Part shown: in pieces, positions 1 to 56,626 of the stretch
Layout: the number at the start of each line of letters is the position of its first letter
Position numbering within the stretch: the first letter of the stretch is position 1
NCBI GenBank assembly: GCA_937889515.1
Contig: CALAOV010000141.1
Span: 1 to 56,626 of the forward strand
Reading direction: 5' to 3'
Length of the DNA: 56,626 nt
From: an uncultured Myxococcales bacterium
GTDB lineage: Bacteria > Myxococcota_A > Polyangia > Fen-1088
The notes under the pieces: generated by a model
Databases searched by the model: none
Told to the model about the DNA's origin: nothing
The model's input: only the letters and a program-made list of their open reading frames with translations
Translations under genes and position numbers: made by a program

Positions 1-840
1 GGGCGGCGGGCCGCCGTGCGCGGCGGGCGGTGGGGCCCCTCCGCGCATTGGCTCGGCATGCCCGGGCTCCATACGGCCCGGTTCAGCCCGGCCTGGTTCG
101 GCCCGGCCCGGCTCGGCCCGGCCCGGTTCGGCGCGGCCCGCCTCCATCCGGCGCTCTGGCTCGCCGCGGCCCGGCTCCATCCGGCGTCCCGGCTCGGCCC
201 GCATCTCGCCGCCGCGCGCGGGGGCGCCCCGCCACGCCGCTGCGCCCGGATGGCTTCGCCAGGCGTTGTTGTGAACCTCGTTGGCGCGCCAGGCCCTGGG
301 CTCCACCGACGGTCGCGCGCGCCACGCCTCGGGGACGGGGCGTCCGCCGTACCCATAGCCGAACTCGCGGTAGCCGCCCGGCCCCTGCCAATAGGCCCGA
401 TAGTAGACCGGCCGCCCGTCGATGAACTCGAAACGCGGCCCGAAGTAGACGTATCCCGCCCGCTGCGGGGCCCAGAAGCCGGCGTTCCAGCTCCAGTCGT
501 AGCCGGTCCAGTCCCAGTACCCGGCCGCCCAGTAGTAGCCGTAGCCCGGGGCCGGCGGCTGGTACTCGGGGATGGGATCGGGTGGCGGGGTGGTGGGATA
601 CAGAGTCGCGTCGGCAACTGGGGCCGGCGGTGGGGGCGGGGGCGGCTCATAGGCGGGCGGCGGCGGCGCATATTGCGGCGGGGGCGGCGCGTACTGCGGT
701 TGCGGCGCCGGCTCGACATAGACCGGTGGGGGGGCGGCAACGATGACCGGCGGCCCGAACGGGCGCACGTAACAACCGGAACCTACCAATCCGACTCCCA
801 GCGACACTGCCGCGCTGGCCAACCATAGACCGCGATTCAT
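1..840 (-). CDS. YXWGXW-repeat lipoprotein-like protein, C-terminus truncated by window edge
   Basis: Minus frame from ATG at 838-840 stays open to base 1: MNRGLWLASAAVSLGVGLVGSGCYVRPFGPP...; lipobox VGSGC; aromatic motif GYYWAAGYWDWTGYDWSWNAGFWAPQRAGYVYFGPRFEF; then (R/G)xEPG low-complexity tail. Missing from the ORF track because it has no stop in the window. Confidence 0.8.
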   Translation of the reverse strand, partial: MNRGLWLASAAVSLGVGLVGSGCYVRPFGPPVIVAAPPPVYVEPAPQPQYAPPPPQYAPPPPAYEPPPPPPPAPVADATLYPTTPPPDPIPEYQPPAPGYGYYWAAGYWDWTGYDWSWNAGFWAPQRAGYVYFGPRFEFIDGRPVYYRAYWQGPGGYREFGYGYGGRPVPEAWRARPSVEPRAWRANEVHNNAWRSHPGAAAWRGAPARGGEMRAEPGRRMEPGRGEPERRMEAGRAEPGRAEPGRAEPGRAEPGRMEPGHAEPMRGGAPPPAAHGGPPP

Positions 841-988
841 CGGTATTCTCCTGTGGGGGCAATCGCCCGCGTGAACCCTATCCTACGATCTAGGAACCAA
901 GCAAGGACCGGACCGGTCGGAGCCCCGCGGATCCGGCGGGGAGATGGGCTTGACCGCGGCGAGCGTGGCGTCTAAACAACGCCAGACG

Positions 989-1975
989 ATGGAGACTGTT
1001 TTCTCCGGGATTCAGCCCACCGGCGAGCTGCACCTCGGCAACTACCTCGGCGCGGTGCGGACCTGGGTGACCCTGCAGGGTCAGTACCGCTGCTTCTATT
1101 GCATCGTCGACTACCACGCGATCACGCAGCCCTACGAGCCGGCGCAGATACAGGCCCGTTCCCGGGCGATGGCCATCCAGCTGCTGGCCTGCGGCGTCGA
1201 TCCCGACCGAGCGACCCTGTTCATCCAGTCGGCCGTTCCGGAGCACACCGAGCTGGCCTGGGTGCTTTCGGCGGTGACCCCGTTCGGCGAGCTCGGGCGG
1301 ATGACCCAGTTCAAGGACAAGTCCGAGCACCACCCCGACCATGTCAACGCCGGGATCTTCAACTATCCGGTGTTGCAGACGGCAGACATCCTGCTCTACG
1401 GCGCGACGCGGGTTCCGGTCGGCGAGGATCAGCGCCAGCATCTGGAGCTGGCGCGCGAGATCGTGCGCCGCTTCAACGCCCGTTTCGGCGAGACGTTCGT
1501 CGAGCCTCAGCCGTTGTTCTCGACCACCCCCAAGATCCTGGGTCTCGACGGGCAGGCCAAGATGTCGAAGAGCCTCGGCAACAGCATCGCGCTCGGCGAG
1601 CCCGAAGCCGACATCTGGAACAAGCTGCGCACCGCGGCCACGGATCCCGCGCGCGCCAAGCGGACCGATCCCGGGACGCCGGAGAAGTGCAACATCTTCA
1701 CGCTGCACAAGTTCTTCTCCGACGCCGATCGGCAGGCGGCCGTGCACACGGGCTGCACCACCGCCGGGATCGGCTGCATCGACTGCAAGAAGATGCTGCT
1801 CGAAGGGGTGAAGAGCGATCTCGGGCGCATCGCCGTGCGCGCCGACGCGCTGCGGGCGGATCCGGCTCGGGTCGACCAGATTCTGGCGCGCGGCGCGGCC
1901 GAGGCGCGCAAGGTCGCCGCGCTGACGATGAACCGGGTGCGCGAGCGGCTGGGCCTGCCCGCGGCCGGGGCATGA
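989..1975 (+). CDS. trpS: Tryptophan--tRNA ligase
   Basis: METVFSGIQPTGELHLGNYLGAVRTWV..., KMSKS motif (GQAKMSKSLGN); ATG at 989 fits the family N-terminus better than 944. Confidence 0.96.
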   Translation: METVFSGIQPTGELHLGNYLGAVRTWVTLQGQYRCFYCIVDYHAITQPYEPAQIQARSRAMAIQLLACGVDPDRATLFIQSAVPEHTELAWVLSAVTPFGELGRMTQFKDKSEHHPDHVNAGIFNYPVLQTADILLYGATRVPVGEDQRQHLELAREIVRRFNARFGETFVEPQPLFSTTPKILGLDGQAKMSKSLGNSIALGEPEADIWNKLRTAATDPARAKRTDPGTPEKCNIFTLHKFFSDADRQAAVHTGCTTAGIGCIDCKKMLLEGVKSDLGRIAVRADALRADPARVDQILARGAAEARKVAALTMNRVRERLGLPAAGA

Positions 1976-2421
1976 GACGGGGGACGAATGAATCGGGGCG
2001 CATGAGTCGTATCGCCTGGCCGCTGCGCCTCTGCCTGTTCGTCTGGCTGGCGCTGGCCGGCTCGGCCTGCAACGCCCGCGACGACGGCTCCAGCCCGGAG
2101 GCGGCCGTGCGTTCACTCATTGCCGCGGCGCGGGCCGGGGATCGTGCCGCGGTCTACGAGCGCTTCGGCCCGCGGACGCGCGCGCACATCGAGGCGCTCC
2201 TGTCCGCGACCCACCCCACCGGCGGGGCGCGGATGCTCGCCCCCGAGGATCTGGTCACGGTCGGCTGGCTACCGCCGGCGTGGGAGCCAGCCGGAACCCG
2301 GGTTCTCCAGCACGACGACAACGAAGCCGAGGTCGAGGTCTACGCCGCCAGCGGCGATCGCCAGACGGTGCACACCGTCCGCGAAGGAAAGGTCTGGCGG
2401 GTCGAGCTACCGCTCCGATGA
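1972..2421 (+). CDS. Putative lipoprotein, NTF2/DUF4878-like small domain
   Basis: Frame of ORF 1099..2421; ATGA overlap with trpS stop; MSRIAWPLRLCLFVWLALAGSACNARDD lipobox; start may be 2002. Confidence 0.7.
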   Translation: MRRGTNESGRMSRIAWPLRLCLFVWLALAGSACNARDDGSSPEAAVRSLIAAARAGDRAAVYERFGPRTRAHIEALLSATHPTGGARMLAPEDLVTVGWLPPAWEPAGTRVLQHDDNEAEVEVYAASGDRQTVHTVREGKVWRVELPLR

Positions 2422-2973
2422 CAATCCGGCCGTGCCGGCCGCGTCGGCGGACGCGCCGGCCGGATTGGCACGGACCTGGGTCTGGTCGCCGCCTTCGCCC
2501 CCTTCGAGATCGGCGTCGCCCAGCTCCAGGATCACATCGTCGATGTTTTCGCCGGGCATCCGGATGCGCGGATCGGTATCGGCGAAGGCGTCGCGAACCG
2601 TGTCGCGGCGCTCGCCCACCCGGCGCTCCCGCGGGAAGATGCGCTGGTCCACCTTGTCGTGTCGCCGGTCCTCGTCTCGCCGATCGCGACGGAGCGCGTG
2701 GCGGAGCTCCTCCACCGTCGCCGGCAGCTCGGGCAGCCGCATGACCTGCGCCGCGCAGCCGTGGCAGAAGCAGAGGCTCCGCCCCTGAATCTCGGCCAGC
2801 TTGAGCTGTGCCCGCCGCTTCTCGCCGCAGGCGGTGCAGGAAGCGCCGCGGCCGACCGGTCGGGACTCGGCCCAGCGGGTGTAGCAGCCCCAGCATCGCC
2901 CGCGCCGGAGCTCGGTCACGGCCGCGCCGCAGACGCTGCACGGCAGGGTGGCGCGATCGACTTCAACGCTCAT
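2407..2973 (-). CDS. Conserved hypothetical zinc-ribbon-like protein
   Basis: MSVEVDRATLPCSVCGAAVTELRRGRCWGCYTRW...ASCTACGEKRR...LCFCHGCAAQ: CxxC pairs; internal start of ORF 2407..3549. Confidence 0.7.
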   Translation of the reverse strand: MSVEVDRATLPCSVCGAAVTELRRGRCWGCYTRWAESRPVGRGASCTACGEKRRAQLKLAEIQGRSLCFCHGCAAQVMRLPELPATVEELRHALRRDRRDEDRRHDKVDQRIFPRERRVGERRDTVRDAFADTDPRIRMPGENIDDVILELGDADLEGGEGGDQTQVRANPAGASADAAGTAGLSSER

Positions 2974-3139
2974 GTTTTCAGTAGAACGCCGGATCCCGTT
3001 CCACGCAAAAAACTTGTCTCCCCGGTGTAAAGGTCGAGCCAACCGCGCGGCCCCTGACCGCTTCGGGTCGGGTTCGAGTCGGCTTCGGTCCAGCTCCGTT
3101 CCCCGGCCCAGTCCCTTCTGGGTTAACATCAGCAATCGA

Positions 3140-3682
3140 ATGCAACCCCGCGCCGATGCGCCGATTTTCCTGGTCGGCTTCATGGCCTCGGGGAAGACTA
3201 CGGTCGGCAAGCTGGTCGCCTCGAGGATCGGGTGGGCGTTCGCGGACATCGACGATCTGGTCACCCGGGCCGCGGGGCTTTCGGTGGCCGAGATCTTCGC
3301 GGCCGAGGGGGAAGAAGGTTTTCGGAGGCGTGAAAGCGACGCCATCCGCGACGCGGCCACCCGCAACCGATCGGTGATCGCCACCGGCGGCGGCGCATTT
3401 TGTCGCGAGGAGAACCTCTCCCTGATGCTCTCGGCGGGCCGGGTGGTCGCGCTGGACGTTTCGGCCGAGGAAGCGGTGGCCCGCGCCGGGGGACACTCGG
3501 GCCGGCCGCTGCTCGACGGCCAGGCCGACCCCTTGGGCACGGCGCGCACGCTGCTATCGGCGCGGGTGCCGTTCTATTCGCGCGCCCACCTGTGCGTCGA
3601 GACCGAAGGGCGCACCTCCAACGAGATCGCGGTCGAGATCCTGGCCAGCCTGGGGCTCGGAGAAGCGGGGGAACGGGCATGA
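3140..3682 (+). CDS. aroK: Shikimate kinase
   Basis: IFLVGFMASGKTTVGKLVASRIGWAFADIDDLV Walker A; GGGAFCREEN; start ATG 3140. Confidence 0.93.
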   Translation: MQPRADAPIFLVGFMASGKTTVGKLVASRIGWAFADIDDLVTRAAGLSVAEIFAAEGEEGFRRRESDAIRDAATRNRSVIATGGGAFCREENLSLMLSAGRVVALDVSAEEAVARAGGHSGRPLLDGQADPLGTARTLLSARVPFYSRAHLCVETEGRTSNEIAVEILASLGLGEAGERA

Positions 3683-4761
3683 GCGTCGTCGTTCCGGTCG
3701 AGCTGGGCGCGCGCCGGTACCAGGTTCAAATCGGCAGTTTCACGCCCGAGGCGGTCGCGGAGATCCTGACCACGGCCTTCGGGCCGACCGTGACCGGCCT
3801 GGCGCTGCTGGTCGACGGGGGCCTGGCGGCGCGCGCGCCGCGCCTGGCGCCCCTGGTCGCGGCGCTGGGAGCTCGTCTGCCCGGCGTGGAGCGGTTCGAG
3901 CTGCTTGCCGGCGAGGCGTGCAAGAGCCTCACCGAGATCGAGCGGACCGTCGAATGGATGGCCAGTCGCGGCTATGACCGGCGGGGGGCGGTGGTGGGCA
4001 TCGGGGGGGGCGCCGCCACCGACCACGCCGGCTTCGTGGCGGCGATCTACCTGCGCGGAATTCCTTTCGCGACGCTCCCCACCACGCTCTTGGCGATGGT
4101 CGACGCCTCGGTGGGCGGCAAGACCGGCGTCGATCTGCAGGCCGGGAAGAACCTGGTGGGCGCCTTTCATCAACCCCGGGCGGTGGTCGCCGATCTGGCG
4201 TTCCTGGCGACGCTGCCGGCGCGCGAACGGACGGCGGGCCTGGCCGAGGTGATCAAGTGCGGCTTCATCGCCGATCCGGAGATCCTCGATCTCCTGGAGA
4301 GCTCCGGACCGGAGCTCTCGGCGGAGCTCACGCTCGACCTCATCACCCGCGCCGTCCGGGTCAAGGCCGAGGTGGTGGCCGCCGACGAGACCGAAGGGGG
4401 GCGACGGGCGATCTTGAACTTCGGGCACACCATCGGCCATGCGCTGGAGGCGGCGTCGGGGTACGAGCTGCTACACGGCGAGGCGGTGGCGCTCGGGATG
4501 GTGGCGGCGCTGGATCTGGGGGCCGCCATGGGGATCGGCCCGCCGGAGCTGGCCGCGCGGGCGCGGGCCCTGATGGGTCGGCTAGGCCTTCCGACCGACG
4601 CTGCGCGTCGCCTGGACGCCGGGGTCCTGGCGCGGCTGTCCGTCGACAAGAAGCGCCGGGGGAATCAGATCCGGTTCGTGTTCTGTCCGGCCGCGGGGCA
4701 GACGCGGTTGGTCGACGTCGGGGCCGCCGACCTGGTGGCGCGCGTCCTTGCCAAAGCTTGA
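3679..4761 (+). CDS. aroB: 3-dehydroquinate synthase
   Basis: MSVVVPVELGARRYQVQIG...GGGAATDHAGFVAAIYLRGIPFATLPTTLLAMVDASVGGKTGVDL...NFGHTIGHALE; overlaps aroK stop. Confidence 0.96.
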   Translation: MSVVVPVELGARRYQVQIGSFTPEAVAEILTTAFGPTVTGLALLVDGGLAARAPRLAPLVAALGARLPGVERFELLAGEACKSLTEIERTVEWMASRGYDRRGAVVGIGGGAATDHAGFVAAIYLRGIPFATLPTTLLAMVDASVGGKTGVDLQAGKNLVGAFHQPRAVVADLAFLATLPARERTAGLAEVIKCGFIADPEILDLLESSGPELSAELTLDLITRAVRVKAEVVAADETEGGRRAILNFGHTIGHALEAASGYELLHGEAVALGMVAALDLGAAMGIGPPELAARARALMGRLGLPTDAARRLDAGVLARLSVDKKRRGNQIRFVFCPAAGQTRLVDVGAADLVARVLAKA

Positions 4762-4798
4762 CCCCCGAATCGGCACCGGGTACAAGCCCAAGGTCACG

Positions 4799-5173
4799 AT
4801 GGCCAGTCCTTTCCGCGAGAGCATCCAGAGTCTCCTCGACAAGATCGAGGGCGGGGTCGCCTGCGTTCTCATGGGGTTCGACGGGATCACCCTCGACTCC
4901 TGCGCCAAGGGCGGGCAGTCCGCCGCGTTGCCCGACGTGCAGACGCTGGCGATGGAGTTCGCGCACCTCATCGCGCAGGCCCGCCGCACGCTGACCTCGC
5001 TCGACGCCGGGGCGCTCGAGGAGTTCACGCTTCGCACCGACGTGCTGACCCTGGTGGTCCGGGTGCTGACGCCCGAGTACTTCCTAGGCTGTGCGATCAT
5101 GCCGGAGGGAGCGCTCGGGCGGGCGCGGTACCTGATGCGCGTGGCCGCCCCGGTCCTGCGCGCCGATCTCTGA
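4799..5173 (+). CDS. Roadblock/LC7 domain protein
   Basis: [35 protein letters not shown]...[38 protein letters not shown], roadblock-like pattern. Confidence 0.75.
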
Positions 5174-5190
5174 AAGGGACCCCGACTCTC

Positions 5191-5736
5191 ATGCCCAAAA
5201 AGGACAGCAAGGACAAGGCGCCACCTCGGGCGCTCAAGGTCGTGGGCGCACCGCCCGCCGGACGTTCGGGCGGCAGCCGCTCCGGCGAAGGCCGCGGGTC
5301 GGGGATCGACTTCGAGTCGGTGCGCGTGCTGGCGCGCATCGCGGCCGAGTTCGATCTCGAGGAGATCGAGGTCGACAAGGCCGGGCACCTGCGCGTGCGG
5401 CGCGGGGTGCGAGACGGTGGGGGGGCGCCCATGCTGGCGCCCGCGGCGCGGCCCATCGCGCTCACGCCGCCCGTCGACGGCGGGGCCGAGGTGGACGGCA
5501 CCTTCGTCACCTCTCCCTTCGTCGGCACATTCTATCGGGCGGCCTCGCCCGACACGCCGCCCTTCGTCGATAGCGGGCAGTCGGTCCGCAAGGGCCAGGT
5601 GGTCTGCATCGTCGAGGCCATGAAGCTGATGAACGAGATCGAAGCCGAGGCAGAGGGCCGGGTGGAGGAGATCCTGGTCAAGAATGGCGAGCACGTCGAG
5701 TACGGCCAGCGTCTGATCCGGCTATCTAAGGCTTGA
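5191..5736 (+). CDS. accB: Acetyl-CoA carboxylase biotin carboxyl carrier protein
   Basis: C-terminal biotinyl motif [14 protein letters not shown]; long basic N-terminal extension. Confidence 0.95.
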
Positions 5737-5756
5737 TTCCGAAGTCCTGACCCCGC

Positions 5757-7079
5757 GTGTTCAAAAAAGTCTTAATAGCGAACCGCGGCGAGATCGCGCT
5801 GCGGGTGATTCGCGCCTGCCGGGAGATGGGCATCCGGTCCGTGGCGGTCCATTCCACCGCCGACGCGGACGCGCTGCACGTCCGGTTCGCCGACGAGAAG
5901 GTCTGCATCGGCCCGCCCCAGGCGCGCGCGAGCTACCTGTCGATCCCGGCGCTCATCAGCGCTGCCGAGGTCACGCGTGCCGACGCGGTTCACCCCGGCT
6001 ATGGGTTTCTCTCCGAGAACGCCCACTTCGCCGAGGTGGTGCAGAAGTGCGGCTTCCACTGGATCGGCCCCCAGCCCGAGATCATGCGCCTCATGGGCGA
6101 CAAGGTCTCGGCGCGCGCCACGATGGAGAAGTTCGGCGTCCCGGTGCTGCCCGGTACGGGCGTCATCGAGACCGATCGGCAGGCCGAGGAGGCCATCGAA
6201 CGGATCGGCCTGCCGGTCATCATCAAGGCGTCGGCGGGCGGCGGCGGTCGGGGGATGAAGGTGGTCGAGAGCAAGGCCCGGCTCTCCGCGCAGCTCAACG
6301 CCGCGCGCAGCGAGGCCCAGGCCGGGTTCGACAACCCGAACGTCTATCTGGAGCGCTTCATCGCGCGCCCGCGCCACGTCGAGGTACAGGTGCTCGGCGA
6401 CGGCAAGCGCGCCATCTCGCTGGGCGAACGAGAGTGCTCGATCCAGCGCCGGCACCAGAAGCTGGTCGAGGAGGCGCCCAGCGTCGCGCTCGACGACGAG
6501 CGGCGCGCCAAGCTGCTGGGGATCGCCCGCAAGGCGACCGAGAGCCTCGGCTATCGGACGGTGGGGACCCTCGAGTTCCTGCTCGACGAAGACAAGCGCT
6601 TCTACTTCATGGAGATGAACACCCGGATCCAGGTCGAGCACCCGGTGACCGAGGAGGTGTTCAGCGTGGATCTGGTGCGCGAGCAGATGCGCCTGGCGGC
6701 CGGCGAGCCGCTCAAGCTTCCGGCGGATATTCGCCCCCGGGGCCACGCCATCGAGCTCCGGATCAACGCCGAGGACCCGGTGACCTTCGCGCCCTCGCCG
6801 GGACGCATCACGGCGCTCAACCTGCCGGGCGGCCTGGGCGTCCGGGTCGACACCCACATCTACAACCAGTACCTGGTTCCGCCGTTTTACGACTCGCTCC
6901 TGGCCAAGCTCATCGTCCGGGCCGAGAATCGCCCGGCGGCGCTGGCCCGTTTGCGCCGGGCGCTGGCCGAGTTCGTGGTCGAGGGCTGCAAGACCAACCT
7001 GGACTTTTTTCGGCGCCTGCTGGCCAATGCGGAGTTCGTGGCCGGGAAGATGGACACGCACCTCGTCGAGCGGATGTAG
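5757..7079 (+). CDS. accC: Acetyl-CoA carboxylase biotin carboxylase subunit
   Basis: GTG start; FKKVLIANRGEIALRVIRACREMGI...ASAGGGGRGMK...EMNTRIQVEHPVTEE. Confidence 0.97.
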   Translation: MFKKVLIANRGEIALRVIRACREMGIRSVAVHSTADADALHVRFADEKVCIGPPQARASYLSIPALISAAEVTRADAVHPGYGFLSENAHFAEVVQKCGFHWIGPQPEIMRLMGDKVSARATMEKFGVPVLPGTGVIETDRQAEEAIERIGLPVIIKASAGGGGRGMKVVESKARLSAQLNAARSEAQAGFDNPNVYLERFIARPRHVEVQVLGDGKRAISLGERECSIQRRHQKLVEEAPSVALDDERRAKLLGIARKATESLGYRTVGTLEFLLDEDKRFYFMEMNTRIQVEHPVTEEVFSVDLVREQMRLAAGEPLKLPADIRPRGHAIELRINAEDPVTFAPSPGRITALNLPGGLGVRVDTHIYNQYLVPPFYDSLLAKLIVRAENRPAALARLRRALAEFVVEGCKTNLDFFRRLLANAEFVAGKMDTHLVERM

Positions 7080-7092
7080 ACTTGACACGCCG

Positions 7093-9108
7093 GTGCTCAC
7101 GAAGAAAGACAAGTACCTAGCCGCGGCTCAGAAGTTCCTGGAGCGCGGTCAGGACCACCGAGCCCTAGAAGAGTTCGGTCGCGTGGTCCAGGAGGATCCT
7201 AGCGACACCCGCACCTGGCTCAAGATGGCCGAGATCCATGTTCGGCACGGCGCCCTGACCGAGGCGCGCGAGATCTACCTTCGCACCGCCGAGATCTACA
7301 TCGGTCAGGGGTTCCTGCCCAAGGCCGTCACGGTCTACAAGAGCGTCCTCAAGCTGACGCCCGGGCTGCCCCAGGTCCGGGTGCAGCTCGGCGAGGCCTA
7401 CCGCCAGCTGGGGATGGTGGCGGACGCCCTGCACGAGCTGGAGCTGGCCGTCGTCGAGTTCCAGCAGGCCGGGCGCCCGGTGGAGGCGTTGCCGGCCTTG
7501 CGGCGGATCGTCGAGCTCCACCCGGACAATGTCGTCTCCCGCATCCGCCTGGCCGAGGCGGCCTCCCAGGCGGGCCAGACCGGTGAGGCGGTCCAGCAGC
7601 TCGCCCAGGCCGCCGATCAGCTGCGCCTCGAGGGGCGTACCGACGAGTTCGTGCGCGTCGCCGAGCGGCTCCTGTTCCACAGCCCCGACAACGTGGCCGT
7701 CGCGCGCGAGCTGGCGGCGACCTATATCGCGCGCAAGAATCCGCGCCAGGCGCTCTCCCGGTTGCAAGGCGCGCTCAAGGTCGCGCCGCGCGATCCCGAG
7801 ACGGTCGCGCTGCTGGCCGAGGCGATGGTGCAGCTGGATCCGCGCAAGGCCATCTCCGTGTGGCGCGAGCTGGCGGAGATCCACGCCGAGGCTGGGCGCG
7901 AGGAGGCGCGCGACGCCACGGTCCGGGCCGCGCTGGCGCTCGACCCCACCGACGCGCAGACGCACCAGCTGGCGGCGCGCTGGGGGATCTCGATCGGGAC
8001 CGCGGCTTCGCGCGCCCGCCCGACGCCGCCGCCGTTGCCGTCGGGGGTGACCAGCTTGCGGGGTTTGACGCCGGCGCCGCTGGCGTCGCTCGAAGCGTCC
8101 GGGGCGCCGTCCGGTCTTTCGCGGCCCGGCATTTCCGGGCTCACGTTGGCGCCGAACGACGTCACCCGGATCCTGTCCGAAGCCGAGGTGTTCGTGAAGT
8201 ACGGGTTGGCCGAGCGGGCCATCGATCACTTGCGCCGGATCTTCGGGTTCGAGCCCCATCACCGGGTCGCGCGGGAACGCCTGGCGGCCGTGCTCTCGCA
8301 GGTCGGGCGGCGACGGGAGGCCGCCTCGGAGCTGGCCACGCTGGCCACCCAGCTACAGACCGAGCGAGACCCCGACGCGTCCCGGGTAGCCGAGCGGGCG
8401 CTGGCGCTGGATCCCGCCTCGGTCGAGGCCGCCAAGCTGCTGGGACGGCGGCCCGCGCCGCAGGCCGCCGAGCCGGCCGAGCCGGTAGTCGGCAGCGACG
8501 AGGAGCTGGCCACCGAGCTCGAACAGCTGGATTTCTTCGCGCAGCAGGCGATGCACGACGAGGCGCGCGCGGCGCTGGTCGAGCTCGAGGAGCGTTTCCC
8601 GGGCCACCCCCTCTTGACCGCCCGGCGGCGGGCGCTGCCCCCGGCGGGCGCCGGGGCGATCCCGACCGACCACACGGCTGCCGAGGTGGTGTACGCGCCG
8701 GTGGCCAAGCTCAGCCCGTCGGAGAACGCCGATCCGGCCACCCACGGCGATCTTGGCATCGCCTACAAGCAAATGGGCCTCCACGACGCCGCGGTGGTGG
8801 AATTCAGGAAGCTGGCCGCCGACAAGAGCCGGGCGGTCTTCGCGCTCACCATGATCGGCGAGTGCGTGGAGGCCAAGGGGGAGCTCGGTGAGGCGGTGGC
8901 CCGCTACAAGGAGGCGCTCAACCTGCCGCAGGCGACGGCCCAGGAGTCGGTCGAGCTCTACTATCTGCTGGGCTCGGTGTTCGAGCAGCTGGGCGACGTC
9001 CGGGAGGCGCTCTACTTCTTCGAGAACGTCGGCAAGCGGGATCCCGGCTTTCGTGACGTCAACCGGCGGATCTCGGCCCTCAAGACGCCCAGCGCGAGGC
9101 AGAGCTGA
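7093..9108 (+). CDS. Tetratricopeptide repeat protein
   Basis: VLTKKDKYLAAAQKFLERGQDHRALEEFGRVVQEDPSD... multiple TPRs; likely GTG start at 7093. Confidence 0.88.
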   Translation: MLTKKDKYLAAAQKFLERGQDHRALEEFGRVVQEDPSDTRTWLKMAEIHVRHGALTEAREIYLRTAEIYIGQGFLPKAVTVYKSVLKLTPGLPQVRVQLGEAYRQLGMVADALHELELAVVEFQQAGRPVEALPALRRIVELHPDNVVSRIRLAEAASQAGQTGEAVQQLAQAADQLRLEGRTDEFVRVAERLLFHSPDNVAVARELAATYIARKNPRQALSRLQGALKVAPRDPETVALLAEAMVQLDPRKAISVWRELAEIHAEAGREEARDATVRAALALDPTDAQTHQLAARWGISIGTAASRARPTPPPLPSGVTSLRGLTPAPLASLEASGAPSGLSRPGISGLTLAPNDVTRILSEAEVFVKYGLAERAIDHLRRIFGFEPHHRVARERLAAVLSQVGRRREAASELATLATQLQTERDPDASRVAERALALDPASVEAAKLLGRRPAPQAAEPAEPVVGSDEELATELEQLDFFAQQAMHDEARAALVELEERFPGHPLLTARRRALPPAGAGAIPTDHTAAEVVYAPVAKLSPSENADPATHGDLGIAYKQMGLHDAAVVEFRKLAADKSRAVFALTMIGECVEAKGELGEAVARYKEALNLPQATAQESVELYYLLGSVFEQLGDVREALYFFENVGKRDPGFRDVNRRISALKTPSARQS

Positions 9109-9116
9109 TCGCCGAC

Positions 9117-10073
9117 ATGGCGCCTCCGGCAAAATCGATCGACGATCGCGCGGCGGTCTTTTTCGCCGAGCTGCAGGATCGCATCACGGCCGAGATCGAG
9201 AAGATCGACGGCGGCGGGCGTTTCCGCGAGGACAGCTGGACCCGGCCCGCGGGGGGCGGCGGGCGCACCCGGGTCCTGGCGGACGGCAATCTGTTCGAAA
9301 AAGCCGGGGTGGGGTTCTCCGACGTTCACGGCCAGCTCCGTCCCGAGATGGTCGAGGCGCTCCCCGGCGACGGGCTCGATTTTCGCGCCACCGGGGTGTC
9401 GCTCATATTCCACCCGCGAAGCCCGCGGATTCCGACGGTGCACGCCAACGTGCGCCACGTCCAACACGGCGCGAGATCCTGGTTTGGCGGCGGCACCGAT
9501 CTGACACCGTATTACGTGGTGCCCGAGGACGCCGCGCACTTTCACCGGACGCTCCGCGATCGCTGCGACCGGCACGATCCCAGCTTCTATCCGCGGTTCA
9601 AACGCTGGTGCGACGAGTACTTCTTCCTGCCCCACCGGAACGAGCCGCGCGGCGTGGGCGGCCTGTTCTTCGACTACCTGGGCGCCGGCGCCGAGACGAC
9701 CGCCGGCCAGCCGCCGCCGGCCGCTTCATCGCCGCACGAGAGCGACGCCGAGGCGATGTTCGCCTTCGTGCGCGAGGTGGGCGACGCCATCCTGGCCGCC
9801 TACCTACCGATCGTCGAGCGGCGGCGCACGGACGTCTGGGGCGATCGCGAGCGCCACTGGCAGCTCGTGCGGCGCGGCCGCTATGTCGAGTTCAACCTGC
9901 TCTACGACCGCGGCACCGTGTTCGGCCTCCGCACCGACGGTCGGGTCGAATCGATCCTGATGTCGCTGCCGCCCGAGGTTCGCTGGGAATACGGCCTTCT
10001 GCCCGAGCCCGGCAGCCCCGAAGCCGAATCGCTGGCCGCCATCTGCGCCCGCCGCGACTGGGCGCGCGACTAG
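9117..10073 (+). CDS. hemF: Coproporphyrinogen III oxidase, oxygen-dependent
   Basis: HANVRHVQHGARSWFGGGTDLTPYYVVPEDAAHFH..., FKRWCDEYFFLPHRNEPRGVGGLFFDYL, YVEFNLLYDRGTVFGL. Confidence 0.97.
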   Translation: MAPPAKSIDDRAAVFFAELQDRITAEIEKIDGGGRFREDSWTRPAGGGGRTRVLADGNLFEKAGVGFSDVHGQLRPEMVEALPGDGLDFRATGVSLIFHPRSPRIPTVHANVRHVQHGARSWFGGGTDLTPYYVVPEDAAHFHRTLRDRCDRHDPSFYPRFKRWCDEYFFLPHRNEPRGVGGLFFDYLGAGAETTAGQPPPAASSPHESDAEAMFAFVREVGDAILAAYLPIVERRRTDVWGDRERHWQLVRRGRYVEFNLLYDRGTVFGLRTDGRVESILMSLPPEVRWEYGLLPEPGSPEAESLAAICARRDWARD

Positions 10074-10693
10074 CGCCTGCGGCGGGGCTCGCGGGTGGGC
10101 AACGGCGATCGCGGTGGTTCCTCCGCCACTTGCGGCGCGACCTTGAGGACGTCGCGGAAACGGCCCACGTCGAGCGTGAGCTGGCCGAGGAGCATGTCGA
10201 GCAGCGTCTCGCCGAGGCGGCAGATCTCGCCCAGGCGGGTCACCCGCTCGACCAGGAAGTCGGCCTCGACCTTGGTTCGCCGGGGCCCGGCCGCCGGCGC
10301 GGTGAGCGCCAGCTGGGCCTGGCGCGCGACGCTCTCGGCGCGTCCCACTACCTCGACCGCCGCGCCGATCTCGCGCCGCTCGCGCTCGTTGAGGACGCCG
10401 GAGATCATCTTCCAGAAGTCGGTCTCGGCCTGGTAGTGCTCGCGCCGTTGCCCGCGCACCCAGACCTTGTGGACCACGCCCCACCGGCCCAGCGCCGACA
10501 GCGTCATCGAGGCGCTGCCGGCCGAGATCCCCAGACGCGACTGGATCTCGCTTTGGGGGAGCGGCTCGCGCGAGAGGTAGAGCAGCCCGAACGCGCGCCC
10601 CATCGTGCGGGTGAATCCCCAAAATTGTGCGATGCGGCCGCAGGCGTCGATGGCCAGATCGCGGGCCGAGGTCAGATCGTCGTCGGTTGCCAT
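10070..10693 (-). CDS. GbsR/MarR family transcriptional regulator
   Basis: MATDDDLTSARDLAIDACGRIAQFWGFTRTMGRAFGLLYLSREPLPQSEIQSRLGISAGSASMTLSALGRWGVVHKVWVRGQRREHY; internal start of ORF 10070..11644. Confidence 0.88.
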   Translation of the reverse strand: MATDDDLTSARDLAIDACGRIAQFWGFTRTMGRAFGLLYLSREPLPQSEIQSRLGISAGSASMTLSALGRWGVVHKVWVRGQRREHYQAETDFWKMISGVLNERERREIGAAVEVVGRAESVARQAQLALTAPAAGPRRTKVEADFLVERVTRLGEICRLGETLLDMLLGQLTLDVGRFRDVLKVAPQVAEEPPRSPLPTREPRRRR

Positions 10694-11766
10694 GGCCGAA
10701 GCGTCACCAGATCGCGCGCCGCGAGCTGACCGCAGGCGGCGTCGATGTCGTCGCCCCGCGGCATGCGGATGTAGACGGCCAGCCCGGACGCGCGAACCCG
10801 CTCCTGGAAGGTGCGGATCCGCTCCGCCGACGGCCGCGCGAAGGCCGGACCCTCGAACCCATTCCAGGGGATGAGGTTCACCTTGGCCGGGATGCCGCGC
10901 AGGAGCCGCGGCAGTCGATCGGCGTCGGCGTCGCTGTCGTTGACGCCCGCCAGCAGCACGTACTCGAAGGTGACCCGGCGCCCGTGCGACAGCGGGAACT
11001 GGCGGGCCGCCTCGAGCAGCGCGGCGATGGGCCAGCGCCTGTTCACCGGCATGATTCGATCCCGCACCGCGTCGGTGGTGGCGTTGAGCGAAATGGCCAG
11101 GTTCGGCGCGGGCGACAGGGCGGCGAGCTTCTCGATGCCGGAGACCAGACCGGAGGTCGAGACCGTGATCCGCCGCGGGGAAAAGGCGGCGCCCCAGGGG
11201 TGCTCGAGCAAGGTGAGCGCGCGGGCCACCTGGTCGAAGTTGTGCAGCGGCTCGCCCATCCCCATGAACACCAGGTTGGTCGGCCGGCGGTTCGCCAGCG
11301 CCGTCGCCCGGTAGACCTGCTCCACGATCTCGCCGGCCAGCAGGTGGCGGGTGAAGCCGAGCGTCGCGGTGGCGCAAAAGCCGCAGTCGAGCGCGCAGCC
11401 CACCTGCGAAGAGATACAGAGCGTCAGCTTGTCCCGCTCGGCGTCCTCGTCGGGGATCAACACCGATTCGATGGCGTGGCCGTCGCTGGTCCGAAAGCGC
11501 AGCTTGCGCGTGCCGTCGGCCGCCGTCTGCACCGCGTCCAGCGTTACCGGCGCCGTTCGGTGGTCGCGCTCCAGCGCCCGGCGGAGCGCCGGCGGCACGT
11601 TGGTCATCGCCTCGAGCGACGAGGCGCCCTGTCCGTGCAGCCACCGGAAGATCTGCTCGGCGCGGTAGCCGGGTGCCCCGGCCCCCGCCACCCAGCGGCC
11701 GATCTCGTCGGGAAGCAATCCGCGCAGCTCGGACGACGGGCTGGCGGGGAGGGCTGAGGCGGTCAC
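10672..11766 (-). CDS. rlmN: 23S rRNA (adenine-C2)-methyltransferase
   Basis: Radical SAM CALDCGFCATATLGFTRHL; VFMGMGEPLHNFD; GTG start proposed near VTASALPASPSSELRG. Confidence 0.95.
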   Translation of the reverse strand: MTASALPASPSSELRGLLPDEIGRWVAGAGAPGYRAEQIFRWLHGQGASSLEAMTNVPPALRRALERDHRTAPVTLDAVQTAADGTRKLRFRTSDGHAIESVLIPDEDAERDKLTLCISSQVGCALDCGFCATATLGFTRHLLAGEIVEQVYRATALANRRPTNLVFMGMGEPLHNFDQVARALTLLEHPWGAAFSPRRITVSTSGLVSGIEKLAALSPAPNLAISLNATTDAVRDRIMPVNRRWPIAALLEAARQFPLSHGRRVTFEYVLLAGVNDSDADADRLPRLLRGIPAKVNLIPWNGFEGPAFARPSAERIRTFQERVRASGLAVYIRMPRGDDIDAACGQLAARDLVTLRPWQPTTI

Positions 11767-11824
11767 GGCGGCGAGAGGATAACGCCCGTGGCGGGAGGGT
11801 GCCAGCGGGGGTGGCCGAGGCGGG

Positions 11825-14584
11825 TCAGGGACGCCGGCGGCGCCGTCCCGCGATGAGGGCGAGCCCCAGCAGGAGCCCGATCCAGCTGGTGGTGCGGCTG
11901 GCGCCATCGACCGCGCAGCTGCAACCCGCTTCACCGCCGCCCCGTTGACCCACCTTGGTCTGGATGGGCGTGCAGGTGTCGTTGAGCAAGCAGGTGCCCG
12001 TGCCGTCGTTGGTGACGCCGCAGTGCCAGCACTCGGTCGGGCACTGGATGGTCGCGCAGGGATCCGGCTCGCAGATGGCGGTGGTCGGGACGCAGCGGCT
12101 GCCGGCCGCGCATTGCTTGGTCAAGCACCCGTTGAGCTGACACTGGCCCGTCGCCGGGTTGCAGATGTGGCCCTCGTTGCAGAACATGTTGGCGCAGGGA
12201 TCGTTCACGCAGGCGCCGGCCAGGCCGCAGCTCTGGTTGGTGCCACACTTGCTCGACTCGCACAGGTCGACGCAGGCGCCGTTCTGGCAGTACTGGTTGG
12301 TGCCGCACACGACCCCCAGGCACAGGTCGGTCTTGCACAGGCCGGCCACGCAGATCTTGCCCGCGTCGCAGCCGAGATCGTTGCAGTCGACGCAACGTCC
12401 TGCCATGCAGGTTTGCGGCGCGTTGCACACGACGCCGGCGCAGTCGTCGACGCAGGCCCCGCTGGTCTCGTCGCAGTGCTGCAGCGAGGGGCAGGTCACC
12501 GTGGCGCAGCGTTGCGGGATGCAGTAGTTGCTGACGCACTTGTAGCCGAGCGGGCAGGGGAATTCGCCGGCCGCGCACTGCAGCGTGCAGGCGCCGTCCT
12601 TGCAGCCGAAGCCGTTGGGGCAATTGCCGGTGGTGTCGGGCTTGCCGTCGCAGTTGTTGTCGAGGCCGTTGCAGATCTCGCCCACCGCGGGCAGGACGCA
12701 CCCCGTGCAGACGAATCCCAGCGCACCGGCGCAGGCCAGCTTGCCCGCCTTGCAGATGCCGACCCCGACCTCGCCCTGCGTGAGCCCGGGGCAGAGGCAG
12801 GGCTGCCCAGTCTCGGGGAAGTTGCCGTTGTCGATGATCCCGTCGCAGTTGTCGTCGATGCCGTTGCAGACTTCGGTCTTGGGCATGCTGGTCACGTTGC
12901 AGACCAGCTTGCCGTTCACGCAGACGATGGTTCCCGCCATACAGGCGCCGAGGCCGTTGCCGCAGGCCTCTCCCACGCCGGGCAGGGTGCCCTCGTCGAT
13001 CTGGCCGTTGCAGTTGTCGTCGATGCCGTTGCAGACCTCCACCTGCGGCGTCACGGTCGGCGCGTCGCAGGTGGTGTCGGTCCCGGCGGCGTTGCAGACC
13101 CGGATCCCGTTGCGGTTGCAGGCCCCGATGAGGCCGTTGTTGCACGTCGCGCCCACCGGACCGCTCGGCCAGTTGCCGTTGTCGATGATGCCGTCGCAGT
13201 TGTCGTCGAGCCCGTTGCAGACCTCGGCGGGCACCGCGCAGCCGCACGGCTTGCCGCAGGCGTTGGGCGGCAGCCCCTCGTCGATCTGGCCGTTGCAGTT
13301 GTCGTCCTTGCAGTTGCAGGTCTCGACCGCGCAATGGTGCGCCGCCGTGCCGAGCTGGTTGTCCGGATCGTTGGGGTCGTTGGCGCTCATCGAGAACCCG
13401 CCACAGTTCGGGTTGGTGTTCCCGGGGGCCCCGCAGGTCAGACAGGCGTTCGAGACGCCCTCGTCGATGAGGCCGTTGCAGTTGTCGTCCTTGCCGTTGC
13501 AGATCTCCACGGGCGGGACGTTCTGCGCAATGATTCCGACGATGGCGCCCTTGGCGGCGTTCGCGTCGTTGAGCGACACACGGATCGAGGCGCCCGTGCC
13601 GCCGGCTGCGGCGATGGCGTCGTTCGCGTTGTCCGCGGTGGTGTCCGTGATGACGTAGACCTTCACGCCTAGTTTGTTCAGCAGACAGGCCTGACTGATC
13701 GGGTTGTAGACGTCGTAGTTCCCGCCCCCCGAGCAATCAGCGAGTTTGAAGGTGTTGTCGGGCGCGGTCGCCTCGTCGCAGGTGTCGTCCCCGTCGGTGA
13801 CGACGACGATGACGTTGTGCCGGCACGATCCCTTCGGATCGTTGGGAACGATCTCGTTCTGGAAGTAGAGGTTCGCGTAGAACAGCGAACGGCCGAGAGG
13901 CGTGTCGTCTTTGGGGTGCAGCTCGGGATCGGTCACGGCGCCATTGCTGGTCGGCGCCTCGACGTTGTCGATCCACTTGTAGATTGCGGCCGTCTGGGCG
14001 GCGCCGGGCGGGTCGAACTGAGCGGCGGTGGGCATGGTGCCGGGCGCGGCCGAGGTCACGCCGACCTCGAAGACCTGGGATGCGCCGGTCGTGAACCAAG
14101 CGCCATAGGTCGTCTGGCTGGCCGAGTTGTTCGTCGTCATCAGGCAACCAGCCGGGTAGTTGGTGGCGCTGTGGTTTCCGGTGGCGGCCCGGTTCGGCAC
14201 CGTTATGTTCTGCGCCCCGGTGGCCGCGTAGTGGCCTATGGGGCTTTGCCCGGTGTTGGTGCACTGGGCGGCCGAGAGGGTCGTATAGGCGTTCTGAACG
14301 GTTTCCGGGAACGACATCAGGCCGAAGTTCGCCTCGTCCGTCCCGACCTCTTGCAGCGCCTGACGGATGCCGCTTTTCAGGCTGTAGATGCGGCTGGTCG
14401 TGCTCTGCGGGCAAACGGTGGTGCCATCGGCTTGGTCGACCAGAGCCGAATTTTCGTGCATCGAACCGGACGTGTCGAACAGGAACATGATGTTGGGGCG
14501 CAGCGACTGCGCGCGGGCCGGCGCCGCCGCCGCGCAGGTCGCGGCGGTCAAGAGAACGAGCTCGAGCCGAAGTCGGCGGATCAT
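11825..14584 (-). CDS. VWA-domain surface protein with six MopE-like repeats, EGF-like Cys-rich tandem and MYXO-CTERM-type tail
   Basis: MIRRLRLELVLLTAATCAAAAPARAQ signal; FLFDTSGSM MIDAS; CNGxDDNCxGxID x6; C-terminus CSCAVDGASRTTSWIGLLLGLALIAGRRRRRP. Confidence 0.9.
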   Translation of the reverse strand: MIRRLRLELVLLTAATCAAAAPARAQSLRPNIMFLFDTSGSMHENSALVDQADGTTVCPQSTTSRIYSLKSGIRQALQEVGTDEANFGLMSFPETVQNAYTTLSAAQCTNTGQSPIGHYAATGAQNITVPNRAATGNHSATNYPAGCLMTTNNSASQTTYGAWFTTGASQVFEVGVTSAAPGTMPTAAQFDPPGAAQTAAIYKWIDNVEAPTSNGAVTDPELHPKDDTPLGRSLFYANLYFQNEIVPNDPKGSCRHNVIVVVTDGDDTCDEATAPDNTFKLADCSGGGNYDVYNPISQACLLNKLGVKVYVITDTTADNANDAIAAAGGTGASIRVSLNDANAAKGAIVGIIAQNVPPVEICNGKDDNCNGLIDEGVSNACLTCGAPGNTNPNCGGFSMSANDPNDPDNQLGTAAHHCAVETCNCKDDNCNGQIDEGLPPNACGKPCGCAVPAEVCNGLDDNCDGIIDNGNWPSGPVGATCNNGLIGACNRNGIRVCNAAGTDTTCDAPTVTPQVEVCNGIDDNCNGQIDEGTLPGVGEACGNGLGACMAGTIVCVNGKLVCNVTSMPKTEVCNGIDDNCDGIIDNGNFPETGQPCLCPGLTQGEVGVGICKAGKLACAGALGFVCTGCVLPAVGEICNGLDNNCDGKPDTTGNCPNGFGCKDGACTLQCAAGEFPCPLGYKCVSNYCIPQRCATVTCPSLQHCDETSGACVDDCAGVVCNAPQTCMAGRCVDCNDLGCDAGKICVAGLCKTDLCLGVVCGTNQYCQNGACVDLCESSKCGTNQSCGLAGACVNDPCANMFCNEGHICNPATGQCQLNGCLTKQCAAGSRCVPTTAICEPDPCATIQCPTECWHCGVTNDGTGTCLLNDTCTPIQTKVGQRGGGEAGCSCAVDGASRTTSWIGLLLGLALIAGRRRRRP

Positions 14585-14622
14585 GGTGGGCCCTCGCTTC
14601 CTGGAGGTGACAGCTCGGGCGC

Positions 14623-16485
14623 TCATGGCGGCAACGTCCCCGGCAGACAGCAGCGAAAGCCGACGGACGGCAAGCGGACATCGATACCTTGCGTGGTGGT
14701 TCCGCCGTCGCCGGTGGTGGTTGCATAGGGCGCCGGGACCGACGCGTTGCACTGGAGTCCGGGGGCACTGGTGGTACCAGCGACGGTAAAGCTGGCGATG
14801 TCGTAGGCACCGCCGCGCATTTCGAACAGGCACGGGGGCGTCGTGCATTTGGGGTTACTGAGCGGTTTGGTGGACGTCAGATCGGTGGCGGTCCACTCCT
14901 TGACGTTGCCGCTCATGTCGAAGAGCGAGTAGTTCAGGCTGGGGTTGATCGAGAAGCCCGTGCTCGTCTTGGCCGAGATGACCGACACGCAGGTGGTGCT
15001 GTCGCCGCCGGTCGGGATGGGCGCCGCGGTGCCCCCCTTCGAGGTCAGGTAGTCATTCCCGTTGCAATCCGCCGCTACGTAGGCGTTCCCGTACGGGAAG
15101 GTGGTGGCATTGACGCCCTGGCAGGCCGCCTGCCACTCGGCGGCGCTGCAAACCCTCCAGTTGGGTCCCGCCAAGGCGCAGGTCGCCTCGGCCTCCCCCA
15201 TTGTGACGTTCGACCAGGGGAGCTTCCCGGGAACGGAGCAGGCCCGTCGGGTCGAGTCGAAGCCGTTGCTGGTCGACGTCGCGTCGTAGCGGCTCGCCTC
15301 GTAGCCGTACATCGTCACGTTCACCGACGGGACGTAGACCAATAGATCGTCCGTGGTCCGGTTGGAAAGTGAGTCGAGCTCGTCGACCAGGCCGTCGCAG
15401 TCGTTGTCGAGGCCGTCGCAGATCTCGATCCCCGGCGGTTTCATCGAGCCCATGCAGCGGTGGTTGCCCGATTGCGAGTTGTCGCAGACCCAGGTACCGG
15501 TGCCAGCGCAGGGCCCGGTTCCGAAGATGCACGCCTTGCCGATCTGGAACGGCTCGTCGGTCAGCCCGTTGCAGTCGTTGTCCAGGCCGTCACATCCAAA
15601 TTTGGTGTCTTCGACAGCTTCGTAGGTTGCGGGATAGTTGCAGACCCAGCCGTTCTGCCCCGAGCAGGTCGGGTGTATCCCCGCGCAGACGCCCTTGGTG
15701 AGGCAGGTGATGGGCGCAGGCTGCAGATTGTCGTCGACGATCCCGTCGCAGTCGTTGTCGATCCCGTCGCAGATCTCGATGCCGCCGTTGGTCTTGAGGC
15801 ACTCGGTCTCGCAGCCGGGGATGGTCGGATCGCGATCGTAGAAGTCGGGCAGGCAGGCGCCCTGGGTGCAGACCCCCATCACGCAGCTGGCCGTTGCGAA
15901 CGGGAAGGCGCACTGGCGGTTGCAGGCGCCACAGTTGTTGACGTCGGTCATGAAGTCAAAGCCGTCGTCGACGATCCCGTTGCAGTCGTTGTCGAGCCCG
16001 TCGCAGATCTCGACGCCGCCGTTGGTCTTGGTGCACTCGCAGCCGTTCGACGGGTCGTGGTCCGCGTTGAAGAATCCGGGCTGGCAGTTGACCTGACAGA
16101 CCCCGTTCACGCAGGCCGGGATGGCGTTCGGTTCGATGCACTGGTGGAAGCAGGTGCCGCAGTTCGAGATGTCGGTCTGCAGATCGGGCGAGTTCGGGTT
16201 GCAGAGCTGAATGCCGCCCGCGCCCCCCTGACCTCCCGCGCCGGCGGCCCCGGCGGCGCCACCGACCCCACCGCTGCCGGCGTGCCCGCCGGCGCCACCG
16301 ACATGCGCGTCGGGCTTGGAGGTGCCCACGTCGGTTCGGCTGGGTGCGTCCACCACCGAGGCGTCGGCCGGTACGACGGCGACGCCGAAATCGTAGAGGT
16401 GATCGTGGCAGCCGGCCGCGGCGGTCGACAGCGCCGCCAGAAACAGACCGGATTTGAGTAAGTTAACCAGCCGCCCCGAGATCAT
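14623..16485 (-). CDS. Lipoprotein with Gly-rich linker, MopE-like repeats and C-terminal FGE-sulfatase-fold domain
   Basis: MISGRLVNLLKSGLFLAALSTAAAGCHD lipobox; VGGAGGHAGSGGVGGAAGAAGAGGQGGAGG; CDGLDNDCxGxxD x4; C-term SAAEWQAAC...FPYG...FDMSGNVKEWTA...MRGGAYD...GFRCC. Confidence 0.87.
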   Translation of the reverse strand: MISGRLVNLLKSGLFLAALSTAAAGCHDHLYDFGVAVVPADASVVDAPSRTDVGTSKPDAHVGGAGGHAGSGGVGGAAGAAGAGGQGGAGGIQLCNPNSPDLQTDISNCGTCFHQCIEPNAIPACVNGVCQVNCQPGFFNADHDPSNGCECTKTNGGVEICDGLDNDCNGIVDDGFDFMTDVNNCGACNRQCAFPFATASCVMGVCTQGACLPDFYDRDPTIPGCETECLKTNGGIEICDGIDNDCDGIVDDNLQPAPITCLTKGVCAGIHPTCSGQNGWVCNYPATYEAVEDTKFGCDGLDNDCNGLTDEPFQIGKACIFGTGPCAGTGTWVCDNSQSGNHRCMGSMKPPGIEICDGLDNDCDGLVDELDSLSNRTTDDLLVYVPSVNVTMYGYEASRYDATSTSNGFDSTRRACSVPGKLPWSNVTMGEAEATCALAGPNWRVCSAAEWQAACQGVNATTFPYGNAYVAADCNGNDYLTSKGGTAAPIPTGGDSTTCVSVISAKTSTGFSINPSLNYSLFDMSGNVKEWTATDLTSTKPLSNPKCTTPPCLFEMRGGAYDIASFTVAGTTSAPGLQCNASVPAPYATTTGDGGTTTQGIDVRLPSVGFRCCLPGTLPP

Positions 16486-16602
16486 AGGTGTACTCGTCCA
16501 CTATACTCCAAACCGAGGTAAGCGAAAATACTCCAGGGCCGAATCGGGCGAGGATCGGCGCTTCGCGCCACGGCTTCGTCCCGCCGCTTCGTCGCGCTGC
16601 GG

Positions 16603-17022
16603 CTAAGCCAGATCGAGACCGGAGAAGAAGAAGGCCAGCTCGCCCTTCGCGGTCTCGGGGGCGTCGCTGCCGTGGACGGCGTTCTTCTCGATATCCGTGC
16701 CGTAGCGGTTGCGGATGGTGCCGGCCGGCGCCTTCTTCGAGTCGGTCGGGCCCATGACCTCCCGGTAGCGGGTCACGGCGTTCTCGCCTTCGATGGCCAT
16801 CGCGACACAGGGGCCCGAGGTCATGAAGCGGACCAGATCGCCGAAGAAGGGGCGCTCCCTGTGCACGGCGTAGAACGCGCGCGCCTGCGGCTCGGAGAGC
16901 TGCGTCAGCCGCAGCCCCACGATCTTGAGGCCGGTCTTCTCGATGAGATCGATGACACCTCCGACCGCGTTCTTGGCGACCGCATCGGGTTTCACGATTC
17001 CGAATGTTCTTTCGATGGGCAT
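16603..17022 (-). CDS. ndk: Nucleoside diphosphate kinase
   Basis: [21 protein letters not shown]...[22 protein letters not shown]. Confidence 0.97.
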
Positions 17023-17041
17023 TGGAGTTCTTTCTCTGGGT

Positions 17042-17914
17042 TTATGAAACAAACTTGGCGACGGTCTTGCCGAGCTCGGCCGGCGTCGCGGCGATCGCGA
17101 TGCCCGCCTCGCGGAGCGCCGCGATCTTCTCGGCCGCCGTCCCCTTGCCGCCGCTGATGATGGCCCCTGCGTGGCCCATCCGCTTGCCGGGGGGCGCGGT
17201 TTGGCCGGCGATGAACGCGGCCACCGGCTTCTTCATGCTGGTCTTGACGAACCGGGCGGCCTCCTCTTCAGAGGTCCCGCCGATCTCGCCGATCATGAGC
17301 ACCGCCTCGGTCTGCGGGTCGCGTTCGAACAGGGCCAGGCAGTCGATGAAGTCGATCCCCTTGACTGGATCGCCGCCGATGCCGATACAGGTCGACTGTC
17401 CGAGGCCGAGCGCGGTCAGCTGGTGGGCCGCCTCGTAGGTGAGCGTCCCGGAGCGCGACACCACGCCGACCTTGCCCGGTTTGTGGATGTACCCCGGCAT
17501 GATCCCGATCTTGCAGGCGCCCGGCGTGATGACCCCGGGACAGTTGGGCCCGATCAGCGTCGATTTCGGGTAGGCGCCCAGCGCGCGCTTGACCTTGACC
17601 ATGTCGAGGGTGGGGATCCCCTCGGTGATGCAGACGATCACCTCGATGCCGGCCTGCGCCGCCTCGAGGATCGCGTCGGCGGCGCCGGGCGGTGGGACAT
17701 AGATGACGGTCGCGTTGGCGCCGGTCTTCTTGACCGATTCGGCCACCGTGTCGAAGACGGCGAACCCCTCGTGGACGAGTCCGCCTTTGCCCGGCGTGAC
17801 GCCCCCGACGACACTGGTGCCGTACTCGCGCATCTGCTTGGCGTGGAAGGTCCCGGCTGAGCCGGTGATCCCCTGCACGATGAGCTTGGTGTTCTTGCCG
17901 ACCAGAACCGACAT
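17042..17914 (-). CDS. sucD: Succinate--CoA ligase subunit alpha
   Basis: [28 protein letters not shown]...[10 protein letters not shown]...[20 protein letters not shown]. Confidence 0.97.
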
Positions 17915-17916
17915 GG

Positions 17917-20057
<2,141 letters not shown>

Positions 20058-20093
20058 TCAGACGTAGAGAGGAAGTTGTATCGCGTCGGGCGA

Positions 20094-20112
20094 GGGCGAG
20101 CTTAGCTCGCCC
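20094..20112. other. Perfect inverted repeat (hairpin) in icd-mdh intergenic region
   Basis: GGGCGAGCT-T-AGCTCGCCC, 9-bp arms. Confidence 0.85.
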
Positions 20113-20133
20113 GAGCCCATCGCGTGAGGGTTT

Positions 20134-20154
20134 GGGAACCCTCCCAGGGTTCCC
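20134..20154. other. Perfect inverted repeat (hairpin) in icd-mdh intergenic region
   Basis: GGGAACCCT-CCC-AGGGTTCCC, 9-bp arms, directly downstream of icd stop. Confidence 0.85.
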
Positions 20155-20158
20155 ATTT

Positions 20159-21406
20159 TCATAGATTGGAGATGATGGCGTCGCCGAAGGCCGAGCAGGC
20201 GACCTCTTTCGCGCCGTCCATCTGGCGGGCGAAGTCGTAGGTGACGGTCTTCTGCGCGATGGTCTTCTCGAGCGCCGCGACGATGCGGGTGGCGGCGCCG
20301 GGCCAGCCCAGGTGCTCGAGCAGCATGACGCCCGAAAGGATGACCGATCCCGGGTTCACCTTGTCGAGGTTGGCGTACTTGGGCGCCGTGCCGTGCGTCG
20401 CCTCGAAGACCGCGTGCCCGGTCGCGTAGTTGATGTTGCCGCCGGGCGCGATGCCGATGCCGCCGACCTGGGCCGCCAGCGCGTCGGACAGGTAGTCGCC
20501 GTTCAGGTTCAGCGTCGCGATGACGTCGAACTCATCGGGACGGGTCAAGACCTGCTGCAGCGTGATGTCCGCGATGGAATCCTTGACCAGCACCTGGCCG
20601 GCCGGCGGCTTGCCGCCACAGTCGTCCCAGCCGATGGCGCGCCCGGCGTACTCGCGCTTGGTGAGGGCGTACCCCCAGTCGCGGAAGGCGCCCTCGGTGA
20701 ACTTCATGATGTTCCCCTTGTGGACCAGCGTGACGCTCTTCCGCTTGTGCTGGATGGCGTAGTCGAGCGCGGCGCGGACCAGGCGCTCCGTCCCCTCGCG
20801 CGAGACGGGCTTGACGCCGATCCCGGAGGTCGCCGGGAAGCGGATGTGCTTGACCCCCATCTCGTTCTGCAGAAAGGCGATCACCTTCTTGGCCTCGGGC
20901 GACTCGGCGGCCCACTCGATGCCGGCGTAGATGTCCTCGGTGTTCTCGCGGAAGATCACCATGTCCACCTTCTCGGGGCCCTTCACCGGCGAGGGGACGC
21001 CCTTGAAGTACCGCACCGGGCGCAGGCAGACGTAGAGGTCCAGCATCTGGCGGATGGCGACGTTGAGCGACCGGATGCCGCCGCCGACCGGCGTGGTGAG
21101 CGGGCCCTTGATGCCGACGTAATAGGTCTTGAAGGCCTCCAGCGTCTCGTCGGGGAGCCAGCTATCGAAGAGCTCCTTCGACTTGCCGCCCGCGTAGACC
21201 TCGGCCCAGGCGATCTTCTTCTTGCCGCCGAACTCCTTGGCGACCGCGGCGTCGAGCACGCGCACCGAGGCGCGCCAGATGTCGGGGCCGGTGCCGTCGC
21301 CTTCGATGAACGGGATGACGGGATGGTCGGGCACCTCCAGGCGGCCGTCCGCATGGACGGCGATGGCCTCGGCACCAATCGGAATCACGGGTTTTGCGCT
21401 GGGCAT
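20159..21406 (-). CDS. icd: Isocitrate dehydrogenase (NADP-type)
   Basis: [20 protein letters not shown]...[15 protein letters not shown]...[23 protein letters not shown]. Confidence 0.97.
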
Positions 21407-21496
21407 GGCGACTGTTGATTACCTCCGACGCGGGGTGATCAAGGCAAGAGAAAAACGCGCGGAGACCCGCGAATTCGCGTTCCCGAAACCTGGCGG

Positions 21497-21964
21497 CTAC
21501 GCGGCCGACAGGATGTCGAGCAGCGGGGCGTCCGGCGAGGCGGGGTTGACCCGCAGTTCGCGCGACTTCGGATCGACCAGCAGGTCCAGCTCTTCGAGCG
21601 GAATCTGGCCCAGGAGCGGCGTGGTCCCGGCTGCCTCGACCAGCGCGTTCGTCACCGTCTCGCGACCCAAGATCTTGATCCCCACGCCGCTGACCCAGGG
21701 AACCTCGGCGGTCCGGCCATCGGCATAGCGAACCCTGCGATATCCAGCGACGAGCAGACCGAGGCGCGATACGGCGTCGGAGGGGAGCACCAGCATGGTC
21801 GCGCCGGTATCTACGAGTGCTTCGATCTCGATTGAATGTACCTGGTCGGCACGCAGGTGTCCGCGCCCGACATTTTCTTCGTCGTAGCTGTTCGTGAGCG
21901 TGATTGGCTGCATGACTTTGCCCATGGGCGGTTCATCGGCACGACCGGGGGTGCGGTTGCTCAT
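21497..21964 (-). CDS. Clan AA (retropepsin-like) aspartic protease domain protein
   Basis: IEIEALVDTGATMLVLPSDAVSRLGL...LLGQIPLEELDLLVDPKSRELRVNP; DTGA active-site motif. Confidence 0.8.
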   Translation of the reverse strand: MSNRTPGRADEPPMGKVMQPITLTNSYDEENVGRGHLRADQVHSIEIEALVDTGATMLVLPSDAVSRLGLLVAGYRRVRYADGRTAEVPWVSGVGIKILGRETVTNALVEAAGTTPLLGQIPLEELDLLVDPKSRELRVNPASPDAPLLDILSAA

Positions 21965-22006
21965 GGTTGCGACGAGGATAGCACCCGCACGCGACGCCGA
22001 GCCGAG

Positions 22007-24019
22007 TCAGCGAATTCGCGTACCGGGCGGGACGTCCCGATCCAGCGCGGACAGGCCGAGCACATCCGCGTCCCCCGCCGCCAGGATCATCCCTTGTGAG
22101 ACCACGCCGCGGATCTTCCGGGGCGCCAGGTTGGCCAGATAGACGACGGTCCGCCCGACGATCGTTTCCGGGGTGTAGGTGGGCGCGATCCCCGAGACCA
22201 CCGTGCGCGGCTCGGGGCCGCCCACGTCGAGGGTCAGCTTGAGGAGCTTGTCGGACTTGGGGACCACCTCGGCGGCCAGGACCTTTGCCGCGCGCAGGTC
22301 GATCTTGGCGAAGTCGTCGATCGCGATGTCCGCCGGGGTGGCATCCGGGGCAGCCGTCGTCGATGCGGCGGTCGTCGATGCGGCGGTCGCGGCGGGCGCC
22401 GACGCCGCTTCCGCCGGCACCCACTTCGCAATGAGCGCCGCCTGCTGGTCCGCCTCGATGCGTGGAAAGATCGGCTTCGGCTTGGTGAGGATCCCGCCGG
22501 GCCAGCCGACCCAATCGAGGGTCGGCCAGGTGCCCTCGTCGTCCCCTCGCCCGAGCTGTCGGAGGATTTCAGCGGCTGCTGCGGGCATGGCGGGCGCCAC
22601 GAAGAGCGCCGCTCGGCGGAGCACCTCGCAGGTGTTGGCGAGGACCTCGGTGAGCGCACGCAGATCGCCACTCTTGGCGAGCTTCCACGGCGCCGACTTG
22701 TCGATGTAGATGTTTCCGGCACGAATCATCTTCCAGGTCTCTTCCAGCGCTCTCGACGGGGAAAACGCTTCCCAGGCTTCACCCACGCTGCCGGTCCCGA
22801 GGACGACCGGCATGAGCTGGACATAGGGATCCGCCGGATCGCTGCCCGGTTTGACCGCCGGCACCTTGCCGCCGAGGTATTTGTGCGCCATCGAGATGGT
22901 GCGGTTCAAAAGATTCCCGAGGTCGTTCCCGAGGTCGGATTCGTAGCGCTGAAAGAGCGCCTCGTAGGTGAAGTCGCCGTCGCCCCCCAGTGCGTATTCG
23001 CGCAGGACGAAGTAACGCAGCGGATCGAAGCCCAGCTCGTCCGCGATGACGTTCGGATCGACGCGGGTGGCCGGTATGGATTTCGAGATCTTCTGTCCTT
23101 TGACGTTCAGGAAGCCGTGACAGAAGATCTGCTTCGGCGGCTCGAGACCGGCGCTCCAGAGCATGGCGGGCCAGTAGACGGCGTGGAAGCGCAGCAGGTC
23201 CTTTCCGATCAGGTGATGCGAGGCCGGCCAGAAAGCGCCGTTCCCTTCGCCCCGCTTGACCGCATCTGGTCCCCCAAGCCCCGTCACGTAGTTGATGAGC
23301 GCGTCGATCCAGACGTAGATCGTCTGCTGAGGATCGTCGGGGACCGGGATGCCCCATTTCACGGCCGCCCGCGAGGCCGAGAGGGGACGGAGCCCCCCTT
23401 TGACGAATTCGCGCACCTCGTTCAAGCGCGAGATGGGCTGCACCGGGGGCCGCCCGTCGCTCTCCTCCGCGTACCAGCGGAGCAGCTTCTGCGCGTAGCG
23501 CGGGAGATTGAAGAAGTAGTTCTTCTCCTTGATTTGTTCGACCGGCGTGCGGTGAATCGGGCAGAGTTTCTCGCCGTTCTCCAGGATCACGTCGTCTTCG
23601 GTCTTGGCCTCTTCGCAGCCGACGCAGTACATGCCGTCGTACTCGGCCTCGTAGATGTCGGGCTTGCCGCCCGCGTCTCGGTTGGCCTGCATCCGCTTCC
23701 ACATCTCGAGGACGGCGGCCGTGTGATCGGCGTCGGTCGTGCGGATGAAGCGATCGCGCGAGATCCCGACCCGGTCCCAGGTCTCCACGAACTTGGAGGC
23801 GATGCCGTCGCAGTAGGCCTGCGGTTCCATCCCCTTTTCGCGCGCGATCCGCTCGATCTTCTGGCCGTGCTCGTCGAGGCCGGTCAAAAAGAAGACGCTC
23901 TTGGCGCGCGCCCGATGATAGCGGGCGAGCGCGTCGGCCACCACGGTCGCATAGAACGTGCCGAGGTGGGGGAGGGCGTTGACGTAGTAGATCGGGGTCG
24001 TGATGTAGAAGCGCGACAT
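22007..24019 (-). CDS. metG: Methionine--tRNA ligase with C-terminal tRNA-binding domain
   Basis: FYITTPIYYVNALPHLGTFYATVVADALARYHR; KISKSIP; CVGCEEAK zinc motif; C-terminal FAKIDLRAAKVLAAEVVPKSDKLLKLTLDVGG. Confidence 0.97.
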   Translation of the reverse strand: MSRFYITTPIYYVNALPHLGTFYATVVADALARYHRARAKSVFFLTGLDEHGQKIERIAREKGMEPQAYCDGIASKFVETWDRVGISRDRFIRTTDADHTAAVLEMWKRMQANRDAGGKPDIYEAEYDGMYCVGCEEAKTEDDVILENGEKLCPIHRTPVEQIKEKNYFFNLPRYAQKLLRWYAEESDGRPPVQPISRLNEVREFVKGGLRPLSASRAAVKWGIPVPDDPQQTIYVWIDALINYVTGLGGPDAVKRGEGNGAFWPASHHLIGKDLLRFHAVYWPAMLWSAGLEPPKQIFCHGFLNVKGQKISKSIPATRVDPNVIADELGFDPLRYFVLREYALGGDGDFTYEALFQRYESDLGNDLGNLLNRTISMAHKYLGGKVPAVKPGSDPADPYVQLMPVVLGTGSVGEAWEAFSPSRALEETWKMIRAGNIYIDKSAPWKLAKSGDLRALTEVLANTCEVLRRAALFVAPAMPAAAAEILRQLGRGDDEGTWPTLDWVGWPGGILTKPKPIFPRIEADQQAALIAKWVPAEAASAPAATAASTTAASTTAAPDATPADIAIDDFAKIDLRAAKVLAAEVVPKSDKLLKLTLDVGGPEPRTVVSGIAPTYTPETIVGRTVVYLANLAPRKIRGVVSQGMILAAGDADVLGLSALDRDVPPGTRIR

Positions 24020-24024
24020 GGTCC

Positions 24025-24870
24025 TTATCGTTCAGCGGGGGGCGCCGGCGCGGGCGCAGGTTGTAGGACGTCTTTGAGATCTTGGGCGGCGAAGGTCTTG
24101 GGCGGGTGGCCGTCGAAGTAGACCCGCACCCGCCCGCGCAGGATGTCGAGATCGCCCACCCGGCCCACGCCGTCGGGGGTGGTGACCCGCTTGCCGACCT
24201 TGGGCAGCGCCGCCGCCGCTTCGACGTAGCTCGCGTCCTCGTAGACCAGGCAACACTTGAGGCGACCGCATTGGCCGGAGACCCTGGTCGGGCTCATGGC
24301 CAGATTCTGGTGCTTGGCCATCTTGATCGACACCGGCGCGAACTTCGGCAGGAAGGTCGAGCAGCAGAGCTCCCGGCCGCACGAGCCGATGCCGCCCACG
24401 ATCTTGGCTTCGTCGCGCACGCCGACCTGGCGCATCTCGATCCGCGCGTGGGTGTGGGCCCCGAGCTCGCGCACGAGCTCGCGGAAATCGACCCGCGCCT
24501 CGGAGGCGAAATAGAAGATCGCGCGTCCGCCGCGCTGGAAGTCGACCCGGAACAGCTTGATGGGGAGCCCGTGGGCAGCGGCCCGCGCGCGCGCGAACCC
24601 GCGCGCGTCGAGCGCACGGCGCTCGCCCGCCACGACCCGATCCAGATCGCGCGCGTCGGCACGGCGCAGGATGCGGGGCAGCGATCCGCCGGCGGGGCGG
24701 GCCGCGCTCGGCACCGCGACCACCGCGACCTCGGACTCGCGTCCGTCGTCGACTACCACCCGCTCGCCGTGGCGCAGCTCGAGGGTGCCGGCGTCGCAGG
24801 CCAGCACGCGCCCACGCGGGTCGAGCTTCACCCCCGCGACGTTGACCGTCGGCGCGCTCGCTTCAGTCAT
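24025..24870 (-). CDS. ricT: PSP1 domain protein (RicT/YaaT family)
   Basis: KLFRVDFQRGGRAIFYFASEARVDFRELVRELGAHTHARIEMRQVGVRDEAKIVGGIGSCGRELCCSTFLPKFAPVSIKMAKHQNLAMSPTRVSGQCGRLKCCLVYE. Confidence 0.93.
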   Translation of the reverse strand: MTEASAPTVNVAGVKLDPRGRVLACDAGTLELRHGERVVVDDGRESEVAVVAVPSAARPAGGSLPRILRRADARDLDRVVAGERRALDARGFARARAAAHGLPIKLFRVDFQRGGRAIFYFASEARVDFRELVRELGAHTHARIEMRQVGVRDEAKIVGGIGSCGRELCCSTFLPKFAPVSIKMAKHQNLAMSPTRVSGQCGRLKCCLVYEDASYVEAAAALPKVGKRVTTPDGVGRVGDLDILRGRVRVYFDGHPPKTFAAQDLKDVLQPAPAPAPPAER

Positions 24871-25910
24871 GGCGCCCGCACCTCCTGCCGCTTGAGCGCG
24901 AACGCCAGCCGCTCGACGGCCAGCGTCGGATTGACGTTCGCCGCCAGGCCGATCTGCGTGTCGACGATCGCCGCCAGCGCGCGTCCGAGACGGTCGACCC
25001 CCAGCGCCGCCAGGGCGCGCGCTTCGGCGCCCGCGTTGAGCACCGCCAGCTCGGGCGCGCCGGCCGCGATCGCGAGGGCGTCGCGGTAGAGGCCGGCCAG
25101 CAGGCCAATGAGCAGCGCGACGCCGCCTTTGGCGGTTTTTTCCTGGTCGCCGTCCTTGTCTTTGTCTCGGTCCTTCTGGCTGGCCAGCGACGCGGCCAGG
25201 TCGAACACGCCGGCCGCTCCCGGCGTCGTGATCGCCGCCCGCAGATCTCCGAGGGCCTGCGCGGGGCCGTTCTCGCCGTCGTCCTCTTGCGCCGCGGCCG
25301 CCTCCAGCATCCGCGCGGCCGATCCGTCGGCCAGCGCCGCCGCGATCTCCACCCGACCCGCCGGCAGGCCGCGGGTGTGCCCCAGCTCGAGCAGCGCCGC
25401 TGCGCCGAGCTGCCGGAACCGGATCCGCTGGGTGCGCGAGCGGATCGTCGGCAACAGCCGGTCCGGCGCGCTCGTGCAGAGGATCAGGTGATTGCCCGCC
25501 AGTGGCTCTTCCAGCGTCTTGAGCAGGCAGTTGGCCGCGTTCGGGTTCAGCGTGTCGGCATCGACGACGATGATGACCCGCGCCGCCGCCTCGTGCGGGC
25601 GGGTGCGCGCCAGGGCCAGGATCGCCTTGGCGTCCTCGACCACGATCTGTCCGCCCGCGCCGGTCGGCCCGAAGGTCGGAACGTCCGGGTGGATGCCGGC
25701 CTCGATTCGGCGGCAGACCTCACAGACGCCGCAGCCGGCGCCGGGCGCGGCGGGACAGTCCAGCGCCATCGCCAGCCCCAGCGCCGCGTTGCGCTTGCCG
25801 ATGCCAGGCGGGCCCTCGAACAGATAGGCGTGCGCCAGGTGGCCACCCGCGATGGCCCGTAGCAGCGCCGCTCGGGCGGCGTCTTGGCCGATCAGATCCG
25901 ACAGGCGCAC
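24867..25910 (-). CDS. holB: DNA polymerase III subunit delta'
   Basis: GTG start; VRLSDLIGQDAARAALLRAI...HAYLFEGPPGIGKR...VIIVVDADTLNPNAANCLLKTLEEP; ATGA overlap with ricT. Confidence 0.92.
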   Translation of the reverse strand: MRLSDLIGQDAARAALLRAIAGGHLAHAYLFEGPPGIGKRNAALGLAMALDCPAAPGAGCGVCEVCRRIEAGIHPDVPTFGPTGAGGQIVVEDAKAILALARTRPHEAAARVIIVVDADTLNPNAANCLLKTLEEPLAGNHLILCTSAPDRLLPTIRSRTQRIRFRQLGAAALLELGHTRGLPAGRVEIAAALADGSAARMLEAAAAQEDDGENGPAQALGDLRAAITTPGAAGVFDLAASLASQKDRDKDKDGDQEKTAKGGVALLIGLLAGLYRDALAIAAGAPELAVLNAGAEARALAALGVDRLGRALAAIVDTQIGLAANVNPTLAVERLAFALKRQEVRAP

Positions 25911-25962
25911 CGCCCGAACGTAGCATGTCTGCCCCCGCCACGAAGCGGTGTAACCTACGCGC

Positions 25963-26619
25963 ATGGGCATCCTCGGCAGGCTATCGACGCTGATCAAGTC
26001 CAACCTCAACGACGCCATCGACTCCATGCAGGATCCGGGCAAGGAGATCGATCAGATGGTCCGCGACATGGAGGACTACGCGCGGCAGGCCCGCGCGGAG
26101 GTCGGCCGCAGCATCGCGGACGAGCGGCTCTTGGAAAAGCGCCAGCAGACGATCGACGGCGAGATCGGCGACTGGCAGAAGCGGGCCGAGACCGCGGTTC
26201 GCGGCGGCGAAGACGGCCTCGCAAAGGAGGCGCTCGCGCGCAAGTCCGACAAAGAGACCGAGCGCGCCGAGGTGGCCAAGGCGCTGCAGGAGCAAGGGGT
26301 CTACGGCGACCAGCTCACGGCGGCGCTCAAGGCGCTCGAGGCGCGGCTCAAGGAGGTCAAGCTCCGGCAAGGGACCCTGCGCGCCAAGGCCCGGGCCAAC
26401 CGCGACGGCGGCGCGCTGTCCCCCAAGACCTCCGCCTTCGGGGAGTTCGATCGGATGGCGAGCCGCATCGACGCGGTGGAGGCGGAAGCCGGGCTCGATG
26501 CGGAGCTCTCCGGCCGGACCACGGAGTCGGTCTCGATGGAGCGCCGCCTGAACCAGATGGCGGGCGAGAGCTCGGTCGACGACGCGCTGGCCGAGCTCAA
26601 GCGCAAGCTCGGCAAATGA
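25963..26619 (+). CDS. pspA: PspA/IM30 family protein
   Basis: MGILGRLSTLIKSNLNDAIDSMQDPGKEIDQMVRDMEDYARQARAEVG... coiled coil. Confidence 0.88.
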   Translation: MGILGRLSTLIKSNLNDAIDSMQDPGKEIDQMVRDMEDYARQARAEVGRSIADERLLEKRQQTIDGEIGDWQKRAETAVRGGEDGLAKEALARKSDKETERAEVAKALQEQGVYGDQLTAALKALEARLKEVKLRQGTLRAKARANRDGGALSPKTSAFGEFDRMASRIDAVEAEAGLDAELSGRTTESVSMERRLNQMAGESSVDDALAELKRKLGK

Positions 26620-26664
26620 CGCCGGTCAGCCTCCGCTGCGGCTGTGGTAGGCTCGCGCAAGGCT

Positions 26665-27285
26665 ATGGGCAAGCAGCAGACGGCCAGCGCATCCGGCGGG
26701 CAATCGCCCTCGGGCGCGTCGTCTGAATCGTCCCCCAATCCGCGGGAGAACACCGCGCGGGTCGTGATGCGCAACAACGAGCTGCCGGGCTGGTTCTGGG
26801 GACTGCTCGGCTGCCTGAGCGTCCTTGGCGTCGGATCGGCGGTGTTGTTCTTCATCTTCAAGCCGACCGGCGGCGCGGTGGCACCCGCGCCAAGCCTGGC
26901 CGCGACAGCCGCTCCCGCCGCAGGGGCACCGGCCGGGCGGGGTGCGCAGATCGACATCGAGCCGATGGCGCCGCCGCCGGCTTCGCCTTCGGAGACGCTG
27001 GGTGCGCCGAGGCCCAAGGCGGCACCCCATCCGATCAAGATCGCGCGCTCGCCTTCGGCGCCGCACCCGGCCGCCGCGCCCGCGGACGACGCCGACAAAG
27101 GCGCCGACAAGGCTACAGACAATGCCGCGGAGGCCGTGACGGGCGACGCGGACGACGCGCCGAAGGCCAAGGCCAAGGCCAAGGTGAAAGCGAAGGCCTC
27201 CGCCACGGACTCGGACGACGATCAGGCGGCGGGCGCGCGCAAGGCGCCGGCTTCCGACGACAAGTCCGACGACAAAGAGCTCTAG
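26665..27285 (+). CDS. Single-TM protein with disordered Lys/Ala/Asp-rich C-terminus
   Basis: NNELPGWFWGLLGCLSVLGVGSAVLFFIFKP TM helix; low-complexity tail KAKAKAKVKAKASATDSDDD. Confidence 0.6.
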   Translation: MGKQQTASASGGQSPSGASSESSPNPRENTARVVMRNNELPGWFWGLLGCLSVLGVGSAVLFFIFKPTGGAVAPAPSLAATAAPAAGAPAGRGAQIDIEPMAPPPASPSETLGAPRPKAAPHPIKIARSPSAPHPAAAPADDADKGADKATDNAAEAVTGDADDAPKAKAKAKVKAKASATDSDDDQAAGARKAPASDDKSDDKEL

Positions 27286-27304
27286 ACGACGTTCCAGCGA
27301 TTCA

Positions 27305-28141
27305 TCAGCGCGGTGGGCTCGCGGCGCTCGCGCCAGCCGTCGCGCGCTCGAGCGCGGCCAGTCGGCGCGCCGTGATGAGCAACAGCGCGGCCAGCAGCGC
27401 CAGGAGCACCAGGACAGCCGCCAGCGCGCCCAGCAGGAGCGGGCGCGTGCCCGGGGTGATGCGGATGGGTCCGACGGGGGCGAGCGCCGCCGCCGCGGCC
27501 TCGCCCGGATCCGCGGCCGGCGTCAACACCACGCCGACAGCCGCCGGATCGAGGCCGGCCACGCTGCCCGCGACCAGCTTTTGCACGTCCAGCTCGTGGA
27601 TGGGAGACGGACCGCTGCGGGCCTTGATCAGGACCGCGGCGCGGGCCGGGCTCTTCTGCTTGGCGTCGACCGCCAGCGGATCGCTCTCTTCGAGCACCAG
27701 GTGGACGCGCGCGCTTACGACGCCTTCGACGGTCTCCAGGGTCCGCTCGATCTCCCCGGCGGTCGCGTCGAGATACCGGGCCCGCTCTTCCGACGGCGTC
27801 GGGATGAGACTGGGCTGGCCGTAGGTCTCCGAAAAACCTCGTCGCCGATCCCGCGGCAGGCCGAGGGCGCGCAGGAGATCGACCGCCCGGGTTCCATCGG
27901 CGTTCGCGACGCGGATCGTATAGGTCGCGCCGCCGCCGGTGGCGGCCCCTTCGTCGGGCACCTTCTCGGCGCCGATGCCGGCCCGCTCCAGCGAAGCGGT
28001 CGCCTCGTTTGCCGCGCGCTCGTCGATGCCGTGCAGAATGTTGCTGGTGCACGCCATGGCCGGCAACAGCAGCGCCAGCAGGGTAGCGGGCCACCTGCCC
28101 GCCCGTTCCCCCCCAGCCACGCTAACCACCCTTGGCCTCAT
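27305..28141 (-). CDS. sctJ: Type III secretion inner-membrane ring lipoprotein, SctJ (YscJ/PrgK) family
   Basis: LLPAMACTSNILHGIDERAANEATASLERAGIGAEKVPDEG...PSEERARYLDATAGEIERTLETVEGVVSARVHLVLEESDPL...ARAAVLIKARSG...DVQKLVAGSVAGLDPAAVGVVLTPAADP; lipobox plus C-terminal TM. Confidence 0.88.
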   Translation of the reverse strand: MRPRVVSVAGGERAGRWPATLLALLLPAMACTSNILHGIDERAANEATASLERAGIGAEKVPDEGAATGGGATYTIRVANADGTRAVDLLRALGLPRDRRRGFSETYGQPSLIPTPSEERARYLDATAGEIERTLETVEGVVSARVHLVLEESDPLAVDAKQKSPARAAVLIKARSGPSPIHELDVQKLVAGSVAGLDPAAVGVVLTPAADPGEAAAAALAPVGPIRITPGTRPLLLGALAAVLVLLALLAALLLITARRLAALERATAGASAASPPR

Positions 28142-28161
28142 GGCGGCGTCATAACACGAAG

Positions 28162-28560
28162 TCAGACCTGGGTTCCCATGGTCTGTTTGATCGCGCCGAC
28201 CAACCTGTCCGCGACCCGCGACACCACCTCGACCGTCTGCGAATAGCGGGCCACCGTCGCCTGCATCGCCAGGAGCTCGCCCGGCTTGAAGGTCTTGCCG
28301 CGGGCGGCGGCGTCGAGGAGGGCGTCGATCTGCTTTTCGTTCCCCACCGCGCGTTCCAGCATCGTGCGTATTGGGCTCACGCTTCCTCGCGCCGGCGGCC
28401 GGGTCACCGGCGCCGCGGCGGCCGGTGGCGGTGCTGCCTTTTGCGCAGCCCCGACCCGCTCGTCGAGCACGGCGATGAACGATCGCGCCGACTGCTTCGG
28501 GTGTCCGGACGCCCGCGTCGGGGACGGCCGCCCTCCAGGAGAGCTCGGGGCGATACGCAT
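28162..28560 (-). CDS. sctI: SctI (YscI/HrpB) inner-rod-like protein
   Basis: C-terminal FKPGELLAMQATVARYSQTVEVVSRVADRLVGAIKQTMGTQV fits the YscI C-terminal pattern; immediately upstream of sctJ. N-terminal start uncertain. Confidence 0.7.
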   Translation of the reverse strand: MRIAPSSPGGRPSPTRASGHPKQSARSFIAVLDERVGAAQKAAPPPAAAAPVTRPPARGSVSPIRTMLERAVGNEKQIDALLDAAARGKTFKPGELLAMQATVARYSQTVEVVSRVADRLVGAIKQTMGTQV

Positions 28561-28614
28561 ATCCCGTCATCGGACGCGGGCCCCCGCCGGTTGCGACGAT
28601 TCGACCCGGCGAAG

Positions 28615-29301
28615 CTAGTCCAGCTCGCCGAGCGCGTCCCGGAGCAGATCGACGGCGCGGGCATGGAGGCGGCAAGCCCAGGACTTCGACAGCCCCAGCT
28701 CCGCCCCCGCCTCCTCCAGGTTCTTGTCGGCGAAGTAGTAGAGCTCCATGAGCTTGCGCTCTTTGGGGGGCAAATTGACGACGGCGTCGCGGACCCGCCT
28801 CGAGAGGCGGTGGGTGTCCACGGCCGCGTCGGGCGCCGGGAGACTCTCGTCGGCCACCGTCGACGCCGCCTCGAGCGAGGTGATGTGCACGGTCGCGACG
28901 CCCGATAGGATCTCCTCCACCGCGGCCAGCGCGGCCGCCTGGTCGGCGGGAGTCTCGGACCCCTGCGCGCGCCCGGCCCCCTCGCGGTCGGCGGCGCTGC
29001 GCAGGTACTCGTTGGCCCGTTCCTCGGCGCGATAGCGGGCGTGGTCGGCGCGCGAATACCAGCCCATGGTCCGCAACCCGTCGTACATGGCGCCGCGGAT
29101 CCGGTAGTAGGCGAAGGTCGTGAACGCGACGCCGTGGCGGGCATCGAAGCGCTCGGCCGCCTCCACCAGCCCCTTCGATCCGTAGCCGACCAGATCGTCG
29201 AGCTCGATCGACGCGCCCACGGTCTTCTTCACCTTGCGCGCGATCGCCTGCACCAGCGAAAGGTGCTTTTCGACGAGCTGCTTGGTCTCCGCCGCCGCCA
29301 T
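28615..29301 (-). CDS. Sigma-70 family alternative sigma factor (FliA/WhiG-like architecture)
   Basis: MAAAETKQLVEKHLSLVQAIARKVKKTVGASIELDDLVGYGSKGLVEAAERFDARHGVAFTTFAYYRIRGAMYDGLR... region 4 LPPKERKLMELYYFADKNLEEAGAELGLSKSWACRLHARAVDLLR. Confidence 0.88.
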   Translation of the reverse strand: MAAAETKQLVEKHLSLVQAIARKVKKTVGASIELDDLVGYGSKGLVEAAERFDARHGVAFTTFAYYRIRGAMYDGLRTMGWYSRADHARYRAEERANEYLRSAADREGAGRAQGSETPADQAAALAAVEEILSGVATVHITSLEAASTVADESLPAPDAAVDTHRLSRRVRDAVVNLPPKERKLMELYYFADKNLEEAGAELGLSKSWACRLHARAVDLLRDALGELD

Positions 29302-29363
29302 CCCTTGGGGACTAGACCAAGGGTTGCGCCGCGCCGTCAAGTCCGCATAGTCTTCGCGGGCCA

Positions 29364-30026
29364 ATGCAAAGGTACGTCGAAGCTTCCGCGAAGCATGAAA
29401 ACGCCGGGCGGACGCGCAAGCTGCTCCAGCGGGTGGTGCCCGATCCGATCCTGCACGCACGGTTCGTCAACATGCTCGCGCGGCTCGAATACATCGGCGT
29501 CCGCAAGATCTTGAAGAGCCGGCGTTCCGAACGCCTCGACCTCGACGGGCTCCAGCACATCCTCGACGAGGCGGTGCATGCCCTGCGCCTCAAGAAGGCG
29601 GCGGCGGCGCTGGGCGCTGCCAGCGGCACCGACGTGCGCACGTTCGCGGCCGGGGTCACGCTGGCGGGCGACGCCGCCGAAAACTACCTGCAGGCGCTAG
29701 ATCACCGGGCCGAGGAGGCTCTCGCGGATCTGCCAGAATCCGAACGCGCCGAGGCCAACTACCTTCTGACCAGCGCGGCCGTCGAGGTGCGTGCGCAGGT
29801 CTTTTATCCCATGTACGACCAGACGCTGCGGGCGCACGGCGCGGGGTTTTCGGTGGCGGCCATCACCAAGGACGAGGATCGCCATCTGGAAGAGATGACG
29901 GTCGGCCTGGGGGCGGCGCTGGGCGATTGGCGGCCGCGCCTCGAGCCGGTGCTGGCTGCCGAAGAGGCCCTGTTTTCGCGGTTCCTCGGAGCGCTGGAAA
30001 AGGCGACCGAGATTCCGAATGGCTGA
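29364..30026 (+). CDS. Uncharacterised all-helical protein, predicted ferritin-like diiron fold
   Basis: E41, E68-AV-H71, E140, E170-DR-H173 (two E / ExxH half-sites). Confidence 0.55.
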   Translation: MQRYVEASAKHENAGRTRKLLQRVVPDPILHARFVNMLARLEYIGVRKILKSRRSERLDLDGLQHILDEAVHALRLKKAAAALGAASGTDVRTFAAGVTLAGDAAENYLQALDHRAEEALADLPESERAEANYLLTSAAVEVRAQVFYPMYDQTLRAHGAGFSVAAITKDEDRHLEEMTVGLGAALGDWRPRLEPVLAAEEALFSRFLGALEKATEIPNG

Positions 30027-30987
30027 GTGGAGGACGCTCCCCGCGGCAGATGTCCGCGCCATCCTCGAGTCGTTCGGCATTGCCGGCTACCGTGCGCACC
30101 GGCCGATCCCGGTCGGGACCATCAATACGAATCTCGGGGTCGAGACCGACCAGGGACTGTTTTTTCTGCGCGTGAACGAGGGTAAGTCGCTCGACGACGT
30201 GGTCCGCGAGGCGGCGATCGTCGCGCACGTGGCGGCGCGGGCGGTTCCGACGCCGGCGCCTCTGCAGTCGACCGCCGGTCAGCCGTTCGTCCTGTGGCGC
30301 GACCAGATCGTGTCGCTATTTCCGTGGGTTCCGGGGCGCACGCTGGCCCGGGCGGACCTCGCGCCGGAACAAGCGGCCGCGGTCGGCGCCGCGCTGGCCA
30401 AGCTGCACCTCGCGGGGAGCGACCTTTCCGACCGTCGTCCCGGCCGATACGAGCCCGCCGAGATCGCGCGGCGCCTCGAGCAAATCGCCGGATTGGGCCC
30501 CCCCGAGCTGGCAAATGCGGTGGCGATTCTGGCGCCCGAGCTGGCCCGGCTGGCCCTCGAACGCGCGCCGGAGCTGCCGACGGGCCTCATCCACGGCGAT
30601 CTCTTCATCGACAACGTCCTTTTCACCGACGACGGCCAGCTCGCGGCGTTGATCGACTTCGAGCAGGCGTCCTGGGGCCGACTCGCCTACGACCTGGCGG
30701 TCACCGCGCTCGCCTTCGGATTCGGCCGCGACGATTTCCGCCCCGAGGTCTTCCGTGCGCTCGTCGCCGCCTACGCCGCGGTTCGTCCGCCGACCGCCGA
30801 AGAGCGCGCCGCCTTCGGCGCCGAGCTGCGCTTCGCCGCCTGCCGCTTCGCCATCACCCGCATCACCGACGTCCACCTCAAACAGGGCACCGGCGCCGCC
30901 CCCGGCAAGCGCTACCAGCGCTACCTGGACCGCCTGGCCTGCATCCAGGAGCACCTCGCCGCCGCCGACGGCCTCCTGGCCCTCTAG
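30019..30987 (+). CDS. Homoserine kinase-like / APH-family phosphotransferase
   Basis: TNLGVETDQGLFFLRV, LIHGDLFIDNVLFTDDGQLAALIDFEQASWGRLAYDLAV. Confidence 0.85.
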   Translation: MAEWRTLPAADVRAILESFGIAGYRAHRPIPVGTINTNLGVETDQGLFFLRVNEGKSLDDVVREAAIVAHVAARAVPTPAPLQSTAGQPFVLWRDQIVSLFPWVPGRTLARADLAPEQAAAVGAALAKLHLAGSDLSDRRPGRYEPAEIARRLEQIAGLGPPELANAVAILAPELARLALERAPELPTGLIHGDLFIDNVLFTDDGQLAALIDFEQASWGRLAYDLAVTALAFGFGRDDFRPEVFRALVAAYAAVRPPTAEERAAFGAELRFAACRFAITRITDVHLKQGTGAAPGKRYQRYLDRLACIQEHLAAADGLLAL

Positions 30988-30988
30988 G

Positions 30989-31318
30989 CTATTTTCGAAC
31001 CATGTTGATGTACTTGCGGAGCGTGTCCTTGCGCTCTTCGTCGAGGTCGACGTAGCGGATGCCCATGTCCATCGGCGGCTCGCGGTTGGCCCACACGACC
31101 TCGCCTGTCACCGCGATCGACGCATCGAGATCGGGAAAGTTCAGCACCAGGTCGACCATCGTGCCGACCTCCTCGACGCCCGAGGTCTGGATGCAGACGC
31201 CGCCCAGCGAGATGTTCTGGATGCGGTGGAAGAGCAGGACCTCATTCCCCGTGTAGTCGACATAGGCGTTGACCTCGAACCGGGGGAATTCTCGTGCCTG
31301 CTCAGGGGAGTCGCCCAT
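30989..31318 (-). CDS. PilZ domain protein
   Basis: EFPRFEVNAYVDYTG...IQNISLGGVCIQTSGVEEVGTMVDLVLNFP...VVWANREPPMDMGIRYVDLDEE. Confidence 0.88.
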   Translation of the reverse strand: MGDSPEQAREFPRFEVNAYVDYTGNEVLLFHRIQNISLGGVCIQTSGVEEVGTMVDLVLNFPDLDASIAVTGEVVWANREPPMDMGIRYVDLDEERKDTLRKYINMVRK

Positions 31319-31488
31319 GGTTTTTCACTATCCCAGATCCTCCGGGGGGTCAAAGGTCCTGGTGTCCCGCTTGCCAAACTGGCACGACGCTGCCGACCGG
31401 TGCGACGAACCGGCAGGATGGCCCCCGGGCCGCCCGATGAATCCGGCGGGACTTGCTGGAATGGTTCGTGCATTCCCGCTGGGGTTTG

Positions 31489-31995
31489 ATGATCGACCTC
31501 GATCCCCGCCGTTTGAAGATCGTCGCGCCGAGCGTCCTGGTACTCCTGGTCGCCGGCTCCGCGGGCGGCTGTGCGCACCGGGAGTACTTCCCGGGCACGA
31601 CCATCGTTCGCAGCGACGAGAATCGGAAGATCATCGAGACGGTCGAGAAATACCGGCAGCGGCTGCTGACGCGGAACACGGTCGGGCTCCTGGCGCTGGC
31701 GTCGCAGAAGTACTTCGAGGACTCGGGGACGCCGCGCTCCGACGACGACTACGGGTACGACGGGCTCAAGAAGGTGCTCGAGGTGCGGCTCCAGCGGGTC
31801 AAGTCGCTGCGGTACGAGATCGAGTACCGCAACATCCGGGTGACCGGCGACCAGGCGGAGGTCGAGGTCTTCCTCGACGGATCCTTCGAGCTGGGGGCCG
31901 CCGAGGCGGGTGATCGTTATCGGCGCGTGAACGACTACCACCGTTTCCTGCTCGAAAAAGAGAGCGACGAGTGGAAGTTCGTCGCCGGGATGTGA
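31489..31995 (+). CDS. Putative lipoprotein, NTF2-like
   Basis: MIDLDPRRLKIVAPSVLVLLVAGSAGGCAHRE lipobox; DQAEVEVFLDGSFELG...NDYHRFLLEKESDEWKFVAGM. Confidence 0.65.
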   Translation: MIDLDPRRLKIVAPSVLVLLVAGSAGGCAHREYFPGTTIVRSDENRKIIETVEKYRQRLLTRNTVGLLALASQKYFEDSGTPRSDDDYGYDGLKKVLEVRLQRVKSLRYEIEYRNIRVTGDQAEVEVFLDGSFELGAAEAGDRYRRVNDYHRFLLEKESDEWKFVAGM

Positions 31996-32007
31996 GCCCG
32001 CCCGGCG

Positions 32008-32379
32008 CTAGGCGCAGTAGCGCTCGATAGCTTCGAACAGCTGGTTGAGATCGAGCGGCTTCATCACCAGCTCGGCGGCGTCGACCAGCACCGGACGCTT
32101 GCCGGTCGCGGTGATGACCACCAGCGGAATGTCGGCGATCTCGGGGTGCTGCTTCTGCTCCTTGCGGAACTGCCAGCCGTCCATGACCGGCATCATGAGA
32201 TCGAGCAGGATCACGCAGGGGCGGGGCGAGGCGGCCTTGAGGTGGTCGAGCGCCTCTTGGCCGTTTCCGACGCAGGTCACCTCGTAGCCTTCGTCTTCCA
32301 GGACCTCGCGCAGCGAGTCCCGGATGTCGGCGTCATCGTCGACGACCAGAACTCCCCCGCAGGGGCCCGCGTGCGGCAT
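32008..32379 (-). CDS. Response regulator receiver domain protein
   Basis: GGVLVVDDDADIRDSLREVLEDEGYEV...VILLDLMMPVMDGWQF...ELVMKPLDLNQL. Confidence 0.93.
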   Translation of the reverse strand: MPHAGPCGGVLVVDDDADIRDSLREVLEDEGYEVTCVGNGQEALDHLKAASPRPCVILLDLMMPVMDGWQFRKEQKQHPEIADIPLVVITATGKRPVLVDAAELVMKPLDLNQLFEAIERYCA

Positions 32380-32434
32380 GTCACAATGGTTGGGTCGCGG
32401 GCTGGCCTTGTCAAACGGTTTGGATGCACCCACG

Positions 32435-33376
32435 ATGTCTGCGCGCATGCGGATCCTCTGTTTGGCACCGGCGGTCGCCATCGGCCTCGCCGTCGGGCCG
32501 AGCGCGCAGGCGGAGGTTCGTCCCAGCGGGCCGCTCGACACCGCGGCGCTCATCGCCACCCGCTACCGCGTCGAGCCGAACGTCGTCTATCTCTCAGTGG
32601 GTGGTTGGAGCGGCAAGCTCGACCTCTACGTCCCGAGGCGTCCGGATGGTCCCATGCCGATCGCGATTCTTTTTCACGGCGGCGGTTGGGTCACCGGCAC
32701 CAAGGACGAAATCGCCCTCGACGTGCTGCCCTATCTGGTGATGGGTTTCGCGGTGGCCAACGTCGACTACCGACTGGCGCGGGTTGCGACGGCGCCGGCG
32801 GCCGTGCAGGACAGCCGCTGCGCGCTGCGCTGGGTGGTCCGTCACGCCGCGCAGTACGGCCTCGACACCGATCACCTGGTCTTGGTCGGGAGCTCTGCGG
32901 GCGCACACCTGGCCCTCATGGCGGCGCTGGCGCCCGCGGGCGCGGGGTTCGATGGGCTCTGCCCCGGGGACGAGCCGCTGCGCGTGGCGGCCGTGATCAA
33001 CTTCTTCGGCGTCGTCGACGTCGCGGAGCTGCTGGGGCCGGCGAATCCGCGCGATTTTGCGGTCGGGTGGATGGGCGGCGGTCCCGAGCGGGCCGCCCTG
33101 GCGCGGCGGGTCTCCCCGATCACCTACGTCGGAAAGAGCTCGCCGCCGATCTTCACCGCCCATGGCGATGCCGATCCGGTAGTCCCCTTCACGCAGGCCA
33201 AGCGGCTCCACGAGGCGCTGACCCGAGCGGGCGTGGCCAACCGGCTGTTTCCCCTCCGTGGCGGCGGCCACGGGGAATTCGACGGCGCCGAGGTGCTGAA
33301 CGTGAACCGTGCGGTGCGCGACTTTCTGGTCAAGCGCGGGATCGTCAAAGCGGGCGGGTCCGAGCTGCTGCACTAG
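32435..33376 (+). CDS. Secreted alpha/beta hydrolase (esterase/lipase-like)
   Basis: Signal peptide MRILCLAPAVAIGLAVGPSAQA; HGGGWVTG; GSSAGAHLAL; HGDADPVVPF; GGGHGEF. Confidence 0.88.
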   Translation: MSARMRILCLAPAVAIGLAVGPSAQAEVRPSGPLDTAALIATRYRVEPNVVYLSVGGWSGKLDLYVPRRPDGPMPIAILFHGGGWVTGTKDEIALDVLPYLVMGFAVANVDYRLARVATAPAAVQDSRCALRWVVRHAAQYGLDTDHLVLVGSSAGAHLALMAALAPAGAGFDGLCPGDEPLRVAAVINFFGVVDVAELLGPANPRDFAVGWMGGGPERAALARRVSPITYVGKSSPPIFTAHGDADPVVPFTQAKRLHEALTRAGVANRLFPLRGGGHGEFDGAEVLNVNRAVRDFLVKRGIVKAGGSELLH

Positions 33377-33467
33377 CCGCAAATGGGGCCGATGGCTGAT
33401 GGGGTGCGCCGCGGGTCGCGGGGGTGCGCCGCGCCGCGCGTCGCGTCTGTGATAAGCTCGCCCGTCG

Positions 33468-35141
33468 GTGGACGCCGAGCCTCTCTCACCGCCCGACCCG
33501 CGTATCGGCAACGTGCTGCAGGGGCGATACGTGATCCAGTCCCGGCTCGCCTCGGGCGCCATGGGCGTGGTCTACAAGGGCGAGCGCCTCCAGCTGGGGC
33601 GGCCCGTGGCGGTCAAGTTCCTTCACCCGTGGATCGCGGCGCAGAAGGCGTTTTTGGGCCGGTTCGAAAACGAGGCGAAGGCGATGAGTCGCCTCGCCCA
33701 TCCGAACTGCGTTTCGGTGATCGACTTCGGCGTCGAGGGCGCCCCCTACCTGGTGATGGATTTCGCGACGGGCCACACGCTGCGCGAGGTGATGCAGCAG
33801 GGGCCGCTGCCGGCCGGGCGCGTGTTGCGGATCGCCCAGCAGCTCCTGGCGGGGCTGGCGCACGCGCACGCGCAGGGCATCGTGCACCGCGATCTCAAGC
33901 CGGAGAACCTGATCTTGAGCGGCGAGACGACGCTCGACGAGCACCTGCGCATCCTCGACTTCGGCCTGGCCAAGCTGCGCGATGGGCCGGCCATGACCGC
34001 TGGCCTGGCGGTGGGGACGCCCAGCTACATGTCGCCGGAGCAGTCGGGTGGCACGGGCGCGATCGACGCCCGGACCGACCTTTACACGGTGGGCGTCGTG
34101 CTGTTCGAGATCCTGGCGGGTCGAAAACCATTCCAGTCGGCGAACGTCGGGGAGGTGATCCTCATGCACCGGGAGGCGCCGCCGCCGCGCTTGCGCGAGG
34201 TTGCGCCGGCCGCCGGGTACTCCGCGGCGCTGGAGGGTGTGCTCGAAAAGGCGCTCTCCAAGTTGCCCGAGGATCGTTTTCAGACCGCCGCCGAATTTGC
34301 GGCGGCGCTCGAGGCCACGCCCGAAGCGCGGGGCGTCGTCGCTCCCGTCGCGAGCCCCCCCGCCCCGGTCCCGGCCAGGACCACCATCGATACCGTCTCT
34401 GCGGTTCGTCGTCGAATGGGAGACCCGTCGGCGGGCGTGGCGGCGGCACCGCCCGCGCCGCCGATCCGCCAATGGCGCATCGGCTGGTTCGTCGGTGGTT
34501 TCTTGCTGGTCGCCCTGCTGGCGCTCTCTTTTGGGCGTGGGTTGCGCCGGCGGACCGGCCCGACGTCGGGTGCGATTCCCGCGCCGCCGGTCGCGACGTC
34601 GCCCCTGCCGTCGTCCGCCCCCACGCCGTCACGGTCGGCGCGTTCCGCAGCCGTGCCCGCGCCCGTCGCGCCCGCGGTCATCGCGCCCGCGCCCGAGGAT
34701 CCGCGCGTCGAGGAGGCCCGCCAGCTGGTGGCCGCCGGTCAGGCCGGAAAAGCGATCGAGGTTCTCGATCGCTTGCGCGCCGAGAAGCCCACCGACGCCG
34801 ACGCCCCGTACCTGCTGGCCACGATCTATTTCGACACGCGCCGCTGGTCCGAGGGATTGGCGGCGGCGCAAGCGGCCGTGCGGGAGAACCCCGCGCTCAG
34901 GACCGACGGCGATCTCATCCGGGGCGTCATCCGATCGCTCGCGAGCGATCGCGGCTATCCGCGTTCGGAGGCCTTTCTGCGGACGCTCGGTGCGCCGGCG
35001 CAGCCATTCATCAAGGAGGCCGCCCACCGAGATCCCAATCCGCTGGTTCGTCAGCGCGCCGCCGACATACTGGGTGGTGGGGGCAGCGGTTGGGGCGGCG
35101 GATCGAGGACGCGGAGCTCGTCGAGCCTGTTCAAACGGTAG
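33468..35141 (+). CDS. Hanks-type Ser/Thr protein kinase with TM and C-terminal TPR-like region
   Basis: ASGAMGVVYKGE, VAVKFLH, HRDLKPENLIL, DFGLAKL, YMSPEQ; TM WFVGGFLLVALLALSFG. Confidence 0.93.
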   Translation: MDAEPLSPPDPRIGNVLQGRYVIQSRLASGAMGVVYKGERLQLGRPVAVKFLHPWIAAQKAFLGRFENEAKAMSRLAHPNCVSVIDFGVEGAPYLVMDFATGHTLREVMQQGPLPAGRVLRIAQQLLAGLAHAHAQGIVHRDLKPENLILSGETTLDEHLRILDFGLAKLRDGPAMTAGLAVGTPSYMSPEQSGGTGAIDARTDLYTVGVVLFEILAGRKPFQSANVGEVILMHREAPPPRLREVAPAAGYSAALEGVLEKALSKLPEDRFQTAAEFAAALEATPEARGVVAPVASPPAPVPARTTIDTVSAVRRRMGDPSAGVAAAPPAPPIRQWRIGWFVGGFLLVALLALSFGRGLRRRTGPTSGAIPAPPVATSPLPSSAPTPSRSARSAAVPAPVAPAVIAPAPEDPRVEEARQLVAAGQAGKAIEVLDRLRAEKPTDADAPYLLATIYFDTRRWSEGLAAAQAAVRENPALRTDGDLIRGVIRSLASDRGYPRSEAFLRTLGAPAQPFIKEAAHRDPNPLVRQRAADILGGGGSGWGGGSRTRSSSSLFKR

Positions 35142-35223
35142 CTCGCGTTATTATAACCCCATAAAGAAGTAACTTTCATTGCCTTATTGGTGGCTGATAT
35201 CCTGCCACGGTGGACGAGCCTGA

Positions 35224-36810
35224 ATGGCCGGCGCGGAGGGTTCAGTGGCGACGGTGAGAACGTCGGATCCGCTGGTCTCGCGCCTGGAAGAACAGGTACG
35301 CGAGCTGCGCGGCGCGCTGGAGGATGCGGCGGAAGCGATCTGCCGCATCGATCTCGACGGCCGGGTGCTTTCGGTCAATCGCGCCTTTGTCCGGCTGGGC
35401 GGTGGCGGGGCGTCCGATGCCGTGGGGCGGAGCTGGGAGGATCTGGTGGCCCCGCTCGATCGGCCGGTGATCGAGGCCGATCTGCGCGCCGGCAGCGGGA
35501 AGGTCGAGCGGGAGGTGCGCGGGCTGCGCGAGGACGGAACGATCTTCGAGATGCAGCTGACCATCGTCCCGGTCTTCGACGCGCACCCGAGTCGGCCCGT
35601 CGCCAAGGGACACTACTTCTTCATCCGAGATCTGACCGAACGGAAGCGGATGGAGAACCAGCTCATTTTCGCCGGCCGGATGGCCGCGGTGGGGACGCTG
35701 GCGGCGGGGGTGGCCCACGAGATCAATAATCCGCTCGCGTACATCGTCGCCAACATCGATTTCGCCCGCCACCAGATCACCACCGTGGCGTCGCGCCTGT
35801 CGCGAAGCGACGCGGGGGGCGGCCCGGGGCACGTGCTGGATGAAACCGGCGAGGCGCTGACCGAGGCGCGGCAGGGGGCGGAGCGGGTCCGCAACATCGT
35901 CCGCGACCTTCGGGTCTTCGCCCGCGGCGACGAGGATCAGAGCGGACCGGTCGGTGTGCGGCGGGTCCTCGATTCGTCAATCAACATCGCCTGGAACGAG
36001 ATCCGGCACCGGGCGCGCCTCGTGAAGGACTACGGCGACACACCGATGGTCGAGGGAAACGAGTCGCGGCTCGGTCAGGTGTTCCTCAACCTGCTGCTCA
36101 ACGCGGCGCACGCCATCCCCGAGGGGGAGACCGAACGCAACGAGATCCGGGTGAGCACCCGGACCGACGCGCGGGGCTACGCGGTCATCGAGGTGCGCGA
36201 CAGCGGGATGGGAATTCCGATCGAGATCCGGGAGCGGATCTTCGACCCCTTCTTCACGACCAAGTCGGCGGGGGAGGGGACCGGGCTCGGCCTGTGGATC
36301 TGCAGCGGCATCCTGAGCGCGCTCGGCGGCGAGGTCCGGGTCGACAGCGAGATCGGTCGCGGGAGCACCTTCCGGGTGACGCTTCCCCCGGCGGCCATGG
36401 AGGCCGCCAGCGGGTTCGAGGCGCCGACCACCGAGGGGGAGGCGGCGGGCGGCCGCCTGCTCATCATCGACGACGAGCAGATGATCCTGGGGGCGCTGCG
36501 CCGGTCGCTGAGCGGCGAGTACAACGTCACCTGCGCCAGCGACGGTAGGCGCGCGCTAGAGCGTCTGCGCGCGGGTGACCGCTACGACCTCATCCTGTGC
36601 GATCTCATGATGCCGGAGATGACCGGCATGGATGTCTTCGCCGAGATCGAGAAACTCGCGCCCGATCAGGCGGAGCGCATGGTGTTCGTCACCGGTGGCG
36701 CGTTCACCACCCGGGCGCGCGAGTTCCTGGAGCGGGTGCCGAACGCCCGCGTCGAAAAACCGATCGACTTCCAGAACCTCCGCGTCCTGCTGCGCAATCT
36801 GCGCCGCTGA
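35224..36810 (+). CDS. PAS-HisKA-HATPase-REC hybrid sensor histidine kinase (soluble)
   Basis: AHEINNPLAYI H-box; GQVFLNLLLNAAHAIP; GEGTGLGLWICSGI; C-terminal LLIIDDEQMILG...ILCDLMMPEMTG. Confidence 0.93.
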   Translation: MAGAEGSVATVRTSDPLVSRLEEQVRELRGALEDAAEAICRIDLDGRVLSVNRAFVRLGGGGASDAVGRSWEDLVAPLDRPVIEADLRAGSGKVEREVRGLREDGTIFEMQLTIVPVFDAHPSRPVAKGHYFFIRDLTERKRMENQLIFAGRMAAVGTLAAGVAHEINNPLAYIVANIDFARHQITTVASRLSRSDAGGGPGHVLDETGEALTEARQGAERVRNIVRDLRVFARGDEDQSGPVGVRRVLDSSINIAWNEIRHRARLVKDYGDTPMVEGNESRLGQVFLNLLLNAAHAIPEGETERNEIRVSTRTDARGYAVIEVRDSGMGIPIEIRERIFDPFFTTKSAGEGTGLGLWICSGILSALGGEVRVDSEIGRGSTFRVTLPPAAMEAASGFEAPTTEGEAAGGRLLIIDDEQMILGALRRSLSGEYNVTCASDGRRALERLRAGDRYDLILCDLMMPEMTGMDVFAEIEKLAPDQAERMVFVTGGAFTTRAREFLERVPNARVEKPIDFQNLRVLLRNLRR

Positions 36811-36814
36811 GGCA

Positions 36815-36848
36815 GGCGCCGCCTCCCGCGGCGGAGGCCTCCGGCGCC
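36815..36848. terminator. Candidate bidirectional terminator hairpin between convergent genes
   Basis: GGCGCCGCCTCC...GGAGGCCTCCGGCGCC imperfect inverted repeat; no clear T-tract. Confidence 0.35.
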
Positions 36849-36859
36849 GCTCAAGCGAA

Positions 36860-39800
36860 CTACTGGCAGACCAGCATGGTCGGATCACATGAGGTCGTCG
36901 CCGGACAGGTGAGCGTACCGGCCGTCGTGTCGCAGCCCCCCGCGCCGTCGCAGGAGAGCGTGAGAAGCTGCGTCCCGTCGGCAGAGCAGGCGGCCCCGCA
37001 GACCGTCGAAGCGCCGTAGTTCTGGCAGCCGCCGGTGCCGTTGCACAGGCCGCTATTGCCACAATTCGCGGCAGGCGATTGAGGCTGGCAGGTCCCGGTC
37101 GGGTCGGCGCCGCCGGGCAGGACGTTGGCGCACGTTCCCTCGGCGCCCGGGACCGCGCAGCTGGTGCAGGAGAGCGGGCAGACCGAAGTGGTGCAGCAGA
37201 CGCCGTCGGTGCAGAACAGGCCCGACTGACACTGGTCGGTGCTGCCGGGCGTGCAGGTGATGCCCATCGAGTTGCGCGGCTTGCAGGTGCCGCCGAGTCC
37301 GGTGCAGTAGGCGGTGGCGACACAGTCGCCGTCCGTGTTGCAGTGGTTGGGGCATCCGGGCGACGCGGTCGTGCAGAGATAGGGGAAGCAGTCGGTGCTG
37401 GCCGCCGAGGGGCAGGTGCCGCCGCCCGAGCAGCTGACCGCGTGGATGAACAGCGAGCCGGAGCAGGAGGACGACCCGCAGCTCACGCTGCTCGACGCCT
37501 GTTCGCAGCGGTTGGCGCCGTCGCACAGGCCGTCGTTGCCGCAGGTTCCGTTGGCGGTGCATTGACCGGTCGGCGCCGGAGACCCCGAGGGTATCGACGC
37601 GCAGATTCCCGTGCTGTTGACGTTGCAAGCCTGACAGGCGCCGCAGCCGTTGGTCGAGCAGCAAACGCCGTCGATACAGTTGCCGCTGGTGCATTCGTGC
37701 CCGGTCCCGCAGGTGGCCCCCAGGCCGTTCTTCGGCGTACAGGTTCCGCTCGTCGTCGAGGTGCAGTAGTCGCCGCCGATGCAGTCCGTGTCGTCGTTGC
37801 AGGTGGTGTTGCAGGCGGTGCTGGAAGCGCAGACGTAGTCGCCGCAATTGCCGGCCGCCGGCGTCACGCAGGTGCCCACGCTCCCGCCGGAGCAGTGCGA
37901 CGCGGCCGTGAAGGTCGCTCCGCTGCAGGTGGCGCCGGGGGCGCAGGCCACGGTCGCGGCGGCCTGGGTGCAGGCGCCGGAGCCGTTGCAGGTTCCGGTG
38001 TTGCCGCAGGTCGTGGTGACCGGGCAGCGGGCATGCGGATCGGCGAGGCCGCCGGTCACGTTGGCGCAGATTCCGCTGCCGCTGGCGCAAGCCTGGCAGG
38101 TCCCGCAGGCGGCGGTGGAACAGCAAACCCCGTCGACGCAATTGCCGCTGTTACATTCGTGGCCGGTCCCGCAGAGGGTTCCGTTGGTCTTGACCGGGAG
38201 GCAACTTCCGCCCGCTGCGGTGCAATAGTTCCCACTCGCGCAGCTGCTGTCGACACCCGTGCAGGTGGTGGTGCAGGCGGTGGCGCCACAGATGTAAGGC
38301 GCGCAGCCCGTGGTCGGCTGGGTCACGCAGCTGCCATTGCTGGCCGTGCCAGAGCAATGCGACACCAGGGTCGCCGTCGAACCGGTGCAGGAGGGTGTTC
38401 CGCAGCTCACGCTGCTGGCGGTCTGGGTGCAGGCGCCCGAGCCGTTGCAGGTTCCGGTGTTCCCGCAGGTCGTGGTGACCGGGCAGCGGGCGTGCGGATC
38501 GTTGAGACCGCCGGTCACGTTGGCGCAAGTCCCGCTGCCGTTGATGTTGCAAGCCTGGCAGGTCCCGCAGGCGTTGGTCGAGCAGCAGACCCCGTCGACG
38601 CAGTTGCCGCTGCCGCACTCGTGGTTGGTGCCGCAGGCGATCCCGAGACCTTTGTCGGCCACGCAGGTCCCGTTCGAGGTGGCCGTGCAGTAGTCGGCGC
38701 CGATGCAGTCCGTGTCCGCCGCGCAGGTGGTCTTGCAGGCGGTGGTAGAAGCGCAGACATAGTCCCCGCAGGTGCCCGCGGCCGGGGTGCTGCAGCTGCC
38801 GGTTCCCGAGCAGAATGGCTGGGCCGTGAAGGTCGCGCCCGAGCAGGTGGGTCCGTTGCAGGGGACCGACGTGCTCGCCTGCTGGCAGGCGCCGCCGCCG
38901 TTGCAAGCCCCGGTGTTGCCGCAGGTCGTGCTGACCGGGCATTGTCCGGTCGGCGCGGCCGTCCCGGTCGGGATCGGCGAGCAGCTCCCGAGGCCGTTGA
39001 CGTTGCACGCCTGGCAGGTGCCGCATGGCCCGCTGCCGCAGCAGACGCCGTCGGTGCACAGGCCGCTGATGCATTGGTTCGCGGCGGCGCAGACCTGGCC
39101 GTTCGGCTTGAGGGCGCAGCTCTTGCTGGATCCCGAGCCCTGGCAGGTGAGCGGCGAGACGCAATCCGTGTCGGCCGTGCAGGTGGTCTTGCAGACCTTG
39201 TTGGTGGTGTCGCAGTTGAAGCCGCCGGAACAGGTCGACGAGGTGGGCGCGGCGCAGCTGCCGCTGCCGCTGCAGTGCGAGATGGGCGTGAAGGTCGTGC
39301 CGCTGCACGACTGGCTCCCGCAGGAGATGCCCGTGCCGGCGAGCTGGCAGGCGCCGGCGCCGTTGCAGGCCCCCGTGTTGCCGCAGGGCGGGTTCGGCGC
39401 GCAGAGACCGTGCGGTTCGGGGGCGTTGGCGGTGACATTGGCGCAGGTGCCCGGGCTCCCCGCGGTATTGCAGGCCTGGCAGGTGTTGCAGGAGCTGGAG
39501 CTGCAGCAGACCCCGTCGACGCAGCTGTCGCCGGTCAGGCAGTCGCCGTTCGCTGTGCAGGCCTGTCCCAGCCGTTTCTTGTTCCCGCAGACGTTGATCT
39601 TGGGGTCACAGATCTCGCCCGAAACGCAATCGCCGTCCACCGAGCAGGCGGCCTTGCAGGCGGTCGATCCGTTGCAGAGGTAGGGGGTGCAGCTGCTGGT
39701 CGTCGCCGCCTGGCAGGCGCCCTTGCCGTCGCAGGTCCGTCCAGAGGTCAGCGTCGAGCTTGCCGCGGGGCAGACCGGCGCCGCGCAGGAGGTGCCGCCC

Positions 39801-42094
39801 GCGTAGAGGCGGCAAGCGCCGTTTCCGTCGCAGAAGCCGTCCGTGCCGCAGCTCGCGTTGCCGGCGTCGTGGCAGGTCGACTGCGGATCCGGCTGGCCGG
39901 CGGCGACGTTGGTGCACGCCCCGAGAGAATTGGAGAGGCCGCAGGACTGACAGGCCCCCTGACAGGCGGTGGCGCAGCAGGTCTGCTGGGAGCAGAAGCC
40001 CGAGGAGCACTCTGGCGCGCCGGCGCAGGTCTGTCCGTTGCTCTTGAGGCCGCAGGAGCCTTTGCTGTTGCAGACCGCGGGCGAAGCGCAGTCGGCGTCG
40101 GAGACGCAGGAGTTCTTGCAGACGTTGAGGCCGCACTGGTACGGGAAGCACGGTCCAGCGCCCGGCGTGACGCATTTCCCGGCGCCGTCGCAGGTCGAGG
40201 CCGCCGTGAACACCGTGGTTCCGCTGGGGCAGCTCGAGCCGATGCAGGTGGTCCCCTGCAAGTACTTCTGACAGCTCCCCGCGCCATCGCACTTGCCGTC
40301 GGTGCCGCAGGAGGCCGTGCCCTGGTCGCTACAGAGCCCCGCCGGATCGACCGCGTTCACCGGGACGCTGGTGCAGGTGCCGAGCGCGTTCGACAGGGCG
40401 CAGGACTGACAGGCTCCGCCGCAGGCGCTGTTGCAGCAGAAGCCCTGGGCGCAGAAGCCGCTGCCGCATTGGGCGGCCGCCGAGCAGGAAGCGCCGTTGG
40501 TCTTGAGGCCGCAGGAGTTCATGGCGCAGCTGTTGGGCGCCTTGCACTGGTCGTTGGTGGCGCAGGCGTTGAAGCACTGCGTGCTGTTGCAAACGTAGGG
40601 GGCACAGGCGCGCGAATCGGGCGCCACGCACTGGCCGTTCATGTTGCAGGTCGAGGCGGGCGTGTACAGGCCGCTCAGACAGGTCTCGGTGGCGCAGACG
40701 GTACCTTGGGGGTAGCTGTCGCAGCTGCCCGTACCGTCACACAGCCCGTTGGTGCCGCAAGACGCTGTCCCCTTGTCGGTGCAGACCTTGCGCGGGTCGG
40801 GGTTTCCGGCCGCGACAGTGAGGCAGTGGCCCGGGGAGGTCGCGAGGTTGCAGCTCCGGCAGGCGCCCGTGCACGCGCTTTCACAACAAACGCCGTCGAC
40901 ACACTGGCTGGAGGCGCACTCGCTGCCGCCGGCGCAGGCGAACCCGATCGGCTTCGGGCCGCAGGTGTTGTTGACGCAAGCGGTTCCGGTGTCGCAGTCG
41001 GATTGGGTCTGGCACGAATTGGTGCAAGCGCCGTCGACGCAGCGGAACGGGTGACAGTCTTGGGCGCCCGGGGGCCGGCAGGTCCCGAGCCCATCGCAGG
41101 TCCCGGCCGTGTTCAGTCGATTGCCGGTACACGACGGCGCCAGGCACTGCACGTCCTTGACGTAGTTGGCGCAGCCACCCACGCCGTCGCAGGTCCCATT
41201 GTGCCCGCAGCTGGGCGCGCCCTTGTCGGTGCAGATCGCGCGGGGATCTGGCTTGCCCGAATCGACCGGCCAGCAGGTGCCCAATCGACCGGGAAGATTG
41301 CAGGCGACGCAGGCCCCTTGGCAGGCGACGTTGCAGCAAACCTTGTCCGCGCAGAATCCCAGGATGCAATCGTCGCTGGTGTCACAGTGCCCGCCGATTC
41401 CCGACTTGCCGCAGCTTTCGGAGGCGAAGTCGCAGGCCTGTCCCGCCGTGCACTGCGCGTTGCTGCTGCATTTCTCGAAGCAATCGCCGGTCGTCGTGTC
41501 GCAGGTATAGGGAAGGCAGAGCAGGGTGACGACCGGTTTGCATTGGCCGGTCCCGTCGCAGGCGTAGGCGCCCACCACCGCGTCGCCATTGCAGGTACCG
41601 CCCATACAGGTGGTTCCGAGGTAATGGCGGCAGCCACCGGAGCCGTCGCAAAGACCGTCGAGCCCACAGGTAGAGCTGGCCTCGGCCGGGCAGTCGGACG
41701 GTTTGCGTGGGTTGCCGCCGGCCGGCAGCTTGACGCAGGTTCCGGGCGAATCCGCCGAAGCGCAGGTCTGGCAGCCGGCAGTGCAGGCGGTGGCGCAGCA
41801 GACGCCATCGGCACAGAAACCGCTGGCGCACTGGGCGTTGCATCCGCACGCGGCGCCCAGGATCCCCGGCGTGCCGCTGGCCGTACATGCGTCCACCGTT
41901 CCGCCGCCGTCGCCGCCGCCCACGTCGGTCTTGGGCTTGCTGTCGGTGGCTGCGTCCGGGCCGCCGTCGGCCTTGGGCGGCGTCGCGTTGTGGTGGCTGC
42001 AGGAGGCCAGAACCCCCATCGCAACCAACGCGGCGGTGAGTACCGCAACGCGCCGAGACCCGCCGTCAATCAAATTCAAGGATTTCATAGTCAT
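36860..42094 (-). CDS. Giant disintegrin-like Cys-rich repeat lipoprotein (1744 aa, 11 units)
   Basis: MKSLNLIDGGSRRVAVLTAALVAMGVLASCSHH lipobox; 11 copies of (F/N)CxDGVCC..C..C..C-type units, about 24 Cys per unit by hand count of one unit. Confidence 0.92.
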   Translation of the reverse strand: MTMKSLNLIDGGSRRVAVLTAALVAMGVLASCSHHNATPPKADGGPDAATDSKPKTDVGGGDGGGTVDACTASGTPGILGAACGCNAQCASGFCADGVCCATACTAGCQTCASADSPGTCVKLPAGGNPRKPSDCPAEASSTCGLDGLCDGSGGCRHYLGTTCMGGTCNGDAVVGAYACDGTGQCKPVVTLLCLPYTCDTTTGDCFEKCSSNAQCTAGQACDFASESCGKSGIGGHCDTSDDCILGFCADKVCCNVACQGACVACNLPGRLGTCWPVDSGKPDPRAICTDKGAPSCGHNGTCDGVGGCANYVKDVQCLAPSCTGNRLNTAGTCDGLGTCRPPGAQDCHPFRCVDGACTNSCQTQSDCDTGTACVNNTCGPKPIGFACAGGSECASSQCVDGVCCESACTGACRSCNLATSPGHCLTVAAGNPDPRKVCTDKGTASCGTNGLCDGTGSCDSYPQGTVCATETCLSGLYTPASTCNMNGQCVAPDSRACAPYVCNSTQCFNACATNDQCKAPNSCAMNSCGLKTNGASCSAAAQCGSGFCAQGFCCNSACGGACQSCALSNALGTCTSVPVNAVDPAGLCSDQGTASCGTDGKCDGAGSCQKYLQGTTCIGSSCPSGTTVFTAASTCDGAGKCVTPGAGPCFPYQCGLNVCKNSCVSDADCASPAVCNSKGSCGLKSNGQTCAGAPECSSGFCSQQTCCATACQGACQSCGLSNSLGACTNVAAGQPDPQSTCHDAGNASCGTDGFCDGNGACRLYAGGTSCAAPVCPAASSTLTSGRTCDGKGACQAATTSSCTPYLCNGSTACKAACSVDGDCVSGEICDPKINVCGNKKRLGQACTANGDCLTGDSCVDGVCCSSSSCNTCQACNTAGSPGTCANVTANAPEPHGLCAPNPPCGNTGACNGAGACQLAGTGISCGSQSCSGTTFTPISHCSGSGSCAAPTSSTCSGGFNCDTTNKVCKTTCTADTDCVSPLTCQGSGSSKSCALKPNGQVCAAANQCISGLCTDGVCCGSGPCGTCQACNVNGLGSCSPIPTGTAAPTGQCPVSTTCGNTGACNGGGACQQASTSVPCNGPTCSGATFTAQPFCSGTGSCSTPAAGTCGDYVCASTTACKTTCAADTDCIGADYCTATSNGTCVADKGLGIACGTNHECGSGNCVDGVCCSTNACGTCQACNINGSGTCANVTGGLNDPHARCPVTTTCGNTGTCNGSGACTQTASSVSCGTPSCTGSTATLVSHCSGTASNGSCVTQPTTGCAPYICGATACTTTCTGVDSSCASGNYCTAAGGSCLPVKTNGTLCGTGHECNSGNCVDGVCCSTAACGTCQACASGSGICANVTGGLADPHARCPVTTTCGNTGTCNGSGACTQAAATVACAPGATCSGATFTAASHCSGGSVGTCVTPAAGNCGDYVCASSTACNTTCNDDTDCIGGDYCTSTTSGTCTPKNGLGATCGTGHECTSGNCIDGVCCSTNGCGACQACNVNSTGICASIPSGSPAPTGQCTANGTCGNDGLCDGANRCEQASSSVSCGSSSCSGSLFIHAVSCSGGGTCPSAASTDCFPYLCTTASPGCPNHCNTDGDCVATAYCTGLGGTCKPRNSMGITCTPGSTDQCQSGLFCTDGVCCTTSVCPLSCTSCAVPGAEGTCANVLPGGADPTGTCQPQSPAANCGNSGLCNGTGGCQNYGASTVCGAACSADGTQLLTLSCDGAGGCDTTAGTLTCPATTSCDPTMLVCQ

Positions 42095-42243
42095 AAGACG
42101 TACGCGCCCACCCTGGTCCCAGTCGCAAAGGTACCATGATGGGAACGCGCGACGCTATCGCCAAGCCCGCCCGTCCTCGACGATCGATCGCCCCCCCCTG
42201 CTGCCCCCTTGATTTTCCCGGCTGAGCTGGCGTAGACCGAACC

Positions 42244-44301
42244 ATGCCACCAACCAGCCTCGGATCAGAGCCTGAACCTGAAAGTCCCACCGGCGCCGCT
42301 TCCACCCCCGTCGCGGCGCCCAAACCGGCAACATCGACCGACGCCCAGGAGCCTCTGGCGTCCCGCCTCCAGCGGATGGTCTTCGGGAAGCCCCGCGATC
42401 TGCGCGACAAGCGCATTTTTCACCAGATCTCTCTGATTCCATTTTTGGCCTGGGTCGGCCTCGGCGCCGACGGGCTCTCGTCCTCGGCTTACGGTCCGGA
42501 GGAGGCGTTCCGAAACCTCGGTTCGCACATCTACCTGGCGATTGGCCTCGCGGCGATGACGGCGCTGACGGTGTTCATCATCTCGGCGGCCTACCGGGGC
42601 ATCATCGAGGAGTTCCCGCACGGCGGCGGCGGCTACGTGGTCGCCACCAAGCTGCTCGGGAAGAGCGCCGGTGTGGCGTCGGGTTGCGCGCTACTGGTCG
42701 ACTACGTCCTCACGATCACGGTCTCCGTGGCGGCCGCCGGCGACGCCCTCTTCAGCTTCATGCCGCTCGGGTGGGCGGCGATGAAGCTGCCGGTCGAGAT
42801 ATTTTTCATCTTCGGTCTCACCACGCTCAACCTGCGCGGCGCACGCGAATCGGCGATCGCGCTGGCGCCGGTTTTTCTGCTCTTCGTGTTCACCCACCTG
42901 GCGCTCATCGTGGGCGGCATCCTGATGCGTGCGCCCGCGCTGCCGGCCACCGCGATCGAGGTTGGCACGGGCTTTCACAAGGGCCTCGGCACGCTCGGCA
43001 TCGGCGGGATGATCCTGCTCTTCATTCACGCCTATTCGCTCGGTGGCGGCACCTACACAGGCATCGAGGCGGTGTCGAACGGCCTGCCGATCATGCGCGA
43101 GCCGCGCGTGCAGACGGCCAAGCGAACGATGGTCTACATGGCCACCTCGTTGGCGTTTACCGCGGCTGGTTTGCTGGTTTGCTACCTGCTGTGGCACGTG
43201 ACGCCCGAGCAGGGCAAGACGATGAACGCGGTGCTTTCCGAACGGGTGACGGCCCACATGCCTCTCGGCCGAACGCTGGTAATCGTGACATTGTTCTCGG
43301 AGTCGATTCTGCTGGTCGTCGCGGCGCAGGCCGGTTTCATCGACGGGCCGCGCGTGCTCGCCAACATGGCGGTCGACTCTTGGGTTCCGCGGCGGTTCGC
43401 GGCGCTCTCCGATCGGCTGACCACCCACAACGGGATCGTCCTCATGGGCGCTACGTCGCTGGCGGCGTTGCTCTACACCCACGGCGACGTCGGGCAGCTG
43501 GTGGTCATGTACAGCATCAACGTCTTCCTGACCTTTTCGCTGTCGATGTTCGGGATGATGCGCCACACCTGGCAGGAGCGCCGCAAGGGCGCGCACTGGC
43601 ACCGCAAGGCACTGCTGTTTTCCAGCGGCTTCGTGCTCTGCGCGACGATCCTGGTCATCACGGTGTTCGAGAAGTTCCGCGAGGGCGGCTGGATCACGCT
43701 GGGCGTCACCGGCCTCGTGATCGCGCTCTGCTTCGTGATTCGTGCCCACTATCGGGAGGTGCGGATGAAGCTGGCGCAGCTCTACCAGGACGTGCGCCAC
43801 ATCGGCGCCCACGCCGCGGCCCCGATCGACATCGTCGATCGGAACACCCCGACGGCGGCGGTGCTGGTCCCGAGCTTCGGCGGCATCGGCATCCACACGG
43901 TGCTCAACATCTTTCGCGCCTTTCCGAACCACTTCAAGAACCTGGTGTTCATCTCGGTGGGCGTGATCGACTCGGGCGGATTCAAGGGGGCCGACGCCGT
44001 CGACGCGCTCGAGGAATCGACGCGCGAGATGTTGAAGAAATATCTCATGGTGGCCGCCGAGCTGGGCGTGCCGGCCGCGGTCCGCTTCGGGATCGGGACC
44101 GACGCGGTCGAAGAGGCGGAGCGGCTCTGCCTGGGCGTCATGAAGGAGTTCCCGGTGGTCACATTCTTCGGCGGCAAGGTGGTGTTCGAACGTGAGCGCT
44201 GGTACCAGCGCCTGCTCCACAACGAGACCGCCCTGGCGATCCAGAAGCGCCTCTACTGGGCCGGCGCGACCATGGTGGTGCTGCCCGCGCGCGTGACGTA
44301 G
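42244..44301 (+). CDS. APC superfamily permease
   Basis: FLAWVGLGADGLSSSAYGPEEAFRNLG...EEFPHGGGGYVVATKLLGKSAGVASGCALLVDYVLTITVS; many TM helices. Confidence 0.9.
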   Translation: MPPTSLGSEPEPESPTGAASTPVAAPKPATSTDAQEPLASRLQRMVFGKPRDLRDKRIFHQISLIPFLAWVGLGADGLSSSAYGPEEAFRNLGSHIYLAIGLAAMTALTVFIISAAYRGIIEEFPHGGGGYVVATKLLGKSAGVASGCALLVDYVLTITVSVAAAGDALFSFMPLGWAAMKLPVEIFFIFGLTTLNLRGARESAIALAPVFLLFVFTHLALIVGGILMRAPALPATAIEVGTGFHKGLGTLGIGGMILLFIHAYSLGGGTYTGIEAVSNGLPIMREPRVQTAKRTMVYMATSLAFTAAGLLVCYLLWHVTPEQGKTMNAVLSERVTAHMPLGRTLVIVTLFSESILLVVAAQAGFIDGPRVLANMAVDSWVPRRFAALSDRLTTHNGIVLMGATSLAALLYTHGDVGQLVVMYSINVFLTFSLSMFGMMRHTWQERRKGAHWHRKALLFSSGFVLCATILVITVFEKFREGGWITLGVTGLVIALCFVIRAHYREVRMKLAQLYQDVRHIGAHAAAPIDIVDRNTPTAAVLVPSFGGIGIHTVLNIFRAFPNHFKNLVFISVGVIDSGGFKGADAVDALEESTREMLKKYLMVAAELGVPAAVRFGIGTDAVEEAERLCLGVMKEFPVVTFFGGKVVFERERWYQRLLHNETALAIQKRLYWAGATMVVLPARVT

Positions 44302-44396
44302 CGCGCCGGCGCCGTTCCGGCCAGAATCCAAACACTTGGATTGTCGCGGCGCGGGGTCCGGCAGGCCGCTGCCTCGGGGCGCCGGGACGTGATAGT

Positions 44397-45800
44397 GTGA
44401 GAGCTTTCGTGGAGGATTTCGTGAACCACCTGGCTTATTCGCGACCTGGGCGCGCGGGCGTTCCTGTCTGGATCTCCGGTCTGGCAGCTCTCACGCTGCT
44501 CGGCGGCGTCGCCTGCACGGCCGGCGTCAAGGCGACCGGCGCCGGGTCGGGGGGTAACGGCGGTTCTGGCGCCACCGGGAGCGGGGGGAAGGCCGGCACG
44601 GGCGCGGCGGGGCAGGGGCAAGGCAACACCAGCGGCGATGTCGGCCTCACCGGGACGGGGGGCGGCACCCCCAACCCGGACGCGGCGTCTTGCCAGCAGA
44701 AGGAGGTCATGTTCACGGCCACCAATCCGACCGTGTTTATCCTGGTCGATCGTTCGGGAAGTGAGTTCACCTCTGCGACCGCTGGCACCTTCTTCGATCT
44801 GCGAACGGCCGTCGAGCAGGTGATCTCGTCGACCGTGGGCGGCTCTTCTCTCGACAGCCAAGTGCGGTTCGGGGTGGGATCCTTCGTGGGCGATCACGCC
44901 AGCGGATCCTGCCTGCTGAACTATCAATCGGTCCCGATCGCGCTGAACAACGCCGCCACCATCAAGACGGCGTACGACGGGTGGGGACCGCTCCAGCCGT
45001 ATGGCTCGAAGGCCGACACGCCCGCCGTGGAGGCGATTCCGATGGTCAAGGCCGCCCTGCAGGCCGACACCGGCACGGGGCAGAAGTACATGATGATCGT
45101 GAGCGACAGCGAGACCGACTTCTGCGACGACGGCAACGCGCTCTGTCCGGCCGACGCCGTGACCCACATGATCCAGGACATGTACAACGCCACCCCCAGC
45201 ATCGGGACCTTGGTCATCGGCCTGCCGACCGCGATCAGCAACATCGCGACGGCGGTCTTGCAGAACTTCGCGAACGCCGGCGTCGGCCAGCCGGTCGCGG
45301 TTCCGACGGGTTCCGGCGCCGCGACCGCGACCGACGTCTATTACCAGTGCACCGGGATGACCAATGGCGGCGCCGATTCCTGGTCGAGTCTCTTCACGGC
45401 CGCCGGCCGGACCGGAATGACCTCGCTGGCCACCTATTCGGCGACTGCGGGGACGGCGACGGTCTACACGCCCGCGGCCGGGGGCGCCCAGGCGCTGGCC
45501 GACCAGATCTCGATGGCGCTGGCCGGCGTCCGGAGCTGTACGTTCGACCTGCCCGGCTTCACGATTGACACGAGAGATCCGAGCCAGCTCAACGGGGCCG
45601 ACATCTATATCGTCACCAGCTCCGGGAGCCACGTGCCGCTCTCGTACGACCCTACCGACACCAATGGGTGGGACATGACCACGCCGACCGAGCTCCAACT
45701 CTACGGACCGGCGTGCGATCAGCTTCGCGCGCCGAGCACGACGGACATCAAGTTCAACTTCCCCTGCAAGATCGTCATCTGCATCGACAACTGCATCTAG
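44397..45800 (+). CDS. VWA-domain lipoprotein with Gly-rich linker
   Basis: LAALTLLGGVACTAG lipobox; GSGGNGGSGATGSGGKAGTGAAGQGQG; FILVDRSGSEF; GQKYMMIVSDSETDFC; GTG start uncertain. Confidence 0.8.
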   Translation: MRAFVEDFVNHLAYSRPGRAGVPVWISGLAALTLLGGVACTAGVKATGAGSGGNGGSGATGSGGKAGTGAAGQGQGNTSGDVGLTGTGGGTPNPDAASCQQKEVMFTATNPTVFILVDRSGSEFTSATAGTFFDLRTAVEQVISSTVGGSSLDSQVRFGVGSFVGDHASGSCLLNYQSVPIALNNAATIKTAYDGWGPLQPYGSKADTPAVEAIPMVKAALQADTGTGQKYMMIVSDSETDFCDDGNALCPADAVTHMIQDMYNATPSIGTLVIGLPTAISNIATAVLQNFANAGVGQPVAVPTGSGAATATDVYYQCTGMTNGGADSWSSLFTAAGRTGMTSLATYSATAGTATVYTPAAGGAQALADQISMALAGVRSCTFDLPGFTIDTRDPSQLNGADIYIVTSSGSHVPLSYDPTDTNGWDMTTPTELQLYGPACDQLRAPSTTDIKFNFPCKIVICIDNCI

Positions 45801-45824
45801 GCTGGCCGTCGGGTCCGGTGCCGG

Positions 45825-46496
45825 TCAGTTGAAGATGCCGACCGCCAGGTTGACGGCGGTCGCCAGGATCGCGGTGTTGTAGAGGAACGACAGCAGGCTG
45901 TGGCCGAGAACGGCTTGGCGGATCTGGCGGCTCGAGATGCCGACGTCCGAGACCTGGAAGCACATGCCGATGGTGAACGAGAAGTAGGCGAACTCCACGT
46001 AAGCGGGGCGGGCGTCGCCCGGGAAGACCAGCCCGCCTTCCCCCTCGTCGTCGTCCCGATAGTAGAGATGGGCGTAGCGAAGGGCGTAGGCGATGTGCGT
46101 GAGCAGCCAGGCGCTCACCACCGCCAGCGCGCAGAGCAGCACGAACCAATCGCGCATTTCCGGTGGGCAACTGCGCGCCTGTCTCATGACGACGGCCGTC
46201 GCCAGCAGGGAGATTCCGCTGGTGAGGATGATGAGGACGCCCACCGCGCGCCGGCCCGGATCGTCCTCGGCGGCGTGCAGGCGGGTCTCTTCGATGCCGG
46301 TGCTCGAGATGAGCCGCCAGGCCAGCGTTCCCAGCACCGTCGCCGCCAGGTCCCAGCCGGCGACCGCGCGCAGTGCCGAGCCGAATCGCGCCGGGATCAG
46401 GATCGCCGTCGCGAGGCCGAGCGCCAGCGAGAGCAGCAGTCGCCCGAGCGCCCGGTGCGGGTCGTGGCCGCCGAACGCCCGTGAGTGTTTGGCCAT
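45825..46496 (-). CDS. DUF1345-family membrane protein
   Basis: LTHIAYALRYAHLYYRDDDEGEGGLVFPGDARPAYVEFAYFSFTIGMCFQVSDVGISSRQIRQ. Confidence 0.9.
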   Translation of the reverse strand: MAKHSRAFGGHDPHRALGRLLLSLALGLATAILIPARFGSALRAVAGWDLAATVLGTLAWRLISSTGIEETRLHAAEDDPGRRAVGVLIILTSGISLLATAVVMRQARSCPPEMRDWFVLLCALAVVSAWLLTHIAYALRYAHLYYRDDDEGEGGLVFPGDARPAYVEFAYFSFTIGMCFQVSDVGISSRQIRQAVLGHSLLSFLYNTAILATAVNLAVGIFN

Positions 46497-46500
46497 TTAT

Positions 46501-46541
46501 CCGAAACTTCCCGAAACTTCGCGAAGCTTCCGAAGCTTCGC
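46501..46541. repeat. Four-copy 10-bp tandem repeat with a 9-bp-arm inverted repeat
   Basis: ccgaaacttc ccgaaacttc gcgaagcttc cgaagcttcg c; GCGAAGCTT-CCG-AAGCTTCGC. Confidence 0.9.
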
Positions 46542-46544
46542 GCC

Positions 46545-48284
46545 TCAGTGACAGAGTTGCTGCTTGGAGACGCTGGTCGCGGCGCCGGCGCCGCCCATCG
46601 CGACTGTACAGCTCCCGCAGGTGTAGTAGCTGGCGGATGAACCGCAGTTCACGGTCGTGATGAAGCCCGAATGGTCATCGCACCCGCAACAGGTCGGCAG
46701 GGGTTGGATGGTGAGCGATTCCGTCCCAGTGGGAATGGCGACCGCGGATTGGATGGTGAAGATCTCGAGCTCCGAGGTGCAGGCCAGCGACTCCTCGGCG
46801 TTCGCCGCCGAGCAGGTCGTGGAGCTGGCCGTGGTGCAGCCCACCGAAGGCGTGGGGCAGAACCTGCAGCTCGCGCCCGGATACTCCGCCACCGATTTCT
46901 CGATGGTGTTGTCGCAGTTGTAGTCGTAGGTTCCGGTTCCCTTGCTGACCGCGCCAAAGTAGGCGGTCTGCCCGGGATGGACGTTGGCGTCCTTGTCGTC
47001 GCAGTCGGTGTTGTCGGCCACGAAGCCGGCGGGAGGCGCGCCCGCACAACCCGCGACGGCGGTTCCCGCGCTGACCATGCCGGACTTGTTGCCGTACCCG
47101 TCGACGTCGGAGTCCTGATAGAAGATTTGGCAGGCGACACCGGCGGCACACGCGGTGCCGGGGCATTGACACTTGCCCGCCGAGCCGGAGTTGTTGCAGG
47201 TGTTCGGCGCATCGCAGGCCGTATTGCAGCAGACCCCGCTGCCACCCCCGGAGCCGATCGCGCAGTGTCCGCTGTTGCATTCGGCATCGGTCAGACAGCT
47301 GATGCCGTCGAACTTTTGCGGCGCGCACTGGCTGGTCGCTCCGTTGCAATAGGACGTCGCCTGACAATCGAGGTTGGCGTTGCAGTTCGTGTGGCAGGCC
47401 GCCGTCGAGTCTTCGCAGGCGTAGGCCACGCACGCCGTGAGAGACACCGAGCAGCTTCCCTTGCCGTCGCACTCGAGCGCCGCGACGTCCTTCCGGCTAT
47501 TGCAGAAGGACTTGCCACAGGACACGCCCGCATCGGCGAAGGCGGCACACGAACGCGCCCCGCTGCAGCTGCCGCCACAGGCGTTGGGCGTCTCGATGAT
47601 GCCCCCTTCGGGGGCGTTGATGGTCACGCCGCCATCGCCCGCTCCCGCGTCGGCGCTCCCGGCTGTTCCACCATCGGGTCGCCCGGCGACGCTTCCGCCG
47701 CATTCCGATTCCGGATCGCTCCCCTTGTCGTAGGGCACGCAGAGGCCGGTGCTCTTCGCGAGCGCGCACGAGACGCAGGTGTCGTTGCACAGCTCGTTGC
47801 AGCAGACGCCGTCGGTGCAAAAGCCGCTCCCGCACTCCGTGGCGGTGGTGCACTTCGCGCCGTCGCCCTTCTTGGTGCCGGTGCTGGCGGTCAGCGTGAT
47901 GGTCGCGGAAACGGCACCCGCCTCCAGCGTCACCTGCGGGCTGTCGCCCGATCCGAGGAGGTCACCGGACGCATCGAGCGCGTCGAAGTGGAATTTCAAC
48001 ATGCCCGTCTGATCGGTCGGGATGAACCGGAACCGGAGCTCTCCGCTCGTGATGGCGCCGGAGATGCTGAACTGCTTGACGTCCGTCTCGCTGCCCGTCA
48101 CCTGCAACGAACCGACGCTGGCTTTCGTCAGCTGATCGGCGCTCAGCGCCTTGGCGACGACGGTGAGGTTGACGCCGAAGGCCGTCGAGGGTGACGAGGT
48201 GCTCTTGCAGCCCAGCGCCAGCCCGAGCACCAGCAACAGCGCCAAAGGCCACCTCGAGGACTCTGAATGGCGGATCGACTTCAC
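46545..48284 (-). CDS. Cys-rich lipoprotein with disintegrin-like unit and MopE-like Ca-binding motif
   Basis: VKSIRHSESSRWPLALLLVLGLALGCKSTSS lipobox; GSGFCTDGVCCNELCNDTCVSC; NTDCDDKDANVHPGQ...YDYNCDNTIEKS; GTG start 48284. Confidence 0.85.
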   Translation of the reverse strand: MKSIRHSESSRWPLALLLVLGLALGCKSTSSPSTAFGVNLTVVAKALSADQLTKASVGSLQVTGSETDVKQFSISGAITSGELRFRFIPTDQTGMLKFHFDALDASGDLLGSGDSPQVTLEAGAVSATITLTASTGTKKGDGAKCTTATECGSGFCTDGVCCNELCNDTCVSCALAKSTGLCVPYDKGSDPESECGGSVAGRPDGGTAGSADAGAGDGGVTINAPEGGIIETPNACGGSCSGARSCAAFADAGVSCGKSFCNSRKDVAALECDGKGSCSVSLTACVAYACEDSTAACHTNCNANLDCQATSYCNGATSQCAPQKFDGISCLTDAECNSGHCAIGSGGGSGVCCNTACDAPNTCNNSGSAGKCQCPGTACAAGVACQIFYQDSDVDGYGNKSGMVSAGTAVAGCAGAPPAGFVADNTDCDDKDANVHPGQTAYFGAVSKGTGTYDYNCDNTIEKSVAEYPGASCRFCPTPSVGCTTASSTTCSAANAEESLACTSELEIFTIQSAVAIPTGTESLTIQPLPTCCGCDDHSGFITTVNCGSSASYYTCGSCTVAMGGAGAATSVSKQQLCH

Positions 48285-48298
48285 CTGGATCTGAGATC

Positions 48299-49000
48299 TC
48301 ACCAGTGCACCAACGAAGCGCGTTGGTCGGGAATGTTGTTCCACGACGCGGAGCTCCCGGACGAGAGGGCCACGATGGCGATCACGCCGATCGCGACGAC
48401 GCCCCCCGCCGCGGCCCAGAACCACCAGCGGGTATAAACCGGTTTGTCCTCCGCTGCCGGCGGCGGTACGGCCGACGCGACCAGCACCGGTTCAGACGGC
48501 GCGGGCGCCGTTGCCGCCAATGTGGGCGCGGGCGCGGGCGGGACCGCGGCTGCCGCTGGGGGCGGTGCTGCGGCGGGTGGGTTGGCCGTCTGCGCGGCGG
48601 TTCGCGGCGCGGTCTCCGCAGGCACGGCGGCCGGCGGGCTCGTCCCGCTCTGCGTGAGCTTGTCGATGCGCTCCTTCGAGTCGGTCGCGTACTGGGAGGT
48701 GGGGTAGAGCTTGATGACGTTGTTGTAGATGAGCAGCGCCTTCTGATTGTCGCCCGCCAGCCGGTGCGCCTGCGCGGCGTTGAACAGGATGGCGGGATCC
48801 TGTTTCAGCTTGAAGGCCTCCTCGTATTCGGTCGCCGCCTCGCGATATTCGCCCACCGCGAAATGGGCGGTCGCCTTCTGATAGTGGGTCTTGGCCTCGC
48901 TGGCGTCGTCGGCGCTGGCCGGCCGCGCGGCCGTCAACATCAGAGCGACCAAGACCCCCGCCACGGCCGTGGGCGATCGGCTAACTGAGCGTGCTGGCAA
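48299..49000 (-). CDS. TPR protein with Ala/Pro linker and C-terminal TM
   Basis: ASADDASEAKTHYQKATAHFAVGEYREAATEYEEAFKLKQDPAILFNAAQAHRLAGDNQKALLIYNNVIKLYP; YTRWWFWAAAGGVVAIGVIAIVAL. Confidence 0.87.
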   Translation of the reverse strand: MPARSVSRSPTAVAGVLVALMLTAARPASADDASEAKTHYQKATAHFAVGEYREAATEYEEAFKLKQDPAILFNAAQAHRLAGDNQKALLIYNNVIKLYPTSQYATDSKERIDKLTQSGTSPPAAVPAETAPRTAAQTANPPAAAPPPAAAAVPPAPAPTLAATAPAPSEPVLVASAVPPPAAEDKPVYTRWWFWAAAGGVVAIGVIAIVALSSGSSASWNNIPDQRASLVHW

Positions 49001-49113
49001 CGACCGGCTCCAAGGTGAAGATGGCGAGCAGTTTATCGGAAAACCACCGACGCCGGAAGACCGCCCTCAGGCCAGCAGACAGCAGCGGTCACGCTGCCGG
49101 GAGCCTCGGAGGA

Positions 49114-50538
49114 CTAATGCGCGCGCTTCTTCAGAATTCCCCAACGGCCGTGCGTGTTGGCGGCGATGGGGGCGGCGTCGGCGGCGGGGGCGCTCTTCTT
49201 CTCGGCGACCTCCCACTTGGTCGACTCGCCCTTGCGCGGCTCGCGCATCGCCACCGCCGCGTGGGCAGGGTGGGGGGCCTTGGTCTCCTCGGTGAAGGGA
49301 TCCTTCCAGGCACCGCGCCGCGCGGGGGGCTCTGCGGGCTTGGCGGCCGGGGCCGCCCGTCGCGTCGTGGTGGTCTTGGGCGAGTCCTTGAAGGGATCGC
49401 CCCAGTCGTCGTCGTTCGACCGGTCGTTGGCCCGCACGCCACGGCGTGCCGGCTCGGCCTTCGCGACCGGTGGGGGGGGCGGGGCTGCGGCCCGACGGCG
49501 CGTGGGCGCCGGCGTCGCGTCATCGTCCTCGTCGATCGGCCGGGTCTCCCGGGCGGCGACCGTCTTCTTCGGCCCGTCGGCGAAAGGATCATTCCAGCTG
49601 GCGGGGCGCGCGGGCGTCTGCTGCCGTCGGGCCGCAGGTGCCAGCGTCGGTGCGGGCGCGGGCGTGCGGGTCGCGAAGGCCGCGGACCGGGTTCCCGAGG
49701 TGGCGCGGGTCGGGGCGGCCTCGGGTCGGCCGGTGGGGGCCGCGCCCTGCACGACGTGGATGATCCCGTCGTTTCGCTTGGGCTGGGGCCGCGCCACGAC
49801 CGCCGCCGGCTCGGGCGTCGATTGAATCTCGGGCTTCGCCCACTCGGGGGTCTCGTGCTTGACCTTGGTCTCGGGCATCGGCGGCGCCTTGTCGGCCGAG
49901 TCGAGCAGCGAGTCCACGTCGTCGGCGCGCTTGCCCTTGCCCTTCGCCGCCGGCTTGGCGGGCTTCTCGGTCGCCAGCAGATCGTTGAGCGCCTTGTCGT
50001 CGGTGGCCGAGGTCTTTCGTTTCTTGGACGACGGCTCGTCCTTCAGCAGCTTGTCGATGAACTTGTCGTCGCCGTGCTTGACCGGCGGCGGCGGCGCGGC
50101 GGCGGCGGTCGTCTCGAGCTTGGGCGAGATCTCGCTGGTTTTGCCCTTGCTGCCCTTGCCAGAATCCTCGTCGGGCAGCGTCGGCAGAGCCACCTCGCCA
50201 CCGCGCTTGGACGTCTGCGCCTTGGCCGGCGCCGGAGGCTCCTTGGCGGCGGCGGCCGCCGCTTTCTCCTTGTCGCGCTCGGCCTTTTCAGAGGCGGCCT
50301 TGTTGATCGCCTGGGCCCGCGCGATCTTGTCCAGCTCCCCGCGCTTGTCGTCGGGACCCATGACCGAGTCCTCCCACTGAAGCTGCTTGCTGATCACCTT
50401 GTCGTCGCTGAGCCCGTCGCCAGATTTTTTCTTTCCGGACTTATCGCCTTTGGCCTTCGGATCGGCGCGCGCGGGAGACCAAGCTCCCAGCAAACCGATA
50501 CCAGCGAGGGCGGCGCAAACAACAAACCTGGACCGCAT
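49114..50538 (-). CDS. Secreted low-complexity protein with three W-x-DPF motifs
   Basis: MRSRFVVCAALAGIGLLGAWSPARA signal; WNDPFADGPKKT, WGDPFKDSPKTT, WKDPFTEETKAP; SD GGAGG 8 nt before ATG 50538. Confidence 0.7.
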   Translation of the reverse strand: MRSRFVVCAALAGIGLLGAWSPARADPKAKGDKSGKKKSGDGLSDDKVISKQLQWEDSVMGPDDKRGELDKIARAQAINKAASEKAERDKEKAAAAAAKEPPAPAKAQTSKRGGEVALPTLPDEDSGKGSKGKTSEISPKLETTAAAAPPPPVKHGDDKFIDKLLKDEPSSKKRKTSATDDKALNDLLATEKPAKPAAKGKGKRADDVDSLLDSADKAPPMPETKVKHETPEWAKPEIQSTPEPAAVVARPQPKRNDGIIHVVQGAAPTGRPEAAPTRATSGTRSAAFATRTPAPAPTLAPAARRQQTPARPASWNDPFADGPKKTVAARETRPIDEDDDATPAPTRRRAAAPPPPPVAKAEPARRGVRANDRSNDDDWGDPFKDSPKTTTTRRAAPAAKPAEPPARRGAWKDPFTEETKAPHPAHAAVAMREPRKGESTKWEVAEKKSAPAADAAPIAANTHGRWGILKKRAH

Positions 50539-50574
50539 CGATGCGACCTCCACGTGGGGGTGAATCAGCCTTCT

Positions 50575-50602
50575 ATTATCGGGCAGTCGCGTGGTTTGAC
50601 AA
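50575..50602 (-). promoter_or_regulatory. Sigma70-like promoter upstream of the 49114..50538 gene
   Basis: Minus strand TTGTCA (50597-50602), 16-bp spacer, GATAAT (50575-50580). Confidence 0.6.
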
Positions 50603-50655
50603 GCGCCTTTTCACCGACGCCGCCCGACGGCACCCTACGATGTGGGTCTGTGTAG

Positions 50656-51129
50656 TCAGCGAACGACGATACCGGACGCCACAATCTTGACCTTTTCGCC
50701 CTCGATATCGACTTCGATGTCCATCTCGCCTTCGGCGCGCACCCGGGCGAGCCCGAGGCGGGACAGCGAGCCGGCCTTGGCGTTGCGGCGCATCAGCGTG
50801 AAATAGTGAGCCATGGCGTCGGTTTCGGCATTCATTTCCGCGTAGCAGGTCCCGAGATGATCGATGTGCTCCCGGGTAGAATTGTTGGTCACCACTACCC
50901 GCACGATGGCGTCTTCTCCCCGCGGAGATACGTCCACCTCCAGGCGGGCCTTGCCGTCCGAAGCGTACTTGGCCGCGTTCTCCAGCAGCTCGTGGGCCGT
51001 CATGGCGACCCGAAACACAGCGTCTTCGTCCTCCAGCGCCGGGGCCAACTTGGCTTCGACCAGGCGCCGGGTGGGCGAAACGATCGCTGGGGAAACGGTG
51101 AGCGGGAGATCCAAATGCAGCGGCGTCAC
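50656..51129 (-). CDS. HATPase_c-type ATP-binding regulatory protein
   Basis: AMTAHELLENAAKYASDGKARLEVDVS N-box-like; VVVTNNSTREHIDHL. Confidence 0.65.
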   Translation of the reverse strand: MTPLHLDLPLTVSPAIVSPTRRLVEAKLAPALEDEDAVFRVAMTAHELLENAAKYASDGKARLEVDVSPRGEDAIVRVVVTNNSTREHIDHLGTCYAEMNAETDAMAHYFTLMRRNAKAGSLSRLGLARVRAEGEMDIEVDIEGEKVKIVASGIVVR

Positions 51130-51267
51130 GGTCGGATACCTCTCACTTCTATCATCAACGGGGGCTCCTTGGCGAGCTGGCAGGGCGCATCGTCTGACAT
51201 CCCGCTGGAGGTCTGCTTAAGATTCTGCGCCCGATCGGTCGATGTAGGAGGCCCGCAAGACTGAAAA

Positions 51268-53907
51268 ATGTCATCTGGTTCTCAAGTAGGCGGCCCTCCA
51301 CCCGCCGATCATGGTCAGGCCACCCTCGCCCGCGGCGCGACGATTGGCCGCTACGTCGTGCTCGGATTGGTGGGTCGGGGCGGCATGGGAGAGGTCTACG
51401 CCGCGTACGATCCCGAGCTGGATAGAAAAGTCGCGGTCAAGCTCCTGCGGGTCAAACCCGGCAACGGCGTCTCGCTGACCGAGGGGCGTCAGCGCACCTT
51501 GCGCGAAGCCCAGGCCATCGCACGCCTGTCTCACCCGAACGTGGTCGTCGTCTACGACGTGGGGACCTTCCGCGACCAGGTGTTCATCGCGATGGAGTTC
51601 GTCGAGGGGAACACCGTCACCTATTGGCTGCAGTCGCAGCCCCGCACCTGGCAGGAGGTCCTGAAGGTCTTTCGTGCCGCGGGCAGCGGCCTGATGGCGG
51701 CGCACGACAAGGGGCTGGTGCACCGCGATTTCAAGCCCGACAACGTCATGGTCGGGCGCGACGGTGAGGTCCGGGTCATGGACTTCGGGCTGGCGCGCCA
51801 GGTGACCGAGAAACCCACCTCGCCGGAGCGGGTGACGCCCACCGTGAGAATCCCGGTGGTGGTCGGAGATCGCGGTCCAGCGCCGGTGCCGGCGGCCGAG
51901 ACCGATCCGATGACGACCGTCCTGCTCAACCCGGCCCCGGCCGCCACGGCCACGCCGTCCGGCCCGGTCGACATGCAGGGGGCCTCGGTGGCCTTCGAAG
52001 TCCAGCTCACCCGCACCGGCGCCATGATGGGGACCCCGGCCTACATGGCGCCCGAGCAGTTTCTCGGAACGTCGACCGACGCGCGGACGGATCAGTTCAG
52101 CTTCTGTGTGGCCCTCTACGAGGCGCTCTATGGCGAGCGTCCGTTCTCGGGCAACACGATGTTCGCGCTCACGACGGCCGTCGTCCAGGGGCACGTCAAG
52201 GAGGCGCCGGCGAGCTCGAAGGTGCCGCTGTGGGTCCGCAAGGTCCTGCTGCACGGGCTGCGTCCGCAGGCGGCCGAGCGCTATCCAACGATGCACGATC
52301 TGATCGAGGCGCTGGGAAAGAACCCGCGCGTCGCTCGCAATCGAGCCCTGATGGTCGTCGCGGCCGTGCTGGTGCCGGTGGCGCTCGGTCTGGGGGTACG
52401 CCAGAGCCTGGCGAATCACCGCTCGATCTGCGGCGCGGGGCCGGCGCGCCTGGGGGGGATCTGGGACCTGCCGACCGCCGGCGAGGCCGAGTCGCCGCGA
52501 CAGGCCCAGATCCACGCGGCCTTCATGCACACCGGCAAGAGCTACGCGGGCGACGTGTACGCCACGGTCAGCCGCATCTTGACCGGCTACGCGCAGAGCT
52601 GGGCCAGCATGTACCGCGAGGCCTGTGAAGCGACCCAGGTGCGTGGCGAGCAGTCCTCGGAGGTGCTCGATCTGCGGATGTCCTGTCTGCAAGAACGGCT
52701 GGGAGGCCTGCGCGCCCTCACCGCCGTGTTCAGCGAGGCCAACGGCGACGTCGTCGAGAACGCCGTCGGCGCGGCCAACAACCTGCGAACGCTCGATCGC
52801 TGCGCGGACGTGCCGCTCCTGCGCTCGGTGGTGCGCCCGCCGGAGGACCCAGCTACGCGTGCGCGGGTGGGCGATCTGCGGCATCAGCTGGCCGGCCTCA
52901 AGGCGCTCTTCGATGCCGGTCGTTACCGCGAAGGGCTCAAGAGCGCGCCGGGGCTGGTGGCGGAGGCGCGCGCGCTCGGCTATCAGCCGCTGGTCGCGGA
53001 AAGTCTGGCCTTGATGGGGACGATGTACCAAAGGGCGAGCGATGGGCACGCGGCGGAGCAGGCGCTGGTCGAGTCGTACTTCGCGGCGGACGCCTCCCGC
53101 CACGACGAAGTTCGCGCCGAGGATGCGCTGTTCCTGGTGTGGGTGGTCGGGTACCAACAGGGGCGCTACGTCGAGGCGCAGCGGTGGGCCAAGACCGCCG
53201 ACGCCGTCCTGCAGCGGCTCGGCGGACACGAGCTTCTGCACGCCTGGTTACTCAATAACTTGGGCGGTGTCTTCGAGATCCAGGGGGAGCGGGAAGCGGC
53301 GCTACGCGCGCAGCAGGAGGGGTTGGCGATCAAGGAACAGGCGCTCGGACACGACCATCCGGACGTGGGGATATCCGAGGGGAACCTGGCGGTGGTGCTC
53401 ACCGCGCTGGGGCGGAACCAGGAAGCGCTGGCGCACGTCGATCGATCGATCGAGATTCTCGAAAATGGCCTGGGCCCCGGTCACCCGGAGCTGGCCACCC
53501 AGCTCATGAACCGTGGCGAGATCCTGAACGCGCTCGGTCGCTATCACGATGGACGCGCGTCGTTCGAGCGGGCGCGCATCATCTGGGAGCGCGAGCTCGG
53601 CCTCGACAACCGCAACCTCGGCTATGCGCTGACCGGTATCGGCGTCAGCTACCTCTCCGAGGGCGATCCCTCGAGCGCGATCGTCCCCCTCGAGCGCGCC
53701 TTCAAGATCCGCGAGGCCCAGGAGACCGATCCGTCGCGCCGCGCGGAAACGCGCTTCGCCCTGGCGCGCGCGCTCTGGGAGGCCGGGCGCGATCGCGGGC
53801 GGGCGCGCGTCCTCGCCGAGGAGGCGCGGGAGGGCTACGCCAAGGCCGTCGTCAAGGCCAAGCTCGCCGAGGTCGACACCTGGCTTCACGGCCACAGCGC
53901 CAGCTGA
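51268..53907 (+). CDS. Hanks-type Ser/Thr protein kinase with C-terminal TPRs and insertion in activation segment
   Basis: GRGGMGEVYAAYDPELDRKVAVKLL, VHRDFKPDNVMV, DFGLARQ...GTPAYMAPEQF; TM MVVAAVLVPVALGLGV; C-terminal TPRs. Confidence 0.94.
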   Translation: MSSGSQVGGPPPADHGQATLARGATIGRYVVLGLVGRGGMGEVYAAYDPELDRKVAVKLLRVKPGNGVSLTEGRQRTLREAQAIARLSHPNVVVVYDVGTFRDQVFIAMEFVEGNTVTYWLQSQPRTWQEVLKVFRAAGSGLMAAHDKGLVHRDFKPDNVMVGRDGEVRVMDFGLARQVTEKPTSPERVTPTVRIPVVVGDRGPAPVPAAETDPMTTVLLNPAPAATATPSGPVDMQGASVAFEVQLTRTGAMMGTPAYMAPEQFLGTSTDARTDQFSFCVALYEALYGERPFSGNTMFALTTAVVQGHVKEAPASSKVPLWVRKVLLHGLRPQAAERYPTMHDLIEALGKNPRVARNRALMVVAAVLVPVALGLGVRQSLANHRSICGAGPARLGGIWDLPTAGEAESPRQAQIHAAFMHTGKSYAGDVYATVSRILTGYAQSWASMYREACEATQVRGEQSSEVLDLRMSCLQERLGGLRALTAVFSEANGDVVENAVGAANNLRTLDRCADVPLLRSVVRPPEDPATRARVGDLRHQLAGLKALFDAGRYREGLKSAPGLVAEARALGYQPLVAESLALMGTMYQRASDGHAAEQALVESYFAADASRHDEVRAEDALFLVWVVGYQQGRYVEAQRWAKTADAVLQRLGGHELLHAWLLNNLGGVFEIQGEREAALRAQQEGLAIKEQALGHDHPDVGISEGNLAVVLTALGRNQEALAHVDRSIEILENGLGPGHPELATQLMNRGEILNALGRYHDGRASFERARIIWERELGLDNRNLGYALTGIGVSYLSEGDPSSAIVPLERAFKIREAQETDPSRRAETRFALARALWEAGRDRGRARVLAEEAREGYAKAVVKAKLAEVDTWLHGHSAS

Positions 53908-53909
53908 GC

Positions 53910-54872
53910 CTAGTCGGCGTTTTCGTTTGAAGGCGGCGGCGCTTTGGGGGCGGGGGCATGCTCGGCCGCGGGCGGGTGCTCGCCGGTGGGCGCGCGCTCG
54001 GTCGCGGGCGCCTGGGGCGCGGCGGCCGGGGCGTGCTCGGTCGTGGGCGGATGCTCCGTCGCCGGCCGGGGGGCTCCTGCGCTCGGGCGGTGAACGGTGA
54101 CGCGGACGTAGTCGTCTTTGATCTCGACCAGCGGGTCACCCAGATCGGACACGCCGATCTTGAGCGTGGTGCCATCTTTCGGGTCGGCGTCTTTTTCGGC
54201 CTGATTGATCCAGAGCAGACCAAAGCCCTCGCGACTGACCCGATAGAGCCGCATCGTGATCAGCGACGCGGCATTGGGCAGGGTGACGATGACGCCGTGC
54301 GGCCGGTTGGTCACCCGGAAGCCGGCCCCCGCGATCGATCCCTTGAGCGGAATCAGGATCGAGGACTTGCCGCCGTCGGAGCTGACGTCGGGGCGATTTC
54401 GACGCCAGGCTTCGCGCGCCAGATCCCTGTCGGCCGGCCGCTCTTCGCGATCGCCGGTCGGTTTTCGATCGGCGGTCGCGGGCGTCGCGGCCTCGCCCGC
54501 ATCCTCGGCGCTCGGGCGCGGGACATCGGGGCGGGCGGCAACGGTCCCGCGGTCCGCCTGGTCGGGGTGGGCATCCCGATTGGCGGCGTCGGCGTCGGTG
54601 GTCGTGGCCCGCCCGGCGTCGGTGGGGAGCGACACCGCTGCATCCGCGATGGTCGGCGGCGGCGCTGGGGGTGAGACCGGCGCGGGGGCCGCGGGCGGCG
54701 CCTGGGGGGCTTCCACCTGGTGTCGCGGGAAGAGGCGCTGTCCGATCCCGAACACGGCGGCCGCGGTGAGGGCCGCCACGACGAGGCCGCCCGGTCGCCC
54801 GATCCCGGCTTCGGCGGCGCGTGGCGGGCGCGCGGCGGGGCGATTCGGCGGCGGAGGGGACGGTGGGCTCAT
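53910..54872 (-). CDS. TM protein with AMIN-like C-terminal domain and (T/E)EHxP tail
   Basis: GLVVAALTAAAVFGIGQRLF TM; SSILIPLKGSIAGAGFRVTNRPHGVIVTLPNAASLITMRLYRVSREGFGLLWINQ...VEIKDDYVRVTVHRP. Confidence 0.6.
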   Translation of the reverse strand: MSPPSPPPPNRPAARPPRAAEAGIGRPGGLVVAALTAAAVFGIGQRLFPRHQVEAPQAPPAAPAPVSPPAPPPTIADAAVSLPTDAGRATTTDADAANRDAHPDQADRGTVAARPDVPRPSAEDAGEAATPATADRKPTGDREERPADRDLAREAWRRNRPDVSSDGGKSSILIPLKGSIAGAGFRVTNRPHGVIVTLPNAASLITMRLYRVSREGFGLLWINQAEKDADPKDGTTLKIGVSDLGDPLVEIKDDYVRVTVHRPSAGAPRPATEHPPTTEHAPAAAPQAPATERAPTGEHPPAAEHAPAPKAPPPSNENAD

Positions 54873-56197
54873 GTCTTCTTGGTGGGTGGGACGGTCCGCG
54901 AGAGTACCCCATCGGTGAATCTCTTCATCCAGGCGCCGACGGGTCCGATGATCCTATCGCGAAGCGCGGCATCCATCTGCATTCGTTCGAGGGTCTGTGC
55001 GGTCGCCTGCGTCGCGCCGTCGATCGGATGCGCCGCCAGGAAGGCACGCACCTCGTCGAGGTGCCGGCGCTCGGGCAGCGCGGCCATCCCCTCGACCAGC
55101 CGGCGCAAGATCATCGGGGAGTCGGCCTTGGCCCGGGTCTCCGTCCAGCGGTCGCGAATCAGCGCGAACGCCGCGTCGCGGGTGGCCCGGTTGCCGAGCA
55201 GCACGCCGACGTACGATGAGAAGTCCTGCATCGGGACGTCGTCGGCCAGCGCCAGCTCCACGGCGCGGGAGGTCAGCGCGCGCGTTTCGACCCGCGCCAG
55301 GGCGTGCAGATAGCGGCGTTTGGTGGCCGGATCCGCCTCGCTGCGTGCGCGGGTCCGCAGCTCCTCGAACGTCTTCTCGTCGGCGCCGCGGGCGGCGGCG
55401 CTCACGACGATGTCGAGCAGATTGGGATCGAGCTGCGAGGTGCCGGCGCTCGAGGGCAGGCGCCGCTCGGCCTCCCGGACGGCCTCCGGCGCGCGCGCCA
55501 GCAGGACCAGGGCGCGCAGCAGGACCGACCGGCGCAGCCGCTTCTCGTCGTCCTCGACGCCGTCCGAGGCGGGAGCCCAGCCGAGGGCCGCCGCCCGCGC
55601 GCCGAAGAGATCGGTGACGAACGCGCCGAAGCGATCGCGATCGGCGTCCGCCAGGAACCGATGCTCGATGACCGAGAGCCGCCCCACCAGCTCGTCGAGC
55701 ACCACGTGATCGATCTCCTCGCGCAGGCTGGCGACCAGGTCCAGAAACTGTTCGATCGGCGCCTCGCCGGCCCGCACCAGGGCCCAGGCGTCGGAGATGA
55801 GGACCACCCGCTCGGCCGGGCGCAGCTCGCCCACCGCGGGCAAGAGCCGCGCGAGCGCGTCGGCGTCGTAGGCGGTGCGGTAGAAACCGCGCGCCTCGGC
55901 GTTGCCGATACACCAGACCACCTCGCCTTCGGCCGCGATGGGCACGCGGGCCATCTCGTCGGCCAGGAGAACGGTCTGCTCCTTGATGCCGGTCGCGTCG
56001 CGAAAGCGCAACACGATCGGCACCAGCCAGTGCGCGGCCGGCGCGCGCGCGGCCGCGCCGCGTTCGGCGAAGAAGCGGCGCTGGCGCAGCTCCACGACGG
56101 GCGGCGCGTCGGGCGCGCCGCGCTCGCCGGCGGTGCCGCCCCCCAGCGACAGGCCGATGACCGGGTAACCCGTCTGCCGGATCCAGCCGTTGGCCAT
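54869..56197 (-). CDS. C-terminal half (ERAP1_C-like) of an M1-family aminopeptidase; catalytic N-terminal half absent
   Basis: MANGWIRQTGYPVIGLSL... then helical-repeat domain; minus frame upstream reads ...NLWSAVASGITRASGQPIVE and stops at 56282-56284; no GAMEN or HExxH. Confidence 0.7.
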   Translation of the reverse strand: MANGWIRQTGYPVIGLSLGGGTAGERGAPDAPPVVELRQRRFFAERGAAARAPAAHWLVPIVLRFRDATGIKEQTVLLADEMARVPIAAEGEVVWCIGNAEARGFYRTAYDADALARLLPAVGELRPAERVVLISDAWALVRAGEAPIEQFLDLVASLREEIDHVVLDELVGRLSVIEHRFLADADRDRFGAFVTDLFGARAAALGWAPASDGVEDDEKRLRRSVLLRALVLLARAPEAVREAERRLPSSAGTSQLDPNLLDIVVSAAARGADEKTFEELRTRARSEADPATKRRYLHALARVETRALTSRAVELALADDVPMQDFSSYVGVLLGNRATRDAAFALIRDRWTETRAKADSPMILRRLVEGMAALPERRHLDEVRAFLAAHPIDGATQATAQTLERMQMDAALRDRIIGPVGAWMKRFTDGVLSRTVPPTKKT

Positions 56198-56213
56198 CTC
56201 GACGATCGGCTGT

Positions 56214-56626
56214 CCCGAAGCCCTCGTGATACCGGATGCTACCGCAGACCAGAGATTCGCCGGTCTTGCTCTCGTCGCCGGTCACCCGTGGGTTCGCTTC
56301 TATGCTGGTACGCCCGTGATGGCTGCGGATGGATTCGCCGTCGGCGCCGTTGCCGTCATGGACACGCATCCTCGCGGCACGCTTTCGGAATCGGATATGT
56401 GCAGTCTGCGTGATTTCAGCGCGCTCGTCAGCCGGGAATTGAATCGCAGATCATCTGCCGGTGACGCGTCAATGTCTTATGCTCAATGGCTTTCGACCGT
56501 GCATCCCGAAGATCGCGATCGCGCGAAGGTATACTTCGAGAGTTTTCTGCGGGGAGTGGGGCAGGCCGTGACCGAGTTTCGCATCATCCGGCCGGACGGT
56601 AGTGTCCACTGGATCGTCAGCAAGGC
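56214..56626 (+). CDS. GAF (C-terminal part)-PAS sensor protein fragment, 5' part missing, 3' end outside window
   Basis: PEALVIPDATADQRFAGLALVAGHPWVRFYAGTPVMAADGFAVGAVAVMDTHPRGTLSESDMCSLRDFSALVSRELNRR (GAF), YAQWLSTVHPEDRDRAKVYFESFLRGVGQAVTEFRIIRPDGSVHWIVSK (PAS_3); first in-frame ATG is 56319. Confidence 0.7.

Follow-up and report, generated by a model that had tools for sequence, protein, structure and literature searches.

A three-gene cluster in which a sigma factor gene of FliA/WhiG lineage precedes genes for a likely inner-rod protein (SctI) and an inner-membrane ring lipoprotein (SctJ) was identified in an uncultured Myxococcales bacterium of soil, related to the predatory myxobacteria (GCA_937889515.1), on a contig of 56,626 nucleotides (CALAOV010000141.1, hereafter C141) that was analyzed at its full length and is referred to here as the window. 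We judge it reasonably probable that the locus is the basal-body module of a dispersed, needle-less non-flagellar type III secretion system (NF-T3SS) of the "Myxo" type, led by a non-flagellar member of the FliA/WhiG sigma lineage. The sigma-led sctI-sctJ arrangement seems to be conserved in many related lineages and not to have been described before; a literature search, whose coverage was incomplete, returned no earlier description of the sigma-sct link. The novelty lies in the dispersal of the genes and in this link, while the machine itself is known.

The source genome is fragmented and probably metagenome-assembled (5.16 Mb, 402 contigs, 92% complete). The comparison covered the three genomes of the genus, the congener G001 among others, the family to which the organism belongs (f1), and other families with labels up to f21. 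Complete SctV, SctL, and SctQ sequences were taken from congeners.

The three-gene locus and its products

The first-pass annotation had described three minus-strand genes in tight order with no other T3SS gene in the window, and both points hold. The intergenic gaps measure 54 nt (sigma-SctI) and 20 nt (SctI-SctJ), a scan of the locus found no terminator-like site on the strand carrying the genes, and local profiles of SctN, SctL, SctQ, SctV, FliO, SctR, SctS, SctT, and SctU matched nothing in the window. The features of the locus are as follows.

29311..29340, minus strand: promoter-like element TTGACG-N18-TCTAGT, nine bases 5' of the sigma start codon (conservation)
28615..29301, minus strand: sigma factor of the FliA/WhiG family, 228 aa, first gene of the module (TIGR02479; Pfam Sigma70_r2 and r4; tree)
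28162..28560, minus strand: SctI-like inner-rod protein, 132 aa, with a disordered N-terminus and a C-terminal helical hairpin (NF038054; position; codon constraint)
28168..28284, minus strand: conserved C-terminal inner-rod helix of SctI, residues 93-131 (alignment; model)
27305..28141, minus strand: SctJ inner-membrane ring lipoprotein, 278 aa (PF01514, TIGR02544; PrgK by profile and fold)
28049..28060, minus strand: SctJ lipobox AMA-C31 (sequence; the cysteine is kept in most aligned relatives)
27368..27448, minus strand: SctJ C-terminal transmembrane helix, about residues 232-258 (sequence; model helix 230-273)

All three open reading frames are coding. Comparison with congener G001 gave differences at the first, second, and third codon positions of 12/5/57 for the sigma gene, 25/13/46 for the SctI gene, and 27/14/89 for the SctJ gene, and such an excess at third positions points to purifying selection. 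Within SctI, the C-terminal half differs by 6/0/18, with zero second-position changes across 65 codons. Elsewhere in the window, at 36860-42139, very long reading frames of 1744 and 1686 aa overlap on opposite strands along 5 kb; this region probably encodes a repetitive, compositionally biased protein.

The identity of SctJ is certain, as the earlier description of a YscJ/PrgK-family lipoprotein had it. The protein passes the Pfam YscJ_FliF model (PF01514, 71 bits against a cut-off of 24.4), and its best model in the curated set, TIGR02544, scores 147.4 bits, below the cut-off of 161.95. A profile built from 20 members retrieved Salmonella PrgK at E 8e-31 and flagellar FliF at best at 2e-22. 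A fold search with the AlphaFold model (pLDDT 84; helix 230-273) likewise placed PrgK first (E 1e-13), with PrgK, MxiJ, and EscJ ranked ahead of FliF. SctJ thus resembles PrgK, EscJ, and MxiJ in fold, lipobox, and C-terminal transmembrane helix, at an identity of about 24-31%.

Assignment of 28162..28560 as SctI is likely and draws strongly on position; the protein falls under every curated cut-off. Taken by itself, the sequence match is weak: the curated profile NF038054 gives 21 bits (E 2.6e-4) against a cut-off of 39, and five of the nine aligned family members match the SctI family loosely. The structural match that had been proposed as a check did not appear, in that profile and Foldseek searches returned no significant PDB entry and FliE emerged only at E 1.7. 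Context supports the claim. A blind SctI-family scan of 97 genomes yielded 18 weak matches, 10 of which, the six best included, adjoin the sigma gene or sctJ, and the orthologue in G025 matches Pfam PF17001 (T3SS_basalb_I) at E 1.1e-5 and the NCBIfam SctI model at 2.8e-5. Aligned members share the C-terminal pattern LLALQ..v.RYsQ.vEv.SR..DRlvGAiKQtLgTQ, a pattern characteristic of inner-rod C-termini. The predicted model combines a disordered N-terminus with a confident C-terminal hairpin (helix at residues 93-131, where pLDDT averages about 90 per block as far as residue 130). The C-terminal helix pattern is common to PrgJ, YscI, and the protein described here, whose disordered N-terminus is unlike that of known rods.

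Lineage, neighborhood, and promoter of the sigma factor

The FliA/WhiG assignment made for 28615..29301 is borne out by a match to TIGR02479 (E 2e-41, 142.2 bits) and by Pfam regions 2 and 4, which, together with the TIGR02937 sigma-70 superfamily model, exceed their cut-offs. These traits are common to the FliA/WhiG sigma-28 family; unlike that family, the protein remains below the curated TIGR02479 cut-off of 189.6, and the sct genes carry no FliA-type promoters upstream. In a tree, the sigma factors of the module form a clade of their own (SH-aLRT 100), separate from the flagellar FliA of the same genomes, where clade members had been chosen as best matches and monophyly was tested against flagellar FliA and a few other sequences only. 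The flagellum-less genome encodes a second FliA/WhiG-like sigma factor on contig C31 (L254:3985-4794) that falls nearer the flagellar FliA clade.

Gene order, whose comparison across Myxococcota had been proposed earlier as a check, is conserved. Within f1, every one of the 17 genomes that gave a sigma match shows the order sigma-(sctI)-sctJ, SctI being missing between sigma and SctJ in genera g2, g4, g5, and g6. Outside f1, the sigma gene adjoins sctI or sctJ in f2, f3, f10, f13, f14, f16, f17, f20, and f21, which brings the arrangement to about 30 of 43 clade genomes in about ten families. In f13, f14, and f17, sctI stays with the sigma gene while sctJ has moved away, and in f21 sigma and sctI are convergent. 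A non-flagellar SctJ or SctV is present in every one of the 43 genomes with a member of the sigma clade, a co-occurrence that carries less weight because NF-T3SS genes are widespread in the class. Several T3SS lineages (e.g., f11) show no clear member of the clade, and in f12 the sigma gene lies away from sctI and sctJ, beside kinase-like and SnoaL-like genes.

Genes for a kinase-like APH protein, a PilZ protein, and a SnoaL-like lipoprotein also stay near the sigma gene (window 29364-31995; L239, L243, L244, L246, L249), and this neighborhood recurs in several families, even at sites lacking sctI and sctJ. In families f3, f9, f16, and f20, a small multihaem-cytochrome-like gene with a CytoC_RC domain lies upstream of sctJ in opposite orientation.

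L064:9132-9485, L075:9023-9496, L068:9036-9389, and L061:6468-6818: CytoC_RC genes upstream of sctJ

Upstream of the sigma gene, the element TTGAC(G)-N17/18-TCTA(G/T)T, exact or slightly altered, occurs in 16 of the 17 f1 loci, where 9 to about 18 nt separate its end from the start codon, and the 17th has a weaker form; an element with two or fewer mismatches precedes 24 of 375 other genes. A generic consensus promoter scan missed the element at 29311..29340 because its second hexamer is TCTAGT, so the element at the sigma gene is defined by its conservation alone. The sctR operon is preceded by TTGACA-N18-GTATAA at a similar distance from the start, and sctV of congener G001 by a TTGAC-type element, also at a similar distance. 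This spacing suggests that the sigma, sctR, and sctV mRNAs may be nearly leaderless and issue from ordinary promoters. A sigma-28-like motif had been envisaged upstream of the other sct genes. The FliA-type motif (TAAA-N14..16-GCCGATAA) is no better represented before sct operons than before the 375 other genes, and the sigma operon itself carries the TTGAC-type promoter. The sigma factor is therefore probably not the switch of the core sct operons.

A dispersed export apparatus

Absence of any export apparatus from the genome would have undone the original proposal of an outlying T3SS part, but components were recovered on other contigs.

L006:10822-16228 (contig C160): FliO-sctR-sctS-sctT...sctU, directly behind the ribosomal protein operon

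The genes preceding this locus are rpoA, rplQ, and a PilZ gene, and three genes for unknown secreted or lipoprotein-like products are inserted before sctU, of which only the N-terminal part is present. The C-terminal end of SctV lies at the edge of contig C301, SctL-SctN are encoded on C90, and SctQ on C332. With C141, the system thus occupies at least five separate contigs, and relatives with long contigs likewise have their N, Q, and V loci at separate places.

Curated models place most of these proteins on the non-flagellar side. SctR is over the SctR cut-off and under that of FliP, SctN reaches 606 bits (cut-off 604.75) and does not pass the FliI model, and SctV of congener G001 passes the SctV model and does not reach that of FlhA. 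SctT and SctU score best as non-flagellar, as do SctL and SctQ, the latter two below cut-offs; SctS is ambiguous, scoring slightly better as FliQ. The SctV proteins of congeners fall outside the flagellar FlhA clade (SH-aLRT 100) and follow the lineage tree. No flagellar FliF, FliM/FliN pair, or FlhA was found in the source genome, and the three genomes of the genus have one FlhA/SctV and one FliMN-type protein, with no FliF found. Most other f1 members possess a full flagellar set as well (FliF, FliM/FliN, FlhA, and their own FliA).

The 92% complete genome contains two secretins only, one in a Tad locus and one with a GspD N0 domain in a type II locus. The Tad/Flp pilus locus (C60, L007:8067-16763) encodes RcpC, a secretin, a ParA-like protein, a TadA-type ATPase, two T2SSF proteins, a TPR protein, and TadE. 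No SctD was found over the cut-off, FHA domains being the only related feature; the best conserved candidate was an FHA-DUF4388 protein and was rejected as SctD. No protein matched the needle family PF09392 over the cut-off, and needle-like C-termini exist below it. On contig C390 (L255:2462-4092), an LcrH/SycD-type chaperone gene (TIGR02552 E 2.2e-12, under the cut-off; PcrH E 2.4e-6) lies 11 bases before a gene for a 400-aa protein. That protein, with its long Pro/Ala/Thr-rich middle and a last 42 residues that weakly match the needle family (E 0.026), is a candidate T3SS substrate. A conserved two-gene unit in two families (L305:2881-3833 and L306:3821-4696), met with in G001 and G026, encodes a second, shorter kind of such protein: the first product, of 142-186 aa, has a C-terminus resembling needle subunits (PF09392 E 5e-4 for L306), and the small product of the next gene has 123-125 aa. 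The needle-like proteins of C390 and of this unit are leads and no proof of a needle.

Relation to the Myxococcus system and alternative readings

The needle-less "Myxo" NF-T3SS is known from Myxococcus xanthus (MXAN_2434-2464) and other Cystobacterineae (PMC3459982, PMC10433427, PMC12075869). In M. xanthus, the Tad-like Kil pilus recruits this T3SS*, which has neither secretin nor needle, to sites of contact with prey, and lysis of the prey requires the T3SS* (PMC10433427, PMC12075869). The system described here has in common with it SctJ, SctRSTUV, SctN, SctL, SctQ, FliO, the last already known in non-flagellar T3SS of Myxococcota (PMC12403147), and a likely SctI. A dedicated secretin is likewise lacking and no standard needle was found over the cut-off, while a Tad locus and a chaperone of LcrH/SycD type are encoded at other places in the genome. 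It differs in that a FliA-family sigma gene leads sctI-sctJ and in having FHA-domain proteins only instead of a full SctD. Whereas the Cystobacterineae system forms one conserved cluster, the genes here are dispersed, and we therefore count the system as a variant of the Myxo T3SS*. The earlier suggestion of an outlying part of an unusual T3SS thus stands as regards a scattered, non-flagellar system; the machine is largely of the known needle-less type.

A plausible course of assembly can be drawn from homology. Transcription from the TTGAC-type promoter at the start codon would place sigma, SctI, and SctJ on a single mRNA with a short leader. Lipidated SctJ would form a periplasmic ring around the SctRST/U/V export gate, and SctI, exported through the gate, would pack as the inner rod, with SctN powering the process together with SctL and SctQ. 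Because the core sct operons lack the sigma-28 motif, the genes activated by the sigma factor would be a later set other than these, most likely substrates and chaperones; a role dedicated to the T3SS alone, as the first-pass annotation had it, is conjectural. Crossing of the outer membrane may require the Tad pilus, as in M. xanthus; by that analogy, a similar division of labor between T3SS* and Tad is possible.

The link between sigma factor and secretion system can be questioned while the T3SS module is accepted as real. The sigma factor may be an old neighbor with another regulon, such as surface motility, and the shared promoter a convenience of gene order; we regard this as unlikely, although worth serious consideration. 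It would explain why the sigma gene keeps its APH, PilZ, and SnoaL-like neighbors at sites without sctI or sctJ (L243, L244, L246, L249) and why no sigma-28 motif precedes the sct operons, and SigF of M. xanthus regulates S-motility, according to PMC9548883, which cites Ueki 2005. It sits poorly with the NF-T3SS in every genome that has a sigma-clade member and with sctI remaining beside the sigma gene where sctJ has moved or the orientation is reversed. A tighter coupling, marked by the pairing of sigma with SctI and analogous to flagellar FliA-FlgM in a non-flagellar machine, is improbable in our estimate: the rod or a dedicated anti-sigma factor would be exported through the finished gate, freeing the sigma factor to turn on late genes. 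Those genes would then include needle-like exported proteins encoded elsewhere, and the T3SS* would not be needle-less in these lineages.

Two further readings dispute the module itself. Scattered genes, the lack of a secretin, needle, or full SctD over cut-off, and the missing SctI at the site in some relatives could signal decay of a non-working T3SS, but purifying selection on all three genes, retention of the complete export apparatus together with ATPase, stator, and C-ring, either in this genome or in congeners, and an SctV that follows the lineage tree make this very improbable; PMC3459982 argues likewise against a non-working remnant in Cystobacterineae. Derivation of the genes from a broken flagellum (FliF-like ring, FliE-like rod, FliA) could draw on the FliO homologue before SctR, the FliQ-leaning SctS, and the FliA-like sigma factor, yet we reject it on trees and profile scores and consider it extremely improbable. 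SctJ, a short lipoprotein, resembles PrgK more than FliF, flagellated f1 members carry their flagellar genes in addition, SctV and the sigma factor fall outside the flagellar clades, and FliO has precedent in the NF-T3SS of Myxococcota (PMC12403147).

The T3SS* has been proposed as a stage in evolution between flagellum and injectisome, and it contributes to prey lysis by myxobacteria. Under our preferred reading of a sigma-led basal-body module, a sigma factor whose gene adjoins that of the inner rod or of the ring in about ten families offers a handle on T3SS* regulation, and its regulon should list substrates. The arrangement suggests that FliO was not the only flagellar element retained as the machine diverged from the flagellum, a regulator of flagellar type having been retained too. 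It also extends the machine to uncultured, flagellum-less families and so widens the range of candidate predators; a single-protein scan of named genomes recovered six peat or permafrost MAGs.
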